64,000 nucleotides of DNA, from assembly GCF_024347075.1 (NCBI RefSeq), contig NZ_AP024900.1, positions 744,001 to 808,000 on the forward strand, read 5' to 3'. This stretch comes from Vibrio rarus (GTDB lineage Bacteria > Pseudomonadota > Gammaproteobacteria > Enterobacterales > Vibrionaceae). Shown piece after piece: positions 1 through 64,000 of this stretch (the first letter of the stretch is position 1; each line of letters begins with the position of its first letter). A model generated the notes under the pieces. The model saw nothing but the letters and a program-made list of their open reading frames with translations, was not told the origin of the DNA and made no database searches. A program made the position numbers and the translations under genes.

Positions 1-120
1 TTCAAATGTCCTATCGCTTATTACCAAATTCCTGAGCATTTATTAAATAAAGGGATAAAAATTTCTCGAGCTCAGTTGCACTCTTGGCTGTCTCAGAAAA
101 TGCTTCAGCAGCAGGATTAA
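1..120 (+). CDS. 3' end of an unidentified gene (partial)
   Basis: Frame 1 is open from the first base to a TAA at 118-120 and gives a 39-residue tail that starts FKCPIAYYQIPEHLL and ends in QQQD. The start lies outside the window. Composition looks protein-like, but I do not recognise a family from so short a tail. The 250 bp that follow contain no convincing gene, so this is probably the last gene of its transcript. Confidence 0.4.
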   Translation, partial: FKCPIAYYQIPEHLLNKGIKISRAQLHSWLSQKMLQQQD

Positions 121-373
121 TCGGTCGTATCACCACATATCATTGGCGCTATCATTTAGCGAATGACCGTTGAGTGGTCGATAGTGTTTCGGCGAATGGT
201 AAATCATTTTGTTATGACTTAGAGCAAAAGGTGATTTTTTAAACGAGCTAATTACAAGCATACTTCAATTCTAGTGATACCCATCCTAATAAGTAAACGG
301 CCGTTAAGGCGAATTATTTATTACCATGGGTATGAAGCATAACTGAGTTGGTAAGCACTAACTCAATGAGTGG

Positions 374-586
374 ATGGAATGGATTATGTATACTCTTTGG
401 GCGTTTGTCGCAATAAGCCTACCGGTGGCGATATTAAATAATGGATTATTGGGCTCAATAGCAGCAGCATTAGGTTTTACTTTATTGCTGACGATCACCT
501 TTAAAAACAGCCAAACAGCCACGAAGAAAAGCAGCCAAAGAATGCTCTTGCGTATCAAGCCAAGCTATTATGACAAAGTGCTATAA
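374..586 (+). CDS. possible small membrane protein
   Basis: A 70-residue frame holding one or two hydrophobic stretches (about residues 4-42) followed by a basic tail rich in Lys, Arg and Ser, a layout common in small inner-membrane proteins. A second in-frame ATG at 386 has a better-placed purine run (GGAATGG) upstream and may be the true start. A hydrophobic frame also exists on the opposite strand over the same bases, but it needs a TTG start. I recognise no family, and the gene may not be real. Confidence 0.3.
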   Translation: MEWIMYTLWAFVAISLPVAILNNGLLGSIAAALGFTLLLTITFKNSQTATKKSSQRMLLRIKPSYYDKVL

Positions 587-624
587 GTGATTGCGTTGCC
601 GTTCGTGCTATTGCCACTACACGC

Positions 625-1548
625 TTAATGTAACAGCCAAAGCAAAGTGCCGACAGAGATGGATAGCCACAGACCAATGCCAAATAGCAGCGGTTTTACC
701 CCAGCTTCTTTTACCTGCTCGAGAGAAATAGCCGAACCAATTAAGAACAAGCAAGCTACTAAGGTTTGTTTAGCTACTGAAAATGTCATTTGATATATAT
801 CACTAAACTGTGGAAGCAAATCGCTTATCACCACAGCGCCAATGTATAAGAAGATAAAGGTTGGCACTTTGAGCTTATGGTTGGCTTTACCAAAATACCA
901 AGCACTGCCCAGAGTGACAGGAATAATCCAAAGTGCACGGGCCAATTTAAGTGTCGTTGCCGTACGCAATGCTTCCTCGCCATAGGCACTAGCGGCCCCA
1001 ACCACCGATGAGGTGTCATGAATGGCGATGGCGGCCCAGACGCCAAAAGTGTGTTGATCAAGGTGGAGTGCATGACCAATTACAGGGAACACAAACAGAG
1101 CCACTGAGTTGAGAATAAATACAGTAGCCAGCGCTAACCCTGTTTGGTTGGCGTTAGCATTGATAGCAGGAGAGACGGCCGCAATGGCGCTACCACCACA
1201 AATCGCAGTACCACTAGAAATGAGATAACCGGTTTTTTTATCGATCCCTAATTTGATGGCAATCCAAGTACCGATGAATAAAGTCACGAAAATAGTGGTC
1301 ATAATAAGACCAATACCACTGGAAGTCGCTTTGAGCGCTTCGGAGAGTGAGATACCAAAGCCGAGACCAATGATAGAATAACTGAGTAACTTTTTAGTCC
1401 ACTTTGCAATAGGTAACCCGCTAGGCACAAGGCCGAGCTGAGATAAAATCAAACCTAACATGAGCGCCGAGGGGGACTTTAATAGCGGTGTAAAACAAAG
1501 GACTAACACGATTAAAAATGGTATATGTTTCTTGGTGAGATGTTGCAT
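625..1548 (-). CDS. yeiH: YeiH-family (UPF0324) putative sulfate exporter
   Basis: An integral inner-membrane protein of about 307 residues with eight to ten hydrophobic segments spread over its whole length. It matches the YeiH/UPF0324 family (putative sulfate or organosulfonate exporters): an early [15 protein letters not shown] segment, the glycine-rich [13 protein letters not shown] segment and the [12 protein letters not shown] motif with conserved His-Asp. The frame also opens at a TTG at 1578, but the ATG at 1548 has an AAGGGC purine run about 10 bases upstream and gives a normal start (MQHLTKKH). E. coli YeiH is slightly longer. No LysR regulator (yeiE type) sits next to it, so regulation is unclear. 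Family assignment is firm; substrate is inference. Confidence 0.8.
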
Positions 1549-1790
1549 ACATTGACTGCCCTTTGAGTTAAGGCGCAATAATAACTATGTTATTTTTAGA
1601 AGGCTAAATATTTGCGATCTTAAGGCATTATTGTTCTATTAAAATAGGCAATATTCCATAAGGTAATAAAAAATAGTGTGATATAGCCCTAGATTGCAAT
1701 AAAGTGTAACAACTCAATGGGAAAACTCAGTTCAACTTTGATTCCCTAGTAGGTACTATTGAATGGAATCTTAGAAATTAAAGAGAGATT

Positions 1791-2696
1791 ATGAAACGTA
1801 TTTTTTCGATCATGGCAGTATTGCTAGTATCAGTATCAATGACATTTTCGCCAGTGACTGAAGCTAAGCGATTTGGCGGTGGCAAATCATTTGGTAAAAG
1901 TTTTAAAACTGCGCCAGCACCTAAAGCGCATCATACCAACACTAATTCAATTAACAAAGGCACGCAGAATAACTCTAGAAGAGGTGGCATGCTAGGTGGA
2001 TTGATGGGGGGACTACTTGCAGGGGGCCTTTTGGCTGCGTTCTTTGGTGGCGCGTTTGAGGGTATCCAGTTTATGGATATTCTTATCATAGGTTTGATTG
2101 CCTTTTTTGCCTTTAAGTTTTTACGTGGCATGCTGGCATCAAAAGCGGGCAGCATGAATCAGCAACGCCCTGCCTATAGTGCATCTCAAGGGAATGTTTC
2201 TCAAGGTGGGGCAAATGATGTTCCGCCATATAATACTCAGTTTAGACAGCAAGCTGACTCGCAGCCATTTTCTCAGTCCAATGGTGCAGGTTTTGGTAGC
2301 GCTGCTCAATCTGATGTTCCGCATAACTACCCACCGGGTTTTGATCATGCTGGATTTATTAATGGTTCGAGAGAGCACTACCGTATTTTGCAAGGCGCTT
2401 GGAACCATAATGAGCTTGAAACGATTCGTGAATACGTTTCTGCAAGTTTGTTTGAAGACCTCAAAAAAGAACGCGCTTCGCTACAAGGTGAACAACATAC
2501 CGACGTTATGTTTGTTGACGCTGAAATTGTACGTGCCGACGTTGATGCAAGCAAAGCACAACTAAGCCTACAATTTACCGGTCGCTACCGCGATACAGTG
2601 GAAAATGTAGAAGAAGAGATCAATGACATTTGGCATCTTGAGCGTGATTTAACTCAACCGAATGCGCCATGGTTGATTATTGGTATTCAAGTGTAA
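1791..2696 (+). CDS. Tim44-domain membrane-anchored protein
   Basis: A 301-residue protein. Residues 1-25 form a signal peptide or anchor ending near TEA-K. A Gly/Lys/Ser-rich linker starting RFGGGKSFGKSF follows, then a Gly/Leu-rich hydrophobic region (about 65-113), probably one or two membrane segments. A low-complexity Gln/Ser/Gly linker runs to about 180, and the C-terminal ~115 residues match the Tim44/MRPL45 fold (GSREHYRILQGAWN, then FVDAEIVRADVD and ending WLIIGIQV). Proteins with this layout are widespread in gammaproteobacteria, and their function is not established. A purine-rich AAAGAGAGATT run precedes the ATG. The gene is monocistronic and ends at a strong hairpin terminator. 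Confidence 0.8.
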   Translation: MKRIFSIMAVLLVSVSMTFSPVTEAKRFGGGKSFGKSFKTAPAPKAHHTNTNSINKGTQNNSRRGGMLGGLMGGLLAGGLLAAFFGGAFEGIQFMDILIIGLIAFFAFKFLRGMLASKAGSMNQQRPAYSASQGNVSQGGANDVPPYNTQFRQQADSQPFSQSNGAGFGSAAQSDVPHNYPPGFDHAGFINGSREHYRILQGAWNHNELETIREYVSASLFEDLKKERASLQGEQHTDVMFVDAEIVRADVDASKAQLSLQFTGRYRDTVENVEEEINDIWHLERDLTQPNAPWLIIGIQV

Positions 2697-2718
2697 GGTT
2701 TATATTACCTAATACATT

Positions 2719-2750
2719 AAGGCCAGGACTTTTGTTCTGGCCTTTTTTAT
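2719..2750 (+). terminator. rho-independent terminator of the Tim44-domain gene
   Basis: A 10-bp stem AAGGCCAGGA / TTCTGGCCTT with a short loop is followed by a T run (TTTTTTATTTTT), 22 bases after the stop codon. Confidence 0.85.
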
Positions 2751-2800
2751 TTTTGGTGCACATACGCCATTACTCTTTGTTTTTACACTTTCGGCACTTA

Positions 2801-2852
2801 TGCATTTTTGCTGCGCTACTTCTGATCACTTACTTAGTGTGATTAATGGTAT
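2801..2852 (+). repeat. partial copy (right end) of the 162-bp palindromic repeat
   Basis: The last ~50 bp match the right end of the complete copies listed elsewhere: a variant of the GCGCTATTTCTGATCAC segment, then ACTTAGTGTGATTAATGGTAT. The usual terminal GATTGGTAT is expanded to GATTAATGGTAT and the left two thirds are missing. The element's edge touches the stop codon of the minus-strand polysaccharide lyase gene, so the insertion came to rest exactly at the gene's 3' end. Confidence 0.75.
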
Positions 2853-4495
2853 TATTTAGACAGAGGCCCCACATGGAGTGCAGTTAATGGAGGGGCAATC
2901 ATTGTTGCTCCTACGTGGTTGCTAGCGGTCAGTTGCTTACTGATGGTCATGTCTGTTTCATCGGGCCCTAATAATAATATAAAGTTAGTACTTGGCATTG
3001 GTTGGTTTATGCTATAAACCCCTTGTGTTTCTGTAGGTTGTTCTTTTGGATTTAGCTCACGCCATTGCAGTGGAGCAAAGGTACGGTTAGCGCCAAAATC
3101 TACAGGCATATTATCGTTGTGGATGATATTTCCAATCCAATTGAAACTTTTTTCGTGAATGGGTTCAGGCTTAGTACAAGGCATATCCCCGCGTTTTAAA
3201 TATTTTTCTGTGACTAATTGTTTGGCGTTTATAACTAGGTTATTGGCTACTATCCAATGCTCCGGTGGATAGACAACATATTCTTTATTTTTATCAACGT
3301 ACTGGCGTTTAATATCAGATATTTTCTGGTATTTATTTAAGCATTTTTTAGACCAGAAAAATAATGATTTACTATCAATAATCGTATTAGAGGCAATCAT
3401 GTTTTTAGTGGATAACCTATATGCCGTTTCTTGAATAGTATAAGCGTTACTATCATTATGATTTTCCCACCACTTCAGTCGTTGTTCACGATTAATATAA
3501 GGAACATCTCGATCTCCCCAATATGTTTCAACAAAGCTCTTGGTTAAACCGTAAGCATAATTGTTAAATACCTTGTTGTAATAACCGTGTACGCGCACAG
3601 CCCCCGTTGATTTTGATGTATAATTTAGAAAATAATTACCATAAACCTTATTGTAATCGCCACCGCGAATAGATACGGTTCCTTGGTTATTGATAAAGGT
3701 ATTATATCGAATCGTATTTTGATGGCTTTTAATACCAATGAGTTCCCATTCAGAGTCTAAGTTTTTAAATAGGTTATATTCTACAATAGCATCCATATCC
3801 CAGCGGTGACCATGTTTTCCGTGCAAGTAGATAGATTCGCCACCATTGCCACCAATATTTGCGCGGTCATGAAAGTAATTATGATCGATATTAATTAATC
3901 GACTTGGGTTACCAACAAAAATATAATTACCAGGTCCTATTGTTCCTTTAAATTCAGAGTGATCTATACGGATATGAGTAGAGGCTTTTATATTGATCCA
4001 TTTAGATTTTTCATTACTTTTAATATCGAGATTTAGACGACTTATACGGATATACTCAGAGTCTTTAATGAATATAGGGTGGTTGTTTTTATTGGTAATA
4101 GTGTTAATACTAAAACCTTCAAAGGTGATCCAAGAGGTTTTATTAAAGAGGATATCACCTTTTTCAATGATAGCTTTGCCACTGTTTTTCGCTTTTATCA
4201 CTATAGGTTTGCATTGATTACCTTTTACACGGATGTCTAACTTTTTATTAAACGTGTAATGACCATCATCGACGATAATTTGTGTGCCCGGTTTGGCTTG
4301 CTCTATGGCTGTTACGATCTCATCACTGCGATTGGCATGTACAGTTTTAATTGGGGTTTTGCTGCAGTCCCACCATCCTGATGAGTGTGTATTATTTAAT
4401 GGTTGTGGTGTATTAACAGATACTTCTTTAGATAATGCGGGTAAAATATACGCCACTTGTGTCACTGCAATTAATATAACAATTAATAATTTCAT
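2852..4495 (-). CDS. secreted polysaccharide lyase family 6 (alginate lyase / chondroitinase B-like)
   Basis: A 547-residue secreted protein with a signal peptide (about residues 1-22, cleavage near ALS). The body is a right-handed parallel beta-helix of the PL6 family, with repeated turns such as IDHSEFKG, IDHNYFHD and YNLFKN. The catalytic pair is recognisable as Lys256 (in GIKSHQN) and Arg277 (in SIRGG), 21 residues apart, the same spacing as in known PL6 enzymes. Asn217 (GGNGGES), Glu249 and Glu251 sit where calcium ligands are expected. The family cleaves alginate or dermatan/chondroitin by beta-elimination; the substrate here cannot be read from sequence. The usual LRHG motif reads IRGG. 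No sulfatase, porin or second lyase is adjacent, and an IS30 element lies about 100 bp upstream in the same orientation. Confidence 0.85.
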   Translation of the reverse strand: MKLLIVILIAVTQVAYILPALSKEVSVNTPQPLNNTHSSGWWDCSKTPIKTVHANRSDEIVTAIEQAKPGTQIIVDDGHYTFNKKLDIRVKGNQCKPIVIKAKNSGKAIIEKGDILFNKTSWITFEGFSINTITNKNNHPIFIKDSEYIRISRLNLDIKSNEKSKWINIKASTHIRIDHSEFKGTIGPGNYIFVGNPSRLINIDHNYFHDRANIGGNGGESIYLHGKHGHRWDMDAIVEYNLFKNLDSEWELIGIKSHQNTIRYNTFINNQGTVSIRGGDYNKVYGNYFLNYTSKSTGAVRVHGYYNKVFNNYAYGLTKSFVETYWGDRDVPYINREQRLKWWENHNDSNAYTIQETAYRLSTKNMIASNTIIDSKSLFFWSKKCLNKYQKISDIKRQYVDKNKEYVVYPPEHWIVANNLVINAKQLVTEKYLKRGDMPCTKPEPIHEKSFNWIGNIIHNDNMPVDFGANRTFAPLQWRELNPKEQPTETQGVYSINQPMPSTNFILLLGPDETDMTISKQLTASNHVGATMIAPPLTALHVGPLSK

Positions 4496-4594
4496 CTATC
4501 ATACCTAATACATTTTTATGATTTAAAATTACACACAATATTGTTTTTGTCGAATTTATTTAATATATCACAGCGGAAATAAAACTTATTTAGG

Positions 4595-5683
4595 CCCGAA
4601 TTCAACTCCGAAGTGCGACATTCTTAATATTCAAGTAGCCTCCATCATTTCTCTAAAAATGACAGCAGGTTGCTTGAACCCTAAACACTTTTTTGGACGA
4701 TAATTAATTCGTTGTTGCGCCCTTTCAATATCATCATCACTAACCGTTCTTAGATCTGTTCCTTTCTTTACGTACTGTCTCAACAGGCCGTTAGCATTTT
4801 CATTCGCTCCTCGTTCACAAGAGCTGTAAGGGTGTGCGAAGTACACGTCGGTTTCTAATGCCCGTGCTATTTCTTCATGACCTGCAAACTCACGACCATT
4901 ATCTGCGGTAATAGTATGAACGAACGCTTTATAAGGCATCAGCATTGCTATGGTTGCGTTAGTCACGTCTTTTGCTGACTTAGAGGGCACTTTCTGTGTC
5001 AGATAAAAACGCGTTTGACGCTCTAAGAGAGTGACAATTGCCCCCGTTCCATGCTTGCCTAAGACCGTATCAATTTCCCAGTCACCAAAGCGTTCACGAC
5101 TATCAACAATGTCAGGCCTTTCATCTATTGAAACTGCGTTTTTGATTGCAGGTGCTTTCTCTGTCTTGCCCCGTCGATACCGCTTATGGCCTTGGCGCAA
5201 GTGCTTAAATAGCTTTCCACCTTGTCGCTTATTACGAGCGACGAATCGGTAAATCCACTCATGGCTCACTTTAGCCCCTGCGCGGGTTAAGACATTAGAT
5301 ATTTGCTCTGGACTCCAATCGATAGACAACAGAACCTCAATAAAATCTATACGCGATTGAGGTACTTGATACTTACGGGCTTGCCGTCGTTTTTCTATTG
5401 ATTGATGATGTGCTTTGTCTGGCCGATATTGTTCTTTCTTGCTACATCGTTTCAGCTCTCGATAAACGGTTGAGCGATGGCATTTAACTGTCTTAGCAAT
5501 TTCAGATATTGAAATTCCCCGTTCCAAAAGGGCAGAAATTTGATATCTTCTTCCCTCGGTCAACTGCTGATAATTCATAGTAGTTCTGCTTGTTTCTTTG
5601 GCGAGAAGAGCGTACCACTTTCGGCAGTTGGCTTCTTCTTCTATGCCTTTCCATGAATGTCGCAGTTATTATCTGAAATCGGG
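4595..5683 (-). mobile_element. complete IS30-family insertion sequence
   Basis: A 1089-bp element bounded by imperfect 29-bp inverted repeats, both reading CCCGA at the outer end and TGCGACATTC at the inner end (22 of 29 positions agree by eye). The outermost flanking bases on both sides are GG, compatible with the 2-3 bp target duplication of this family. It carries one intact transposase gene. Size and layout fit IS30. It is inserted between the PL6 gene and whatever lay upstream of it. Confidence 0.8.
4631..5578 (-). CDS. IS30-family transposase
   Basis: A 315-residue transposase with the two-part IS30 architecture. The N-terminal helix-turn-helix region has the ISEIAKTVKCHRSTVYREL segment, typical of the HTH_38 domain. 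The C-terminal DDE integrase core holds the first Asp in GDWEIDTVLGKHG, the second in TADNGREF and the Glu in GANENANGLLRQ. Length is normal and no frameshift or internal stop is seen, so the element may be active. It catalyses cut-and-paste or circle-mediated transposition from the terminal repeats that flank it. Confidence 0.95.
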   Translation of the reverse strand: MNYQQLTEGRRYQISALLERGISISEIAKTVKCHRSTVYRELKRCSKKEQYRPDKAHHQSIEKRRQARKYQVPQSRIDFIEVLLSIDWSPEQISNVLTRAGAKVSHEWIYRFVARNKRQGGKLFKHLRQGHKRYRRGKTEKAPAIKNAVSIDERPDIVDSRERFGDWEIDTVLGKHGTGAIVTLLERQTRFYLTQKVPSKSAKDVTNATIAMLMPYKAFVHTITADNGREFAGHEEIARALETDVYFAHPYSSCERGANENANGLLRQYVKKGTDLRTVSDDDIERAQQRINYRPKKCLGFKQPAVIFREMMEAT

Positions 5684-6018
5684 GGTATATGTCTATTCAG
5701 TGTTGCTACTGGTACGCCCTAGGGCGAACGCATGAGTGAACACTTATCGAACCATCATGTACATCATCTCTACAAGACGTCGTGAAATCATCCTTGATGG
5801 TTTCACTGTGCTAGATCTTTGTTTTCACACTATTGATTCACTTTCAATGACAGGTGTTTTTTCGTCTAGTAATTGATAAATAACGAAAAGCACAACATTA
5901 GAAACCATTAATCCGAATTTTTTGCGAGCACGTATACTCAAAGGCTTAAACTATGACTGGACACATCTTGAGATCGTTGACTAGTCTTACATTCTCAAAC
6001 ATGAGGGATATAAAACTT
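5684..6018. other. intergenic region right of the IS30 element
   Basis: About 335 bp without a supportable gene. It contains a perfect 12-bp palindrome CGCCCTAGGGCG (5715-5726) and an AT-rich stretch ahead of the GlsB-like gene. No transposase remnant was recognised in six frames. Confidence 0.5.
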
Positions 6019-6261
6019 ATGGGCATTATTTTATTTTTGTTGATCGGTGCTGTTGCTGGATGGTTAGCAGGAAACTTTATGAAAGGCGGCGGCTTCGGTG
6101 TGGTTGGTAATATCATTGTCGGAGTTTTAGGTGCGGTACTTGGCGGATTTGTCTTTAATCTTTTAGGTCTATCCGCAGGTGGCCTGGTGGGTTCTCTTGT
6201 AATGTCTACCGTTGGCGCAGTATTACTTCTGTATATCGTTGGCGTAATAAAGAGACTTTAA
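6019..6261 (+). CDS. GlsB/YeaQ/YmgE-family small membrane protein
   Basis: An 80-residue, very hydrophobic, glycine-rich protein with three predicted membrane segments. It matches the transglycosylase-associated (GlsB/YeaQ/YmgE) family: an opening MGIILFLLIGAVAGWLAG, a central GGGFGVVGNIIVGVLGA and a C-terminal membrane helix. The frame opens earlier (5953), but homologues start at this ATG, and the extra 22 residues look non-native; an alternative ATG at 6001 is possible. The family is linked to stress and envelope responses in several bacteria, but its molecular role is unknown. It is monocistronic. Confidence 0.8.
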   Translation: MGIILFLLIGAVAGWLAGNFMKGGGFGVVGNIIVGVLGAVLGGFVFNLLGLSAGGLVGSLVMSTVGAVLLLYIVGVIKRL

Positions 6262-6345
6262 TCGCTCTTTATCTATCGAGATAAGGGAGTAATTCACGTA
6301 CCATACGGCCATTATTCCCAATGCATTAAGCGATAATAAAAAGCC

Positions 6346-6639
6346 ATGACCACTATTCCTATCAAGCAAGAGTCTGAACCTGAGGTGAGCTGTAGTACTT
6401 GTCGCGCAAGTTGTTGCCGTTTAGAGGTGATGATCATTAGTGATACTGGCGTCCCACAAGAGCACATTGCCACGGATAAATGGGGCGGGGAAACTATGCT
6501 TCGTTTAGAGGACGGTTGGTGTTCTGCAGTCGATAGAGACACGAAACTGTGTACTATCTACGAGAATCGTCCGTGGATCTGTCGCGAATTTGAGATGGGA
6601 TCTTACGAGTGCCGTAATGAGTGGGAATCTCGAAATTAG
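6346..6639 (+). CDS. YkgJ-family cysteine-cluster protein (zinc/iron chelatase-like)
   Basis: A 97-residue protein with the YkgJ/UPF0153 cysteine pattern: CSTCRASCC near the N terminus (residues 16-24), then Cys residues in GWCSAVD, KLCTIYENRPWICREF and YECRN. The family is predicted to bind zinc or iron-sulfur through these cysteines; no enzymatic role is established. It is short but full length for the compact members of the family. It ends ahead of a symmetrical hairpin shared with the convergent pta gene. Confidence 0.85.
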   Translation: MTTIPIKQESEPEVSCSTCRASCCRLEVMIISDTGVPQEHIATDKWGGETMLRLEDGWCSAVDRDTKLCTIYENRPWICREFEMGSYECRNEWESRN

Positions 6640-6690
6640 TTTATTAAACTAGAATCATCAGCTAGAGCTTTGATGATTCGTTGAATATAA

Positions 6691-6718
6691 AAAAGGGTCG
6701 GTATATACCGACCCTTTT
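6691..6718. terminator. bidirectional terminator between ykgJ-like gene and pta
   Basis: A perfect 14-bp inverted repeat AAAAGGGTCGGTAT / ATACCGACCCTTTT gives a GC stem flanked by A and T runs on both strands, and lies between two convergent genes. Confidence 0.85.
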
Positions 6719-6756
6719 GCTATTTTATGAACTCAGTTATTTCTGCACAGCAGAGA

Positions 6757-8892
6757 TTATTGTTGAGTTGCTTGAATTGCTGTTAGAGCAACAGTGTAAA
6801 CGATATCGTCTACTAGTGCGCCACGAGACAAGTCATTTACCGGTTTGCGCATGCCTTGTAGCATTGGACCGATAGAGACTAGGTCTGCTGAACGCTGTAC
6901 CGCTTTGTAAGTTGTGTTACCAGTGTTTAGGTCTGGGAATACAAATACAGTTGCTTTACCTGCTACAGGAGAGTTAGGCGCTTTAGAAGCCGCTACGTTT
7001 TCCATGATTGCAGCATCGTACTGTAGAGGACCGTCGATCACGAGATCAGGACGTTTCTCTTGAGCAAGTTTGGTTGCTTCACGTACTTTATCTACGTCTG
7101 CACCTTTACCTGACTCACCAGTAGAGTAAGAGATCATAGCAACGCGTGGGTCGATACCAAATGCCGCTGCAGAGTCAGCAGATTGGATAGCGATTTCAGC
7201 CAGTTGCTCAGCTGTTGGATCAGGGTTGATTGCACAGTCACCGTATACCAATACTTGATCAGGCAGAAGCATGAAGAAGATTGAAGAAACGATAGACGCA
7301 TCAGGTGCTGTCTTGATGATTTGGAACGGAGGTACGATAGTGTTTGCTGTCGTGTGAACGGCACCAGAAACAAGACCGTCTACTTCGCCATTCTCAAGCA
7401 TCATTGTGCCTAGGAATACTGAATCTTGAAGTTTCTCACGAGCAACAACTTCAGTCATGCCTTTCTTAGAGCGAAGCTCTACAAGACGTGCAACGTAGTT
7501 TTCACGAACTGCATCAGAGTCAATGATTTCAACGCCAGCACCTAGCTCAACACCTTGTTGTGCTGCAACACGACGGATTTCTTCTGGGTTACCAAGAAGA
7601 ACACAGTTCGCGATACCGCGCTCAGCACAGATAGCCGCAGCTTTAACTGTACGTGGCTCATCACCTTCAGGAAGAACGATACGTTTGTTAGCACGACGAG
7701 CAAATTCAGTTAGTTGGTAACGGAATGCTGGTGGGCTTAGACGACGAGAAGCAACAACACCTTCAGTTAGTGTGTCGATCCAAGGACCATCAATGTGGCT
7801 TGCAACGTGTTCGTTAACGAATTCGATACGCTCTTTATCGTCTGCAGGCACTTCAACGCTGAAGCTTTGAAGATTCAAAGAAGTCTGCCAAGTGTTACCT
7901 TGTGCTTTAAAGATTGGAAGACCAGCTTCAAATGCAGGCTTACATAGTTCGCGAATTTGTTCTGGGATGTCGTAACCGCCAGTAAGCAGTACAGCACCAA
8001 TTTCAACGCCGTTCATTGCTGCAAGAGCTGCTGCTACGATTACGTCAGGACGGTCAGCTGAAGTCACTAGAAGTGAACCAGGCTTGAAGTGCTCAATCAT
8101 ATTTGGAAGAGAGCGTGCACAGAAAGTGATGCTCTTAATACGACGGCTAGCGATGTCACCTTCGTTGATGATGTCAGCGTTTAGGTGTTTAGCCATGTCA
8201 ATCGCACGAGTTGCGATTAGCTCAACGCTCCAAGGCACACAACCTAGTACGCGTACTGGGCTAGTGTTGATAACTTCCATTGCTTGGATGTTTGCTTGTT
8301 GAGCTGCATCTGAATCGTCAAAGATTTCAGATAGGTCAGGACGTGTACGGCCTGCTTCATCTACTGGAGCGTTAAGTTTGTTGATGATAACGCCAGAGAT
8401 GTTTTTGTTTTTCTTGCCACCGAAGTTTGAAACAGCAACTTCGATACGCTCTTTAAGTTGAGAAGGGTTGTAAGTGCCAGGAGTAGCAACAAACACGATC
8501 TCAGCGCCAAGAGTTTTAGCGATTTCTTCGTTCACTTGGTTAGCGAACGGGTGTTTACGAGTTGGAACTAGACCTTCAATTAAAGTCACGTCTGCATCGT
8601 TAATTTGGTTGAAACGCTCAACAATAGTTTCTAGCAATACATCCATTTGCTCATTACGGATAAGTGCTTGCGCTTCATCCATAGGAGTTGGAGTGCCAAT
8701 TTTGATATCGTTGTTTGATTCAAGAATGGTAGACGTTAGATCGGGTTGGCTGCCACCTGTACGTGGTTGAGCGATAGGTTTGTAAAACGAAACGTTTACA
8801 CCTTTACGCTCCATAGCGCGAATAACACCCATGCTAACACTAGTAAGACCAACACCGGCGCTAATTGGGACAAGCATAATGGTACGAGACAT
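6757..8892 (-). CDS. pta: phosphate acetyltransferase
   Basis: A 711-residue long-form Pta that interconverts acetyl-CoA and acetyl phosphate. The N-terminal domain has a dethiobiotin-synthetase-like P-loop region ([18 protein letters not shown]), the central part is a DRTGG domain (about 215-330), and the C-terminal ~320 residues are the catalytic PTA_PTB domain ([51 protein letters not shown]). Length fits Vibrio and E. coli enzymes. It lies 97 bp downstream of ackA in the same orientation, the conserved ackA-pta arrangement, and together they form the acetate overflow/uptake pathway. Confidence 0.98.
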
Positions 8893-8955
8893 AGTCTGAA
8901 GACCTCGAAATGTGTAAAAAAAAGTCTCAGCTGGGGGAACAGCTGAACCAAAAGT

Positions 8956-8983
8956 AAACAGGTGAGGAAAACCTCACCTGTTT
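8956..8983 (-). terminator. stem-loop in the ackA-pta intergenic gap
   Basis: A perfect 12-bp inverted repeat AAACAGGTGAGG / CCTCACCTGTTT with a 4-base loop sits just after the ackA stop codon. On the minus strand it is followed by only a broken T run, so it may act as a partial terminator or RNA-stability hairpin that lowers pta relative to ackA. Confidence 0.6.
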
Positions 8984-8989
8984 AGGATA

Positions 8990-10186
8990 TTAAAGACCAG
9001 CTAAGCGAGCTGTGTCTTCTGCGATAACTAACTCTTCATTTGTAGAGATAACCATGGCAGGAATGCGGCTGTCAGCAGCAGTGATAGTACCTTCGCCACC
9101 GAAGCGAGCTTTAAGGTTTGCTTCACCGTCTACTTCAATACCAAATACGCCAAGACGGTTTAGTACCATCTCACGAATTGGAGCAGAGTTTTCACCGATA
9201 CCACCAGTGAATACGATAGCGTCTAGACGACCTTCTAGTGTTGCTGTGTAACCTGCAACGTATTTCGCTAGACGGTGACAGAATACGTTCATCGCACGAG
9301 TTGCTTCTTCTTTTTTGCCGTAGTTTTCTTCAACAAAACGACAGTCAGAGCTCACTTCAGTTAGACCTTGTAGGCCAGACTCTTTCGTTAGCATAGTGTT
9401 GATTTGATCAACAGTGTAACCAAGAGAATCGTGTAGATGGAAGATGATCGCAGGATCGATATCACCACAACGAGTACCCATTACTAGGCCTTCAAGTGGA
9501 GTAAGACCCATAGACGTATCTACACATTTACCGTTTTTAATGGCACAAACTGAAGCACCGTTACCTAGGTGACAGTTGATGATGTTAAGTTCATCAGCAG
9601 GTTTGCCTAGTTGCTCAGCAGTTTCGCGAGCGATAAATAGGTGAGAAGTACCGTGCATGCCGTAACGACGGATGCTGTGCTCTTTATAAAGGTTGTATGG
9701 AAGAGCGTATAGGTACGCTTCTTCAGGCATAGTTTGGTGGAATGCAGTATCAAATACCGCAGACATTGGTAGAGTAGGGAACGCTTTTTGCGCCGCTTTA
9801 ATACCAATGATAGCCGCTGGGTTGTGTAGAGGTGCAAGTGCTGCACACTCTTCGATACCCGCTACAACAGCATCATCAATAAGAACAGACTCAGTGAATT
9901 TTTCACCGCCGTGTACCACACGATGGCCAACAGCACCAAGTTGTTCTGATAGTTCAGGTCGAGAAGCTAGGATAGTGTCTACTATAAAAGTTAGCGCTTC
10001 ATCGTGTGCCGCACCATTACCTAGAGCCGCTTCGTGTTTGCCATCTAGCTTCCACTTGATGCGAGCCTCTGGAAGGTGTAGACATTCAGCAAGACCAGTA
10101 AGGTGCTCGTCACCGTTGTCTGCGTCAACGATAGCGAACTTAAGAGAAGAACTACCGCAGTTTAAAACTAAAACTAGCTTTGACAT
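8990..10186 (-). CDS. ackA: acetate kinase
   Basis: A 398-residue acetate kinase (acetyl phosphate + ADP to acetate + ATP). The ASKHA-fold signatures are clear: [13 protein letters not shown] at the N terminus, [11 protein letters not shown], the HNPAA segment, [14 protein letters not shown] and the C-terminal [15 protein letters not shown]. Length is standard. It is the first gene of the ackA-pta pair, with a 330-bp upstream gap shared divergently with yfbV, the same neighbourhood as in other vibrios and E. coli. Confidence 0.98.
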
Positions 10187-10516
10187 GTTTGTTTCCTGTA
10201 TTTCATCTGATTGTTCAGAAAGAATGAATTTAGTCTTTATGAGTACCCACAGCTCGATATTGAACCGTTACTCAGTTTGTAGTTGCAACAATTTCCCTTT
10301 GTTGACTGTATATACCTTTCATCAGGATACGTTTTCAATCCTTGCTAACACGCCTCACTGTCGCCTAATATGTAGTTAACAGCGAAGCATTGATAAGACG
10401 CTGACAAGGATAGCGATAATAGGCAAATATAACAAAAAAAATTGAAACTTCTTTATCTTTTATCAATTTTTTGTGTTTATTTTTTAAATTTTAAAATATT
10501 TTTTAGCGGTTTAAGC
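10187..10516. other. divergent intergenic region between ackA and yfbV
   Basis: About 330 bp, AT-rich near yfbV, expected to hold the promoters of ackA (leftward) and yfbV (rightward). I did not identify a regulator site that I would defend. Confidence 0.5.
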
Positions 10517-10969
10517 ATGGTTGAAAAAACAGGTATGTTCCACAGGTTGAGAGAGGGTCAGATGTATATGGATCTGTGGCCTATGCGAAAAGAGCTGTCA
10601 CCTATGTTTCCAGAGCATAGAGTGATTAAAGCCACTCGGTTTGGTATCAGAGTCATGCCTGCGGTTGCGGCAATCAGCGTGCTAACTCAGCTGACATTTC
10701 AAAATGGCAATAGCTTACCTCAAGCCATTGTGGTGGCTTTGTTTGCTATTAGTCTGCCTTTGCAAGGATTTTGGTGGCTAGGTACGCGTTCAAATACTTT
10801 GTTACCGCCGGCTTTAGCAAGTTGGTATCGTGACATACACCAAAAAATTATTGAATCCGGTATTTCTCTTGAGCCTCTTAAAGCTAAGCCTAGGTATAAA
10901 GAGCTAGCTCAGTTATTGAACCGTGCATTCAGACAGCTGGATAAAACGGTATTAGAGCGCTGGTTCTAG
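10517..10969 (+). CDS. yfbV: UPF0208 membrane protein YfbV
   Basis: A 150-residue inner-membrane protein matching Yfb[21 protein letters not shown], then [17 protein letters not shown], two hydrophobic segments and a C-terminal region ([20 protein letters not shown]) with the family's conserved tail. The frame opens at 10442, but the first 25 residues are AT-rich and unlike homologues, so the ATG at 10517 is preferred. In E. coli YfbV influences Ter macrodomain positioning. Its position next to ackA is conserved. Confidence 0.9.
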
Positions 10970-10991
10970 TTGGCAGCCATTCCCTTAATAT

Positions 10992-11023
10992 GTTCAACGC
11001 AATAGCGGATTATTGTGTTGAAT
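10992..11023 (+). terminator. hairpin downstream of yfbV
   Basis: An inverted repeat TTCAACGCAATA / TATTGTGTTGAA (one wobble pair) lies about 25 bases after the stop. There is no T tract, so termination by this hairpin is uncertain. Confidence 0.4.
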
Positions 11024-11065
11024 GATCCCTACCTTGCATGACATTTTTCTTTTGACTACCACTTT

Positions 11066-11227
11066 ATACCAATCGTACTAAATAACTGGTCATTCTAGCT
11101 TGTTAAAATACTCGATAACTGCGTTAGAATTTTTGATTGTAGAATAACTACTTATCGAAAAATTCTGCCTTGTTTTCGAGCATTTTTCCTGCGCTATTTC
11201 TGAACACTTACTTAGTGTGATTGGTAT
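11066..11227 (+). repeat. 162-bp palindromic repeat, copy A
   Basis: Complete copy beginning ATACCAATCGTACTAAATAA and ending ACTTAGTGTGATTGGTAT. The ends form a 20-bp imperfect inverted repeat, and much of the interior pairs with itself (for example TCGATAA with TTATCGA). Four further full-length copies and one fragment occur in this window, all intergenic or at a gene edge. Confidence 0.9.
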
Positions 11228-11312
11228 TATTGTGACATTTCATTAACATCTCATTAAATATGAGATCTCTATCATATTATTCACTTTTGTTTTCTGCGTC
11301 TAAAGGGTAATA

Positions 11313-11447
11313 ATGGATTGTTGGGCTGAGGACTGCGCCCAATATGATGTTTATTTTGGCCTAAATAATGGGCAAGACACTGTCATAGAAACGGATATCA
11401 AACTCAGCTTGTTTGCTGAATCAAGGAGTGAAAATGAAAACAACTAA
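11313..11447 (+). CDS. possible upstream ORF / leader peptide of the ABC transporter operon
   Basis: A 44-codon frame starts with ATG GAT TGT TGG, has an AAAGGG run 8 bases upstream, and overlaps the first 14 bases of the substrate-binding protein gene in another frame. The hairpin TTGGGC / GCCCAA (11321-11342) lies inside it. It contains one Trp and two Tyr codons. It could be a translated leader that couples to the transporter gene, or a chance frame. Confidence 0.25.
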   Translation: MDCWAEDCAQYDVYFGLNNGQDTVIETDIKLSLFAESRSENENN

Positions 11448-12399
11448 CCTTATTATGAGTGCTTGTATTTTAAGTGCCGCTGTTTTATCCAGCGCCAATG
11501 TGCTGGCTAAAACAGCCAAAGTGGCCGTATCACAGATAGTTGAGCACCCCGCTCTAGATGCCACACGTCAAGGTTTGCTAGATGGCTTAAAAGCCAAAGG
11601 ATATAGCGAAGGGGAGAACTTGCAGTTTGATTATAAAACGGCCCAAGGTAACCCTGCGATTGCGGTACAAATAGCCCGTCAATTTGTGGGTGATAATCCT
11701 GATGTGCTGGTGGGTATAGCCACTCCTACAGCGCAGGCATTGGTATCAGCAACTCGCACTATTCCTGTGGTATTTACCGCTGTCACCGATCCGGTTGGCG
11801 CAAAATTAATTTCTCAACTAGAAAAGCCGGGTAAAAATGTCACCGGTCTATCTGATCTTTCTCCAGTGGCGCAACATGTGGATTTGATAAAAGAAATCCT
11901 GCCACAGGCAAAGACGATTGGCGTGGTGTATAACCCAGGAGAAGCCAACGCAGTGAGTTTGGTTGAGATCCTTAAAGCGACCGCCAAAGAGAAAGGGTTG
12001 ACGGTAGTTGAGTCCACGGCACTAAAAAGTGCGGATGTATTATCTGCAACTCAAGCTATAGTGGCAAAATCGGATGTGATTTACGCCCCCACAGACAATA
12101 CGGTAGCCAGTGCTATTGAAGGCATGATAGTGGCGGCTAACCAAGCGAAGAAACCGGTATTTGGCGGAGCGACCTCTTATGTTGAAAAAGGGGCGATTGC
12201 TAGCCTAGGTTTTGATTACTACCAAATTGGCGTGCAAACGGCGGACTATGTGGCCGCGATTCTGGATGGGCAAGCTCCCGGTTCACTGGATGTGAAAGTA
12301 GCCCAAGGCTCTGATTTGGCCATTAGCCAAACGGCCGCTAAAAAACTAGGTATCGCTATCCCTCAATCCGTTGTGGCTCGAGCTACCGAAATTAAATAA
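11434..12399 (+). CDS. ABC transporter substrate-binding protein (TrpX-like family)
   Basis: A 321-residue periplasmic protein with a signal peptide (cleavage near VLA-K). It belongs to the ABC_sub_bind/TrpX family: KVAVSQIVEHPALDATRQG, the IATPTAQAL segment, VFTAVTDPVGAKL and NVTGLSD. In Firmicutes, members are tryptophan importers; in vibrios the ligand is not known to me. The ATG at 11434 follows an AAGGAG box, so it is preferred to the frame opening at 11413. The gene is followed by its permease and ATPase in one operon. Confidence 0.85.
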   Translation: MKTTNLIMSACILSAAVLSSANVLAKTAKVAVSQIVEHPALDATRQGLLDGLKAKGYSEGENLQFDYKTAQGNPAIAVQIARQFVGDNPDVLVGIATPTAQALVSATRTIPVVFTAVTDPVGAKLISQLEKPGKNVTGLSDLSPVAQHVDLIKEILPQAKTIGVVYNPGEANAVSLVEILKATAKEKGLTVVESTALKSADVLSATQAIVAKSDVIYAPTDNTVASAIEGMIVAANQAKKPVFGGATSYVEKGAIASLGFDYYQIGVQTADYVAAILDGQAPGSLDVKVAQGSDLAISQTAAKKLGIAIPQSVVARATEIK

Positions 12400-12468
12400 G
12401 CCTATAGTTCCTCTTATACAAGAGGAGCGATGTCACTTTGTGGATCTTTAGGTAGCAGAGGAGTATGT

Positions 12469-13386
12469 ATGTCTGCTTTCGCGTTTTTTGGGGCTTTAGA
12501 GCTGGGCTTGGTATACGGTCTGGTTGCTTTAGGTGTCTATCTTACTTTCCGCGTGCTGGATTTTCCCGATCTTAGTGTGGATGGCTCTTTTCCTATGGGA
12601 GCGGCGGTGGCTGCCACCGCTATTGTCGCCGGCGTTAATCCGTGGTTGGCAACGGCTATGGCGATGATTGCAGGGGGCGTCACTGGATGGGTGACGGCGT
12701 TTCTCGCGGTGCGCTGTGGCATTTTGCATTTATTGGCTTCGATTTTAACTATGATTGCCGCTTTTTCTATCAACATTCGTATCATGGGTCGGCCCAATGT
12801 TGCTTTGCTAGGGGAAACCACTATTTTGACCCCTTTTGAAAGCCTAGGAGACCCAATGCTGATTCGTCCTTTGTTGGTGGGGCTATTGGTGTTGATCGTG
12901 GCGTTATTGTGCATTCGTTTATTGAACAGTGATTTTGGTCTTGGGCTGCGCGCCACAGGAGTGAATGCCAGAATGGTGCGAGCGCAAGGGGGGAGTACCT
13001 CTTTTTATACCTATTTTGGATTGGCTTTATCCAATGCTCTGGTTGGATTTGCTGGCGCATTATTTGCGCAAACCAACAGCTTTGCCGATGTCACCTCTGG
13101 GGTGGGCACTATCGTAGTGGGCTTAGCTGCGGTGATCTTGGGACAAACCTTGATACCGGGACGTAAAATCTGGGTGGCGGTGGTGGCGGTCATCGTGGGT
13201 TCCGTGTTGTATCGATTAGCGGTCGCTTTTGCATTAAGTTCCGGCATGTTTGGTTTGCAGGCGTCGGATCTCAATCTGGTTACTGCCGTTTTGGTGGCAG
13301 TGGCTTTGATCGCCCCCAAAATGAAAGCAAAATATAAAGCCAAGCAGCAACTGCTGCAGGCACGTAGCAGTAAGGAAGTCGCATGA
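12469..13386 (+). CDS. ABC transporter permease (TrpY-like)
   Basis: A 305-residue inner-membrane permease of the branched-chain-type BPD_transp_2 family, with about eight to nine membrane segments. It starts MSAFAFFGALELGLVYGLVA and includes RVLDFPDLSVDGSFPMGAA, characteristic of TrpY-like permeases that pair with this substrate-binding family. The ATG at 12469 has a GAGGAG box and matches homologues; an upstream in-frame ATG at 12430 also has a purine box and would add 13 residues. The 3' end overlaps the ATPase gene by 4 bases (ATGA), showing translational coupling. Confidence 0.85.
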   Translation: MSAFAFFGALELGLVYGLVALGVYLTFRVLDFPDLSVDGSFPMGAAVAATAIVAGVNPWLATAMAMIAGGVTGWVTAFLAVRCGILHLLASILTMIAAFSINIRIMGRPNVALLGETTILTPFESLGDPMLIRPLLVGLLVLIVALLCIRLLNSDFGLGLRATGVNARMVRAQGGSTSFYTYFGLALSNALVGFAGALFAQTNSFADVTSGVGTIVVGLAAVILGQTLIPGRKIWVAVVAVIVGSVLYRLAVAFALSSGMFGLQASDLNLVTAVLVAVALIAPKMKAKYKAKQQLLQARSSKEVA

Positions 13387-14177
13387 TAGAGCTCAACGAT
13401 ATTCAGGTTACCTTTAACCCCGGAACCATCTTAGAAAATCGTGCGTTACGCAGTGTTGATCTTGTGGTTCCTGAACATGAGTTTCTTACGGTTATTGGTT
13501 CTAATGGTGCGGGTAAATCCACTTTACTGGGTGCAGTCACTGGCGAAACACCTATGATTGACGGCAGTGTGATTATTGATGACATTGATGTAACACGTCG
13601 CACGGTAGATCAAAGAGCAAGCCTTTGTGCTCGTGTGTTCCAAGACCCTTTAGCGGGCACTTGTGGTGAACTCACCATCGAGGAAAATATGGCCTTGGCA
13701 TATCGCCGAGGGCACCGCCGTGGTTGGAGCCTATCATTATCTAATAAGCGTCGGAAACTGTTTCAAGATCGTATCGCGATACTAGGTTTAGGCTTAGAGG
13801 ATAGGCTAGGGGACAGCATCGGATTGCTCTCTGGAGGACAACGACAAGCGGTTAGCCTGATAATGGCAACACTTTCTGATAGTAAATTATTATTGTTGGA
13901 TGAGCACACTGCCGCACTGGACCCAAGAATGGCGTCTTTTGTGATTGATTTAACTAAAAAAGTCATCACGGAATTTAACCTGACAGCCATGATGGTTACC
14001 CATTCAATGAAAGATGCACTGGCCTGTGGCGACCGCACGGTTATGCTCCATCAAGGCAAAATTGTATTGGATGTCGCCGGTGAGCAACGGGCGAATATGC
14101 AAGTGCCCGACCTATTAGAGATGTTCAGCAAAGTGCGTGGTGAAGAACTTAGCGATGATGGTTTGTTACTGAGTTAG
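13383..14177 (+). CDS. ABC transporter ATP-binding protein (TrpZ-like)
   Basis: A 264-residue ATPase with all core motifs: Walker A GSNGAGKST (39-47), the signature LLSGGQRQAVSL, Walker B LLLLDEHTAALDP with catalytic Glu, and the switch His in MMVTHSM. It completes the three-gene importer, binding the cytoplasmic face of the permease. In V. cholerae, to my knowledge, the same three genes also lie between yfbV and dusC. The operon ends at a strong terminator. Confidence 0.9.
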   Translation: MIELNDIQVTFNPGTILENRALRSVDLVVPEHEFLTVIGSNGAGKSTLLGAVTGETPMIDGSVIIDDIDVTRRTVDQRASLCARVFQDPLAGTCGELTIEENMALAYRRGHRRGWSLSLSNKRRKLFQDRIAILGLGLEDRLGDSIGLLSGGQRQAVSLIMATLSDSKLLLLDEHTAALDPRMASFVIDLTKKVITEFNLTAMMVTHSMKDALACGDRTVMLHQGKIVLDVAGEQRANMQVPDLLEMFSKVRGEELSDDGLLLS

Positions 14178-14217
14178 GGGCGAGAGACACTTTGTGGTAT
14201 TTCTTGTTTAAGTTGAG

Positions 14218-14257
14218 CGTGATGTCTTTACTTCTAAGTTAAAGACATCACGTTTTT
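14218..14257 (+). terminator. rho-independent terminator of the ABC transporter operon
   Basis: A perfect 13-bp stem CGTGATGTCTTTA / TAAAGACATCACG is followed by TTTTTATT, about 40 bases after the ATPase stop codon. dusC converges on it from the right. Confidence 0.9.
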
Positions 14258-14285
14258 ATTGGCTGTGGCAACAACGGATGATGAT

Positions 14286-15242
14286 TTAGGCTTGAGCTAA
14301 TAATTCACTGTGATAACGATGAATATGTTCAACAATAGGTTCTGCGGTATTAAATCGGCGAATATTGTGGAATAGCTCTTTTGCTTCTGGGTATTGCTGA
14401 CGTAAGTAAGAGAACCATTGTTTGACTCGGTTTGGGTAATATAAGCCTTTATCGCCTTTCATTTCATATTCGGAATATCGTAATAATAAGGCAACCACAT
14501 CACTCCAAGGCATAACGGCTTGATTGTGTTTTACGACATTGCCTAAGTTAGGGACATTAAAGGTTCCTCGGCACACCATAAGGGAATCAATGCCTGTTGT
14601 GTTAAGGCAGCGTTGACCGTCTTCATAATTCCAGATCTCACCATTAGCAATCAATGGCATTGTGGTGTGCTGGCGGATCTTAGCTAAATAATCCCAGCGA
14701 ATTTGATCCGCTTTATAGCCACCCATTTTTGTTCTGGCATGAATGGCTAACTCATTAGCCCCAGCACTTTCTACTGCATCCACTATCTCAAAGCAATCTT
14801 CAGGGTTTTCCCAGCCAAGGCGAATTTTAGCGGTCACAGGGATATGACTAGGCACGGCCGCTCGGCAAGCATTGATGATTTGATACATCAAATCAGGCTC
14901 TTTCAATAATACCGCACCCCCTTTGCTTTTGTTGACTAAGCGGGCAGGGCAACCAAAGTTAAGATCAATGCCCGCCGCACCTAGTTGATAGGCTTTGTGA
15001 GCATTTTCTGCCATCCATTGTGGGTGTTGACCGAGCAATTGAAGGTGTACAGGCGTACCTGACTTAGTTTTTGAGCCTTGCAGCAGTTCAGGGCAAAGTT
15101 TGTAGAACGAACGATCAGGCAATACTTGGTCACTGACGCGCACAAACTCGGTAACGCATAGATCAAAATCATTGATATCAGTAAGGATTTCTCGCATTAA
15201 ATGATCGAGAACACCCTCCATAGGGCCAAGAACGAGACGCAT
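14286..15242 (-). CDS. dusC: tRNA-dihydrouridine(16) synthase DusC
   Basis: A 318-residue flavoenzyme that reduces uridine 16 in tRNA using FMN and NADPH. It starts MRLVLGPMEGVLDHLMRE, typical of DusC, and has the catalytic Cys98 in DLNFGCPA, the phosphate-contacting KIRLGW segment and the HARTK motif. The C-terminal helical domain is present. Length and N-terminus distinguish it from DusA and DusB. Monocistronic. Confidence 0.93.
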   Translation of the reverse strand: MRLVLGPMEGVLDHLMREILTDINDFDLCVTEFVRVSDQVLPDRSFYKLCPELLQGSKTKSGTPVHLQLLGQHPQWMAENAHKAYQLGAAGIDLNFGCPARLVNKSKGGAVLLKEPDLMYQIINACRAAVPSHIPVTAKIRLGWENPEDCFEIVDAVESAGANELAIHARTKMGGYKADQIRWDYLAKIRQHTTMPLIANGEIWNYEDGQRCLNTTGIDSLMVCRGTFNVPNLGNVVKHNQAVMPWSDVVALLLRYSEYEMKGDKGLYYPNRVKQWFSYLRQQYPEAKELFHNIRRFNTAEPIVEHIHRYHSELLAQA

Positions 15243-15398
15243 GTTATTCTACCTTTGTGTACAGGAGGCGGGATTTTAGTGGGTTTTGGGTAAAATGTCA
15301 CCGATAAATATCCGTGGCAGATCCTAGTGTAGAAGCGAACGCGCTTTTCACTCATACTAGATAGCTATTATATGTGCAGATGTGGATGAGTGGATATT

Positions 15399-16001
15399 AT
15401 GAGTCATTTAATTACCCTACCTAAAGGTGAGCAAGAAAGTTCCTACTTTTGGGAAGGGGCCATATTAGCGGCTAACCTAACGGTGAAACCTTTAGAGCCG
15501 GAATTATGGGCCGAGGATCTATGCAGCGGTGCGTTTGAGGTGGCAAAGCCCAATATTATTGAGCATATCAATGGCCAATACGGCAAGCTCAAAGCCAATC
15601 AGTATTCGGTTCTTGAGTTAACCCATAACGATAGCGAACATTTAGCTGATGTAGCGGAAGGCTTTTTGGCCATTTGGCCAGCGGTTGAGCAAGAGTGGCA
15701 ATCCCTAGATATTGCCGATGGTACGGCAAGAATGTTATCCGCATTATTAACCACTTGGTCTTTATTGGTTGATGAACAGCAAACCCATCAACAAATGCAA
15801 CAAGCAGGCTATGAGCAACTGCCACAAATTAGCGATTTACAACCGCAACTTGATTTAATGATTAATGAAGTGGCGCAAGCGGCGGATGAGCTTATGCTGG
15901 GCAATAAAAGCCAGACGTTGAACCCGTTTAAAGAGGTGGGACGAAACGATCTATGTCCTTGCGGTAGTGGAAAGAAATTTAAAAAATGCTGTGCTGCTTA
16001 G
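15399..16001 (+). CDS. YecA/UPF0149-family protein with C-terminal SEC-C zinc motif
   Basis: A 200-residue cytoplasmic protein. The N-terminal ~150 residues are alpha-helical and acidic, resembling UPF0149 (YgfB/YecA) proteins, and the C-terminus ends in a SEC-C zinc-binding motif, [18 protein letters not shown], the same type of motif found at the end of SecA. The frame opens with GTG at 15390, but the ATG at 15399 is preferred ([12 protein letters not shown]). The function of the family is not firmly known; the SEC-C motif suggests contact with SecB, ribosomes or nucleic acid. Confidence 0.75.
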
Positions 16002-16041
16002 TTTGTAAGTGATGAGTTTTTACAAGACTGGCCAAACGATT

Positions 16042-16077
16042 AAAAAGAGGAGCAGATACGATCTGCTCCTCTTTTTA
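16042..16077 (+). terminator. terminator between the SEC-C gene and dsbB
   Basis: A near-perfect stem AAAAAGAGGAGCAGAT / ATCTGCTCCTCTTTTT with a 3-base loop, with A and T runs on both sides, so it can serve both convergent genes. Confidence 0.9.
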
Positions 16078-16125
16078 CGTACTTAATATTAACCAGCAAT
16101 CATTGCTGCTATAGGTAAACTGAAA

Positions 16126-16653
16126 TTAGCCCGCTGTTGGCTTTTGTAAGCCCTTCAATTGCAGCAAAGTGAAAAGAGAGGCAACAACAAGGCTGGCAGA
16201 GAAAATAATCACTAGCCACTGTGGCATGGAAAGATTGAGGAAGCTCCATACAATCTCACTACAAACACCAGTGGGGTGGAACATCCAAGGTACCCATTGA
16301 TCCAGTGGTGCCCAACTTGGAAATTGAACAAAGATGTCACAGGTGTTAAACGGCGAAGGATGCAGTTGGTAGCCAACATGTTCAAGTGCAAGTTGCAGCC
16401 CTTTAGCACTGGCGGCTATCCAGCCAATTAAGCCAATACTGCGAAAAACAGGGTTGCTAGGTTGGCATAAGCCAATACCAGCTGCGGCGATAATCCCCAT
16501 CATAGCCACTCGTTCATAAATGCACATAACGCAGGGTGCTAGCAGCATAACATGCTGAAAGAACAGAGCGCACAGTTCAAATGCCACAATAGTGAGAAGC
16601 AGTAACAGCCAAGATAAGCGTGAGCGAGAAAATTGATATAAGTTTTCGAGCAT
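16126..16653 (-). CDS. dsbB: disulfide bond formation protein DsbB
   Basis: A 175-residue inner-membrane quinone reductase that reoxidises periplasmic DsbA. Four membrane segments are visible. Both redox pairs are present: Cys41-Cys44 (APCVMCIYER) in the first loop and Cys105/Cys131 (FNTCDIF and TGVCSE) in the second, matching the E. coli positions closely. The frame extends 11 codons upstream (16686), but homologues start at MLENLYQFSRSR. It follows nhaB on the same strand, an arrangement seen in other vibrios. Confidence 0.95.
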   Translation of the reverse strand: MLENLYQFSRSRLSWLLLLLTIVAFELCALFFQHVMLLAPCVMCIYERVAMMGIIAAAGIGLCQPSNPVFRSIGLIGWIAASAKGLQLALEHVGYQLHPSPFNTCDIFVQFPSWAPLDQWVPWMFHPTGVCSEIVWSFLNLSMPQWLVIIFSASLVVASLFTLLQLKGLQKPTAG

Positions 16654-16696
16654 GACATTAAGTCCTTTTATGCACAAAAAAGCCAATACAACAGTT

Positions 16697-16795
16697 ATAC
16701 CAGTGGTAAATAATGGGTCATGTGGGGAGTAAAAACACCGAATAACAGGGTTTTTACTACGCTATAGATAACCATTAACCTACTATGATTGGTAT
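16697..16795. repeat. possible short relative of the palindromic repeat
   Basis: A 99-bp intergenic stretch starts ATACCAGTGGTAAATAATGG and ends CTATGATTGGTAT, resembling both ends of the 162-bp repeat, but the interior differs and is shorter. It may be a diverged or internally deleted copy, or coincidence. Confidence 0.3.
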
Positions 16796-16869
16796 TCATT
16801 ATACTGGCTGATAATAGTCACTCCTTTTTACCTTTTTATTAAGGGCAAATCAATAGAGTGTTACTTGGC

Positions 16870-18465
16870 TTAGTGACCTAAAGCAGAACTTGCCGCACCT
16901 ATTGCCTGCATCGGTGGATCGGTTATCCAACCGAGGTCATAAAAGGCGGCTGTCATAGGGTCTAATAAGAACATGATCCCAAACATCCCCACCAGTGCCA
17001 AAACAATGGTGTATGGGAAAGCCATAATCACCATTCGTCCATAAGAGAGACGAATTAGTGGCGCAAGTGTTGAGGTGAGTAGGAATAAGAAGGCCGCTTG
17101 ACCATTAGGCGTAGCAACAGAGGGTAGGTTGGTTCCGGTATTGATGGCAACGGCAAGTAAATCAAACTGTTCGCGATTGATCACACCGTGCAACAGAGCC
17201 TCTTTAACTTCATTAATGTACACTGTCCCCACAAACACGTTATCTGACACCATAGAAAGGACGCCATTAGCAATGTAAAACAGCACTAATTGTGTGCTTT
17301 GATCTTCCACAGCCAATACAGCATCAATAATAGGTGCGAATAAATCTTGTTTAATAATAACGGCAACAATCACAAAGAAGACAGCAAGAAGCGCAGTAAA
17401 AGGCAGTGCTTCTTCAAATGCTTTGCCTAAGGCGTGCTCTTCAATAATCCCAGTAAATGCGGTGGCAAGAATGATCACCGACAGGCCCACAAGCCCTACA
17501 GCCGCAACGTGAAAGGCTAGACCAAAAATCAGCCAAACTGCAATGGCACCTTGCACCCAAAGTTTGGCCACATCTTGTTTCGTGCGACGTTTTTTTTCTT
17601 CTTGGTTGTAATTCACTAATATTTGACGCACCTGAGGTGGCAATTCAGAACCATAGCCAAAGATTTTTAGTTTTTCGATAACAATGGTGGTTAACAAACC
17701 CATTGCCAATACGGGCAAGGTTATGGGTAGCATGCGTAAAATAAATTCACCAAACAACCAACCCGCCTGATCGGCAATAATGAGGTTTTGTGGCTCGCCT
17801 ACCATGGTCATTACACCACCAAGGGCGGTACCAACGCCAGCATGCATAAGTAGTGAGCGTAAAAACGCGCGGTACTCATCAAGATCATCACGAGTGAGTT
17901 CAGTAAGGTGACCATCTTGAGTGTGGTCATGCTGACTGTTGTGGCCTTTCCCTGATACCACTTTGTGATAAATGGCGTAGAAACCAATAGACACACTAAT
18001 GACAACGGCAATAACAGTCAGAGCATCAAGAAAAGCAGAAAGAAAAGCGGACGCGGCGCAAAATGCGACCGATAACATGGCTTTAGAGCGAATCCCTAGC
18101 AATATCTTAGTAAAGATAAGTAGCAATAACTGCTTCATAAAATAAATACCGGCCACCATAAAGATCAATAGCAACAGTACTTCTATATTTGCGACCAGCT
18201 CATGCTTAACCATTTCAGGGGTTGTCATGCCAATGGCGATGGCCTCAATGGCGAGCAGTCCGCCGGGTTGTAATGGATAACATTTTAGCGCCATGGCTAA
18301 GGTAAAAATGAATTCAACAACCAGTAACCAACCGGCGGCAAAGGGGTCAACATGGAAATAGACGAAAGGGTTAATAATTAAAAAGCCAATAATGGCGAGT
18401 TTGTACCAGTCTGGAGCCTTGCCAAGAAAATTCTTGATAAAGGCGTTTCCTAGACTCAAGGGCAT
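16870..18465 (-). CDS. nhaB: Na+/H+ antiporter NhaB
   Basis: A 531-residue antiporter with about 12 membrane segments, exchanging external protons for cytoplasmic sodium. It has the NhaB N-terminus [22 protein letters not shown], the [16 protein letters not shown] segment with a membrane Asp, [16 protein letters not shown], and [21 protein letters not shown] with its membrane Asp. The frame opens 20 codons earlier, but the ATG at 18465 is preceded by AGAGAGAAG. It is divergent from fadR, a conserved Vibrio arrangement. Confidence 0.95.
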
Positions 18466-19060
18466 AATGCTTCTCTCTATAAGTAATGTAAATCGGGTTA
18501 GGTCGCTATTTGACCGCTCCTGCAATAACCGGATTCAATTAGTAGGTAAACTTAAGATTTGCAGTGAGATAAGTTCATATATTGGTGGGCAGCGAGATGT
18601 AATATCTCGTAACACTAATATTATTGACGCAAATTTACTCTAATAGCTTTGTTAGTCAAATTATTAATGTGATCTAACTCTCAATACGAGTGAAAACAAA
18701 TTAGGGGAAAGTGGCTGTTTTAACCGCTGTTTTGTAAGTGCTTGGTTGTGTTGGTAAAAATTCAGTGTGTTAGTCGTACTCTAGGGTTTGATTGTGTTGA
18801 ATTTTTAGGGGTTATTTGTGATGTTTTACTGATTTTGTAATTAAGTGTCACTTGCATAATCGGTTTTGTTTCATTTTGTTTTGTTGTTGCTATGAAACAT
18901 AGGCTTGCTTTTTTGATTTTTTATTCACTTATATTGTTTGTATTTATTGGTGAGCCTTTGATCCTATTGACTACAAGTGTCGGACTTATTTTTGTAATCG
19001 TAAATTAGGTGGTATGATGAGTTATATTTGAATTAATTTTTGACTTGGAACTGCCAATCT
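18466..19060. other. long divergent intergenic region nhaB-fadR
   Basis: About 595 bp, AT-rich with runs of T, no gene supported on either strand. It must hold both promoters. I could not place a convincing operator by eye. Confidence 0.5.
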
Positions 19061-19900
19061 ATGGTTATTAAGGCGAAAAGCCCTGCAGGCTTTGCAGAAA
19101 AGTACATTATCGAAAGCATTTGGAACGGACGTTTTGCGCCTGGTTCTATTTTACCTGCGGAACGTGAACTTTCTGAGTTGATTGGGGTAACAAGAACCAC
19201 GTTGAGAGAGGTGCTACAGCGCCTTGCTCGTGACGGTTGGTTGACGATTCAACATGGCAAACCCACTAAAGTAAATCAATTTATGGAAACTTCAGGTTTG
19301 CATATTTTGGATACTTTAATGACTCTGGATGCGGATAATGCTACGAGCATCGTAGAGGATCTGTTGGCGGCGAGAACGAGTATCAGCCCAATCTTCATGC
19401 GCTATGCGTTTAAGGTGAATAAAGAGCAGTCTGAGGCTACATTAAAGCGTGTCATTGAGTCTTGTGAGGCGTTAATGGCTGCAGATTCCTTTGCTAGCTT
19501 TATGGATACTTTCCCATACTCAGATAAAATTGCGCAGAATGTGAAAGAAGACAATGAGAAAGACGAGTTGAAACGTGATGCAATCATGATTGCCAAGACG
19601 TTTAACTATTATGATTACATGTTGTTTCAGCACTTAGCTTTCCACTCGGGTAATCAAATTTACGGTTTGATTTTTAACGGTATTAAAAAACTGTACGATC
19701 GTGTGGGAGCTTTCTACTTTTCAAGCCCGAAATCACGTGACTTAGCCTTGCGCTTTTATAAAGATCTTCTGGCTATATGTGAAGACGGAAATCGCGAACG
19801 TATTCCTGCGGTTGTACGTCAATATGGCATTGAAAGTGGTCAATACTGGAACGAAATGAAAGTCAGTCTACCGACTAACTTTACAGAAGATGACAGCTAA
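19061..19900 (+). CDS. fadR: fatty acid metabolism regulator FadR (long Vibrio type)
   Basis: A 279-residue GntR-family regulator that represses fatty acid degradation genes, activates unsaturated fatty acid synthesis, and releases DNA on binding acyl-CoA. The N-terminal winged helix includes [31 protein letters not shown]; the ligand domain follows. E. coli FadR has 239 residues; the extra ~40 residues here (roughly 132-172, acidic and Lys-rich around [10 protein letters not shown]) correspond to the insertion known from Vibrio FadR, which changes ligand binding. The start is the ATG giving [17 protein letters not shown], as in homologues. Confidence 0.96.
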
Positions 19901-19926
19901 AATAACGCGTCAGTATTGATGATTTG

Positions 19927-19951
19927 ACCCTGCCTTAGCGCAGGGTTTTTT
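19927..19951 (+). terminator. fadR terminator
   Basis: Stem ACCCTGC / GCAGGGT followed by TTTTTT, about 25 bases after the fadR stop. Confidence 0.85.
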
Positions 19952-20104
19952 GTCTGTCACGCCTCTTAGTACACGGCTGTTCACTATTTTTAATGGCAAC
20001 ATTATCTCACCTCCCTTTACACAGTGATAATAGTCAATAATATCTTTGTGGTGGATGTGCGACTAAACTATAAAAGCACGTATCAGTTAAAGGATGGTGT
20101 TCTA

Positions 20105-20374
20105 ATGAAAAGTACAATGAGCTTAGTCTTGTCCATTATCGTGTTCTCCCCCGTCGTTTTAGCCCAACAAAATGTTGATACGACGAAAGTTAACTCCACT
20201 TCAGTGTTGATGGCGGAAAACAAAAGTGGGTCAAGCACAGAGAGAAAGGTGGTTCCGTCAACATCCATTAAAAAGGATGACATGATGAACCCAATGCAGA
20301 GTACTACTGACTCACCTATGTTAGATAAGGCGGATAAAGAGCCTCGTAAACGGATTCATCACAAACGTAGCTAA
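20105..20374 (+). CDS. small secreted protein, paralogue 1
   Basis: An 89-residue protein with a clear signal peptide (MKSTMSLVLSIIVFSPVVLA, cut before QQ) and a ~69-residue hydrophilic mature part that ends in a basic RKRIHHKRS tail. No family recognised. A second gene about 700 bp downstream encodes a relative: both share the PVVLAQ cleavage region, an AEN(K/R)SGxST(E/D)R motif after cleavage and a terminal HKR(S/A). The frame opens at 20024, but the upstream part is not protein-like. Probably periplasmic; role unknown. Confidence 0.6.
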   Translation: MKSTMSLVLSIIVFSPVVLAQQNVDTTKVNSTSVLMAENKSGSSTERKVVPSTSIKKDDMMNPMQSTTDSPMLDKADKEPRKRIHHKRS

Positions 20375-21076
20375 TTTGCCGGTGAGCTTATAACTGCTTC
20401 TTTCTAGAGGCAGTTTCCCTGAGTCGCTTTTTACTATAAATACCCCTTCACTTGCACACCAATAAGCACAATCAAAAACTAATATATATGCATTGCTGCC
20501 ATGCCCATCTATCAGAATTAATCAGTGAATGACTTATACCAACCGTACTAAAAAACGGGTCATTCTAGCGTGTTAAAATACGCGATAACTGCGTTAGAGT
20601 ATTTGATTGTAGAATAACGACTTATCGAAAAATCCTGCCTTGTTTTCGAGCATTATTCCTGCGCTATTTCTGAACACTTACTTAGTGTGATAGGTATTAA
20701 AAGTCTTAAACTGATGTCGGTTGTTCGATGTTATGTGAAAGATTTACTTATCCGGTAAGGTCTATTTATAGCAATCACAGTAAGTGAGCATAGGGTTTCT
20801 TTTGCAAAAAGTAGTCGAGTTAAGCCTAGGTTAGGAGGATCCGTTACTTACTTTGATGGCAGGTATCTGCCTCATAAAGGGTCATGTTTTGGCCGATGAA
20901 CGGAATGGATAATGGAGGCGAGAGTGAACCTTTTTGAGGTGGATACCGTAAACAATCGTTAGTCCCTAATTGAAAATGATAGCAAATTCTGTGTCAGCAT
21001 AGGTCGTTGATATCATCAAAGTAGTACAAAGTAAGGGACGCTCGTAATGTTAACTTTGTTTAATGAGGGCGTGAAA
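20375..21076. other. intergenic region between the two small secreted paralogues
   Basis: About 700 bp. It holds repeat copy B (20536-20697) and about 350 bp of unassigned sequence before the second paralogue, with only short frames. No clear pseudogene was demonstrated. Confidence 0.5.
20536..20697 (+). repeat. 162-bp palindromic repeat, copy B
   Basis: Complete but slightly diverged copy: it starts ATACCAACCGTACTAAAAAA and ends TTAGTGTGATAGGTAT. Same length and orientation as copy A. Confidence 0.9.
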
Positions 21077-21343
21077 ATGAAATATATTTCTGGATTATTA
21101 GTGGCTTGTATTGCGCTGTTTGCACCTGTGGTTTTAGCGCAAGTAGATTCAACTACTGGCTTTATGGGTTCTTCTGCGATAGTGGTGGCGGAAAATCGCA
21201 GTGGCGACAGCACTGATAGAGTGAGGAAGGGTTGGCATTCAGATAGGCAAAGCCAACCTAGCATGACAGATAGCATGAAAAAACACAGCCAACATGACAA
21301 TGGCATGAAACAACATAAATTCATTAACCATAAACGGGCTTAA
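21077..21343 (+). CDS. small secreted protein, paralogue 2
   Basis: An 88-residue protein with a signal peptide (MKYISGLLVACIALFAPVVLA, cut before QV) and a Ser/His/Lys-rich mature part ending KFINHKRA. It shares with the protein encoded at 20105-20374 the PVVLAQ cut region, the AENRSGDSTDR motif just after it, and the HKR tail, while the middle has diverged. The ATG at 21077 is preferred over 21047, as it starts the signal peptide and has GAGGGCG upstream. No known family recognised. Confidence 0.6.
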   Translation: MKYISGLLVACIALFAPVVLAQVDSTTGFMGSSAIVVAENRSGDSTDRVRKGWHSDRQSQPSMTDSMKKHSQHDNGMKQHKFINHKRA

Positions 21344-21358
21344 TCCTCACGGATAATG

Positions 21359-21520
21359 ATACCAATCGTACTAAATAACGGGTCATTCTAGCTTGTTAAC
21401 ATACACGATAACTGCGTTAGAATTTTTGATTGTAGAATAACGACTTATGGAAAAATTCTGCCTTGTTTTCGAGCATTTTTCCTGCGCTATTTCTGAACAC
21501 TTACTTAGTGTGATTGGTAT
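21359..21520 (+). repeat. 162-bp palindromic repeat, copy C
   Basis: Complete copy starting ATACCAATCGTACTAAATAA and ending GTGTGATTGGTAT, 15 bases after the stop of the second small secreted protein gene and convergent with the GGDEF-EAL gene. Confidence 0.9.
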
Positions 21521-21568
21521 AACCCATTGACCTGCACAGAGAGTGAAAGGTGTCTTTGTTGTTTCAAC

Positions 21569-23872
21569 CTAGCTGGTTTGTTGATTGCTTTCGAGCAATA
21601 AAGCTTCAAAGGCTTCTTTAGATAACGGACGGCTATAGTAATACCCTTGTGCAAATTCACAGTTATGGGTTTGCAGATAGTTTTTATCCCAAGCGGTTTC
21701 AACGCCTTCAGCAACTACTTTCAGGCCGAGCGCTTTTGCCATAGCAATAATGGCATTAACGAGTTCTTGAGACGACGGGGTACTTTCCATATCTTGTAAG
21801 AATGATCGGTCTATTTTCAGTTTACTGAATGGAAATTTCTGTAAATAGCTCAATGCTGAATACCCAGTACCAAAATCATCAATAGAGAAATGGATGCCAA
21901 TTTTCTTGATGTCTTCTAATAAGCGATTGGTCTCACTGTTATTGCTAACCAACAAACTTTCAGTAATTTCAATGTCGAGCAAACTTGGATCGAGCCCTGA
22001 TGACTGCAGAGCGGTTAACACATTCTGCATAACGGTGTCTTGCTGTCTAAATTGAGCCGAAGAGAAATTGACGGCAATAGATAACGGTTGAATGCTTTGC
22101 CACTGCTGTATTTGATGACAGGCCGTATGTAAGGCAATTTCACCGACTTTATGAATAAGTCCATTTTTTTCGGCTATAGGGATAAACTCATTGGGTGACA
22201 CAAATCCTAACTTATCATCATTCCAGCGCATTAGAGCTTCAGCGCCTGCTATTTTTTCACTGTTTAAGTCGATGATCGGTTGGTAATAGACTTCTAGCTT
22301 ACCTTGGTTGATGGCTTGGCGTAGCCTTGCATCAATATCAAGGTTACGTTGAACATTGACGTTCATATTCGGTTCATAGAAGCTAAACCCATTACGGCCT
22401 TCTTTTTTGACCCGATACATAGCAATATCAGCGTGTGCCATGAGATCTTCAGCTGTTTGACCATCTTGAGGGTAAATGGACATACCGATACTGGAAGAGA
22501 CAAAGAACTCACTTTTATCGAGCAAGAAGGGGTCTTCAAAGGTAACGAGTAGTTTTGATGCTAGAGATTGTGCTTCTTCTATTGAAGATAACTCTGGAAT
22601 TACTAATAAGAACTCATCGCCACCAATACGAGCCACCACATCGGTTTTACGCACCGAGTCACGCAGACGTTGCGCTGTCTGTTTTAATAGTTGATCCCCA
22701 GCTAAGTGACCTAATGTATCGTTAATTTGTTTGAAGTTATCAAGGTCAATAAAAATGACTAAGACATTTTTATTGCTTCTTTGCGCTTGTAACAAAGCGT
22801 GCCTTAACTTCTCATCACCTGACTTCCTATTTGAAAGTCGAGTTAACGCATCATGGGTAGCTTGATAGGCTAATTCCAGTTCATACATTTTTCGTCGATC
22901 AATTTCGGTTTTAAGGCGATTGTTTTGACGGGTTAATGCCGATTGTTGCTTGTGTGTTTCTTTAATCTTGGTAGTAAGAACAAGATTGGTGTTATTGATA
23001 CGCAGCGAGTAGTACAGCCCAAAGATAACCGGTAAAGCTAAAAAGGATAAACCTGCGGTAAACCATGTCGAGGTAATGATTTGGCTTTCGGATACAGGCT
23101 CAAACCAAGCATGCAGCCTAAAAGGGGTATTTTTAACTTCTCGGCTAAAATATAAAGTATTTTTTTGGTTTGCGTTTAGGTGATCTTTCTTTGATTCAAA
23201 GGTATTCCAAATGGGCAGTATGGCTTGGTTGGCAACGAGATCAAGTTGACTGCTGCTGTTGAGGTACTCTTGAGAGGTCAATAAGTGAATCAAAACGTCT
23301 CTTTTTACGTAGCCTACGACGACACCGACTAATTCGCCATTAAAGTACACATTTTGTAGCATTCTAATGAGCATGTGGTCGTGTTTAAATTGAATATCAA
23401 TTTTGCTATCCACATGACGCATTTCATCAAATGGAATACTGCTAACATCAAAAGGCTGTTTACGATGAGAATCTGAAATGACATTCGATTTAAAGCCGAC
23501 AATCAGCATTCGATCAAATAGGGCGACCTTATTATGGGTTGATTTGGTTAAACTTATGAGATTGTGATTGAGTTGCAGTAGGCTAGAGCCTAATCCATAT
23601 TTCATGGACATCCCCGATGCGAGGTTAGCAAAAAACGTGTAAGTCGTTTTATGTTTTGCGACCCCTTGGACGTCATAACGCGTCTCAGCTAAAAAATAGC
23701 TAAGGGATTCAGCATATGTTTGCACCTTTAGGTTGAGTTCATTAATTTGAGACTCTTTTAGGCGATCTTGTCCTGCCTGGGTGACAATAATCATTAATAA
23801 TAGGTAAGCTCCCAGCAGGAAGCCTCCGATTAATATTGCATTTCGGCTATGTAGTTTAAGCCTCATTCTCAT
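21569..23872 (-). CDS. scrC: ScrC-like GGDEF-EAL membrane sensor (c-di-GMP turnover)
   Basis: A 767-residue inner-membrane protein. Membrane segments at about 11-31 and 267-290 flank a periplasmic sensor region. A coiled linker leads to a GGDEF domain with intact GGDEF at 417-421 and an inhibitory RxxD site (408-411), then an EAL domain with intact EAL at 545-547, DDFGTGYSALSYL, KIDRSF and VVAEGVET. Both activities are therefore possible. It overlaps the upstream periplasmic-binding gene by 4 bases. In V. parahaemolyticus, ScrC switches from cyclase to phosphodiesterase when ScrB and the ScrA-dependent signal are present, controlling swarming versus capsule. The symbol rests on operon layout and architecture. 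Confidence 0.8.
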   Translation of the reverse strand: MRMRLKLHSRNAILIGGFLLGAYLLLMIIVTQAGQDRLKESQINELNLKVQTYAESLSYFLAETRYDVQGVAKHKTTYTFFANLASGMSMKYGLGSSLLQLNHNLISLTKSTHNKVALFDRMLIVGFKSNVISDSHRKQPFDVSSIPFDEMRHVDSKIDIQFKHDHMLIRMLQNVYFNGELVGVVVGYVKRDVLIHLLTSQEYLNSSSQLDLVANQAILPIWNTFESKKDHLNANQKNTLYFSREVKNTPFRLHAWFEPVSESQIITSTWFTAGLSFLALPVIFGLYYSLRINNTNLVLTTKIKETHKQQSALTRQNNRLKTEIDRRKMYELELAYQATHDALTRLSNRKSGDEKLRHALLQAQRSNKNVLVIFIDLDNFKQINDTLGHLAGDQLLKQTAQRLRDSVRKTDVVARIGGDEFLLVIPELSSIEEAQSLASKLLVTFEDPFLLDKSEFFVSSSIGMSIYPQDGQTAEDLMAHADIAMYRVKKEGRNGFSFYEPNMNVNVQRNLDIDARLRQAINQGKLEVYYQPIIDLNSEKIAGAEALMRWNDDKLGFVSPNEFIPIAEKNGLIHKVGEIALHTACHQIQQWQSIQPLSIAVNFSSAQFRQQDTVMQNVLTALQSSGLDPSLLDIEITESLLVSNNSETNRLLEDIKKIGIHFSIDDFGTGYSALSYLQKFPFSKLKIDRSFLQDMESTPSSQELVNAIIAMAKALGLKVVAEGVETAWDKNYLQTHNCEFAQGYYYSRPLSKEAFEALLLESNQQTS

Positions 23873-24801
23873 TTGTCGTTGTTCTCGTGAGCCTCGAAGT
23901 AATCACTATAAAAGTAGAAAACAGAAGGATAGTATTTTTCAATTAAAAGATGATACGTACCATTACTTCTAATCAGTTTTAGGTAATCATTAAACGCCTC
24001 ACGCAATTGTGGGGAATCTTTACGAAAACCGGCAGCCATAAATTGCTCTTCTGATACCGGGCCGATCACTTTGATTTCACCTGGCCATTTCTCTAAAGCG
24101 ATTAAGGTGTCAGGGACATCTAGTAAAGTATTGGCCGCATCGTTATTTAAAATGACGGGAACCATTTCATTTAACTTACGTGCCTTTTCTGGAAGTATAA
24201 TATTAGCGCCTGTCTCGTAGAGATCATAAAGGTTTGGATCTAAACAGGTTTGTTCCATTACCAAGACATCTTGACCTTTAATTAGTCGCTTAACCTCCAC
24301 GATATCATTATCGATAGAGTCGCTTGGGGAGATAGGCTTTAGTTTTGAGTCTGACCGAGAAACAAGCCATACAGCAGAAGGGAAATAGTCATCAGAAAAG
24401 TCCACTAACTCCTCTCTCCAAGGAAGAATGGTTGCCCCGTTAGCTATTATATCCCCTGTAATCGGTTCACTGGCACCATATTGTATTTTATTGTCTTTAA
24501 ATACAGCTCTCTTGCCGGTAAGTTGTCCAAATGCACGGCTCCAAGTGCTAGGTACAAATTCGTATTTTACGCCTATGTATTGAGCAAAGCCTAGCACTAG
24601 TTCAACATCTAACCCTCGCGCAGAATATAATCCGTCGGTATTGATGTAATTAATAAAATTGGCATAGGGGATGCCGATATGTCTAATGACACCAGCTTCA
24701 CGAATCTCTTTTAAATCATGGGCGTAGCATGCCTTAATACTCAACAGTAATGTAATTAAAATACTGCCAATAAACGTCCACAGAGTCTTGGGTGCTGTCA
24801 T
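23869..24801 (-). CDS. scrB: ScrB-like periplasmic solute-binding protein
   Basis: A 310-residue periplasmic protein of the amino-acid-type SBP_bac_3 family with a signal peptide (cut near CYA-H). The body shows EIREAGVIRHIGIPYANF, GLDVELVLGFAQYIGVKYEFV and ends in YYPSVFYFYSDYF. It lies between the class-V aminotransferase-like gene and the GGDEF-EAL gene and overlaps the latter, as in scrABC, where ScrB binds the S-signal and controls ScrC. The frame extends to 24855, but the ATG at 24801 gives a normal signal peptide. It looks intact. Confidence 0.75.
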   Translation of the reverse strand: MTAPKTLWTFIGSILITLLLSIKACYAHDLKEIREAGVIRHIGIPYANFINYINTDGLYSARGLDVELVLGFAQYIGVKYEFVPSTWSRAFGQLTGKRAVFKDNKIQYGASEPITGDIIANGATILPWREELVDFSDDYFPSAVWLVSRSDSKLKPISPSDSIDNDIVEVKRLIKGQDVLVMEQTCLDPNLYDLYETGANIILPEKARKLNEMVPVILNNDAANTLLDVPDTLIALEKWPGEIKVIGPVSEEQFMAAGFRKDSPQLREAFNDYLKLIRSNGTYHLLIEKYYPSVFYFYSDYFEAHENNDK

Positions 24802-24861
24802 TAATGAAATTATCCTAAGTAGAGTATTGGGCTCGCTCAAAACAAGTGAGCCCAACCAAGG

Positions 24862-26250
24862 TTACGCCATGCGTTTGTATAAATGAGCCATAGCCTTAAC
24901 TAGCTCTTTTACATCATCTTCATCATGGAAAAGGTGAGTTAAGATACATAGTGCATATGTATCAGTAGTGTCACCTAGATGCAACGGGAAGTTCGTGGTA
25001 CGGATAATATAGCCGTATTCTTCGCGAAGGCGATCACGAAATTCGGTAAGGCGAGTAATGTTAGCCACATCGTCAAAGAATGGGTTAAATGCAGTTAAAT
25101 CACTAGACAGTTCGCGGTTTGGCGGATAGAAGAAAGCCCCTTTTGGTAACTGCTTAGCTAGCTCTTCTTTACATAAAGCACTGAGGTCTAAAATGCGCTC
25201 TTCGATCTAATCACGGCCAATTTGATCCCAAAGTTTACAAGAGTCCGTTAATGCTTGCTTTGATGGGTAGTGATCATTACCAATATATTGCATACGAGTT
25301 GCAAAGCTTGAGGTTTCATATTTATCATCCACCTAATGAAGAGTTAATTTGATAGAAAGGACGGCGATCTGCAGGCCAGAAACGTACTAGACGCTCAGCT
25401 TCTTGGCGAATGTATAAAATACCGGGCCACAGTGCTACTTATGGCCTGAACCTGCGTAGAAGTCACAGTCAAAATCGTGTAGGTTTACATTCATCATACC
25501 GATAGTATGTGCGGCATCAACTAGGGTGGGGGTTCTGTTATTACGGGCAAGTGCACAGATTTCTTTTGCTGGAAGTAACGCCCCTGTTTTATAGGTGATG
25601 TGTGAGAACATGACTAGACGAGCTTTGTCTTTAGCATCCGCAATCGCTTTAGCAAAAGGTTTTACGTAATCCGCTTTACTGAGTTTTTTCTCGCCAGTGT
25701 AAACAGGAATTTCTACTACGACTATTTTGGCACCAGAGCGCTCTGCTGCTGCAAATAGAGGGGAAGTACCACCAATATGCTCATGGTGGGTGGTAATAAT
25801 GATGTCGCCTTTTTTAAAGTCTAGTCCACCAATGATAGGGCTCATGCCATCGGTCGTATTACGGCTAAGAACAATCTCATTCTCATCAGCACCAAAGCCT
25901 GGAGCAATGTCTGCAACCATTTCGCTCACATAAGGCCATGCACCAAATTTGTTTTGCATGTCCCAAGGGTATTTAGCGACCAGTTCGTTATTCTCATTAA
26001 AGGCTTGCAACACGCTGCTTGGCATAGAACCTGTGGTGCCAATGTTCATATAAACACTATCTTTAGCAAGGGAGAATTGTTGCTGCACTTTCTTCCAAAA
26101 GTTTTTATCTGAAGATGAATTACCTACGAAGTTTGGTTGTTTTGCAGAAGCACTTGCTGAGAAAAGAGAGGTACTTAATCCTGCAACTGCGACACCAGCG
26201 CCACCTTTTAAAAAGTTCCTGCGATTAAACTTAGACGTGATTTCACTCAT
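24862..26250 (-). pseudogene. scrA: scrA-like PLP-dependent aminotransferase gene, disrupted
   Basis: A fold-type I (class V aminotransferase-like) protein with a Tat-type signal (RRNFLKGGAGVAVAG) starts at 26250 and reads normally to the presumed PLP lysine in GSGHK. There an in-frame TAG at 25435-25437 stops it. The family continues after this stop in shifted frames: ILYIRQEAERLVRFWP after a frameshift near 25421, then DDKYETSSFATRM after another near 25330, then a second in-frame TAG at 25207-25209, then an open end to 24862. Conserved-looking protein on both sides of all four lesions shows recent decay. ScrA is needed for the S-signal in V. parahaemolyticus. Confidence 0.85.
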
Positions 26251-26895
26251 TGTTCCATTTCCTTTGATTAATAAACTATTAATGTTGATAGTGTATGTAA
26301 AGTTAATATTAGGTTTTGCTAATGCGTATGAGCATTTAAAATTAAGAAATGCACTTTCGAACGCAAAAAATAAGATATTTCCTGGTAAGCAATGAACTAG
26401 GCTTAGTGGAAATACATTATGTTTTGTGCACTCTAAATTACATTGATGAGGGGTACACACACTCGATAATCATTGGTTGTCTGAATGATTCCATTATAAA
26501 TAATAATGTTTGGTTATATTTATTATGCAATGTCATTGGTATTCGTTCGGGGAGAAAGTTTGATGAAATGTGATCTTTCTAGAGTAATGTAAAAATATAA
26601 TTGATTGAAAATCAAGGGTTTGAGCTGAAATATGTTATAGGATTGACTTTTAGTATGCAGTGTTGATGAATGTAAAAATACGCGAAAGGAGGGAGGAAGC
26701 TATTTTGAGTCTATTGCCGTACAATAATAAAAACAGTTTGTAAATATGAGTGTTTTGACTCTGTTTGTATTTTGCGCCGTGCAGTACGGGTTGCTTATAT
26801 CAATGAATGAAATAATAACAATGAAATATCAATAGTGGATTGAATTGTTATGCTAGTGTTTGTATATAATTATTAATTTTAACTAAGGCTATACC
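26251..26895. other. divergent intergenic region upstream of scrA
   Basis: About 645 bp, very AT-rich, no supportable gene. The signal peptide gene for scrA and the DUF3859 gene diverge from it. Any regulator site for the scr operon would be here; none was identified by eye. Confidence 0.5.
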
Positions 26896-27333
26896 TTGGC
26901 AAAGAGAACTCCAATAATAGAAATTACCTCTTACGGTCTCTACTCTCATTGGGATGCAGACTCAAAAGATCTTCCTAAAATAGTGCAGTTTACTAACACT
27001 ATAGTTGCCGATGAAAATATTGAGTTCGGATTTACGGTCAATATTAAGAAAGCAAAAGGGACGTTGCTCAATTACTGCATTTATCATCCAGGGATAATAA
27101 ATAAGAAGGGTAAAGTCCTTGAGGCATTTGCTGGTGACATTTATGTGCGAAGTAATGATTGGAATTTCTATTTAGGAGATACCATACAACTGTTACACCC
27201 AGTTGACGGTTTAGAAAGTAATCTAGGCGAATGGCGTATGGTACTTGAAATGCAGGGTAGAATAATTGCCGAGAAGACGTTTAAGGTAGTGGCTCGTGAT
27301 GAAGGGCAGTTTTGGAAGCAAAGAGGTTTTTAG
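26896..27333 (+). CDS. DUF3859-domain protein
   Basis: A 145-residue soluble protein resembling DUF3859 proteins common in vibrios: IIEITSYGLYSHWDADSKDLP at the start, IEFGFTVNIKKAKG in the middle and the C-terminal RDEGQFWKQRGF. The function is unknown. It uses a TTG start at 26896, with AAGG about 8 bases upstream; no better start is in frame. It is followed at once by a hairpin terminator and is not clearly linked to its neighbours. Confidence 0.7.
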   Translation: MAKRTPIIEITSYGLYSHWDADSKDLPKIVQFTNTIVADENIEFGFTVNIKKAKGTLLNYCIYHPGIINKKGKVLEAFAGDIYVRSNDWNFYLGDTIQLLHPVDGLESNLGEWRMVLEMQGRIIAEKTFKVVARDEGQFWKQRGF

Positions 27334-27360
27334 AACAGTATTTTTCAAATGATCAGATAG

Positions 27361-27405
27361 AAAAAAACCTGACGGTTTCAAAGAAACAGTCAGGTTTTAT
27401 TTTTA
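27361..27405. terminator. terminator between the DUF3859 gene and the dehydrogenase gene
   Basis: Stem AAAACCTGAC / GTCAGGTTTT with an inner GTTTC / GAAAC pair, flanked by A and T runs, between convergent genes. Confidence 0.85.
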
Positions 27406-27427
27406 AACCGTAAGGTTTATCTTCTAA

Positions 27428-28309
27428 TTACTTCTTAAGGTTAGTGAAGTAGTCGAAGATTACTGGTACGTCGTTGTTACCCATGCCTGCATCAACAGCA
27501 GCTTGTAGGCTAGTAGAAGTACCTTGAGCGATTAGAGACTCAGTACCAAGCTCTTCACAAAGAGCAAGGAAGTAACCAAGGTCTTTGTTTGCGTTAGCAA
27601 CAGAGAAGCCTAGTTTTTCTTCGCCGTCTACAGCGTAGAATTTACAGAACTGCATGAACGGAGAGTTTGAAGGACCAGCTGACATGATGTCAAACAATTG
27701 TTGGCCGTCAACACCTGCAAGTTTCGCTACTGCGAACGCTTGAGACATAGTAGCAACAGTTGTCATACCCATGAAGTTGTTAACTAGTTTAGTTACGTGA
27801 CCTGAACCTAGAGTACCTAGGTGGAATACGTTTTCGCCTTGCTCTTCTAGAAGAGGTTTAACTTTGTTGAACGTATCCATGTCGCCAGCAGCCATGATGT
27901 TTAGAAGGCCATCTTTAGCGTGTGCAGGAGTACGACCTAGAGGTGCGTCGATCATGCCCGCGCCTTTAGTTGCTAGTTCAGCACCGATTTTCTTAGTAGA
28001 AGCAGGGATAGAAGTACCGAAGTCGATTAGAGTAGAGCCTTCTTTAATACCCGCTAGGATACCGTCTTCGCCGTAAACAATTATTTCAACAACTGCTGAA
28101 GTTGTTAGGCAAAGTTCAACAACGTCACTTGCTGCTGCAAGTTCTTTTGCTGAAGTAAATTGTGTCGCGTTACCACGAGCAAGAACAGCGTCAACTGCGT
28201 CTTGGTTAAGGTCCATTACGTTTACTTGGTAGCCGCGTGTTTGTAGGTTTTCAACCATGTTGCCGCCCATAAGGCCCAGGCCGATGAAACCAATAACAGG
28301 TTTAGTCAT
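27428..28309 (-). CDS. beta-hydroxyacid dehydrogenase family (YihU-like reductase)
   Basis: A 293-residue NAD(P)-dependent enzyme of the 3-hydroxyisobutyrate dehydrogenase / tartronate semialdehyde reductase family. The Rossmann motif GFIGLGLMGGNM is at the N-terminus and the catalytic Lys174 is in HVTKLVNN. The substrate loop reads DAPLGRTPAHA (121-131), with Gly-Arg-Thr where most family members have a Ser-Gly-Gly type loop; this matches YihU, the sulfolactaldehyde 3-reductase, whose Arg contacts the sulfonate. No other sulfoquinovose genes are adjacent, so sulfolactaldehyde or gamma-hydroxybutyrate-type substrates are possibilities only. A LysR gene lies 270 bp upstream on the same strand. 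Confidence 0.8.
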   Translation of the reverse strand: MTKPVIGFIGLGLMGGNMVENLQTRGYQVNVMDLNQDAVDAVLARGNATQFTSAKELAAASDVVELCLTTSAVVEIIVYGEDGILAGIKEGSTLIDFGTSIPASTKKIGAELATKGAGMIDAPLGRTPAHAKDGLLNIMAAGDMDTFNKVKPLLEEQGENVFHLGTLGSGHVTKLVNNFMGMTTVATMSQAFAVAKLAGVDGQQLFDIMSAGPSNSPFMQFCKFYAVDGEEKLGFSVANANKDLGYFLALCEELGTESLIAQGTSTSLQAAVDAGMGNNDVPVIFDYFTNLKK

Positions 28310-28575
28310 GTCTAACTCCGAAATATACTATTGTATGATTATATCGACAGAGAGGATATACGCCCTACTGGATTTAATCAATCAGAGATTGCTTAGAAAT
28401 GTATACTTAGCTCAAATTTTTGGCATAAGGGCTGAAAGTAGAGTAACTAAATGTGTCAGAAAGCCCACTTATTGCCAATAAAGTGACCTTTATGAGTGAT
28501 TGACAAGATTGTTGATAGTGACGTTCTTTTTGATAAATGACAGCGCGACGTGTCAATCGGTGACAAAATACACCG

Positions 28576-29514
28576 CTATAACGTGGTGACACTGGCGGGC
28601 AAAATCTGCTGTGCGACTAATTTCTTCAGCAACTGCTGCGTTTGCTGTCTAAAGTAATCTCGTAACAATCTTACTGTTGGTGTGATGGATTGCCTACTCG
28701 GGCAGACTAACCAAAGTTCAGTGGATTCGGCGGTAAATTCCGGGAGAACATTGATCACCCGCCCTGAGAGTAAATCGTCTGCCATATCTAAACAGGATTT
28801 GATCGCAAAGCCATGACCTGTGACGCACCAACGACGTACCAAATCGCCATCATTTGAGGCTCTATTACCGGTAAGTTTGACTTTAAAGCTTTGCTCTTGC
28901 TGTTGAAAGCGCCATTCATTTTGAACAATGTCACCTAATTGATAAAAGAGCCCATTATGCTGTTTTAGCTCATCTGGGTGGGTGGGGGTGCCATGTTGTT
29001 CTAAGTAGGATTTAGTGGCGCATAAAAGTCGGGGCACATTGCAGATTTTAAACCCATACATGCTGGCATCAGTAGGCCGGCCATAGCGTAGTGCCATATC
29101 CACAGAGTCTCGATAAAAATCAATATTACTGTCGCTGATGTTACTGCGCAGTTTGACTTGAGGGTGCGCTAGAAGAAACTCATCAATCCAAGGGGTGATG
29201 ACATTTCGCCCCAGATCGGAGGAAAGGGCAATTCTAATTTCACCGCCGAGGACATCCAGATCATCCTCAACATTTAGCTTCGCTTTATCTAACAGTTGTA
29301 AGGCTTGTTCGCAGAGGGGTAAATATCGTTCTCCGGCCGGTGATAAGCGTAATTGTCGGGTGGTGCGAATAAAGAGCTCCACTCCGACCGCTTTTTCTAC
29401 TCGTTTGATGGCAGCGCTAGCGGTCGCCATTTGCATGTCTAAACTGTTGGCCGCCGCGGTAATGCTACGAAATTCAGCAACTTTAAGCAGCACCTTAAGG
29501 TCATTTAATAACAT
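28576..29514 (-). CDS. LysR-family transcriptional regulator
   Basis: A 312-residue LysR protein. The N-terminal winged helix has LKVLLKVAEFRSITAAANSL and ATASAAIKRVEKAVGVELFIRTTR, followed by the periplasmic-binding-like effector domain (GGEIRIALSSDLGRNVI). It starts ATG at 29514, with a helix-turn-helix at the usual position. Its target is not obvious: it is on the same strand as the YihU-like gene and divergent from the radical SAM gene 105 bp away, which is the more classical target position. Confidence 0.9.
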   Translation of the reverse strand: MLLNDLKVLLKVAEFRSITAAANSLDMQMATASAAIKRVEKAVGVELFIRTTRQLRLSPAGERYLPLCEQALQLLDKAKLNVEDDLDVLGGEIRIALSSDLGRNVITPWIDEFLLAHPQVKLRSNISDSNIDFYRDSVDMALRYGRPTDASMYGFKICNVPRLLCATKSYLEQHGTPTHPDELKQHNGLFYQLGDIVQNEWRFQQQEQSFKVKLTGNRASNDGDLVRRWCVTGHGFAIKSCLDMADDLLSGRVINVLPEFTAESTELWLVCPSRQSITPTVRLLRDYFRQQTQQLLKKLVAQQILPASVTTL

Positions 29515-29619
29515 TTACTCAATCCATTTTTGAAAATATATCAATTAATATAGTGTTTTTTGTTGAACTCACAAGTCATACCATAGCCATCATCATTTAA
29601 AAATAGACGAGTCGTTGTC

Positions 29620-30648
29620 ATGCCATCACTTAATTTCCAACAAGGGCCAATTCGCCCCCCTTCAGAAGCAGAAAGTTTATTAATTAGAACGACACAAGGG
29701 TGCCCTTGGAACAAGTGCAGTTTTTGCACTTTATTTGAAGGTATGTCCTTTTCTATACGTTCTGTTGCCGATATCAAGCGTGATATTTGGGCGGCTAAGG
29801 CCTTTTATAAACAGCGAAAATTTACCACCTGCTTTTTGCAAGATGGTGATTCATTTGCCATGCCAACAGAAGATTTACTCGAGGTTTTAGCCACCCTTAA
29901 ACAGGCATTTCCTGAGTTGCAACAAATCAGTTCCTACGGGCGCGCCCAGACGATGACCAAGAAAACGGCTACAGAAATGAAAGCCATATGTGACGCGGGT
30001 TTAAATATGCTGTATTGCGGTATGGAATCCGGCTCGGCTCAAGTATTGAAGAAAATGAAAAAAGGCATTACCCCTAAATCAATTCTTAAATCGGCTGAGT
30101 TTGCCAAGCAAGCGGGCATGAAAATGATGACCTTTATCATTATGGGGTTAGGGGGCAAGGAGTTGTCTGATGATCACGTGCAACAAACCGCACAACTGTT
30201 AAATCAGATTAATCCACATGAAATACGTGTACTGTCATTGGCGGTTAAGCCGGGGACGGATTTGGATGATATGGTGCAAAAAGGGCTGTTTACGCCTTTA
30301 ACTGAGCAGGAGATGGTAGCCGAGCAACAAGCATTAATTGAACAGTTACAAGGCATTGATAGCCAATATGGTAACTTCCATTCCATCAACTTACTTATGG
30401 AGTTGAGTGGGCGTCTTCCTGAGGATAAAGCCTCATTGTTATCGACCATAGATCGCTTTTTTAGTATGAGCGAAGCCGAACAGAACAACTTTATTTTAGG
30501 GCGTCGAACTCACTATTATAACGCATTGAGTGACATGAATAACCGCTTGTATTTCGATACGGTGCAACAGCAACTATCGACACTTAGCCATCTTGATCCC
30601 CAAGCGCTGGCTGCGATGTTTTATCAGCTTCGCCAGCGGATGATTTAA
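29620..30648 (+). CDS. radical SAM protein
   Basis: A 342-residue radical SAM enzyme. The cluster motif is TTQGCPWNKCSFCTLF, i.e. Cys-x4-Cys-x2-Cys, a known variant in the Elp3/YgiQ-like branch rather than the usual x3 spacing. Next come the SAM-binding GMESGSAQVLKKMKKG segment and the KMMTFIIMGLGG strand. The C-terminal region, rich in Gln and Leu, has no recognised domain. The reaction is unknown. Divergent from a LysR regulator. Confidence 0.85.
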   Translation: MPSLNFQQGPIRPPSEAESLLIRTTQGCPWNKCSFCTLFEGMSFSIRSVADIKRDIWAAKAFYKQRKFTTCFLQDGDSFAMPTEDLLEVLATLKQAFPELQQISSYGRAQTMTKKTATEMKAICDAGLNMLYCGMESGSAQVLKKMKKGITPKSILKSAEFAKQAGMKMMTFIIMGLGGKELSDDHVQQTAQLLNQINPHEIRVLSLAVKPGTDLDDMVQKGLFTPLTEQEMVAEQQALIEQLQGIDSQYGNFHSINLLMELSGRLPEDKASLLSTIDRFFSMSEAEQNNFILGRRTHYYNALSDMNNRLYFDTVQQQLSTLSHLDPQALAAMFYQLRQRMI

Positions 30649-30686
30649 GGTAAGCGTGGCAACGCATCCACGGTAATAGCCGCAAC

Positions 30687-30974
30687 TTAAGAGCTATGTA
30701 CGAACCAGCGACCAATATGGGTCGAGTAAAACTCATTTTCTCGCTGTGTACACCAACCTTTGGACAGTTTGCGACGGTTAAACTCACTGCCTATGGCCGC
30801 ATGAGTCTGATTGGTAGCGCGACCATAATATAAGGTATCGCAAAGCTGAATGTTGGTCATATGCTGTGGGTACACATTTATTGGGGATGTGTTCATATCC
30901 AGTTTTTTCGCTTGGTTGTGCGTACACCCGGCCAAGCTAAAGAAGAACAATAGAATAAAGCACCGTTTGACCAT
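30687..30974 (-). CDS. small lipoprotein of unknown function
   Basis: A 95-residue protein with a lipoprotein signal peptide (MVKRCFILLFFFSLAGC; lipobox LAGC, acylated Cys17) and a ~79-residue mature part containing two further Cys (QLCDTLYYG and KGWCTQRE) that could form a disulfide. No family recognised. The ATG at 30974 is preferred over 31010, as it starts directly before the hydrophobic region. It converges on the radical SAM gene. Confidence 0.6.
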   Translation of the reverse strand: MVKRCFILLFFFSLAGCTHNQAKKLDMNTSPINVYPQHMTNIQLCDTLYYGRATNQTHAAIGSEFNRRKLSKGWCTQRENEFYSTHIGRWFVHSS

Positions 30975-31206
30975 TGTCGTGAACCATATATTGCTAAAAA
31001 GAAACACCATTATGCAAGGTAACTGTGCGGTCTATGTCAAATTATCGACAGGAAATTAAAGGCAAAAAGCAGAGTGTAACTGAGTGTGTCAAACAGACAT
31101 AATTCACTGCAACAATGTGTGTATGACAAGGTAGTATTTAAAAGTATTGATATGTTTGATAACGATTTTTCCTCGTAACAATATCCAATAACAGCAGTAA
31201 CACATA

Positions 31207-31234
31207 AAGCACCATAGAAAATGGTGCGTTTTTT
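31207..31234 (+). terminator. terminator-like hairpin in the leader of the DD-carboxypeptidase gene
   Basis: Stem GCACCAT / ATGGTGC with a 5-base loop is followed by GTTTTTT, and it lies 25 bases upstream of the ATG on the same strand. Placed here it is not the end of an annotated gene, so it may end a short RNA or act as an attenuator. Confidence 0.55.
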
Positions 31235-31258
31235 GAATCCTACTGAACTTTTGAATCT

Positions 31259-32410
31259 ATGAATAAAAAACGGAACAGTTTTACTTTTGCAATTCTTGCC
31301 TCTTTTTCATTATCTATTACCGCCGCCCCCATGGCTGTACCAAACCCGCCATCGCTATCGGCTAAGGGCTATGTACTACTCGACTTCTATTCTGGGGAAA
31401 TCATTGCTGAGCAAAATTCGAGAGAACGCTTAAAGCCTGCCAGTTTGACTAAGTTGATGACCTCCTACACCGCAGGCCAAGAGCTTAATCGAGGTAATAT
31501 TTCAAAAAATGACAGCGTGACAATTAGCCGTAATGCTTGGGCAAAAAACTTCCCAGACTCATCGAAAATGTTTATTGAGGTGGGCAGTAACGTACAATTT
31601 AGTGATCTGTTACGTGGCTTGATCATCCAATCAGGGAATGATGCCTCCGTTGCAATTGCAGAGCATGTGGCGGGTTCGGAAGGAGCATTTGTCGACTTAA
31701 TGAACTCTTGGTCACAACGTTTACAGATGACGGATACGTATTTTGCGAACCCTCATGGCCTAGATGATCCTAACCAAATGACCACCGCTTACGATATGGC
31801 AAAGTTAGGGCAGGCATTAATTCGTGATGTACCGGATCTTTATCCCCTTTATAGTGAGCGATCTTTTACCTACAACAATATTACTCAGCATAACCGTAAT
31901 GTGTTACTTCGTGACAGAAGCATTAATGTTGATGGAATGAAAACAGGTTACACCTCAGGCGCAGGATACAGCCTAGTGAGCACCGCCACTAAGGGAGAAA
32001 TGAGGTTAATTTCTGTTGTATTAGGCACCTCCAGTGCCAGCACGCGTGCATCGGAAAGCAAGAGTTTGCTCAATTATGGTTTTCGTTTCTTTGAGACAAT
32101 CAAGCCTCACAGCGCAGAGACGGAGTTAACCAGTACACGAGTGTGGATGGGTAAGGATAACCAACTCAGTGCGGGTGTGGAGAAGGACATCTATATGTCG
32201 GTGCGCCGCGGAAGTGGAATAGAAGCCGTGGTTGATGTGCACCGTCAATTAAAGGCGCCTATTTATAAAGGGGACACCATTGGTTCTGTTAGCTATGTAG
32301 ACTCAAGCAAAAATGTATTAAAAACAACGCCCTTGATTGCGCTACATGACATACAACAGGGCAGCATATTTAAAAGGTTGTTCGATCACATTCGCTTACT
32401 GTTTGTTTAA
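31259..32410 (+). CDS. D-alanyl-D-alanine carboxypeptidase, PBP5/6 type
   Basis: A 383-residue periplasmic DD-carboxypeptidase that trims the terminal D-Ala of peptidoglycan stem peptides. It has a signal peptide (cleavage near TAA), the acyl-enzyme serine in S62-L-T-K65, the SGN motif at 125-127 and the KTG motif at 228-230. A C-terminal beta-domain (PBP5_C) and a final amphipathic tail (IFKRLFDHIRLLFV) anchor it to the inner membrane. This is DacA/DacC/DacD-like; which paralogue cannot be decided. There is no strong ribosome-binding site. Confidence 0.92.
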   Translation: MNKKRNSFTFAILASFSLSITAAPMAVPNPPSLSAKGYVLLDFYSGEIIAEQNSRERLKPASLTKLMTSYTAGQELNRGNISKNDSVTISRNAWAKNFPDSSKMFIEVGSNVQFSDLLRGLIIQSGNDASVAIAEHVAGSEGAFVDLMNSWSQRLQMTDTYFANPHGLDDPNQMTTAYDMAKLGQALIRDVPDLYPLYSERSFTYNNITQHNRNVLLRDRSINVDGMKTGYTSGAGYSLVSTATKGEMRLISVVLGTSSASTRASESKSLLNYGFRFFETIKPHSAETELTSTRVWMGKDNQLSAGVEKDIYMSVRRGSGIEAVVDVHRQLKAPIYKGDTIGSVSYVDSSKNVLKTTPLIALHDIQQGSIFKRLFDHIRLLFV

Positions 32411-32470
32411 GTACGCGCATTCACAGTTTTAATCTCGTTACATAGTTTTTTAATGTCAGTTAATGCAAAA

Positions 32471-32490
32471 TACAATCATTATCATTAACT
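32471..32490. promoter_or_regulatory. possible Fur box
   Basis: The stretch ACAATCATTATCATTAACT reads on the other strand as an AATGATAATGATTGT core, close to the Fur consensus built of GATAAT repeats. It lies 12-32 bases upstream of the NAD(P)-binding protein gene, where it would overlap a promoter. Confidence 0.45.
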
Positions 32491-32502
32491 GAGTGAGTGA
32501 CG

Positions 32503-33114
32503 ATGAAAAAAGTGTTTGTATTTGGTGCTTCCAGTGGCTTAGGTGCGGCGATTGTGGATCATTTTGTCGGTTTGGATTATGCGGTGACGGGGGTAGCTCG
32601 TCATCCTACTCACAATCCATTGCTAGCTAATATCTCAACAATTGCTTGTGATGCCACAAACAAGGTACAGGTGGAAGAGGCGGTTGCACAAATAGCAAAT
32701 GATGCTTGGGTTATTTCCACTATGGGCAGTTTTAAATCTGATAACCCTGTGGATTACCTTGGCCATCGATATTTAGTGGATGCATTACAAGCTAAAGGGG
32801 TAAAACGTTTTTTGTTGGTGACATCACTAGGCTGTGGCAAGAGTTGGCAGTACTTATCACCCCAAGCAAAAGCGATGTTTGGTGATTCGGTTCGAGAAAA
32901 ATCTTTAGCGGAGTCTTGGTTACAAAGCAGCACCTTGGATTACACTATTTTGCGACCAGGTGGGTTGCAAGATGGGCCGAGCAACGGACAAGGTGTTTTG
33001 TCGCAAGACACAGAGGTGCATGGCTCTATTTCACGTGGGGAAGTGGCTCATTTGATACAGCGCCTGTTGTTCTCTGAGACGAGTATCGGCCAAATCTATC
33101 AATGTGTGGAATAG
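32503..33114 (+). CDS. NAD(P)-binding protein of the atypical SDR (NAD(P)H-binding) family
   Basis: A 203-residue Rossmann-fold protein: KKVFVFGASSGLGAAIVDHF at the N-terminus is the dinucleotide-binding loop, and the region VKRFLLVTSLGCG plus YTILRPGGLQDGP matches the NAD_binding_10 (YtfG/BLVRB-like) group, which lacks the classical SDR Tyr-x3-Lys. The substrate is unknown. The ATG at 32503 is preferred over the GTG at 32497, with GAGTGAG upstream. A Fur-like box precedes it, so induction under iron limitation is possible. Confidence 0.7.
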   Translation: MKKVFVFGASSGLGAAIVDHFVGLDYAVTGVARHPTHNPLLANISTIACDATNKVQVEEAVAQIANDAWVISTMGSFKSDNPVDYLGHRYLVDALQAKGVKRFLLVTSLGCGKSWQYLSPQAKAMFGDSVREKSLAESWLQSSTLDYTILRPGGLQDGPSNGQGVLSQDTEVHGSISRGEVAHLIQRLLFSETSIGQIYQCVE

Positions 33115-33166
33115 GGTAAAATAGGGGATGGGTCGCAGTGTCTTTCGGCTGCGATGCGTTAAGGCG

Positions 33167-33215
33167 GTGGTGATTGCTCACTGTATACAGATAATGTCAT
33201 ACGAACAATCACCAC
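33167..33215. terminator. possible terminator between the NAD(P)-binding gene and the APE cluster
   Basis: A 10-bp perfect stem GTGGTGATTG / CAATCACCAC encloses a 29-base loop between convergent genes; a smaller CGCAG / CTGCG hairpin lies just to its left. There is no clear T tract. Confidence 0.4.
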
Positions 33216-33221
33216 TGTGAC

Positions 33222-34451
33222 TTATTGGGGCTGTTTTTTAAAAATCAGAGAGGTATTAATGCCCCCGAAGGCAAAGTTATTGCTCATAAAATACTCTACA
33301 TTGAGAGTGCGACCTTTATCTGTGATGTAATCTAGATCGCCACACTGCTCATCCAAGCTCTCTAAATTAAGAGTGGGGTTAAACCAATTACAGTGCATCA
33401 TTTCAATGCCTAACCATGCTTCTATTGCGCCACAAGCCCCAAGAGTGTGGCCAAAGTAACTCTTGAGCGAACTGATCGGCACTTTACCTAGAGCATTAGC
33501 CGTAGCGTTACTTTCGGCAATATCCCCGCGATCCGTTGCAGTGCCGTGAGCGGAAACATAATCAATTTTTTCAGGAGCCAGTTTTGCGTCACGCAGTGCC
33601 ATCTCCATACAGATTTGCATGGTTTCTCTTTGCGGTTGAGTGACATGGGTGGCATCGCAGTTACTGGCAAAACCAATCACTTCAGCGTAAATTTTGGCGC
33701 CACGCGCTTTAGCATGTTCATACTCTTCAAGGATCAGTGATCCTGCACCTTCACCTATCACCAAACCATCTCGGTCAGCATCATAAGGGCGAGGCGTGCT
33801 CTTTGGCGTGTCATTTTTTAAACTGGTAGCAAATAAGGTATCAAACACGGCTGATTCTGTCGGGCAAAGCTCTTCTGCACCACCGGCAACCATCACGGTT
33901 TGATAGCCATGCTTAATGGCTTCATAAGCGTAACCAATGGCTTGGCTACCAGAAGTACAAGCACTGCTGGTGGGGATCACGCGTCCCTTTAACCCAAAGA
34001 ACAAGCCCACGTTAACCGCTGCGGTATGGGGCATCATTTGCACATAGGTAGTGGCGGTAATGGCTTTAGTGGATTTATCGTTTAGCATCACGCCAAATGC
34101 ACCAATGGCATCGGTACTGCCGGTAGATGAGCCATAAGCAATGCCCGTTTGACCGTTGCTTAGTACCTCAGCGCCAATAAGACCGGCTTGAGTTAAGGCG
34201 TTTTCGGTTGCTACTGTGGCCAACTTAGAGACTCGGCCCATGCCACGAACTTGCTTACGCTTATAGTGCTTTGGCAGTTCAAAGTCATTAATGGGCGCGG
34301 CCAGTTTGGTATTTAGCCCTTCATATTGCTCAAAAGAGGGCATATATTGCGTTGCGTTTTCGCAAGCACGTAGTTTCGGTTCTATGCTTTCCCAGTCATC
34401 ACCAAAGGCGGTAACACCAGACATACCCGTTACAACAACTCTGTGTGTCAT
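33222..34451 (-). CDS. apeR: ApeR-like beta-ketoacyl-ACP synthase (aryl polyene cluster)
   Basis: A 409-residue FabF-type ketosynthase with the full Cys-His-His triad: Cys165 (SSACTSGSQ), His302 (SAHGTATD) and His335 (YFGHTLGA). It carries out decarboxylative condensation with malonyl-ACP during polyene extension; in characterised clusters ApeR is the second ketosynthase beside ApeO/ApeC. It is the last gene of a 17-gene minus-strand operon and overlaps the ketoreductase gene by 4 bases. It closely resembles housekeeping FabF, but its place in the cluster defines its role. Confidence 0.85.
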   Translation of the reverse strand: MTHRVVVTGMSGVTAFGDDWESIEPKLRACENATQYMPSFEQYEGLNTKLAAPINDFELPKHYKRKQVRGMGRVSKLATVATENALTQAGLIGAEVLSNGQTGIAYGSSTGSTDAIGAFGVMLNDKSTKAITATTYVQMMPHTAAVNVGLFFGLKGRVIPTSSACTSGSQAIGYAYEAIKHGYQTVMVAGGAEELCPTESAVFDTLFATSLKNDTPKSTPRPYDADRDGLVIGEGAGSLILEEYEHAKARGAKIYAEVIGFASNCDATHVTQPQRETMQICMEMALRDAKLAPEKIDYVSAHGTATDRGDIAESNATANALGKVPISSLKSYFGHTLGACGAIEAWLGIEMMHCNWFNPTLNLESLDEQCGDLDYITDKGRTLNVEYFMSNNFAFGGINTSLIFKKQPQ

Positions 34452-35173
34452 ATTAGACCTCCATTGACAGAAATGACTTGGCGCGTGACATAGCTTGCAA
34501 TGTCAGACATAAGGTAACTCACCAATCCTGCGACTTCTTCAGGTTCACCCATACGGCGCAAAGGCACTTGCGGAAGGGCATGCTCTTTAACATGCTCGTC
34601 AACCATACCGGTATCAATCAAACCTGGGGCAACACAGTTGGCGGTAATTTTTCGTTTAGCCAGTTCCAGAGCCAGTGATTTGGTCGCGCCGATGACGCCA
34701 GCTTTTGCCGCGCTGTAGTTGGTTTGCCCTCTGTTGCCCATAAGGCCAGAAACCGAAGTAAGGCAGACAATACGGCCCCCTTTACGTTTTTGTACCATAG
34801 GCATAATGCAAGGATGCAACACGTTATAGAAGCTATCTAAGTTGGTGTGAATCACACCATCCCACTCTTCTTCGGTCATGGCTGGAAACGCGGTATCGCG
34901 AGTAATACCTGCGTTATTGACTACGCCATAATAGGCCCCATGCGTGGCGATATCCGCTTCCAGTTCCGTGCGACATTGCTCACGATCACTAATATCAAAT
35001 TGAATGAGACGTCCTGTACCACCATTTTGTTCAATTACCGCTAAGGTATCTTTCGCACCATTAATATCACCCATATAGTGAACCGCAACGGTAAACCCAT
35101 CGCTGGCTAATTGAATGGCGATTGCTTTACCTATGCCTTTACTGGCACCAGTGACTAAAACTTGACGGGTCAT
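34448..35173 (-). CDS. apeQ: ApeQ-like 3-ketoacyl-ACP reductase
   Basis: A 241-residue FabG-type short-chain dehydrogenase: cofactor loop GASKGIG (9-15), NNAG (86-89), and catalytic Ser140/Tyr153/Lys157 (the last two in YSAAK). It reduces the beta-keto group after each condensation so the dehydratases can form the conjugated double bonds. It overlaps ApeP and ApeR genes by 4 bases each (ATGA type), indicating tight translational coupling. Confidence 0.85.
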   Translation of the reverse strand: MTRQVLVTGASKGIGKAIAIQLASDGFTVAVHYMGDINGAKDTLAVIEQNGGTGRLIQFDISDREQCRTELEADIATHGAYYGVVNNAGITRDTAFPAMTEEEWDGVIHTNLDSFYNVLHPCIMPMVQKRKGGRIVCLTSVSGLMGNRGQTNYSAAKAGVIGATKSLALELAKRKITANCVAPGLIDTGMVDEHVKEHALPQVPLRRMGEPEEVAGLVSYLMSDIASYVTRQVISVNGGLI

Positions 35174-35634
35174 TGTTGACTCCTGATTTTCATTTCTTTT
35201 AATTTCTCTTCAGAGGGTACGTACACATTGAGTTGACACGTGGCAACGACGTGCTTATCTAACTCAATGCGCGCAATAAAGACGGCCATACCATTATCTT
35301 CCATTAACTTCTCTGCATATATATCTAAAATTTGATTTTGTTGAAATGCATCGCAATGAGAAACATAGCGGCGACTACCCAGCAAAAAGCCTATTGCTGG
35401 GGCTTGCCCTTGTTGCATGGCATGATAGCCAGACCATGCAGCAATGGATTGAGCCATAAACTCAATACCCACATAGGCTGGAATACTGTTTGATTCGACA
35501 TTGAAGAAAGGGTTCTTCTGGCCAATTTGCACCTGACAGTGAATCGACTCTTGTTGAATATCTACTGCTCGGTCGATGAGGATCATGGGCTCATCATGCG
35601 GGAGCAGTTGTTGAATCTCAGGATAGTCAGTCAT
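35170..35634 (-). CDS. apeP: ApeP-like 3-hydroxyacyl-ACP dehydratase
   Basis: A 154-residue hotdog-fold protein: LLPHDEPMILIDRA at the N-terminus carries His13, and the central helix YVGIEFMAQSIAAWSG carries Glu58, the expected catalytic residues. In APE clusters ApeP acts together with ApeI to dehydrate the hydroxyacyl-ACP. It overlaps the ApeO gene by 8 bases and ApeQ by 4. Confidence 0.8.
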   Translation of the reverse strand: MTDYPEIQQLLPHDEPMILIDRAVDIQQESIHCQVQIGQKNPFFNVESNSIPAYVGIEFMAQSIAAWSGYHAMQQGQAPAIGFLLGSRRYVSHCDAFQQNQILDIYAEKLMEDNGMAVFIARIELDKHVVATCQLNVYVPSEEKLKEMKIRSQQ

Positions 35635-36811
35635 TTACGTAACCAAAAATTAAGCTGATGTTATTCCCACCAAAGGCAAATGAATTACTTAAAATCGCTT
35701 TTCCTTGTAGCGTTATTGGCGCTTCTACAAGGGATATCTCGATGTCGTCAGCCTTATCAATGCACTGTTGTTGGGGGAGGGGTAAATTGTATTTTAATAT
35801 ATGCCAGGCAATGGCCGCTTCTGTTGCGCTGGCCGCGCCTAATGTGTGACCGGTCAATGGTTTGGTCGAACTCACCGGTACCGCACTGCCAAACAAGCGA
35901 TAGATGGCTTTACTCTCCATACTATCGTTAAGGGGCGTGGCCGTACCATGCGCATTCACATAACCAATATCATGCGCTGCTAACCCTGCGTTATCTAAAG
36001 CTTTTTGCATGGCTTGTTCGGCTCCCAATCCTTCCGGTTGCGGCGCTGAAATATGGTAGGCGTCAGAACTGTCCCCTGCACCCAGTAGAGCAGTCTCAGT
36101 GCGCTGATAACTCAGTAGCATCAGGGCTGCAGATTCACCAATATTGATACCATTTCGAGAGGCCGAAAACGGCTGACAAAGGGTTGGTGATAAAGCTTCA
36201 AGGCTGTTAAAACCGTTTAAAGTGAGCTGACAAATAGAGTCAACGCCCCCCACCAACACCGCATCGACTAGGTGGCTATGTAGCAGTCTTTGCGCGCTAA
36301 TAAACACTCGCCCACTAGAAGAGCAGGCTGTTGAGACAGAGTAGCATGGACCGCTGAGACCAAAGTAGGCGGCAATAAAGTCACTGGTGTTGCCTAGCTC
36401 TTGTTTTTGATAGTGATAGTCCTCTGGGAAGTCACCACTATCTAGTTTGCTTTTATAGGCGATCTCACCATCGGCAATACCGGAGGTACTGGTGCCAATA
36501 ATAACGGCAATGCGATCAGCACCAAATTGTGCAATAGCCTGCTTCACTGAGTCTTCTATTTGCATCATTGCCGATAGCGCTAGGCGGTTATTGCGAGAGT
36601 TAAACGCCATAAGATGATTAGGCAGCGCGGGTAGGCTGTGCTGTATTCGGCCTATAACCGTTGCTGACTGGGTATTGAGTATATGATCATCGAGCACCAT
36701 GTTAGACCGTTGCTGGCCTGATAAACATGGGTGAATTTGCTCGTTGTGCATCCCCATCGCTGAGTGAAGGGCACAATCTTGAATAAAAATAGGTTGCGAT
36801 GTGTGTGTCAT
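35627..36811 (-). CDS. apeO: ApeO-like beta-ketoacyl-ACP synthase
   Basis: A 394-residue ketosynthase with Cys163 (STACSSSG), His288 (NAHGTATP) and His322 (LTGHTLGAA). Its N-terminus (FIQDCALHSAMGM) is divergent from FabF and typical for the ApeO branch, which pairs with the Cys-lacking ApeC as a KS/chain-length-factor heterodimer. It is preceded by the ApeN lipoprotein gene and overlaps the dehydratase gene. Confidence 0.85.
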   Translation of the reverse strand: MTHTSQPIFIQDCALHSAMGMHNEQIHPCLSGQQRSNMVLDDHILNTQSATVIGRIQHSLPALPNHLMAFNSRNNRLALSAMMQIEDSVKQAIAQFGADRIAVIIGTSTSGIADGEIAYKSKLDSGDFPEDYHYQKQELGNTSDFIAAYFGLSGPCYSVSTACSSSGRVFISAQRLLHSHLVDAVLVGGVDSICQLTLNGFNSLEALSPTLCQPFSASRNGINIGESAALMLLSYQRTETALLGAGDSSDAYHISAPQPEGLGAEQAMQKALDNAGLAAHDIGYVNAHGTATPLNDSMESKAIYRLFGSAVPVSSTKPLTGHTLGAASATEAAIAWHILKYNLPLPQQQCIDKADDIEISLVEAPITLQGKAILSNSFAFGGNNISLIFGYVND

Positions 36812-36824
36812 AATAATGGCTTAT

Positions 36825-37508
36825 CTATGGCGCGCTAATGGGGGCGCGAGTTGTTTTTTCAAATTGAAGTGTCGTAATAGTGATCGTGTAGTCATCCACT
36901 AACTGATGAAACACGATATTCCCCTTCAATCTATTTTTATCACTGTACTGGATATGGATAACCTCAGTCCCTTGATCATCATAGATGCTTCTGGAATGGT
37001 CATTATCAATTATTTTCCACCTTACCCCATTTAATGGGCCTTCCCAAGCAGAAACCGGCCACAGAGTAATCATTAAGTTGAATAATACTTGCTGTGGTTT
37101 TGGCAGTACACCATCTAAGCCTGTAAGCACATCAGTTGTGATCTCATCCCCTTGATATTCAACGGAAAGAATGCGAGTTCCCCATGATGAAAATCCAGCC
37201 AGAACCAGTGTATCTTGGTTAACTTGCAGCTGTACGGGCAGTTGCTGGGTTTGATCCGATTTACCGTTATGCCATGTTGCTTCGATGAGTTGACTGGCGG
37301 TAACGGAGTAACCTAATGACTGTGGTGTAGGTAAATGCACTTTATGTTGTGCGGTGATATTTACCGCAGGTGTGTGGTGCTGTGGTGTAGAGGTGCACGC
37401 GCCCAGTAACGTGCCCAGTATTAGGGTAAGCAGTATTTGGCTATATCGCGTCATTTTTCTGCATCTGTGACAGGTTAAGTGGTTTGCTAGAACTATGGAT
37501 AATTTCAT
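36825..37508 (-). CDS. apeN: ApeN-like DUF3261 lipoprotein
   Basis: A lipoprotein with a lipobox LLGAC and a ~190-residue mature domain of the DUF3261 type that is always found beside the MMPL exporter in APE clusters. Two starts are possible. The ATG at 37508 overlaps the upstream stop (TGATG) and has an AAGGAG box 3-8 bases upstream, but would give a long n-region; the internal ATG at 37454 gives a canonical lipoprotein signal (MTRYSQILLTLILGTLLGAC) with a weak ribosome-binding site. Probably an outer-membrane partner in pigment export or anchoring; not demonstrated. Confidence 0.75.
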   Translation of the reverse strand: MKLSIVLANHLTCHRCRKMTRYSQILLTLILGTLLGACTSTPQHHTPAVNITAQHKVHLPTPQSLGYSVTASQLIEATWHNGKSDQTQQLPVQLQVNQDTLVLAGFSSWGTRILSVEYQGDEITTDVLTGLDGVLPKPQQVLFNLMITLWPVSAWEGPLNGVRWKIIDNDHSRSIYDDQGTEVIHIQYSDKNRLKGNIVFHQLVDDYTITITTLQFEKTTRAPISAP

Positions 37509-39817
37509 CACGGCTCCTTTGCGTTAATGGCGAGAGGAGAAAGTAACCAAGCAACTAAAATGCCCCATAAAACGGTAATACCAAAGCTATGGATGGCATG
37601 AGTTTGGCTTAAAGAGAGCAAGCCAAAAGAGAGCAAGGTGGTCAGGGCGGATAAAGTAATGGCCAGTAAGGTGCTTTGACTGCGAGATTTTTCAGCAAAA
37701 AACAGCGTGTAGTCAATGCCAATGCCAATAATCAATATCAATGCCAATAGATTAAATAGGTTTAAAGATGCGCCAGTGGCCGCAGCCGCTGCAAGACCGG
37801 CAAGACAAGCAAGCAGTGACGGCAATAAAATTTTCAGTGCGTGTTTAACACCATAGCGTTTGAGTAAAATCAGAGTAATGACGGCAAGAGCTGCCAATAA
37901 TAACTCAACCACCTTGACGCGATACTTAGCAAATAACGCCGAAATCTCTTGAGCTTTATTAAGATAGCTAATATCGGAATGGGAATGGGCGTAGGCTTTG
38001 ACCTGCTCATCATCAGTGAGGTTGTGCAATACCACAACACTCGCGACTTGCTTCCCTGTGACGCCCACATATAAAAATTGTGTAGGGTCAGAGACGGCAG
38101 AGGCAAGGTAGTCTTGAAGTGTTATTGGGGCAAAGGCCAGTGACAGCTTTGGTGGCTCATGCAAGTTAAGGGCTTGGCTTAATCGAGCGCCTTGCTGTTG
38201 ATAAAGCTGTTTGATCAATTGGTAGCTTTCACGTTGGCGCTCGGTGGAACTGATGTATTGTGATAACGATTGATAACCGCTAATTTCCCCTTTGCTTTGC
38301 CAAGTTGCAAACTCAGTCTCTAGAGACTCTAAGCGTTGCAATAACTCTTCGTCGCTGGAGGCGGTAACGACTAACATCTGTTGCGATGAGTGCATTCCGG
38401 TGAGTTTTGAAATAAACAGCTCTTGCTGCTTGAGGTTATCGGGCATAGCTTGCAGTTGCCTAATGTCATCATTGTAATGCAGCCCTTTAAGAGGAATGAG
38501 TGCTGCAGCCAAACATAGGGCCGGTAGAGAGATCTTAACCCAACGTTTTGACCATAAGATAAGCCAATATTGGCAAAGTTTTTGCCCCGGTAACGGGCGG
38601 TTTGCGGTGGGTTTAGTGGCTAAAATGGGATACCAAGCCACAACTGTTGCGTAGGCGGCAATTAAGCCAATAGACGAAAACAGTGCCAACTGTTGCAAGC
38701 CGGGGAAGGGGGCAATCAGCATCCCTAAATAACCAATTAAGCTGGTGGCGAGTCCCATAGTGATGGCGACAAAAATATGCTGTAAACCTTTACGGCTATC
38801 CCAGTGTTCACCGGCGGCGAGGCGCTCAGTTAAATAATGGAAAGCGTAATCAATGGATACACCAATTAAGCTTGCGCCAAACACTAAGCTAAATAAATGA
38901 ATGCGTCCAAATATCAAGGTGGTCAAAGCTAAAGCCGATAACAGTCCTACCGTGATGGAGAGAATGGCCAAAGACAAAGGTGCGGCGCTGCGAAATACCC
39001 CAATAATTAATACGATGACACCCAGTAACGAAAACAGGCCGATGGTGCTGATTTCAGATTTGGCGCTCTGGGTGCCAAATTCCGCATAAAATAGTACGCC
39101 AGTATGCCAAGTGTGCGCTTGATACTGCTGAGTGAGCGTCTGCTCAATAGCGTGTATCTTACTGACTCCACGCTGAGCGCTTAAACTGTATGGCGAATCT
39201 TTTAGAGTGGCGGTGACTAAGATGTACTTTTTATCCGCAAGGGTTCTAGTTAAATAGCCGTTATCTAAAGAAAACGCAGAGTTGGCTTGGGTTAACTGCG
39301 CCAAGTAATCGCGAAACAGTAAAAAAGGATCGCTGCTTAACTCTTTGCCCGTAACCCCAGAAAATGGGTTGTAAAGTGACTGAATGACATATTGAACTTG
39401 ATCTTGTGGGGCATGTTTAAGGCGTTCACGTTGCTCAACACTTAACTGCACAAAGCGATGAGTAAAGTAATAGGAGGCCCACTGTTGCTGTTGCTTGGCA
39501 TTGACCTTGCCTACGACTTCTGTAAACAGCCCCGTCCCCATAAGAGAAGACTGTAAATGACTGGCCGCGGTGAATGCGTGTTTATCATCATTAGCGGTAA
39601 CAACAAAAACCACTTTATTACTTAAGTTACTAGAGAGTGACTCAAAGGCTTGCTCAGCTACCGGATTTTGTTCATTGACGGGCAACAGTTTAAGAATATT
39701 AGTTTCTATAGGCGAGTGGGCAGAGCCTAGCCATTGCTTGGCAAGTATGGCTAAAAAGAGCAATACCAATACCAACCATGCCCAGGCGATATGTTTACTG
39801 GTGGAATTGAGTCGCAC
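37508..39817 (-). CDS. apeM: ApeM-like MMPL/RND-family exporter
   Basis: A 769-residue inner-membrane protein with the RND/MMPL layout: one N-terminal membrane helix, a large periplasmic loop, six membrane helices, then a second loop and helices (duplicated pattern, with GASLIGVSIDYAFHYLTE in the first half and ILIIGIGIDYTLFFAEK in the second, each with the proton-path Asp). It is expected to move the aryl polyene lipid through the envelope with ApeL and ApeN. The frame opens to 39919 inside apeL, but a GTG at 39817, one base after the apeL stop, gives VRLNSTSKHIAWAW and is the likely start. Confidence 0.85.
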   Translation of the reverse strand: MRLNSTSKHIAWAWLVLVLLFLAILAKQWLGSAHSPIETNILKLLPVNEQNPVAEQAFESLSSNLSNKVVFVVTANDDKHAFTAASHLQSSLMGTGLFTEVVGKVNAKQQQQWASYYFTHRFVQLSVEQRERLKHAPQDQVQYVIQSLYNPFSGVTGKELSSDPFLLFRDYLAQLTQANSAFSLDNGYLTRTLADKKYILVTATLKDSPYSLSAQRGVSKIHAIEQTLTQQYQAHTWHTGVLFYAEFGTQSAKSEISTIGLFSLLGVIVLIIGVFRSAAPLSLAILSITVGLLSALALTTLIFGRIHLFSLVFGASLIGVSIDYAFHYLTERLAAGEHWDSRKGLQHIFVAITMGLATSLIGYLGMLIAPFPGLQQLALFSSIGLIAAYATVVAWYPILATKPTANRPLPGQKLCQYWLILWSKRWVKISLPALCLAAALIPLKGLHYNDDIRQLQAMPDNLKQQELFISKLTGMHSSQQMLVVTASSDEELLQRLESLETEFATWQSKGEISGYQSLSQYISSTERQRESYQLIKQLYQQQGARLSQALNLHEPPKLSLAFAPITLQDYLASAVSDPTQFLYVGVTGKQVASVVVLHNLTDDEQVKAYAHSHSDISYLNKAQEISALFAKYRVKVVELLLAALAVITLILLKRYGVKHALKILLPSLLACLAGLAAAAATGASLNLFNLLALILIIGIGIDYTLFFAEKSRSQSTLLAITLSALTTLLSFGLLSLSQTHAIHSFGITVLWGILVAWLLSPLAINAKEP

Positions 39818-39818
39818 G

Positions 39819-40454
39819 TTACAACTCGTTGTTGAAGCTGAATTGTGCTTTTTCAGCATCATTAAGTGTCTCAGGTTGATGGGTTTGATTGGAGAACAGA
39901 ATCTCTGTTTTATCCCCACGGATCTCTTGCAGTGTCAGGCTATTAATATCTTGACTGCCGACCAATACAATCGCTTGAAATACGGCGTTTAATGGCGCTT
40001 TTTTCGGTGTCAGAGTGAGGGTCCACTGCTTTTCCTTAGTCGCAAACGCAATAGCAAATTGCTGTTGTAAGGCTTGGGTGTCCCCATGAAATACCGATAA
40101 AAACACATGGCTAAAATAGAACGCCATAGGGTTCTCTTGCGCGGTAATGACTTGCGCTGCTTGACCTGAGAATGTTTGGCGTAATTTATCTTTGGTTAAG
40201 ACTAAATTAACCTTAAAAGGGCTGTTTTGTTGCCACAGTAATCCATGCTCTTTACTGAGTACAAATTGTCCTTTTGAGCTTAAAGGCTTGGCAAACATTT
40301 GAATGGTGCGCAGTTGGGTAAAGTCTCCACGCACAATAGAATGTTGTGAGAGTTGTGCTTGTAATGAAGTGAGATCGGTCACCTTAGCCCAAGCGCAGTT
40401 AACCCAAGCACATTGAGAAACGATGATAAGGGCAAATGCTAACCACTTTTTCAT
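39819..40454 (-). CDS. apeL: ApeL-like LolA-fold periplasmic carrier
   Basis: A 211-residue periplasmic protein with a signal peptide (cut near AWA-K) and a LolA-like fold (SIVRGDFTQLRTIQMF, then LLWQQNSPFKVNL). It is a paralogue, not the housekeeping LolA, and sits between the thioesterase and the exporter genes. It likely shuttles the hydrophobic pigment or its lipid across the periplasm. The ATG at 40454 has GGGAG upstream and follows the apeK stop by one base. Confidence 0.8.
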   Translation of the reverse strand: MKKWLAFALIIVSQCAWVNCAWAKVTDLTSLQAQLSQHSIVRGDFTQLRTIQMFAKPLSSKGQFVLSKEHGLLWQQNSPFKVNLVLTKDKLRQTFSGQAAQVITAQENPMAFYFSHVFLSVFHGDTQALQQQFAIAFATKEKQWTLTLTPKKAPLNAVFQAIVLVGSQDINSLTLQEIRGDKTEILFSNQTHQPETLNDAEKAQFSFNNEL

Positions 40455-40455
40455 T

Positions 40456-40899
40456 TTACACACTCCCATTTTGATGCCAACTTTCGACCTTGTCGGTAAA
40501 TACCTTAGGGGAAACAAAGTTCATCTCTTGTTTTTCAATTGAGACGGCCACTTGCATGGTGTATCCCTTAGACATTCTTTGCCCAGTATTGGCATCATAA
40601 ATAACGTAATCTACGCGTAATCGATTTTCCCACTCACTCAGTTTAGCGGTGATTCGAATTTGATGACCAAAGGGGATCGCTTTTACGTATTTAACACGGG
40701 TATCTATGATGGGCCACATATAGCCCGATTGCTGCATGGCTAAATAGCCGTAGCCAATTTTATCCATCAATACTCGACGTGCTTCTTCAAAAAAGCGGAA
40801 GTAATTACCGTGGTAAATGACCCCCATAGGATCAGCATCTTGAAATGAGGTGACTAATGTCACCTCAGATTCGAGCGGAAATCGAATTTCTTGCTCCAT
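40456..40899 (-). CDS. apeK: ApeK-like 4HBT acyl-ACP/CoA thioesterase
   Basis: A 147-residue hotdog-fold thioesterase of the 4HBT type: DADPMGVIYHGNYFRFFEEAR carries the family Asp23 and the HGNY motif. In APE clusters it can release acyl chains from ACP or clear blocked chains. The ATG overlaps the upstream stop codon (TAATG) with a strong GGAGG box inside the end of the ammonia-lyase gene, so the two are translationally coupled. The frame could open at 40923, but that is inside the upstream gene. Confidence 0.85.
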   Translation of the reverse strand: MEQEIRFPLESEVTLVTSFQDADPMGVIYHGNYFRFFEEARRVLMDKIGYGYLAMQQSGYMWPIIDTRVKYVKAIPFGHQIRITAKLSEWENRLRVDYVIYDANTGQRMSKGYTMQVAVSIEKQEMNFVSPKVFTDKVESWHQNGSV

Positions 40900-42452
40900 T
40901 ACTCCTCCGGGTACAGAGCCCAATGGCGCTGTTGGATACGAGCCATAAAGTGGCGTAGATCCTGCTCAAGAGGGCGATCTTCTTCAACAAATTCAAACTC
41001 TTCAAGAACCGCATCACGAATTGCTTTAAGGTTATCGCTTAAATGCTCATCATCTAATTGATTGTGACGACGACGGATTTCAAGGGCTTGAACACTGGCG
41101 AGTAAGGCTGCTGAAGCCACTTGCTCGGTGAGCTCTAGAACGCGTATGCAGTCTCTTGCGGAGATAGTACCCATGCTCACTTTGTCTTGGTTATGACATT
41201 CTGTTGAGCGAGAGAATACGCTGGCAGGCATGGTGTTTTTCAATGCTTCTGCCGTCCATGCCGAAATACCAATTTGTACTGCTTTAAAGCCGTGGTTAAT
41301 TGGTTTACGTTCACCTTCAGCGCCGGTTAGGTTAAATGGCAGGCCGTTATTAAATTTGTAATCCATTAACTGCGCCATTTGACGATCAAGTAGATCCGCA
41401 AGGTTAGCAACGCCGGTTTTTAGCGTATCCATTGCCATAGCGATATGACCGCCATAGAAATGTCCACCGTGGAGAACGCGTTCGTTGTCACCATCGATGA
41501 TAGGGTTATCGTTGGCGCTGTTAAGTTCGTTTTCAATTAATGAACGCAACCAAGGTAGGGAATCTTGAACCGTACCAATAACGTGCGGGGCACAACGCAA
41601 AGAGTAACGATCTTGCAGGCGATCGCTGTTACGCGGTGGGCGCTCAGCGTTAAGATCTTCACGTATCCATGCGGCAATTTGTTGCTGACCAGGATGAGGT
41701 TTAACCGCAAATAATGCTTCGTCAAAGTGGAATTGATTACCGTTCATGCCAACAGAAACTAATGCTGTAATTTTGGCACATAACTGGGCTAGGTATTCGG
41801 CGCGTTTGTAAGCAAGACAAGCTAGGGCTGTCATTACCGCAGTACCGTTCATCAATGCTAAGCCTTCTTTTGGCTTCAGCTTAATTGGGGTAATGCCAAG
41901 TTCAGCAAACACTTTCGCTGTTGGCTGAATTTCCCCTTTATATAACACTTCACGTTCGCCAATAAGGGCGGCCGCAAGGTATGACAGTGGCGTTAAATCA
42001 CCACTTGCGCCAACGGAACCTTCTTGAGGAATGCGCGGCGCAATATCGTGGTTAATTAGGGTAATGATTTGCTGTAGCAATTCAGGAGTGACACCTGATA
42101 CCCCTTGCGCTAGAGAACAAAGGCGAGTAGCTAATACCGCTCTTGATTGCTCATGAGTTAAATCAGCGCCCAGTCCACAACCATGGAAACGAGTTAGGTT
42201 TAAAGGTAGGTCATCAATTAAGTGTGGTGGAATTGCAACAGTACAAGAATCACCATAGCCTGTAGTGACACCATAAATAATGCCCTCTTCACGCAAAAGT
42301 CGCTCTAAAAAGGCGACGCCACGGTCAATTTTGGCCGTGTATTCTGGTGAGTTATTGAGGTTAGCATCAGCACCTTGTGCAATGTTAACCACGTCTTCGA
42401 TAGTCAGCGCCTGTGCGCCGAACGTAATGGTGTTACTGTTTTTTACTGTCAT
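40899..42452 (-). CDS. aromatic amino acid ammonia-lyase (HAL/PAL/TAL family) of the aryl polyene cluster
   Basis: A 517-residue MIO-dependent lyase. The Ala-Ser-Gly triad that cyclises to the MIO cofactor is at about residues 149-151 (GASGDLTPLSYLAAALIG), and the catalytic Tyr is in GIIYGVTTGYGDS. It removes ammonia from an aromatic amino acid to give the aryl acrylate (coumarate or cinnamate type) that starts the polyene. The substrate-selecting pair reads Phe-His (TRFHGCG), neither the His-Leu of classical Tyr lyases nor the Ser-His of HutH, so specificity is open. No hut genes are near. It overlaps apeJ by 20 bases and apeK by one base. Confidence 0.88.
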   Translation of the reverse strand: MTVKNSNTITFGAQALTIEDVVNIAQGADANLNNSPEYTAKIDRGVAFLERLLREEGIIYGVTTGYGDSCTVAIPPHLIDDLPLNLTRFHGCGLGADLTHEQSRAVLATRLCSLAQGVSGVTPELLQQIITLINHDIAPRIPQEGSVGASGDLTPLSYLAAALIGEREVLYKGEIQPTAKVFAELGITPIKLKPKEGLALMNGTAVMTALACLAYKRAEYLAQLCAKITALVSVGMNGNQFHFDEALFAVKPHPGQQQIAAWIREDLNAERPPRNSDRLQDRYSLRCAPHVIGTVQDSLPWLRSLIENELNSANDNPIIDGDNERVLHGGHFYGGHIAMAMDTLKTGVANLADLLDRQMAQLMDYKFNNGLPFNLTGAEGERKPINHGFKAVQIGISAWTAEALKNTMPASVFSRSTECHNQDKVSMGTISARDCIRVLELTEQVASAALLASVQALEIRRRHNQLDDEHLSDNLKAIRDAVLEEFEFVEEDRPLEQDLRHFMARIQQRHWALYPEE

Positions 42453-44145
42453 CTTTCTGATCACTTAATGTCCAAAAATTAAAAAAATTATACCACTGCA
42501 AAGGGGCTTGCAAAGTGTAGTGCTGCAGTCGTTTGGCATAATCTTGTACTACCTTTTGTAAGGCTTGTTGACGCTCCTTTCGAGGTAAAGTAATGCAATC
42601 ACTAAACGGTTCGAAATACACATCAAAATGAGGCTCTTTTTTAGAATCGTCTCTTAATCCAAAAAGCAGGTAAACCGGCGCTTTAAGAACAGAGGCCAAT
42701 AAAAAAGGGCCTTGTGGAAAAGGAGCGGGCTTTCCTAGGAAATCCGCCCAAATTGAACGGCTTTCTTTGCTGGTAGAGGTGCGGTCACCCACAATGACCA
42801 CCCATTCACCTGCTTCAATTTTTTGTTGTAATAAAATGGCGGTATCTGGGCCCATGGTATTAACCTGAATAAGGTTTAAATCCGAGCTTGGGTTCACCGC
42901 TTTCATTACCGTATTAAAGCGCTCAGCATGTTGCGTAAACACGAGCGCATTAATCTTTACATGAGCGTGCCTACGGGCTAAAGCGCGGCACAGCTCAATA
43001 TTGCCTAAATGGGATCCAATCAATACCACGCCACGGCCTTCTTTAGCTAACTGACTAAAGTGTTGCTGCCCATGAATGGTTAAGTTATCAGCATTAAAAT
43101 CCCCTTTCCAAGCGGCCAATTTATCTAACATGGTATGCCCAAAAGAGAGCAGGTGATGGTAGCTATCTAGGGGCTCAGGTAGAGTCAGTTGCTGCTGTTG
43201 TGCATAGGTTTGTAGCTGAGTTAAAAATGCCTCTGAAGCCTGTTTGGCCTCTTTACCCGTTAGATAGTAGTAGCGCATAACCCCTTTGAGGATGACATTA
43301 AAGACTTTGCGCCCCAGTAAGCTATAAATAGCCAGCATGAGTTTGATGCCGAAAATCGTGCCTTGCTCTTGCCGTTTAGACCAATGGGTTTTGCCATTAA
43401 CGGCTTCTTTTCGCCATTTTCTAGCCAGTAATTTCGGTATTCTTGGCAACATCCCAAAAAAGAGTCGCGTATGCATCCAGCTGATTTTGACGTTATCCCA
43501 TAAGGCGTCAAAGTGGGAGATGCCCCCTTCTGGATAGATGACGCGCGTATCTACAAAATCGATATCCACACCCTCCCAGTACATACGTACTAGAATTTCG
43601 ATATCAAAATCCATACGAGTGCCAATAGCGTACTTATCCAATACTGAGACGGTCTTGGCAACAGGGTAGGCACGAAAACCGCACATACTGTCTTTGATGG
43701 ATAGCGATAGAGTTTCAATCCAAACCCAAATGTGCGTCGCGTAACGCCCATATAAACGAGACTTAGGTACGCTGGCATCGTATACAGGTTGTCCTGAAAT
43801 GAGTCGTTTAGGGTTTTGTTTTGAACTGGCCAGTAGGCGAGGCAGGGCATCAATATCATGTTGGCCATCAGCATCAATTTGAATGACGTGACTGTAGCCA
43901 AGTTGGTGTGCCTTACGAATCCCAGCCATGACAGCGCCACCCTTACCTGAATTTTGCGTAAGGGTTTCGAGAGTTATGCTACTGTCTGATGCCAACTCTT
44001 GTAATGATTGTTTGGTTTCGAGGTTACTGCCATCGTCTACCACAATACAAGGTAGAGAAAAGGGCTTCAGTGATGCAACGACTCCGGCCATGGTACTACC
44101 ATGGTTATAACAAGGGATCAAAAAACACGCTTGGTATGGTTGCAA
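42433..44145 (-). CDS. apeJ: ApeJ-like fusion: glycosyltransferase 2 + lipid acyltransferase
   Basis: A 570-residue two-domain protein. Residues 1-~240 are a GT-A fold glycosyltransferase 2 (IPCYN at 10-14, VDDGS at 36-40, DADG at 91-94). From about 310 on it is a lysophospholipid/lipid A acyltransferase-like domain, with GSHLGNIELCRAL (His-x4-Glu type) and VVIVGDRTST. The fusion is typical of APE and flexirubin clusters and probably builds the lipid part to which the polyene is attached. It lies one base after the ApeI gene and runs 20 bases into the ammonia-lyase gene. Confidence 0.85.
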   Translation of the reverse strand: MQPYQACFLIPCYNHGSTMAGVVASLKPFSLPCIVVDDGSNLETKQSLQELASDSSITLETLTQNSGKGGAVMAGIRKAHQLGYSHVIQIDADGQHDIDALPRLLASSKQNPKRLISGQPVYDASVPKSRLYGRYATHIWVWIETLSLSIKDSMCGFRAYPVAKTVSVLDKYAIGTRMDFDIEILVRMYWEGVDIDFVDTRVIYPEGGISHFDALWDNVKISWMHTRLFFGMLPRIPKLLARKWRKEAVNGKTHWSKRQEQGTIFGIKLMLAIYSLLGRKVFNVILKGVMRYYYLTGKEAKQASEAFLTQLQTYAQQQQLTLPEPLDSYHHLLSFGHTMLDKLAAWKGDFNADNLTIHGQQHFSQLAKEGRGVVLIGSHLGNIELCRALARRHAHVKINALVFTQHAERFNTVMKAVNPSSDLNLIQVNTMGPDTAILLQQKIEAGEWVVIVGDRTSTSKESRSIWADFLGKPAPFPQGPFLLASVLKAPVYLLFGLRDDSKKEPHFDVYFEPFSDCITLPRKERQQALQKVVQDYAKRLQHYTLQAPLQWYNFFNFWTLSDQKDDSKKQ

Positions 44146-44146
44146 G

Positions 44147-44506
44147 TTATTCCCCTAACTTCATTTTGCCAGAGGAGTGAACAATACGGTTGCCGTTTTT
44201 TTGTGAGCTGTAGGTAAAAGCGAGCTTTTCTTTAGCCGGATCCCAGCTTAGGGATAACGTCACTTCCGCATCGGGTAAAATAGGCTCTTGAAATTTAATT
44301 ACTTCCATCCCTTTAAATAAGGCTGGGGTATTAAGGTGCTCCACAGCGTAAAATAGCGCCCAGTCAATTTGGCTCACCCCAGGTAATAGGGGAAAGTGAG
44401 TAAAATGACCGCGAAAATCCAAGATGTCGGCATCAACTTTGAGTGTTAAGTTGGCTTCGTTATCTGAGACGTCGAGCTTGATAAGGGTGGGTTTTCTTTT
44501 ATCCAT
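44147..44506 (-). CDS. apeI: ApeI-like 3-hydroxyacyl-ACP dehydratase
   Basis: A 119-residue hotdog protein with the FabZ-type HFPLLPGVSQIDWALFYA segment (His37, Asp48 in the position of the second catalytic residue). In characterised clusters ApeI and ApeP form the dehydratase pair needed for each double bond. It starts 14 bases after apeH. Confidence 0.8.
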   Translation of the reverse strand: MDKRKPTLIKLDVSDNEANLTLKVDADILDFRGHFTHFPLLPGVSQIDWALFYAVEHLNTPALFKGMEVIKFQEPILPDAEVTLSLSWDPAKEKLAFTYSSQKNGNRIVHSSGKMKLGE

Positions 44507-44520
44507 GGCGGTTCACGTCT

Positions 44521-45921
44521 TTATGCTTGGAAGAGTGTTTTAATGTCATCTACTTGGCGCTTCCCTTGGCTATTAAGGGGCACTTCACAAACGAGACGAT
44601 ATTTTCTGGGAATGGCGACCGGCTCTAGCCAGTCTCGCAGTTGCGCACGTAGCGCCAACCAAAATTTGCCTTTGCCTAATCGTGCCACTTCTTCAGCGCC
44701 AGATGCCGTTAAAACCAATACTGCGCAAATGGCTAAACGATCATTCACCTCAAGGGCAATAGTGGCACTTTCTTCTATCCAACTAAGCTGCTCAAGGCGC
44801 TTCTCAACTTCAACTAAAGAGACACGTTTTTCTTCAATTTTAACGACGCGGTCGGTGCGACCTTTTAAATCAAAGGTGTGCTTATCATGAAATTGACATT
44901 CATCCGCGGTTTGGTACCACTGCTTGCCTGCAATATGAGGGGCGCGCAAGCGAAGGCAGTTTTCACCATTAAGCTCAGCTTCAACACCAGGGAAAAGCTG
45001 CCAAGGAGTGGTTGAAGAATGTTGTTGCCTAAAGGCGATACCGCCCGTTTCAGTACTGCCGAAGACTTCAATGGGCAATGCAGAAAATAGCTGTTGGCTG
45101 TCTTTGGCTGCTTTTTCGGGTAATGGGCCACCTGATGAGAAAACAGCAGCAAACGGTGTATGGGCGGTGCTTTCTACTGGGTGGGCATTTAAGCGTTTTA
45201 GCAAGGCAGGGCTGCTAATCAGTGTAGTTTGCTCATTGGCATGGGCCATGACCTGCTCTGGAAATTCAAGATTGTCGCAGGCAAAAGGGCGAGCAGCGCA
45301 CAATGGCCATAACAGGCGGAAAAGCAGCCCGTAAATGTGCATATGAGACACCGTGCTTTGAATGTGGCTATGAGCAAGAGTCGCTCCCCAAAGGGTTTGT
45401 AAAATCGCTACTTCGGTATCAAGTTGTTGCACCGTTTTGCAAATGGCTTTAGCTTTGCCACTGGAGCCCGAAGTAAATAAAGTCACCGCTATATTTTCAA
45501 GCTGTAACGATGAAAAACGTATCGAGGCGTTGCGCTGAGGCTGTGATATTACCTGTAGCGATGCTAAGTGAGTTGTGGCTGCCATTTCACCATCGTGAAG
45601 CAGCAGATCAAAGTGTTCGCTGAGCTCTTTGAGTGACTCTGTTTGATAGTTACCTGGTAAAATTAAGGATTTATTGGCATGACAGGTCGCTAAGAATCCC
45701 ACCGCAAACAGGTAGCTATTAGTAAAACACAATGCAATGCGTGTTGCGCTATGTTGGGTTAATTGAGCCGCATAATGGTGCACGTCATTTTGAAAGTCAG
45801 CCCATGACATTTCGTCAGTTTGGTCGCCATTACTCTGTGCAAACGCGACAACGTGGCTGTTGGCGCGTTTTGAGCTAAGTAGATTAGCAATAGAGTCTAT
45901 GTGAGCGTGCTGAGCATTCAT
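44521..45921 (-). CDS. apeH: ApeH-like aryl/acyl-ACP ligase (adenylation enzyme)
   Basis: A 466-residue AMP-forming ligase: the phosphate-binding loop LFTSGSSGKAKAICK is clear, the FGSTETGGIAF motif contacts AMP, and the C-terminal catalytic Lys lies in NSQGKRQVDDIK. It activates the aromatic starter acid and transfers it to the ACP. It is shorter than typical acyl-CoA synthetases, as expected for ApeH. A 14-base gap separates it from apeI and 5 bases from apeG. Confidence 0.85.
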   Translation of the reverse strand: MNAQHAHIDSIANLLSSKRANSHVVAFAQSNGDQTDEMSWADFQNDVHHYAAQLTQHSATRIALCFTNSYLFAVGFLATCHANKSLILPGNYQTESLKELSEHFDLLLHDGEMAATTHLASLQVISQPQRNASIRFSSLQLENIAVTLFTSGSSGKAKAICKTVQQLDTEVAILQTLWGATLAHSHIQSTVSHMHIYGLLFRLLWPLCAARPFACDNLEFPEQVMAHANEQTTLISSPALLKRLNAHPVESTAHTPFAAVFSSGGPLPEKAAKDSQQLFSALPIEVFGSTETGGIAFRQQHSSTTPWQLFPGVEAELNGENCLRLRAPHIAGKQWYQTADECQFHDKHTFDLKGRTDRVVKIEEKRVSLVEVEKRLEQLSWIEESATIALEVNDRLAICAVLVLTASGAEEVARLGKGKFWLALRAQLRDWLEPVAIPRKYRLVCEVPLNSQGKRQVDDIKTLFQA

Positions 45922-45926
45922 TTTTG

Positions 45927-46487
45927 CTAACGATCCTTACGAATAAACTGACGAACAGCCCACTCACCAGCAAATAAAGAGCCAGCAAGGATATAGCTGA
46001 TAAAGCCGTTGTATAGGGTCCAAAGTTTTAATGAGTAAAAGCAAGTGAAAAGTGCAAATAACCCATTAAAAATAAAGAAAAAGCACCACATTATGGTGAC
46101 TTTTCGTGTGTAGATAACGCCACTTTGTGGTAGTTCGGGTTCTTGCAGCCGTGCTAGTCGTTCCACGATAGTTTGTGGCTGACGTAAGCTGGATGCAAAC
46201 ACAGCCAGCATGCAGATATTCACCACCACCGGATAAAAGGTGAGCCAACCATGTTGCTTAAATACAGCCCCTAAACAAACCAGAGTTATTCCCACAACCG
46301 CACTAATTTGTGCAACGTATTTTAACTCTTTTAATTGAGTTCGTTGCACACTGAGCAAGCGAATGCCTAATGCGAGAACCAGTAGCAGTCCCACGATGGA
46401 AAAACCAAACCTATCAATGCCAAAGTATATGGCAAAGGGATAGGCCAGTAGAACAATCGCTGATGCAATGGTCAGCAATCGACGCAT
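45927..46487 (-). CDS. apeG: ApeG-like membrane protein (COG4648 type)
   Basis: A 186-residue membrane protein with about five to six hydrophobic segments and a conserved cytoplasmic loop (RQPQTIVERLARLQEPELP, then GVIYTRKVTIMWCFFF). It is a constant member of APE clusters with unknown function. Its ATG overlaps the stop codon of the ACP gene (TAATG). Confidence 0.8.
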   Translation of the reverse strand: MRRLLTIASAIVLLAYPFAIYFGIDRFGFSIVGLLLVLALGIRLLSVQRTQLKELKYVAQISAVVGITLVCLGAVFKQHGWLTFYPVVVNICMLAVFASSLRQPQTIVERLARLQEPELPQSGVIYTRKVTIMWCFFFIFNGLFALFTCFYSLKLWTLYNGFISYILAGSLFAGEWAVRQFIRKDR

Positions 46488-46744
46488 TAATCTTCCTTAA
46501 GAAGCTCGGCGACTGCATTCACAACGTCATCAACGCTGCGAACCGCGCTAAATTCAGCGGGTTTAATTTTTTTACCAGTGACATTTTGTAAATGCACTAC
46601 TAGGTCAACGGCATCGATGCTATCTAAGTCGAGATCGGTATAGAGTTGAGCTTCAGGGACGATATCTGCAGCATCCAGTTCAAATAACTCAACTAATGCA
46701 TCTTTAACTTGTTCAAATACCTGATCTTTACTTACGTTTGTCAT
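46487..46744 (-). CDS. apeF: acyl carrier protein ApeF
   Basis: An 85-residue acidic ACP. The phosphopantetheine site is Ser42 in DLDLDSIDAVDLV. Two ACP genes in tandem are characteristic of APE clusters; in characterised systems one carries the starter and the other the extending chain. It starts 19 bases after apeE. Confidence 0.9.
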   Translation of the reverse strand: MTNVSKDQVFEQVKDALVELFELDAADIVPEAQLYTDLDLDSIDAVDLVVHLQNVTGKKIKPAEFSAVRSVDDVVNAVAELLKED

Positions 46745-46763
46745 GACTACTTATACCTACAAA

Positions 46764-47024
46764 TTATTGGCTGATTTGTGAAGAAATATAGTTAGCAAGA
46801 TTGCTTACTGAAGCAAAATGCTCACGGGTATTTGAATCATCAGCATCAATGATGATGTTATATTTCTTTTTAATCGCTAGACCTAATTCTAGGGCATCGA
46901 TTGAATCTAGGCCTAATCCATCACCAAAAAGCGGTGCTTGTGTTTCAATGTCATCAACGGTTAAGTCTTCTAGATTCAGCGCATCAATAATCAATTGTTT
47001 AATTTCGTTGTGTAGTTTTTCCAC
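46764..47024 (-). CDS. apeE: acyl carrier protein ApeE
   Basis: An 86-residue acidic ACP with Ser41 in GLGLDSIDALELGL as the phosphopantetheine site. It is first of the two tandem ACPs and lies 17 bases after the acyltransferase gene apeD. Confidence 0.9.
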   Translation of the reverse strand: MEKLHNEIKQLIIDALNLEDLTVDDIETQAPLFGDGLGLDSIDALELGLAIKKKYNIIIDADDSNTREHFASVSNLANYISSQISQ

Positions 47025-47041
47025 TTGGACCCACTTTGTAA

Positions 47042-47806
47042 CTAATGATTGTTAGGAAATAGTATCTCAGCTAAATGCTGCTGCAAACGGCGCGCGGCAA
47101 TTGTCGGAGATTTAGCTTGTTGTATAAAAGGTTTTACCTGCACTTTCTCTTTTACTTCAATAAGGAAAAAAGGTTTATTTAACGGTACGTTATACCATTT
47201 TTTCTCTTTAGTTAGAAAGCTCGGTGAGACGGTTATATGCACTAAACGTAAATCCCGTTGGGTGCGTATTGCAATTTGAGCTGCGCCTCTTTGTATTTTT
47301 GAACTTACCCCAGGTGTGGTTCGGGTTCCTTCTGGAAACACCAGTAACACATTACCTTGTTGGAATCGCTCTTCGCATCGTAACAGAAGATCGTCCGCTG
47401 TCTCATTTGGAATATAACCTGCCGCTTTTACAATGTGTTTCATAAAAGGGTTAGCCCAAATGGAGGACTTTACCAAGCAATCGCATCGTTTGAGTTGGGA
47501 TGCAATCAACACGTAATCTATCAAGCTTGGGTGATTGGCGATGATGAGACAATCGCTATCTTGCTGTAAAATATCTGCCCCAATGATTTTATAATCAATG
47601 GCGCCGGTAAACTTCATGAGCTTACAAAACCCATTAAAAGATTTTTGGATAGCACCTTGAACTCTGTATTCTTTATCCCTTTGTTTTTTAGTAAATAAAT
47701 GGATTAAAGGGATAATTACAAAACTAAGAAATAAGCCACCAAGCCCAAACACAGTAAAACAAAATCCGGTAGCGAGCACTCGCCAACCTTGGTTGAATGA
47801 CTTCAT
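47042..47806 (-). CDS. apeD: ApeD-like 1-acylglycerol-phosphate acyltransferase
   Basis: A 254-residue membrane-associated PlsC-type acyltransferase. An N-terminal membrane helix is followed by the NHPSLID motif (His92-x4-Asp97) and FPEGTRTT, both catalytic/substrate signatures of the family. In the cluster it is expected to help attach the polyene to its lipid carrier. It overlaps apeC by 4 bases. Confidence 0.85.
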   Translation of the reverse strand: MKSFNQGWRVLATGFCFTVFGLGGLFLSFVIIPLIHLFTKKQRDKEYRVQGAIQKSFNGFCKLMKFTGAIDYKIIGADILQQDSDCLIIANHPSLIDYVLIASQLKRCDCLVKSSIWANPFMKHIVKAAGYIPNETADDLLLRCEERFQQGNVLLVFPEGTRTTPGVSSKIQRGAAQIAIRTQRDLRLVHITVSPSFLTKEKKWYNVPLNKPFFLIEVKEKVQVKPFIQQAKSPTIAARRLQQHLAEILFPNNH

Positions 47807-48561
47807 CTGTTTTTATGCCACTGCCATTTTTGCAAAGGCGATGAGATCGTCCAATTTGCATTTTCTGATAAAAAATGACGCATAAAAGTCAATGCCTGCG
47901 GCAGTGGAGACCTTGCCGTATCATTGGTTGTTTGCTTGGTTGCCGAAATTTTGTCGCCGGATGATAACACTAGCCCTAGCCCAAAGCCGCGGTAAACTTG
48001 GTTTTCATATATGGTATATGCATCAGGCAGAGGTTCATCAAAGTTAATAACCAGTACTTTATGGCTTGGATAGCTCTGTAAGTAGCTCCAAGCTTCAACC
48101 AATGCACTATGAAATGTATTTTGTGAGGCGGCAATAGAGGTGACCGGAATAGGCTTTTTAGCAGCAATGGTGGCAAGGCCCGCAGCCGTATTGTGCACCG
48201 ATTGCGAAAACGCCATAGGGGAGGCTTGCTCTCCTTGCACAATATCATTAATTAATTGCACGCTACGGTGTAATTCACCATGGCGACTGCTAAACACAAG
48301 GTAATCCACCTCATGCTCATCAAGTAACTCAAGGGTCGTTTGAACGGCAAGTTTACTTAGATTGCTCATTCGGCGTCGCATCATTGGTGGAATGAGAGCG
48401 GTGACGAGTTTGCTTTCTTCGGGCCAAGTGCCACTTTGTGCCCACAGTCGCCATTCGGCAGGTGTTGAAACGCCGGGAGAATAGGCATTCCACGCATCAA
48501 TGTTGAACTGTAGTTTTGTATTTAATTTATGCATAGTATCTTGAAAGGTAAAGGGTTTCAT
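47803..48561 (-). CDS. apeC: ApeC-like ketosynthase chain-length factor
   Basis: A ~252-residue, short ketosynthase-like protein. The expected nucleophile position reads AASQNTF, with Gln instead of Cys, as in chain-length factors that pair with an active ketosynthase (here probably ApeO). The first part (NIDAWNAYSPGVSTPAEWRLWA) is typical of APE clusters. The start is uncertain: Met at 48561, 48567 or 48534 are all possible and the frame opens at 48636; none has a strong ribosome-binding site. It is the first gene of the long minus-strand operon. Confidence 0.8.
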   Translation of the reverse strand: MKPFTFQDTMHKLNTKLQFNIDAWNAYSPGVSTPAEWRLWAQSGTWPEESKLVTALIPPMMRRRMSNLSKLAVQTTLELLDEHEVDYLVFSSRHGELHRSVQLINDIVQGEQASPMAFSQSVHNTAAGLATIAAKKPIPVTSIAASQNTFHSALVEAWSYLQSYPSHKVLVINFDEPLPDAYTIYENQVYRGFGLGLVLSSGDKISATKQTTNDTARSPLPQALTFMRHFLSENANWTISSPLQKWQWHKNR

Positions 48562-48729
48562 AAGCATGTAAACAATTGATGGGATCTTATAAGAACCATC
48601 ACCGATAAAAAACAGACACAGTTTGCGGATATCCATTCATTTTTGCAAAAATTATTTTCACTGCAACTAATACATTAACGCAATAAACTCAAAAGCAAAA
48701 GGTGGTAGTATTTGGCGCAATTGCTATCG

Positions 48730-48759
48730 TTGAAAAAAACGTGTCAATATTGTTATAGT
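48730..48759 (+). promoter_or_regulatory. predicted sigma-70 promoter of the methyltransferase gene
   Basis: TTGAAA, an 18-base spacer and TATAGT, with the -10 ending 50 bases before the GTG start. The same ~170-bp gap must also hold the leftward promoter of the APE operon. Confidence 0.5.
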
Positions 48760-48808
48760 TTGGCTCAAACGGCTAAAAAGCATCTAATTACTTACTGAAG
48801 GTTTATCT

Positions 48809-49876
48809 GTGTTAAATAAAGTTCAAGACCCATACACCGCTCTGGAAGCGAAAACGGAAGCGCAAAAACTCTCTTTTGCTCCTATCGTCTTCCATACTGC
48901 GAGAACATTGCGTGACTTAGGGATTTTAGCCGTATTAGATTCAGCCGGTGAACAGGGACTCTGTGCGGACGATATTAGCCAGCAGGCAGGAGTATCGGAG
49001 TACGGTGTTAAAGTGCTTCTTGATATGGCGGTTAGCGCCAATATCGTCACCTGGAACAAACCAAACTACGCTATTGCCAATTTGGGTTTCTTTTTACTGC
49101 ACGACGGCATGACTAAAGCCAATATGGATTTCACTGCGGACGTTTGTTATGCCGCCATGATGCATTTAACAGAAGCGATTGTGGAAGGGAAACCGGCTGG
49201 TTTGAAAGAATTAGGGGATTGGGAAACCATCTATCAAGGTTTATCTAAACTGCCGGAGCAAGCCAAGCAAAGTTGGTTTAACTTTGATCATTTCTACTCT
49301 GATCGTTCTTTCCCTAAATTGCTAGAAACGGTATTTGGTAATGAGCCGAAAACTTTGGCTGATATCGGTGGTAATACGGGTAAATGGGCCATGCAGTGTT
49401 GTAATTACAACACTGCTGTCAATGTCACTATTGTGGACCTTCCGCAGCAGTTAGAAATGGCAAAACAAAATGCCATTGAGAACGGGTTTGAGTCTCGTAT
49501 TAATTTTTATCCCGCCAATATGCTCAATAAAGAGCAGACGTTACCGGAAAATATTGACGTATGGTGGATGAGCCAATTCTTAGATTGCTTCTCACCTATG
49601 GAAATATTGACCATACTTAAGAAAGTGAAGCAGCAGCTACGTGAAGGGGACTCTATCTATATTCTTGAGCTCTTTTTCGATGCACAAAAATACGATGCCG
49701 CCACTTATAGCTTAAATGCAACCTCACTGTATTTTACCTGCCTTGCTAATGGTAACAGTCGTTTTTACCGCAGTGATGACTTCTTAGAAATTGTTGAAGC
49801 CGCGGATTTAGTAGTTGAAGAGCGCATTGATAACATCGGTTTAGGCCATACCTTGCTTAAAATTAAAGCGCGATAA
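48809..49876 (+). CDS. SAM-dependent methyltransferase of the aryl polyene cluster
   Basis: A 355-residue class I methyltransferase of the O-methyltransferase-2 (plant COMT-like) type: an N-terminal winged-helix dimerisation region (LCADDISQQAGVSEYGVKVLL) and a SAM-binding core with TLADIGGNTGKWAMQ, followed by VTIVDLPQQLEMA. It is transcribed divergently from the APE operon. Methyltransferases in this place are thought to modify the aryl head group of the polyene; whether it acts on oxygen or carbon is not visible. The GTG start at 48809 is supported by GAAGG 7-11 bases upstream. Confidence 0.8.
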   Translation: MLNKVQDPYTALEAKTEAQKLSFAPIVFHTARTLRDLGILAVLDSAGEQGLCADDISQQAGVSEYGVKVLLDMAVSANIVTWNKPNYAIANLGFFLLHDGMTKANMDFTADVCYAAMMHLTEAIVEGKPAGLKELGDWETIYQGLSKLPEQAKQSWFNFDHFYSDRSFPKLLETVFGNEPKTLADIGGNTGKWAMQCCNYNTAVNVTIVDLPQQLEMAKQNAIENGFESRINFYPANMLNKEQTLPENIDVWWMSQFLDCFSPMEILTILKKVKQQLREGDSIYILELFFDAQKYDAATYSLNATSLYFTCLANGNSRFYRSDDFLEIVEAADLVVEERIDNIGLGHTLLKIKAR

Positions 49877-49909
49877 GCGAGTTATTCAGTCGCAGTAAAT
49901 ACCAAAAGG

Positions 49910-49960
49910 CCCTCAATGCTGGTTAACTAGAAATAGTTTCAGATATTGAGGGTCTTTTTC
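49910..49960 (+). terminator. terminator of the methyltransferase gene
   Basis: Stem CCCTCAAT / ATTGAGGG with a long loop, followed by TCTTTTTC, about 35 bases after the stop. Confidence 0.7.
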
Positions 49961-49990
49961 GTTTTAAGATCAATGATGAGCAGAGCGGTT

Positions 49991-50152
49991 ATATTAATCA
50001 CACTAAGTAAGTGGTCAGAAATAGCGCAGGAAAAATGCTCAAAAACAAGGCAGAATTTTTCGATAAGTCGTTATTCTACAATCAAAAATTCTAACGCAGT
50101 TATCGAGTATTTTAACAAGCTAGAATGACCCGTTATTTTGTATGATTGGTAC
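49991..50152 (-). repeat. 162-bp palindromic repeat, copy D (reverse orientation)
   Basis: Complete copy in the opposite orientation: it starts ATATTAATCACACTAAGTAA and ends GTATGATTGGTAC. Its right end carries the last codons and the TAA stop of the minus-strand HAD phosphatase gene. Confidence 0.9.
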
Positions 50153-50969
50153 TAATTAGCCGTTGCCCCTTAGCCGCAATGATTTTGTTGGCTAATTCAG
50201 CAAAGCCAAAGCCGCCATTGTGCTCTAGTAAATGGCTAGGTTTATGAGTTAGCTGCGTCAGCACTTTACGGATATTGTTGACGCCATAGGTCGTTGGCAA
50301 CCACTCAAACATGGCTTCATCATTGAGTGAGTCTCCTACATAACTCACTTGTTGAAATCTGCTTCCTTGATTATGACCGTTGGCTCTTAGATAAGCCTCT
50401 GCGGTGGCTCGTTTATTGTGATCGCCAATCCACACATTGAGATGAATGGAGCTGCGGGTTGCGTGTACGGGCTGTCCATCAATGACAAGGGATCGACATT
50501 GATGCATTAATTGTTGAGCTATTTTATCACTCACCGGTAGGCGGTCTTGGCTTAGGTTTATCGCCACATCGCACCAGCGAAAGCTTTGATCAGAGGCAAA
50601 AGTAATATCAGAATATTGAGCCAATAGCACTTGTAAATGCTGTTTCAATTGAGCTTGCTGGTTTTGCATTTTTGATAATGGTAACTGCGTGTGCACTTTG
50701 AACCCTGTAAGGTGTTTTACCATCCAAAAAGCACCATTTTCGCCAATTACACCGTGAATAGGCCAAAGTTTGGCCATTTGATCGCACCAACCAGCGCATG
50801 CGCCTGTTACAGCAACCACGTTGACACCCACTTGCTCAAGTTCATATAGCGCTTTTAACGTGACATCGGGAAGTTTTCCCTGCCATGTTAGCGTGTCATC
50901 AACATCGGTAAGTAGCCATTCTATATTCTGTAAATGCTCATTATTTAGTGAATCAACGGAGCTTAGCAT
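50133..50969 (-). CDS. HAD-superfamily phosphatase (Cof/SPP-like, type IIB)
   Basis: A 278-residue HAD hydrolase. Motif I is LLTDVDDTLTW (Asp22, Asp24) and motif IV is YVGDSLNDEAMF, so the catalytic Asp residues are present; the cap region between them is of the IIB type, as in sucrose/mannosylglycerate phosphatases. The substrate is unknown. The last residues (ISTNHTK) and the stop codon are encoded by the inverted-repeat end of repeat copy D, so the original C-terminus was replaced or extended by the insertion. Monocistronic. Confidence 0.8.
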   Translation of the reverse strand: MLSSVDSLNNEHLQNIEWLLTDVDDTLTWQGKLPDVTLKALYELEQVGVNVVAVTGACAGWCDQMAKLWPIHGVIGENGAFWMVKHLTGFKVHTQLPLSKMQNQQAQLKQHLQVLLAQYSDITFASDQSFRWCDVAINLSQDRLPVSDKIAQQLMHQCRSLVIDGQPVHATRSSIHLNVWIGDHNKRATAEAYLRANGHNQGSRFQQVSYVGDSLNDEAMFEWLPTTYGVNNIRKVLTQLTHKPSHLLEHNGGFGFAELANKIIAAKGQRLISTNHTK

Positions 50970-51361
50970 TGGCGAACTCTTATTGGGTGATAATCAAAAG
51001 TTAAGTTTAAACGAATTATCTTATGGTAATAAGTCGCTAACACGACATTGATGTAAAGTTTTTGCTACATCATTAGATTCGGGGGTGCGCAGTCTGAAGG
51101 TAAGAGTAACATAGTATTTGTGGCCGTTTGGTTAAGTAAGATCTGAACAGAGTTTTCTCATTAGCATAATATAATTCGTTAAAACAGGAATACCTTATTT
51201 TATACTGGTCATCTTTGATGTGTGATAACCGCATAAAATAGAGGCCTAACTTTTCTTGCCTTTCTCATTCGTTGTCACTTAATTTGGACATAGTGTCGAC
51301 ATTAATCGCTACATAAACGTAAATATGGATGTAGCCAACCAATGACAGGCAAATATTAAAA
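50970..51361. other. intergenic region upstream of the small OM protein gene
   Basis: About 390 bp with no supportable gene, AT-rich, between divergent genes. It must hold the promoters of the HAD phosphatase and the 51.4-kb gene. No site identified. Confidence 0.5.
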
Positions 51362-51940
51362 TTGGATTTAAAATTGAACAGTAAAAATGGACTTAACATT
51401 GCAATCTTAGCGCTACTAATTTCATCTGCTGCTAGCGCACAAAATTTTGATCGTGAAAATATGGGGCAAATTGGTGTTGGACTAGGGTATTCATCATACT
51501 CAGATACGACGTCGGTTAATGTGTTTTTTCAGAAGAATTCTGCAGGGCACTTGGGTTTACGTGGGCAAATTGGTATTGCTGGTGGTATAGAGGATACGAA
51601 AGACTATAGTGAGGTGATGAATAAGCCGTTTTCTTGGCATAAAAGAACACCTGAAAAAGATGTTGATAGTGCTGTGACTTTTTCGGTGGCCGCAACTTAT
51701 ACGCTAAATACAGAGATACCTATTAGCTTTTGGGTTGGACCTGAATTTGCTTATACGAGAAAATATAAGGCTTATCACTCCAATTATGCAATGGGAAATT
51801 ACTTCTTAAAAGGAGATTCAGGGAGTTTATGGGGGGGAGCCGCGGGATTGAATTTGACCGCAAATAATGGCTTAAATATGGGCTTAGCTTACTCGTCAAC
51901 GACTGAAGCCGTACTCTTTGATATCGGTTTTACCAATTAA
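51362..51940 (+). CDS. putative outer-membrane beta-barrel protein
   Basis: A 192-residue exported protein with a signal peptide ending SAASA-Q. The mature part alternates polar and hydrophobic residues (GQIGVGLGYSSYSD, LGLRGQIGIAGG, FSVAATYTL, SFWVGPEFAYTRKY, GLNMGLAYSSTTEAVLFDIGF), as expected for an eight-strand barrel, and ends in a barrel-like strand, though with a terminal Asn. No family named with confidence. No in-frame ATG is available: TTG at 51362 or 51374 must be used, the latter with GGAT about 10 bases upstream. Confidence 0.55.
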   Translation: MDLKLNSKNGLNIAILALLISSAASAQNFDRENMGQIGVGLGYSSYSDTTSVNVFFQKNSAGHLGLRGQIGIAGGIEDTKDYSEVMNKPFSWHKRTPEKDVDSAVTFSVAATYTLNTEIPISFWVGPEFAYTRKYKAYHSNYAMGNYFLKGDSGSLWGGAAGLNLTANNGLNMGLAYSSTTEAVLFDIGFTN

Positions 51941-51969
51941 TATTTATGGTGTTACTGACGCTAAATATA

Positions 51970-52041
51970 AGCAGCTAGCAATGTGTGAGCACGACTAGCT
52001 GCTTTTGTCTTCAATACCTCTTAGTAAAATGAAGAGGTATT
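51970..52041. terminator. two hairpins between convergent OM-protein genes
   Basis: First stem GCAGCTAG / CTAGCTGC followed by TTTTG serves the rightward gene. Second stem AATACCTCTT / AAGAGGTATT (52013-52041) could serve the leftward one. Confidence 0.7.
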
Positions 52042-52055
52042 ATGCGCTATTTTAA

Positions 52056-52634
52056 TTATTTGAACGCGTAACGAATGCCTAGAGCTGCATTGACATTGAA
52101 GTGGAAGTCATCAGGTATATCTACAGATGGAGCTAATGATACGTAGCCATCCCATTGTGGAGCAAATTGCCAATCTAGGCCTAGAGGGACGCGAATACCA
52201 TATTCATTAAAGTATTGATCTTCATCTCTTGCCCAGTATCCATCATGCCAATGATGGCATTGACCATTAGCATCATAGGAATCACATTGGCCGTTATGAC
52301 CGTGCCAGTGACCATGGTTGCCATGCCAAGTTTTATTGAAGTGATAAAAGCCACCAACACCTACATAATAAGTGAATGGTAGTTTAGGGCTAAAGCGTTG
52401 ATTTTTTACTACAAGATAATCAGCAGAAAGACCATCATTACCAATGAATGCATCTACAGTGTCATAGAGCTCTGCACTTACCCCAAAGCCTTGGTCGAAA
52501 CCAACACCGAGTTTGAAATCAGAATGGTTTGAGTAACTACGCGGTTTCGTGTTTACAGGCGTTCCTGTATCCGCATGAGCTGCAGTGGCGGATAAAATGA
52601 CGCCTACGGCCAACAATGCTTTAAATTTATTCAT
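52056..52634 (-). CDS. putative outer-membrane protein with His/Cys-rich loop
   Basis: A 192-residue exported protein: signal peptide MNKFKALLAVGVILSATAAHA (cut before DT), then alternating beta strands ending with a typical barrel terminus (ALGIRYAFK, final Lys after Phe). In the middle is an unusual loop with nine His and two Cys (WHGNHGHWHGHNGQC, then QCHHWHDG) that looks like a metal-binding or surface-exposed loop. The ATG at 52634 is preferred over 52766: it starts the signal peptide and has AGGAAT upstream. No family recognised. Confidence 0.6.
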   Translation of the reverse strand: MNKFKALLAVGVILSATAAHADTGTPVNTKPRSYSNHSDFKLGVGFDQGFGVSAELYDTVDAFIGNDGLSADYLVVKNQRFSPKLPFTYYVGVGGFYHFNKTWHGNHGHWHGHNGQCDSYDANGQCHHWHDGYWARDEDQYFNEYGIRVPLGLDWQFAPQWDGYVSLAPSVDIPDDFHFNVNAALGIRYAFK

Positions 52635-52983
52635 GATATTCCTAATAGTGTACTTGCCCATACATCTGCCTATATATGCGGCAGAAAACATGTGTAATTT
52701 TCCATGGATGTGATGAGTATCGCAATAATTCTCAGTAAAGTTCAATCGAGATGGTCTTTTTTGCATGTAAAGATAATTTTCATAAATGAAGAGAGCATGA
52801 ATTAGAAGGGCCGTATGGCATACTGTTAAATAGAAAGGTTACCGAGGTATCCAGTGCATAATCTGCTTTAGTTGCAATAAAATATCATTAAATAAAAATA
52901 TAATTCCAAAAATAAAATTTCATTGTTAGAGATAGGAGTATTACTATCCATAATAGTGTCCTACTTTTAAAAAAGGTATAATA

Positions 52984-53565
52984 ATGAAACGCTTGCTAAT
53001 AATATTTCTTCTATTTAACTTAGGAGGTTGTGCATCTACTTTAAAAGATAAGGTTGTTTTTGAACATCATGATAATACTGTAAAAGTAGACAATCTTAAT
53101 ATGCAGGCAACGTTGGCTGACAATTACACCTTTGTGCGTGATGTTGCATTCGACGGTTATAGAGCATATAGCAACACTCCTGGTGGAGAGACCAATAGAT
53201 TTAAAGAAGCAATTTATAAAGATAATAATAGCAATAACTTTATTGTTTTCATGAAAAAATCATGTACAAATTGTTTCTTTACACCTGAATCCATATCAAC
53301 AAATAGCATAGATTCAATTAAGGTAGACAATAATAGATACTATTTACGCAATACAAAATTTGAATTGCAATCTGGCAGCAATGGCGGTGTTCTTGCAAAT
53401 GTAGTGTTTGATTCTATGAAAGGTGCTAAGAAAACGCAGAGCTTTTGTGGTCAAAAATATACAACAATAAATTACAATCATTTATATAACATCATGGAGT
53501 TTAGTCCTTGTGGACAACAAGATGTTGGAATAAAGAATGTGGTGTCTTTTAGTAAATTAAATTAA
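52984..53565 (+). CDS. hypothetical lipoprotein
   Basis: A 193-residue protein with a lipoprotein signal (MKRLLIIFLLFNLGGC, acylated Cys16) and a ~177-residue mature domain with four further Cys (SCTNCFF, SFCGQKY, SPCGQQD) that could make two disulfides. No known family recognised. Composition is AT-richer (many Asn, Lys, Ile) than its neighbours, which may indicate acquired DNA. It is divergent from the His-rich barrel gene and ends at a palindromic hairpin. Confidence 0.6.
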   Translation: MKRLLIIFLLFNLGGCASTLKDKVVFEHHDNTVKVDNLNMQATLADNYTFVRDVAFDGYRAYSNTPGGETNRFKEAIYKDNNSNNFIVFMKKSCTNCFFTPESISTNSIDSIKVDNNRYYLRNTKFELQSGSNGGVLANVVFDSMKGAKKTQSFCGQKYTTINYNHLYNIMEFSPCGQQDVGIKNVVSFSKLN

Positions 53566-53584
53566 ATTTACATCTGATCGCTTT

Positions 53585-53616
53585 CACGGCCATATTTTTA
53601 ATAAAATATGGCCGTG
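53585..53616. terminator. palindromic hairpin between the lipoprotein and GNAT-like genes
   Basis: CACGGCCATATTTT / AAAATATGGCCGTG, perfect over 14 bp with a 4-base loop, between convergent genes. There is little of a T tract outside the stem. Confidence 0.6.
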
Positions 53617-53633
53617 TTATTAAGTAAAAGACC

Positions 53634-54095
53634 TTAACTAATGAGCAGTTGGTACACTTTACCTTGTTCTGTTTCACTTACAGTGTCAGTGAGTTTTTGA
53701 CATAAAGCATGACCTGCTTCATTATCGCTATCAACGTGGAAGTTGACTGAAAAGGAAGTGATGCTATTACGTGCTAAACCATTTTTAAGCTCTGCCATCG
53801 CTTTTTCAAATACAGCAGTAGCATGACCTTGTTTACGAAACTTTTGAAAAGTAGCAATCTCTATATCAAAATTTAAGCTATCTGCTGCAGAATCCTTCAC
53901 TGTTGCAACGCACAATGCTTTAACTCGAGTTCCCGTCCCCATGAGTGCGTAAGAGTAGCGAGTCTCGCCATCTGGTTGGTCTAAATAGACAATTATATCT
54001 GGGTATAACTCACCTTTATCGGTAAAAATGCTGTTATTGTTTAGTGCCTTTTGAAAGTCACTAAATGCAAATTCTGCGGTATTTTGCTCACTCAT
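53634..54095 (-). CDS. GNAT-like N-acetyltransferase (tentative)
   Basis: A 153-residue protein. The segment FDIEIATFQKFRKQGHATAVFEKAMAEL resembles the acetyl-CoA binding motif of GNAT enzymes (Arg-x2-Gly-x-Ala at the strand-4/helix-3 turn), and the downstream FHVDSDNEAGHALCQKLTD fits the following strand and helix. The first 35 residues have no recognised feature. The substrate is unknown. Tentative, as only one motif supports it. Confidence 0.5.
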   Translation of the reverse strand: MSEQNTAEFAFSDFQKALNNNSIFTDKGELYPDIIVYLDQPDGETRYSYALMGTGTRVKALCVATVKDSAADSLNFDIEIATFQKFRKQGHATAVFEKAMAELKNGLARNSITSFSVNFHVDSDNEAGHALCQKLTDTVSETEQGKVYQLLIS

Positions 54096-54317
54096 ATTTA
54101 TCCCTTAAACAATGTAGCTACGAAGCTATAGCGTCCATTATGCCACATTGGACCATCAATAAACCGCACCATAATTGCAAGGTTAGCTTTCTTGCTCAAA
54201 CTGTTAATGGGTCGTCAGCCCAATTAAGTTGGAGGTTATGTAAACTTATATTAGGCCGGCATAAAAGATGGGGGATTGTGTTAGTTTTCGCTATTACTCT
54301 ACTATTTGGTATCTTTC

Positions 54318-54983
54318 ATGAAAAAACATAATCTCATCGCCCTTTGTAGTTTAGCTTTGCTTTCTTCATCGGCATTTGCCAGTTCAGATCAATCAGGTTT
54401 TTATGTGTTAGGTGCCGTTGGTACGACGGGTATGGACGATGGCGGTTATACAGAAGATGCTGAGGATACAGTTCGATTAAATGGAAATGATCCATACTTC
54501 AAGACGGAGTTGGAAGGTAAAGGTGTAACTAAGCTATACAGTGCAGGCTATCAAATAAACCGCATTGTAGGTATAGAGGCGACCTATACGGATTATGGTC
54601 ATATTAATGCTAGAACGCATCATGATTCGGTGAAAGTCTTTGATCCAGAATCATTTTCTGTGTCTGCAAATTTAGGCTACTCCTTCCATAACGGTTTACG
54701 TCCATTCGCCAAGATAGGGCTTTCGTATGTTGATTTAGGCCAAGATGATTCACAAAATTCGGCAATAAAAAACCCTAATAAATTAGGTGGCGTTCATGTT
54801 GGCGCAGGTGTTGAATATGCGTTAGACCTTGGCGAGAACAATGGTAACCTTTTATTTAGAACTGGTGTTGAAGGCGATATAGTTAATGCTGAAATGAAAC
54901 AAAAAAGCCCCAACAATTTTTATGATGACAACTACAGTTGGTCATTGGCCACCCTATATGCAGGCGTAGGTTACCGCTTCTAA
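54318..54983 (+). CDS. outer-membrane beta-barrel protein (OmpA-like/opacity type)
   Basis: A 221-residue protein: signal peptide (cut near AFA-S) followed by alternating strands characteristic of the eight-stranded OMP_b-brl family (SGFYVLGAVGTTGMD, GIEATYTDYGHIN, SVSANLGYSFHNGLRPFAKIG, LYAGVGYRF), with the canonical terminal Phe used by the BAM machinery. It has an acidic loop after strand 1 (EDAEDT). The ATG at 54318 is preferred over 54306, since it starts the signal peptide. It is an envelope protein without a named function. Confidence 0.75.
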   Translation: MKKHNLIALCSLALLSSSAFASSDQSGFYVLGAVGTTGMDDGGYTEDAEDTVRLNGNDPYFKTELEGKGVTKLYSAGYQINRIVGIEATYTDYGHINARTHHDSVKVFDPESFSVSANLGYSFHNGLRPFAKIGLSYVDLGQDDSQNSAIKNPNKLGGVHVGAGVEYALDLGENNGNLLFRTGVEGDIVNAEMKQKSPNNFYDDNYSWSLATLYAGVGYRF

Positions 54984-55287
54984 TCAAAACATCAAAGGGA
55001 AGTACATCTTCCCTTTTTATATCCAGACACCCACCATAGCATCCATGAGATTCTACTATATGTACTATATGGACATCCATAACTAACCCCAAGACTTAGT
55101 AGAATCAATGCATCATATTGAGCATGGTGACTACCAATCAACTTGGTTTTGAGTTTCTAGGCGTTGTTCAACAGAAAGAGCACCCTGTATAGGTTGAAAA
55201 ATAAGGCAAATTAATTGAATAGCGGATTTTGTTATATGCCTTGACTCCCAAAAAAATGAGAAGAGGATCTAGCGAAATATCTGTGGG
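54984..55287. other. intergenic region left of the RAYT-like gene
   Basis: About 300 bp between convergent genes. It has only short chance frames. I looked for short palindromes of the REP type that RAYT proteins mobilise and saw none that I would defend. Confidence 0.45.
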
Positions 55288-56265
55288 TTAATTTGCTTTT
55301 AGATATTGGCAACACCAAGAAAAGTGTCGTCGTCGTTTTTCTAGGTGCTCACAATAGCAGGTGAGTTCATCAAGTGTACCAACTGGACCACGAAACAATT
55401 GACCAAATTCAGTGGTTAATTTTAACCAATTATCACTAGGGATGTGCATTTTGGTGAGTAATTCAGCGCTTTTCTCACTCATCACACCACGTTTACCATT
55501 ACTAATAATACGTCCTGTTTCTGCTACTAACGTGAGGTAATCTTTGACAGAGAAAGGGATATCTTTATGGTTTGCATTGCGTTCATTTTCATTAAAAGGT
55601 AATAAATTTTTCGGTTGTTCCCCTTTTATTGCTGCCTTAATGCGAAGTTGAATGCTCGTATGATCGGATTGCGTTGGGGTGTCGGCCATCTTTGCTCTGA
55701 TAGGGTTGAGATCGACATAGGCCATACATGTTAAAAGGGCTGCGTCATCCAGTAAGGCTTGCGATTTAAATCGCCCCTCCCAAAATCGACCAGTGCAGTT
55801 ATCTTCTTTATTTGCTCGGCGAGCAATAGGCTCATTTAAACAACGCATGAACCAACTAATGTCACACAGTCTACTGCGGTAGGTTGCAACTGCATGTTTT
55901 AATAAAGATATTTCTTCCGCTGTAACTAAATTACCTTTCACAAACCGGTGAGTAAGATCATCCCCTTTAAATAACTGATGCCATTGCAGTAAAACCTCCC
56001 TATCTGTCCAGTTATTAGCCGTATCAATGTCAACACGTAATATCACATGTAAATGGTTAGACATAACAGCAAAAGCTGCCACATCAATGGCAAAAACACG
56101 CTCTAATTTCATAATAAGAGATTCAACCCAACCTCTTCTGTGGTCATAGTTTTTACCTGAAAAAGAGTCATTCCCACATAAAAATGCGCGGCGAACTACA
56201 CGACTACAACAGTGATAGTAGGGTGTATCTTCAATACTAATTTGAGTGCGTCGAGAACGTGGCAT
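55288..56265 (-). CDS. RAYT-like Y1 (HUH) transposase
   Basis: A 325-residue protein of the IS200/REP-associated tyrosine transposase (Y1_Tnp) group. It starts MPRSRRTQISIEDTPYYHC, typical for the group, and has the metal-binding HUH motif as SNHLHVILRV. Further conserved parts are the FMRCLNEPIARRANK and GRFWEGRFKSQALL segments and AYVDLNPIRAKMA. RAYT proteins act on single-stranded REP hairpins. It is intact but stands alone, without flanking IS ends. The ATG at 56265 is preferred over 56280. Confidence 0.85.
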   Translation of the reverse strand: MPRSRRTQISIEDTPYYHCCSRVVRRAFLCGNDSFSGKNYDHRRGWVESLIMKLERVFAIDVAAFAVMSNHLHVILRVDIDTANNWTDREVLLQWHQLFKGDDLTHRFVKGNLVTAEEISLLKHAVATYRSRLCDISWFMRCLNEPIARRANKEDNCTGRFWEGRFKSQALLDDAALLTCMAYVDLNPIRAKMADTPTQSDHTSIQLRIKAAIKGEQPKNLLPFNENERNANHKDIPFSVKDYLTLVAETGRIISNGKRGVMSEKSAELLTKMHIPSDNWLKLTTEFGQLFRGPVGTLDELTCYCEHLEKRRRHFSWCCQYLKAN

Positions 56266-56402
56266 CAGTGACTCCAACATGTGTGGCTCACTTTAGTTTA
56301 GTCGATCGTTATAATTTGTCCTATATAGTCAATTATTAAAGATGGCTGTCTCATTTTGATTTGGCTTTTTGATTTGTCATGGGTGTCCAAATTTTGATAT
56401 TA

Positions 56403-56457
56403 GATTTGAGTTCGGCGAGAGTCTCACAAGAAGGATGGGTGTCTTGATATTTTTTTT
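56403..56457. repeat. direct repeat, copy 1 (duplicate of LysR coding sequence)
   Basis: About 54 bp nearly identical (two mismatches and one indel) to 56779-56832, which lies inside the LysR gene. The core is TCGGCGAGAGTCTCACAAG, then AAGGATGGGTGTCT. This copy lies between the LysR stop and the RAYT-like gene, so a fragment of the gene was duplicated there. Confidence 0.8.
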
Positions 56458-56480
56458 GATATTTTTATCTAGTTATTTTT

Positions 56481-57347
56481 CTATTTGACTTTTTCCCTAA
56501 AAAGAGCAATGAGAGCTTGGGTTTTCTTTGATAAATTCTTTGCTGAAGGGTAAATGAGCGTCAAGTTCAGACGAGGAAACTCAATGTGAGGCAACACTTG
56601 TATTAGCGCATCATGTGCTACCGAGGTTTGAGAATGAATTTGCGTTTGTGGCAGAAAAGCAATCCCTTTACCTTGTAATGCCATAGAGTGCATTAAATTT
56701 AAGTCATCTGTTTTTAGGTGAATGGGAATATCAGCACTCAATAAACCTGCGTTATAGCGATTTGCGAACACGCGGTGAGATTTGAGATCGGCGAGAGTCT
56801 CACAAGAAGGATGGGTGTCTAGATATTTTTTTGAGGCGACTAGGTGGGAACTGTATGGGATGAGGCTAAATTGGATATAGTTTTCATCGGCCACGGTTAC
56901 TCGTTCAGGTAACACTTGAAGATCAAAGCCTTGGCGTTTTAGATCGATACTGTCTTGATGATTTTCGATTTCTAACCTGATATTTGGAAATTGAGTTGAG
57001 TACTCGGTAATTATTGAGTTGAAAACTTGTGATGTCATCAATGCTGATGGTACAGCAAGACGTAAAACGCCAATATAATCTTGTTGAGACTCTTTCATTG
57101 CCCGCATACCTTGCTCAATATGGTACATCTGTTTATAAGCCAATTGATAAAGGTGTTTCCCTGACTCTGTTAACTCGATTGTACGAGTCGTCCTAATCAA
57201 TAATTCACAGCCGAGTGCTTCTTCAAGTACCTGAATTCTACGGCTTACTTTGGAGCGCTGTAAGTTATTGGCGTTTGCAGCTGCACTGATGCCACCGTGT
57301 AGCACCGTTTGTGTAAATAACCAGAGATCATTGAAGTGAGTGTTCAT
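56481..57347 (-). CDS. LysR-family transcriptional regulator
   Basis: A 288-residue LysR protein: helix-turn-helix in LWLFTQTVLHGGISAAANANN and RSKVSRRIQVLEEALGCELLIRTTR, then a full effector domain (YIGVLRLAVPSALMTS). It is divergent from the efflux-like operon at 57445 with only 97 bp between them, the classical arrangement in which the regulator controls the opposite genes. A 54-bp segment of it is repeated 3' of the gene. The frame extends to 57368, but MNTHFNDLWLF is the usual start. Confidence 0.9.
   Translation of the reverse strand: MNTHFNDLWLFTQTVLHGGISAAANANNLQRSKVSRRIQVLEEALGCELLIRTTRTIELTESGKHLYQLAYKQMYHIEQGMRAMKESQQDYIGVLRLAVPSALMTSQVFNSIITEYSTQFPNIRLEIENHQDSIDLKRQGFDLQVLPERVTVADENYIQFSLIPYSSHLVASKKYLDTHPSCETLADLKSHRVFANRYNAGLLSADIPIHLKTDDLNLMHSMALQGKGIAFLPQTQIHSQTSVAHDALIQVLPHIEFPRLNLTLIYPSAKNLSKKTQALIALFREKVK
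56779..56832. repeat. direct repeat, copy 2 (within LysR)
   Basis: Second copy of the ~54-bp direct repeat, encoding part of the LysR effector domain (THPSCETLADLKS). See 56403-56457. Confidence 0.8.
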
Positions 57348-57382
57348 TGTCCTATTTTTAGCTCTCAAATGTGTGTTTTTTC

Positions 57383-57415
57383 AGTCTACCAGACTAAAAC
57401 TATAAACCCTATAAT
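57383..57415 (+). promoter_or_regulatory. operator and -10 box of the efflux cassette
   Basis: AGTCTACCAGACT (57383-57395) is a perfect 5-bp inverted repeat spaced by 3. A perfect TATAAT lies at 57410-57415, 30 bases before the ATG; the palindrome covers the -35 position. This would suit a LysR-type regulator from the divergent gene; the TATAAT is convincing, the operator is inference. Confidence 0.5.
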
Positions 57416-57444
57416 TGCGAAAAGTAAGCAATAAGGCCATTATT

Positions 57445-58509
57445 ATGAGAGAAAATCAGACATTTATGCGCAGCATAACCATTCTAATTATCATTTTTTT
57501 TGTTTCATTTGTGTATCTAATTATTTCAGACAGACGTGCGCCTTTTACCACAGAAGGGCGGGTATACGGGCAGGTCGTTCAAGTGGCCTCAGAGGTGACA
57601 AGCCGTGTTACCGATGTGCGTATAGAAAATAATGAGCAGGTTAAAAAAGGAGAAATCCTATTTACCTTAGATTCACGTAAATTCGAGATAGCATTAGACC
57701 AGGCAGAACTCGCGTTACAATCTGCACAAGAAAAAGAATTGGCACTACGGGCTCAAAAACGAGCCGCAACAGCTAATATTGCACGGGTGGAGGCCTCTTT
57801 AAACAACACTCGCGCGGAATATCGACGAATTGCCAAATTAGCCAAAAAACACGCCGTTTCAGCTTCAACCTTAGATAACATAAAAAAACAATATCAAATG
57901 GTTTCCGCAGAGTTGGAAATGGAAACCCAAAACTTGCAAATGTTGAATGCACAACTTGAAACCAAGCAAGGCACCATTACCGATGTGCTTGTGGCACAAA
58001 GTCGCGTACAGCAAGCAAAGTTGGATTTAAGTAATACCGTAGTTCGCTCCCCAAGTGATGGCATAGTGACAAACCTGAGATTGGAAGTTGGAACGATTGC
58101 CAATGCCAATATGCCACTCCTAACATTTATAGCAGACGGGTCTTTTTGGGTGGCCGCAGACTTTCGTGAAAAATCGGTTTCTCGCGTCACAAATAACTTT
58201 AATGCCTTGGTTACCTTTGATGCGTATCCAGGAAAAATTTTTGAATATAACGTCGCCAGTCGAGATAAAGGCGTTTCATCCGGTCATCAAAACCCCAACG
58301 GCACTTTAACTCAAATTGATGTCAATAATCGTTGGGTACGCGATGCGCAGCGAACCAGAATTAATCTAGACACTGACGGCATTCTACCTGAATCCTTATT
58401 TATAGGATCTCGTGCATCCCTCGCTCTTTACTCTGGCGAAAGTCGTTTTTGGCACTTTATTGCTAAAACACGAATTCGATTAACTAGCTGGTTTCACTTT
58501 ATTTATTAG
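57445..58509 (+). CDS. HlyD/EmrA-like membrane fusion protein
   Basis: A 354-residue periplasmic adaptor: one N-terminal membrane helix (ILIIIFFVSFVYLII), a split biotinyl-lipoyl domain (VQVASEVTSRVTDVRIENNEQVKKGEILFTLD and, after the hairpin, VRSPSDGIVTNLRLEVGTI), a long coiled-coil hairpin (about 85-185) and a beta-barrel domain. It should link the inner-membrane partner encoded next to an outer-membrane channel. The ATG at 57445 is preferred over the TTG at 57415, with AAGG about 10 bases upstream. Confidence 0.88.
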   Translation: MRENQTFMRSITILIIIFFVSFVYLIISDRRAPFTTEGRVYGQVVQVASEVTSRVTDVRIENNEQVKKGEILFTLDSRKFEIALDQAELALQSAQEKELALRAQKRAATANIARVEASLNNTRAEYRRIAKLAKKHAVSASTLDNIKKQYQMVSAELEMETQNLQMLNAQLETKQGTITDVLVAQSRVQQAKLDLSNTVVRSPSDGIVTNLRLEVGTIANANMPLLTFIADGSFWVAADFREKSVSRVTNNFNALVTFDAYPGKIFEYNVASRDKGVSSGHQNPNGTLTQIDVNNRWVRDAQRTRINLDTDGILPESLFIGSRASLALYSGESRFWHFIAKTRIRLTSWFHFIY

Positions 58510-58518
58510 GTGGTCACG

Positions 58519-59535
58519 ATGAAAGCATATCGTATCTGGTTTGCCTGCTCATTTGGCTTAGCGCTGAGTATGTTATTTGGCTGGAATTTCGGATTTTTAG
58601 CCATAGTACTGCCAATGTTTGTGCTCAGTAATACTGACCATTTCCATCTACCTTTGCTGTTGATGATATTTGGTACGGCCATTTGGACGACGCTACAAAT
58701 GAGTCTTGTATGGGATATATTTAAAGGCTACCCGTTTGCCATGACAGTATTAGTCGGGATTATCTTTCTATGTAAATGCATGGCAATGACCAACAAAAAA
58801 ACGTTTTTGATGGGCTACATGGGGTTATTAGTCGGCTCAATCATGCTTAATTTTAGTAGCTACTCATTTATGGATATAGAAGAGTTCTCTATCACTATTT
58901 GGGTATATTGCATCGTAAATTTCATCATTTGTGCGCTGGCCTATTGGCTGTTTCCTGCATCTGACCAGACAAAAACAGAAACAAACAAAGAGACAAAGGT
59001 GCAACAGTCTTCTCAACAAGAACCTCCCATGCAAGGTGAGCAACTGACGATACTGTGGTTACTGCCAATGATTGCATTTATTATTTTTCAAGTAGCAGAT
59101 CTCCATGACTCGGCCGCAGCTCACGCTTCAATACTCATTATATTGGCACCAATGACCTGTGTGGGTGCACTGCAAATGGTGAAGGTTCGTATTATTGGCA
59201 CTGCACTGGGCTGTGGCTTAGGATTGGCTATGCAGCTCACCCTTGGTCTTTGGTTTGAAAATGCGTTCTTATACTGGTTATTACTTACGATTGTGATGGC
59301 CCCATTATGCTATTGGCAAACACAAGGTGTCGTTAAATCGGCGATTTCCTTTTCTGCCATGGCAGCACTAACCGTGCCAATGACAACAGTACTGACCCCC
59401 GGTGAAACAGACGCCTTTTTTGCCCTATTATACCGTTTTAGTTCCATTTTATTCGCTGTTGTATTAAGCGCATTGGTCATACTGCTCATTCAGAAGGTTC
59501 TGCAATATCGAAATAGAGAGCGATTATGCAATTAA
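58519..59535 (+). CDS. DUF2955/FUSC-type inner-membrane transporter component
   Basis: A 338-residue membrane protein with about ten hydrophobic segments in two halves separated by a Gln/Lys/Glu-rich cytoplasmic linker (about 148-175). It resembles DUF2955 and FUSC-type proteins (AaeB-like), which pair with HlyD-type adaptors in efflux of small aromatic or phenolic compounds. It starts ATG at 58519 with AGGTGG 6-11 bases upstream. It overlaps the patatin gene by 10 bases. Substrate unknown. Confidence 0.8.
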   Translation: MKAYRIWFACSFGLALSMLFGWNFGFLAIVLPMFVLSNTDHFHLPLLLMIFGTAIWTTLQMSLVWDIFKGYPFAMTVLVGIIFLCKCMAMTNKKTFLMGYMGLLVGSIMLNFSSYSFMDIEEFSITIWVYCIVNFIICALAYWLFPASDQTKTETNKETKVQQSSQQEPPMQGEQLTILWLLPMIAFIIFQVADLHDSAAAHASILIILAPMTCVGALQMVKVRIIGTALGCGLGLAMQLTLGLWFENAFLYWLLLTIVMAPLCYWQTQGVVKSAISFSAMAALTVPMTTVLTPGETDAFFALLYRFSSILFAVVLSALVILLIQKVLQYRNRERLCN

Positions 59536-60770
59536 TAATAAGTTCGATAAGAGGTTATAGCCACTGTGACACCCAGTTAAATAGCCGAACCAAAAATGCA
59601 CTGATAGGCTGTTTGAGTTGTGTGCTGTTACTGCTGCTGCAAGGTTGCGCCGCCCCCACTGAACGCAATGCCTCTATACATTCAGAACTCATGAATCCCT
59701 TAGATACTTCAGGGCTTAGGTTTTGGGACGAATATCGTTCCGAAACAGAAAACTACAATGTGGTATTAGAGCTTGAGGCATTGATTGAAAATAAACAGAT
59801 CTCAGATGAAGTGAACCATTTAGCCCTTTCTGGTGGCGGGGTAAATGGTGCTTTTTCTGCTGGCATATTAAACGCTTGGAGTGAGCAGGGCACTCGACCA
59901 GACTTTGACGTGGTTACGGGAGTTTCCACCGGTGCAATTGTCGCCGTCTTTGCTTATTTAGGCGCTGAGTATGATACAGAGCTGAAACATTATTACACCC
60001 AAACACCAGTCAGCGACATGTTTCGCAGGAATTCATTAATCACGTTACTTTCAAGAAATGCTTTCGTAGATACCACAGGTTTTGAGCGAAAAGTACGTAA
60101 AGCCATTGATAGTAAAATGATGGAAAGATTAAGTATTGAGCGGCAAAAAGGACGAATATTACTCATAGGTACCACCAATCTAGATAATCAAAAAATGGCA
60201 CTATGGGACATTGGGCGCATTGCACAAGTAAACACATCAGAAGCACAAGCACTGATTCAAAACATAGTCATTGCCAGCAGCTCTATACCAGGAGCATTCC
60301 CTGCCAAAGTCATACCTCTTTCTTATCAAGGAGAGACGTATGATGAGCTTCATGTGGATGGAGGCATCTCACGGCAAGTCTTTTTGATCCCACAATGGAT
60401 TAATAAATCCATAAAAACTTCAGCAAGAGCGCAAAACATATATGTAATACGCAACGGCAGTTTAAAACCGAGATTTAATCAAGTGGAGAGTGGTATTTCA
60501 TCGGTATCAGCCAGCTCAATAGCGACCTTAATTCGACGCCAAGGAGTCGGTGATGTGGAATATATTTATCACTATAGTGAGCGCAACGGTTATCCGTTTA
60601 ATCTCGCGCATATTGATGACGATTTCGTCAACTATGAACTTGATCCTTTAAGTTTGGATTACATGAATGCTGTGTATGAATATGGATTCAACAAAATGAA
60701 AGATAATGCGTTGTGGCTAGCACACCCGCCAAGCATTCCTTCGCCATCAAATACGGTGCATCATCCGTAA
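59526..60770 (+). CDS. patatin-like phospholipase lipoprotein
   Basis: A 414-residue predicted lipoprotein: after a basic N-terminus, the hydrophobic run ends in a lipobox LLQGC (Cys41). The catalytic domain has the oxyanion GGGVNGAF (about 103-110), the nucleophile Ser134 in GVSTG and the Asp278 of DGG, the catalytic dyad of patatin lipases. It should be a membrane-attached lipid hydrolase on the outer side of the inner or on the outer membrane. It is translationally coupled to the efflux gene (10-base overlap), unusual for this enzyme. Confidence 0.88.
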   Translation: MQLIISSIRGYSHCDTQLNSRTKNALIGCLSCVLLLLLQGCAAPTERNASIHSELMNPLDTSGLRFWDEYRSETENYNVVLELEALIENKQISDEVNHLALSGGGVNGAFSAGILNAWSEQGTRPDFDVVTGVSTGAIVAVFAYLGAEYDTELKHYYTQTPVSDMFRRNSLITLLSRNAFVDTTGFERKVRKAIDSKMMERLSIERQKGRILLIGTTNLDNQKMALWDIGRIAQVNTSEAQALIQNIVIASSSIPGAFPAKVIPLSYQGETYDELHVDGGISRQVFLIPQWINKSIKTSARAQNIYVIRNGSLKPRFNQVESGISSVSASSIATLIRRQGVGDVEYIYHYSERNGYPFNLAHIDDDFVNYELDPLSLDYMNAVYEYGFNKMKDNALWLAHPPSIPSPSNTVHHP

Positions 60771-60899
60771 ATGAATGACTGAAATCGAAACTGCAATGCA
60801 TCATTGAGCCTTAGGGTATCCTAGCTTGATATTGAACAAGCGCAGGGATAGGAGTACTATTTTTTGCATATTTACCCATAAATTCACTCAGGTTAGAGC

Positions 60900-61916
60900 A
60901 TGTCAAAAACTCGCATTTTATTTTCTACTTCATTTGATCCGTGGTTTAACTTAGCGGTAGAAGATTGCATCTTTCGTTCAATGCCAGCAGATCATAGAGT
61001 ACTGTTCTTATGGCGAAATGCAGATACGATTGTCATTGGACAAGCTCAGAACCCTTGGAAAGAGTGCAATACATTAAAAATGCAACAAGATGGCATTAAA
61101 CTCGCCCGTCGACAAAGTGGTGGAGGCGCGGTTTTTCATGACTTGGGTAATACCAATTTCACTTTTATGGCGGGTAAATCTGAATACAACAAAACAGTAT
61201 CCACCCAGATAGTGTTAACGGCCCTTAACACCTTAGGCATTAAGGGCGAAGCTACAGGTCGCAATGATCTCGTAATAAAAGATGCCACAGGCATTCGCAA
61301 ATTTTCAGGTTCAGCTTACCGCGAAACGACAGATAGAGGTTTTCATCACGGCACGCTTTTATTGCATGCCGACCTAAGTCGCCTAGCGGATTACCTTAAT
61401 CCCGATGTCAAAAAACTGCAGGCAAAAGGCATTAATTCGGTACGCTCTCGAGTCAGCAACTTAAATGCCATTAACCCTGATATCGATCATCAATCAGTGT
61501 GCGATGCAATATCAAAGGCTTTTTGTGAACATTTCGCGGAAACCGCCGAGGTAGAATACATTTCTCCTGATTCATTACCTGATATGGCAAATTTTGCAGA
61601 AAAATTTGCCAAGCAAAAAAGTTGGGATTGGAACTACGGTAAAACGCCGCAGTTTACGCACTCTGTAGATGAACGTTTTACATGGGGTGGGGTAGAACTG
61701 CTATTTAACGTAGAAAAAGCACGGATATCTGATGCCAAAATATTTACAGACAGTTTAAACCCTGCGCCTTTGCAACTTTTGTCCCAAAAACTGCAAGGTA
61801 CCCCCTACCAATCCGCAGCCATTATGTCCTGTATTGATCAGGTCATCGCAGAATATCCAGCAAATAAAGATGAACTTATAGAAATGAAACACTGGTTAGC
61901 CACTGCCATTATTTAA
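60900..61916 (+). CDS. lplA: lipoate-protein ligase A
   Basis: A 338-residue ligase that activates lipoate with ATP and attaches it to lysines of the 2-oxoacid dehydrogenase and glycine cleavage enzymes. It has [20 protein letters not shown], the [12 protein letters not shown] segment with the catalytic-site Lys, and HHGTLLL, then the C-terminal lipoyltransferase accessory domain (about 250-338). Length matches E. coli LplA. It stands alone. Confidence 0.95.
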
Positions 61917-62024
61917 TATTGCCCTTCTAGGGGAATAATGAATTGATGGGTATTGTTTATATTATTCCTTGCATAACTTATTCATGAGCATAGAATTTGG
62001 CAAAACCCATCACACTTTCACTTT

Positions 62025-62372
62025 ATGAAAAACTTACTTCTATTATTAGCTATTATTTTTGCACCATCTACCTTTGCCGCTTGCTATGGCAGTGACTCGT
62101 ATAAAACTTGCTCAGATAATAATGGTAATACTTATAACGTCCAAAAATATGGTAACACTACGACAGTTAATGGTTCAAATAGCAATACAGGCTCAAGTTG
62201 GAACCAAACAAGCACTTCTGTAGGCAATTCGACGTATACTAATGGGACCTCAGCTGATGGAAAGTCTTGGAATAGTACCAGCCACACCGTAGGTAACAAT
62301 ACTTATACATCAGGTACTGATTCTGATGGTAATTCATTCTCATCTACTTGTAATCAGTACGGCTGCAACTAG
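62025..62372 (+). CDS. small secreted Ser/Thr/Asn-rich repeat protein
   Basis: A 115-residue protein with a signal peptide (cut near TFA-A). The mature part starts ACYGSDSYKTCSDNNGNTY and then has two ~24-residue direct repeats sharing SWNxTSxxVGNxTYTxGTxxDGxS, rich in Asn, Thr, Ser and Gly, and a short third unit ending CNQYGCN. Four Cys, two at each end, could close disulfides. The repeats look like a beta-solenoid or extended surface region. No known family recognised. It is followed by a terminator and repeat copy E. Confidence 0.65.
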   Translation: MKNLLLLLAIIFAPSTFAACYGSDSYKTCSDNNGNTYNVQKYGNTTTVNGSNSNTGSSWNQTSTSVGNSTYTNGTSADGKSWNSTSHTVGNNTYTSGTDSDGNSFSSTCNQYGCN

Positions 62373-62446
62373 ATAGGATTTCCTATCAATAGGTTTTATC
62401 AGGTTAGTCGCAGTAGTGGACGACGGATAAACAAAAGCCAACAAAC

Positions 62447-62478
62447 AAAAATGCCTTATCAAACGATAAGGCATTTTT
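62447..62478 (+). terminator. terminator after the small secreted protein gene
   Basis: A 14-bp stem AAAAATGCCTTATC / GATAAGGCATTTTT with a 4-base loop, followed by GTTGC. A and T runs on both sides suggest it works in both directions. Confidence 0.85.
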
Positions 62479-62495
62479 GTTGCTAGTGACTATTT

Positions 62496-62657
62496 ATACC
62501 AATCGTACTAAATAACTGGTCATTCTAGCTTGTTAAAATACTCGATAACTGCGTTAGAATTTTTGATTGTAGAATAACTACTTATCGAAAAATCCTGCCT
62601 TGTTTTCGAGCATTTTTCCTGCGCTATTTCTGATCACTTACTTAGTGTGATTGGTAT
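62496..62657 (+). repeat. 162-bp palindromic repeat, copy E
   Basis: Complete copy starting ATACCAATCGTACTAAATAA and ending GTGTGATTGGTAT. It differs from copy A at very few positions by eye, implying recent spread. It ends 5 bases before the stop codon of the antiporter gene. Confidence 0.9.
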
Positions 62658-62661
62658 TACT

Positions 62662-64000
62662 CTATCCCACTAAAAGGAAAAAAAGAGCGGTTGCGACAAT
62701 GCCAATTAATGCGTAAGGGAATTGCGTGGTGGCATGTTGCATTGAAGTACACCCAGATCCTTGAGCTGACAATACGGTTGAATCACTGAAGAAGCATGAG
62801 TGACTGCCTGCAGCTGATGCAGAAAGTAGCGCTGCGATCGTCAAATGTAGTGGTACTCCTAGTTGATCTGCAAGAGGTAAAACTATGGGCATAGCTACTG
62901 CAAAGGTCCCCCATGAAGATGCCGTAGCAAAGACCAATGCACCAGTGATAATAAAGATAATGGCAGGGAACATCGAAGCTGATAAGTAGGGGCTTACTGT
63001 ATCAATAACAAAAGGAGTCACCCCTAAAGAATCGTTCACTGACTTTAGCATGAACCCACCAATCACAGTTGCAAGAGGGAGTAGCATCACCTTGATTCCG
63101 TCGTAGATTGCATCAAACATATCATTCATCGAAATTAAGCGTTGAGCGCCATAAAAACATATAGTAAACATGATCGCGACAAACACACCGGCTAATAGAT
63201 CAATACCGAAATACCAACTCGCTGCAACTAACACAACCATAGGTAATAAGAAGTTGACTAATCCCATTGTTGGGCTGGTATGTGCGGTAATATTTTCACC
63301 GAAGTCAACGTCGGTTGCACCATCTGGGATCACTTGTCCTTGCTTGGCTCGCTCTTCGGCTTGCTTCATTTTACCTAAATCTGGTAATTTTTCTAAAGCG
63401 ACGAGTAGAACGATGAGCAGAGTTACCCAGCCATAAGCCATGTATGGAATGGCCTCAATGTAGGCTTTGATACCTCCACCAGACTCGACGGCTCCATTCG
63501 CTTCAAGTAACGAACTAAAGAAAATAGCCCATGTTGAAATAGGGACCAAAATACATATTGGTGCGGCGGTGGAATCGACTAGGTAAGAGAGTTTTTCTCG
63601 GGAAACATTATATCCATCAGTGATCTTTTTCATGGATGAAGAAATCGCGATGGCATTAAGGTAGTCATCAATAAAAATCATGATCCCTAGTACAAAGGTC
63701 ATCAACATAGATTGTTTTCGGCTTTTTACTTTAGAAACCAACATATTCGAAAAACTTAAGATACTACCGCCCTTTTCGAGAATCGCAATTAGCCCTCCCA
63801 TTAGGCCGCAAACTAGAATGATCCATGCAATGGTTTCGTTCATCATTACATCCATAGATATCCCAACAATTTGCTCTACAGCTTGAGCAGGATTGAGTAA
63901 TAACACCCCTGCAATGGTGCCACAAAATAGCGCTTCTACGGTGCGATGGGTGGTTAAAGCAAAAATGAGAACCAGTGCTGTAGGAAGAAGGCTCATCCAT
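62662..64000 (-). CDS. NhaC-family Na+/H+ antiporter (5' end probably outside the window)
   Basis: At least 444 residues with about 11-12 membrane segments, of the NhaC/ArsB-like ion transporter group: FIDDYLNAIAISSSMKKITD with membrane Asp residues, VDSTAAPICILVPISTWA, ATASSWGTFAVAMPIVLPLA and AAGSHSCFFSDSTVLSA. An ATG at 63996 would give MSLLPTALVLIFAL, but the frame stays open upstream to the edge, where homologues often have a few more residues, so the true start may lie outside. The substrate could also be a dicarboxylate or malate (MleN-like). Confidence 0.75.
   Translation of the reverse strand, partial: WMSLLPTALVLIFALTTHRTVEALFCGTIAGVLLLNPAQAVEQIVGISMDVMMNETIAWIILVCGLMGGLIAILEKGGSILSFSNMLVSKVKSRKQSMLMTFVLGIMIFIDDYLNAIAISSSMKKITDGYNVSREKLSYLVDSTAAPICILVPISTWAIFFSSLLEANGAVESGGGIKAYIEAIPYMAYGWVTLLIVLLVALEKLPDLGKMKQAEERAKQGQVIPDGATDVDFGENITAHTSPTMGLVNFLLPMVVLVAASWYFGIDLLAGVFVAIMFTICFYGAQRLISMNDMFDAIYDGIKVMLLPLATVIGGFMLKSVNDSLGVTPFVIDTVSPYLSASMFPAIIFIITGALVFATASSWGTFAVAMPIVLPLADQLGVPLHLTIAALLSASAAGSHSCFFSDSTVLSAQGSGCTSMQHATTQFPYALIGIVATALFFLLVG

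Follow-up and report, generated by a model that had tools for sequence, protein, structure and literature searches.

The minus-strand operon at positions 26250-21569 of the window (the whole 64,000-nucleotide stretch of Vibrio rarus DNA that was analysed) is scrABC, encoding a Tat-signal class V PLP enzyme, a family 3 solute-binding protein and a GGDEF-EAL protein. The order scrA-scrB-scrC, on one strand and with tight spacing, is that of a scrABC surface-sensing and c-di-GMP operon, and the trio matches the scrABC operons of Vibrio, Photobacterium, Moritella, Marinobacter and Ferrimonas. A preliminary description of this DNA had likened the gene order to scrABC of V. parahaemolyticus, an assignment that order, domains and the ScrB and ScrC trees bear out. 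The operon comprises the following features:

24862..26250, minus strand: scrA pseudogene of the S-signal synthase family, a class V PLP enzyme with Tat signal; tblastn aligns intact ScrA over its full length, lesions included
25438..26250, minus strand: open 5' piece of scrA, 271 codons, ending directly after SGHK; Pfam Aminotran_5 and TAT_signal, none of 67 invariant sites changed
25435..25437, minus strand: first in-frame TAG, from tblastn against intact ScrA
25330..25424, minus strand: scrA stretch in another frame, between two frame changes (ungapped frame +1 match, 25423-25331)
25207..25209, minus strand: second in-frame TAG, from tblastn against intact ScrA
24904..24948, minus strand: three changed residues, codons from 24948, 24942 and 24906, at sites invariant in 47 intact ScrA
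24829..24853, minus strand: hairpin separating scrA from scrB, found in 9 loci, the window included
23869..24801, minus strand: scrB, solute-binding protein, 310 aa, intact; SBP_bac_3, amino-acid-binding fold, groups with ScrB
21569..23872, minus strand: scrC, GGDEF-EAL protein, 767 aa, intact by Pfam, motifs and tree

Both scrB and scrC are open, and the scrC ATG at 23872 overlaps the scrB stop. The scrB frame more probably starts at the ATG at 24801 than at the TTG at 24855, since the former has an upstream AGGA and a signal peptide after it, while the latter sits just ahead of the hairpin. Within the window, Rfam gave no match at gathering scores, a promoter scan returned 14 sites against 16.5 expected, and 8 terminator-like sites were found against 4.2 expected. 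When the 200 bases upstream of scrA were compared across 11 loci, clear conservation appeared only at the ribosome site. Downstream of scrC, two similar small ORFs with signal-peptide-like starts and no Pfam match lie on the plus strand at 20024-20374 and 21047-21343.

The alignment of 24862-26250 with intact ScrA, which had been suggested as a check, identifies scrA as a pseudogene. With intact V. inusitatus ScrA (473 aa) as tblastn query, the whole length of the protein is covered at 69% identity on the minus strand; identity is 74-84% in five of the six ungapped matches and 60% in the remaining one, which covers the first 58 residues. The lesions agree closely with the preliminary description: two in-frame TAG codons interrupt the gene, the first straight after SGHK, protein is recognisable on either side of each lesion, and the frameshifts formerly placed near 25421 and 25330 were found near 25424 and 25330, that is, within about 3 bases, with some 31 codons out of frame between them. 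We take the SGHK lysine to be the PLP lysine. Another intact ScrA (P0002), searched against the host's own genome, gave a single full-length match with 4 TAG in one frame, two of which fall within the out-of-frame stretch. All four lesions fit in 231 bases and, together with the changed invariant sites, are confined to the last 42% of the gene. The three changed residues lie after the second stop and include the Arg of an Arg-Ile-Ser motif; the part that is lost presumably comprises the C-terminal domain and the Arg expected in this fold to bind the substrate carboxylate. The window thus lacks an intact ScrA, and the state of the operon, scrA broken with scrB and scrC intact, is confirmed at the level of sequence. 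The possibility of a second, intact scrA had also been raised; none was found in the host's own genome, either by DNA search or by protein searches at E<=1e-20, 1e-30 and 1e-60.

The intact members of the ScrA family carry a twin-arginine motif (RRx then F, L, I, V or M) in their first 45 residues in 47 of 47 cases, and in the window the corresponding segment is 26250-26180. In both NCBIfam and PDB, an intact ScrA comes closest to PvdN, a PLP enzyme of the periplasm; the best model, NF051467 (PvdN), scores 112 bits with P0002 and 82 bits with the window's 5' piece, both far below its cut-off of 650. The Tat motif and the likeness to PvdN point to a site, the periplasm, and to a kind of enzyme for S-signal synthesis, and the signal may therefore be made in the periplasm. 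In the open-licence literature, outside which the original scrABC papers lie, no title on ScrA with twin-arginine, Vibrio and swarming was found. Between scrA and scrB, the hairpin is kept as 7 distinct sequences in the 9 loci, with 98% of cells paired and one of 8 pairs non-standard in the window; two pairs show changes in both partners, a count attained in 180 of 500 shuffles as well. Two further loci (L070, L071), outside this count, have different inverted repeats between scrA and scrB by eye.

As for the receiver and output genes, trees of ScrB and ScrC (53 rows each) place the window in a nine-row Halioticoli set, with support of 98/97 for ScrB and an SH-aLRT of 99 for ScrC in a quick tree. 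Both proteins thus group with true ScrB and ScrC, V. parahaemolyticus (L081) being included with ScrA and ScrB 99.4% and 99.7% identical to the proteins so named; on these two trees, not a species tree, the host is placed with the Halioticoli clade. ScrB belongs to Pfam SBP_bac_3 and has the amino-acid-type solute-binding fold; its structure model has a mean pLDDT of 88.5, and Foldseek assigns it to the general amino-acid-binding protein fold. When the window's ScrB was aligned with 43 proteins chosen out of 120 listed, R129 proved invariant across all 44 and aligned with the Arg of solved amino-acid-binding proteins, which we take to be the residue binding the ligand carboxylate. ScrC carries RKTD-x5-GGDEF from 22651, EALMRW from 22240 and DDFGTG from 21880. 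Among 47 relatives, GGDEF and EAL are found in all and the RxxD spacing in 38, and the earlier picture of open, coupled genes with GGDEF, RxxD and EAL motifs holds in frames, overlap and motifs alike. The glutamate E545 of the window's ScrC aligns with the EAL glutamate E554 of the V. parahaemolyticus protein.

A receiver pair devoid of its synthase is unusual. Of 227 Vibrio genomes, the very same 42 gave matches to ScrB (E<=1e-50) and to ScrA (E<=1e-30), which makes the loss unusual and suggests that scrBC is rarely kept alone. Among 394 genomes of the order, ScrB was found in 31 and ScrA in 30 (E<=1e-60), the sole difference being G426, a complete single-contig genome with adjoining scrB and scrC, whose best ScrA match at E<=1e-5 is only 29% identical over part of the protein (E=1.8e-9). 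In the named-genome collection scrA adjoins scrB in 31 of 35 loci. Loci L061-L063 have a ScrB-like protein at about 50% and a third gene just 25-26% like ScrC, and L039, from a Thalassotalea MAG, has scrB and scrC but no scrA; the most ScrA-like match in its sequence is 26% identical. The L039 ScrB and ScrC fall with the Halioticoli clade on a long branch, which suggests that this Thalassotalea received the receiver pair alone by transfer; a MAG binning error or a missing part of the genome would be another possibility. Ribosomal-protein and nusG-secE-like genes, named by eye, neighbour scrBC in both L039 and L136 (G426). In G276, ScrA and ScrB lie on separate contigs.

Every one of the 10 distinct related loci in the window's ScrB group has a full-length ScrA. 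Elsewhere, scrA carries a single stop in G078 and a single frame change in G183 and again in G010; one frame change also affects scrB in G090, whose scrC is short as well, and one affects scrC in G173. Recurrent scrA loss across vibrios was considered and rejected: counting the window, 4 of 6 broken genes are scrA (about 0.07 by length, not significant), and single lesions may be errors. In the open-licence literature, again with the original scrABC papers outside it, no report of a scrABC pseudogene in Vibrio was found. In three relatives (G143, G106, G168) a further ScrA occurs that shares 52% identity with the V. inusitatus protein and has neither scrB nor scrC within the 8.8 kb around it. 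In V. inusitatus, V. comitans and V. superstes (L092, L093, L094) an orphan ScrA paralogue adjoins a protein with a signal-peptide-like start; we take this neighbour to be RidA-like, which may hint at the chemistry of ScrA enzymes. Between V. comitans and V. inusitatus (L034 and L035), ScrA is 71% identical, ScrB 92% and ScrC 94%, and three V. breoganii ScrA clusters (P0002, P0003, P0005) differ blockwise; scrA appears mosaic, possibly through swapping of alleles of the signal synthase.

Swarming control via lateral flagella does not extend to this host, in whose genome Flagellin_N has no match. The same domain is absent from 9 of 10 related genomes (G206, G184, G143, G168, G127, G065, G106, G101, G082), the exception being V. 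breoganii G202, whose third contig has two matches. The search covered 17 genomes: G078, G182 and G069 likewise lack the domain, G183, G010, G176 and G029 have it, and 4 of the 14 control genomes gave a match. The title of the paper describing V. halioticoli calls that species non-motile. A host that lacks flagellin cannot swarm by flagella, so the output of scrABC here must be another one, most likely exopolysaccharide or adhesion. The flagellin-less relatives retain an undamaged operon, which is therefore of use to them; as this includes an intact scrA, loss of flagella alone does not explain the loss of scrA.

For the site counts, 47 of 64 operon-length loci (L032-L095) were used: 15 were dropped for lacking scrA, holding an orphan scrA, coming from the host's own genome, having a broken gene or being duplicates, and 2 more for an identical ScrC, 'intact' being the criterion by which these 47 were chosen. 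Relative to them, 3 of 119 invariant sites are changed in scrA, 1 of 85 in scrB and 0 of 144 in scrC, and the difference between scrA and scrB plus scrC is not significant (p=0.12). Within scrA, no change precedes the first stop, as against 3 of 52 sites later (Fisher p=0.08). The rate in the last scrA piece (3/28) was reached by none of 47 leave-one-out controls, and that of scrB by 5 of 47. Residues never seen in the 47 relatives do not set scrA apart from scrB and scrC: they number 7 of 111 in the last scrA piece (equalled or passed by 5/47 controls), 14 of 303 in scrB (4/47) and 28 of 756 in scrC (13/47). Ka was compared between the window and 7 relatives, L034 being left out because its scrA is mosaic, and shows no rise in the scrA pieces, whose ratio to the expectation from relative-relative distances is 0.77-0.97, with scrC and scrB at 1.08-1.09. 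This argues for a recent loss of scrA and disfavours an old one. Ks of the window pieces against the same 7 relatives was either high (0.86 and up) or could not be computed, for scrB in 6 of the 7 comparisons and for scrC in all 7, and no Ka/Ks is given.

Several other explanations have to be weighed against a true loss of the synthase. Four lesions packed into so short a segment, seen in one assembly, could reflect sequencing or assembly errors in a gene that is really intact. In this regard, the matching regions of two related genomes (G184, G202) were searched for ORFs of 120 residues or more, which were compared with the window and judged at >=45% identity over >=60% of length, shorter matches being left unjudged. 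The threshold was passed by 26 of 51 ORFs (G184) and 17 of 46 (G202), and among these colinear ORFs one in each set is disrupted in the window, scrA both times, in a check that would overlook genes broken by large loss. With scrA the sole broken gene in either set, an artefact is unlikely; moreover, two substitution stops and three changed invariant residues are untypical of indel errors, and we regard this explanation as improbable. In the protein database, the 271-residue ScrA piece is a single sequence from two contigs, the longest being the window's. It is still less probable that this piece, with its Tat signal and ribosome site, remains functional, so that scrA would be shortened and not dead: the confinement of the damage to the last 42%, and of changed invariant sites to the part after the first stop, would fit, but all 10 distinct related loci have full-length ScrA, and the missing part holds the C-terminal domain and the Arg that in this fold is expected to bind the substrate carboxylate. 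Programmed recoding, by readthrough or frameshifting, could in principle exploit the recognisable protein that flanks every lesion; we give it almost no credence, as a single gene would require readthrough of two stops plus two frame shifts, invariant residues are lost too, and none of the 10 related loci has such lesions.

A more serious rival, which we nonetheless hold to be rather unlikely, is that scrBC is also out of use, scrA having merely been the first to go, with scrBC due to decay next, and the open frames reflecting how recent the event is. The unraised Ka of the scrA pieces fits such recency, the invariant-site and never-seen-residue counts do not part scrA from scrB significantly, ScrA and ScrB share the same 42 of 227 Vibrio genomes with scrBC rarely alone, and, with no flagellin, the best-known output is missing. 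Against this stand the untouched invariant sites of scrC, the flagellin-less relatives that retain the entire operon, and the position of the lesions: all four hit scrA, which makes up 30% of the coding length of the operon. Under equal freedom to decay this has a probability of 0.30^4, about 0.008, and favours, without proving, continued selection on scrBC. Such selection is only partly supported.

Taken together, we consider it likely that this is a genuine scrABC operon whose S-signal synthase gene was recently inactivated, with scrB and scrC intact and probably under selection, and with ScrC a cyclase by default unless neighbours supply the signal. In passages of PMC11315295 and PMC10269520, S-signal bound by ScrB switches the mode of ScrC, the V. 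parahaemolyticus protein being a diguanylate cyclase that favours exopolysaccharide and biofilm without S-signal and a phosphodiesterase with signal-bound ScrB; a passage of the former paper also reports that a changed EAL glutamate 554 leaves ScrC cyclase only, and calls the S-signal unknown. Given the published cyclase state, a default cyclase is the direct prediction in pure culture. The cell would make no S-signal, ScrC would default to diguanylate cyclase, and c-di-GMP would be higher when the operon is expressed; ScrB, its binding fold kept, could switch ScrC to phosphodiesterase given S-signal from scrA+ neighbours. Eavesdropping on the neighbours' signal, or a ScrC held in one mode, as the preliminary description proposed, would each be plausible.

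A wider proposal, which we put forward only tentatively, is that ScrBC acts as a solo receiver, the window's Vibrio, G426 and the Thalassotalea answering the S-signal of other species, and that in flagellin-less vibrios the circuit controls adhesion and not swarming. As a receiver-only form, found in nature, of a known system, the operon is of moderate interest. With scrA lost and the receiver otherwise intact, it poses the question of whether bacteria can keep listening to a signal that they no longer make; beside flagellin-less species that keep the whole circuit, it makes ScrABC control beyond swarming, and S-signal crossing between species, testable.

Among known systems, the scrABC operon of V. 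parahaemolyticus (VPA1513-VPA1511) has the same order and domains as that of the window, with ScrA pieces 56%, 61% and 79% identical to P0032 and ScrB 62% identical to P0181. The window differs in its broken scrA, in a host without flagellin, and in its place on the largest contig, the V. parahaemolyticus operon being on a small chromosome. LuxR solos such as SdiA (PMC12086679) likewise keep a receptor without a signal synthase of their own, in unrelated proteins and hence as an analogy only. G426 and L039 share with the window receiver and output genes without a synthase; in them scrA is absent, whereas in the window it is a pseudogene. Lastly, the Halioticoli clade (V. breoganii, V. halioticoli, V. 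inusitatus and others) has ScrB 74-77% identical to the window's in 7 loci, shares the hairpin between scrA and scrB and mostly lacks flagellin, but its scrA is intact in each of the 10 distinct related loci.
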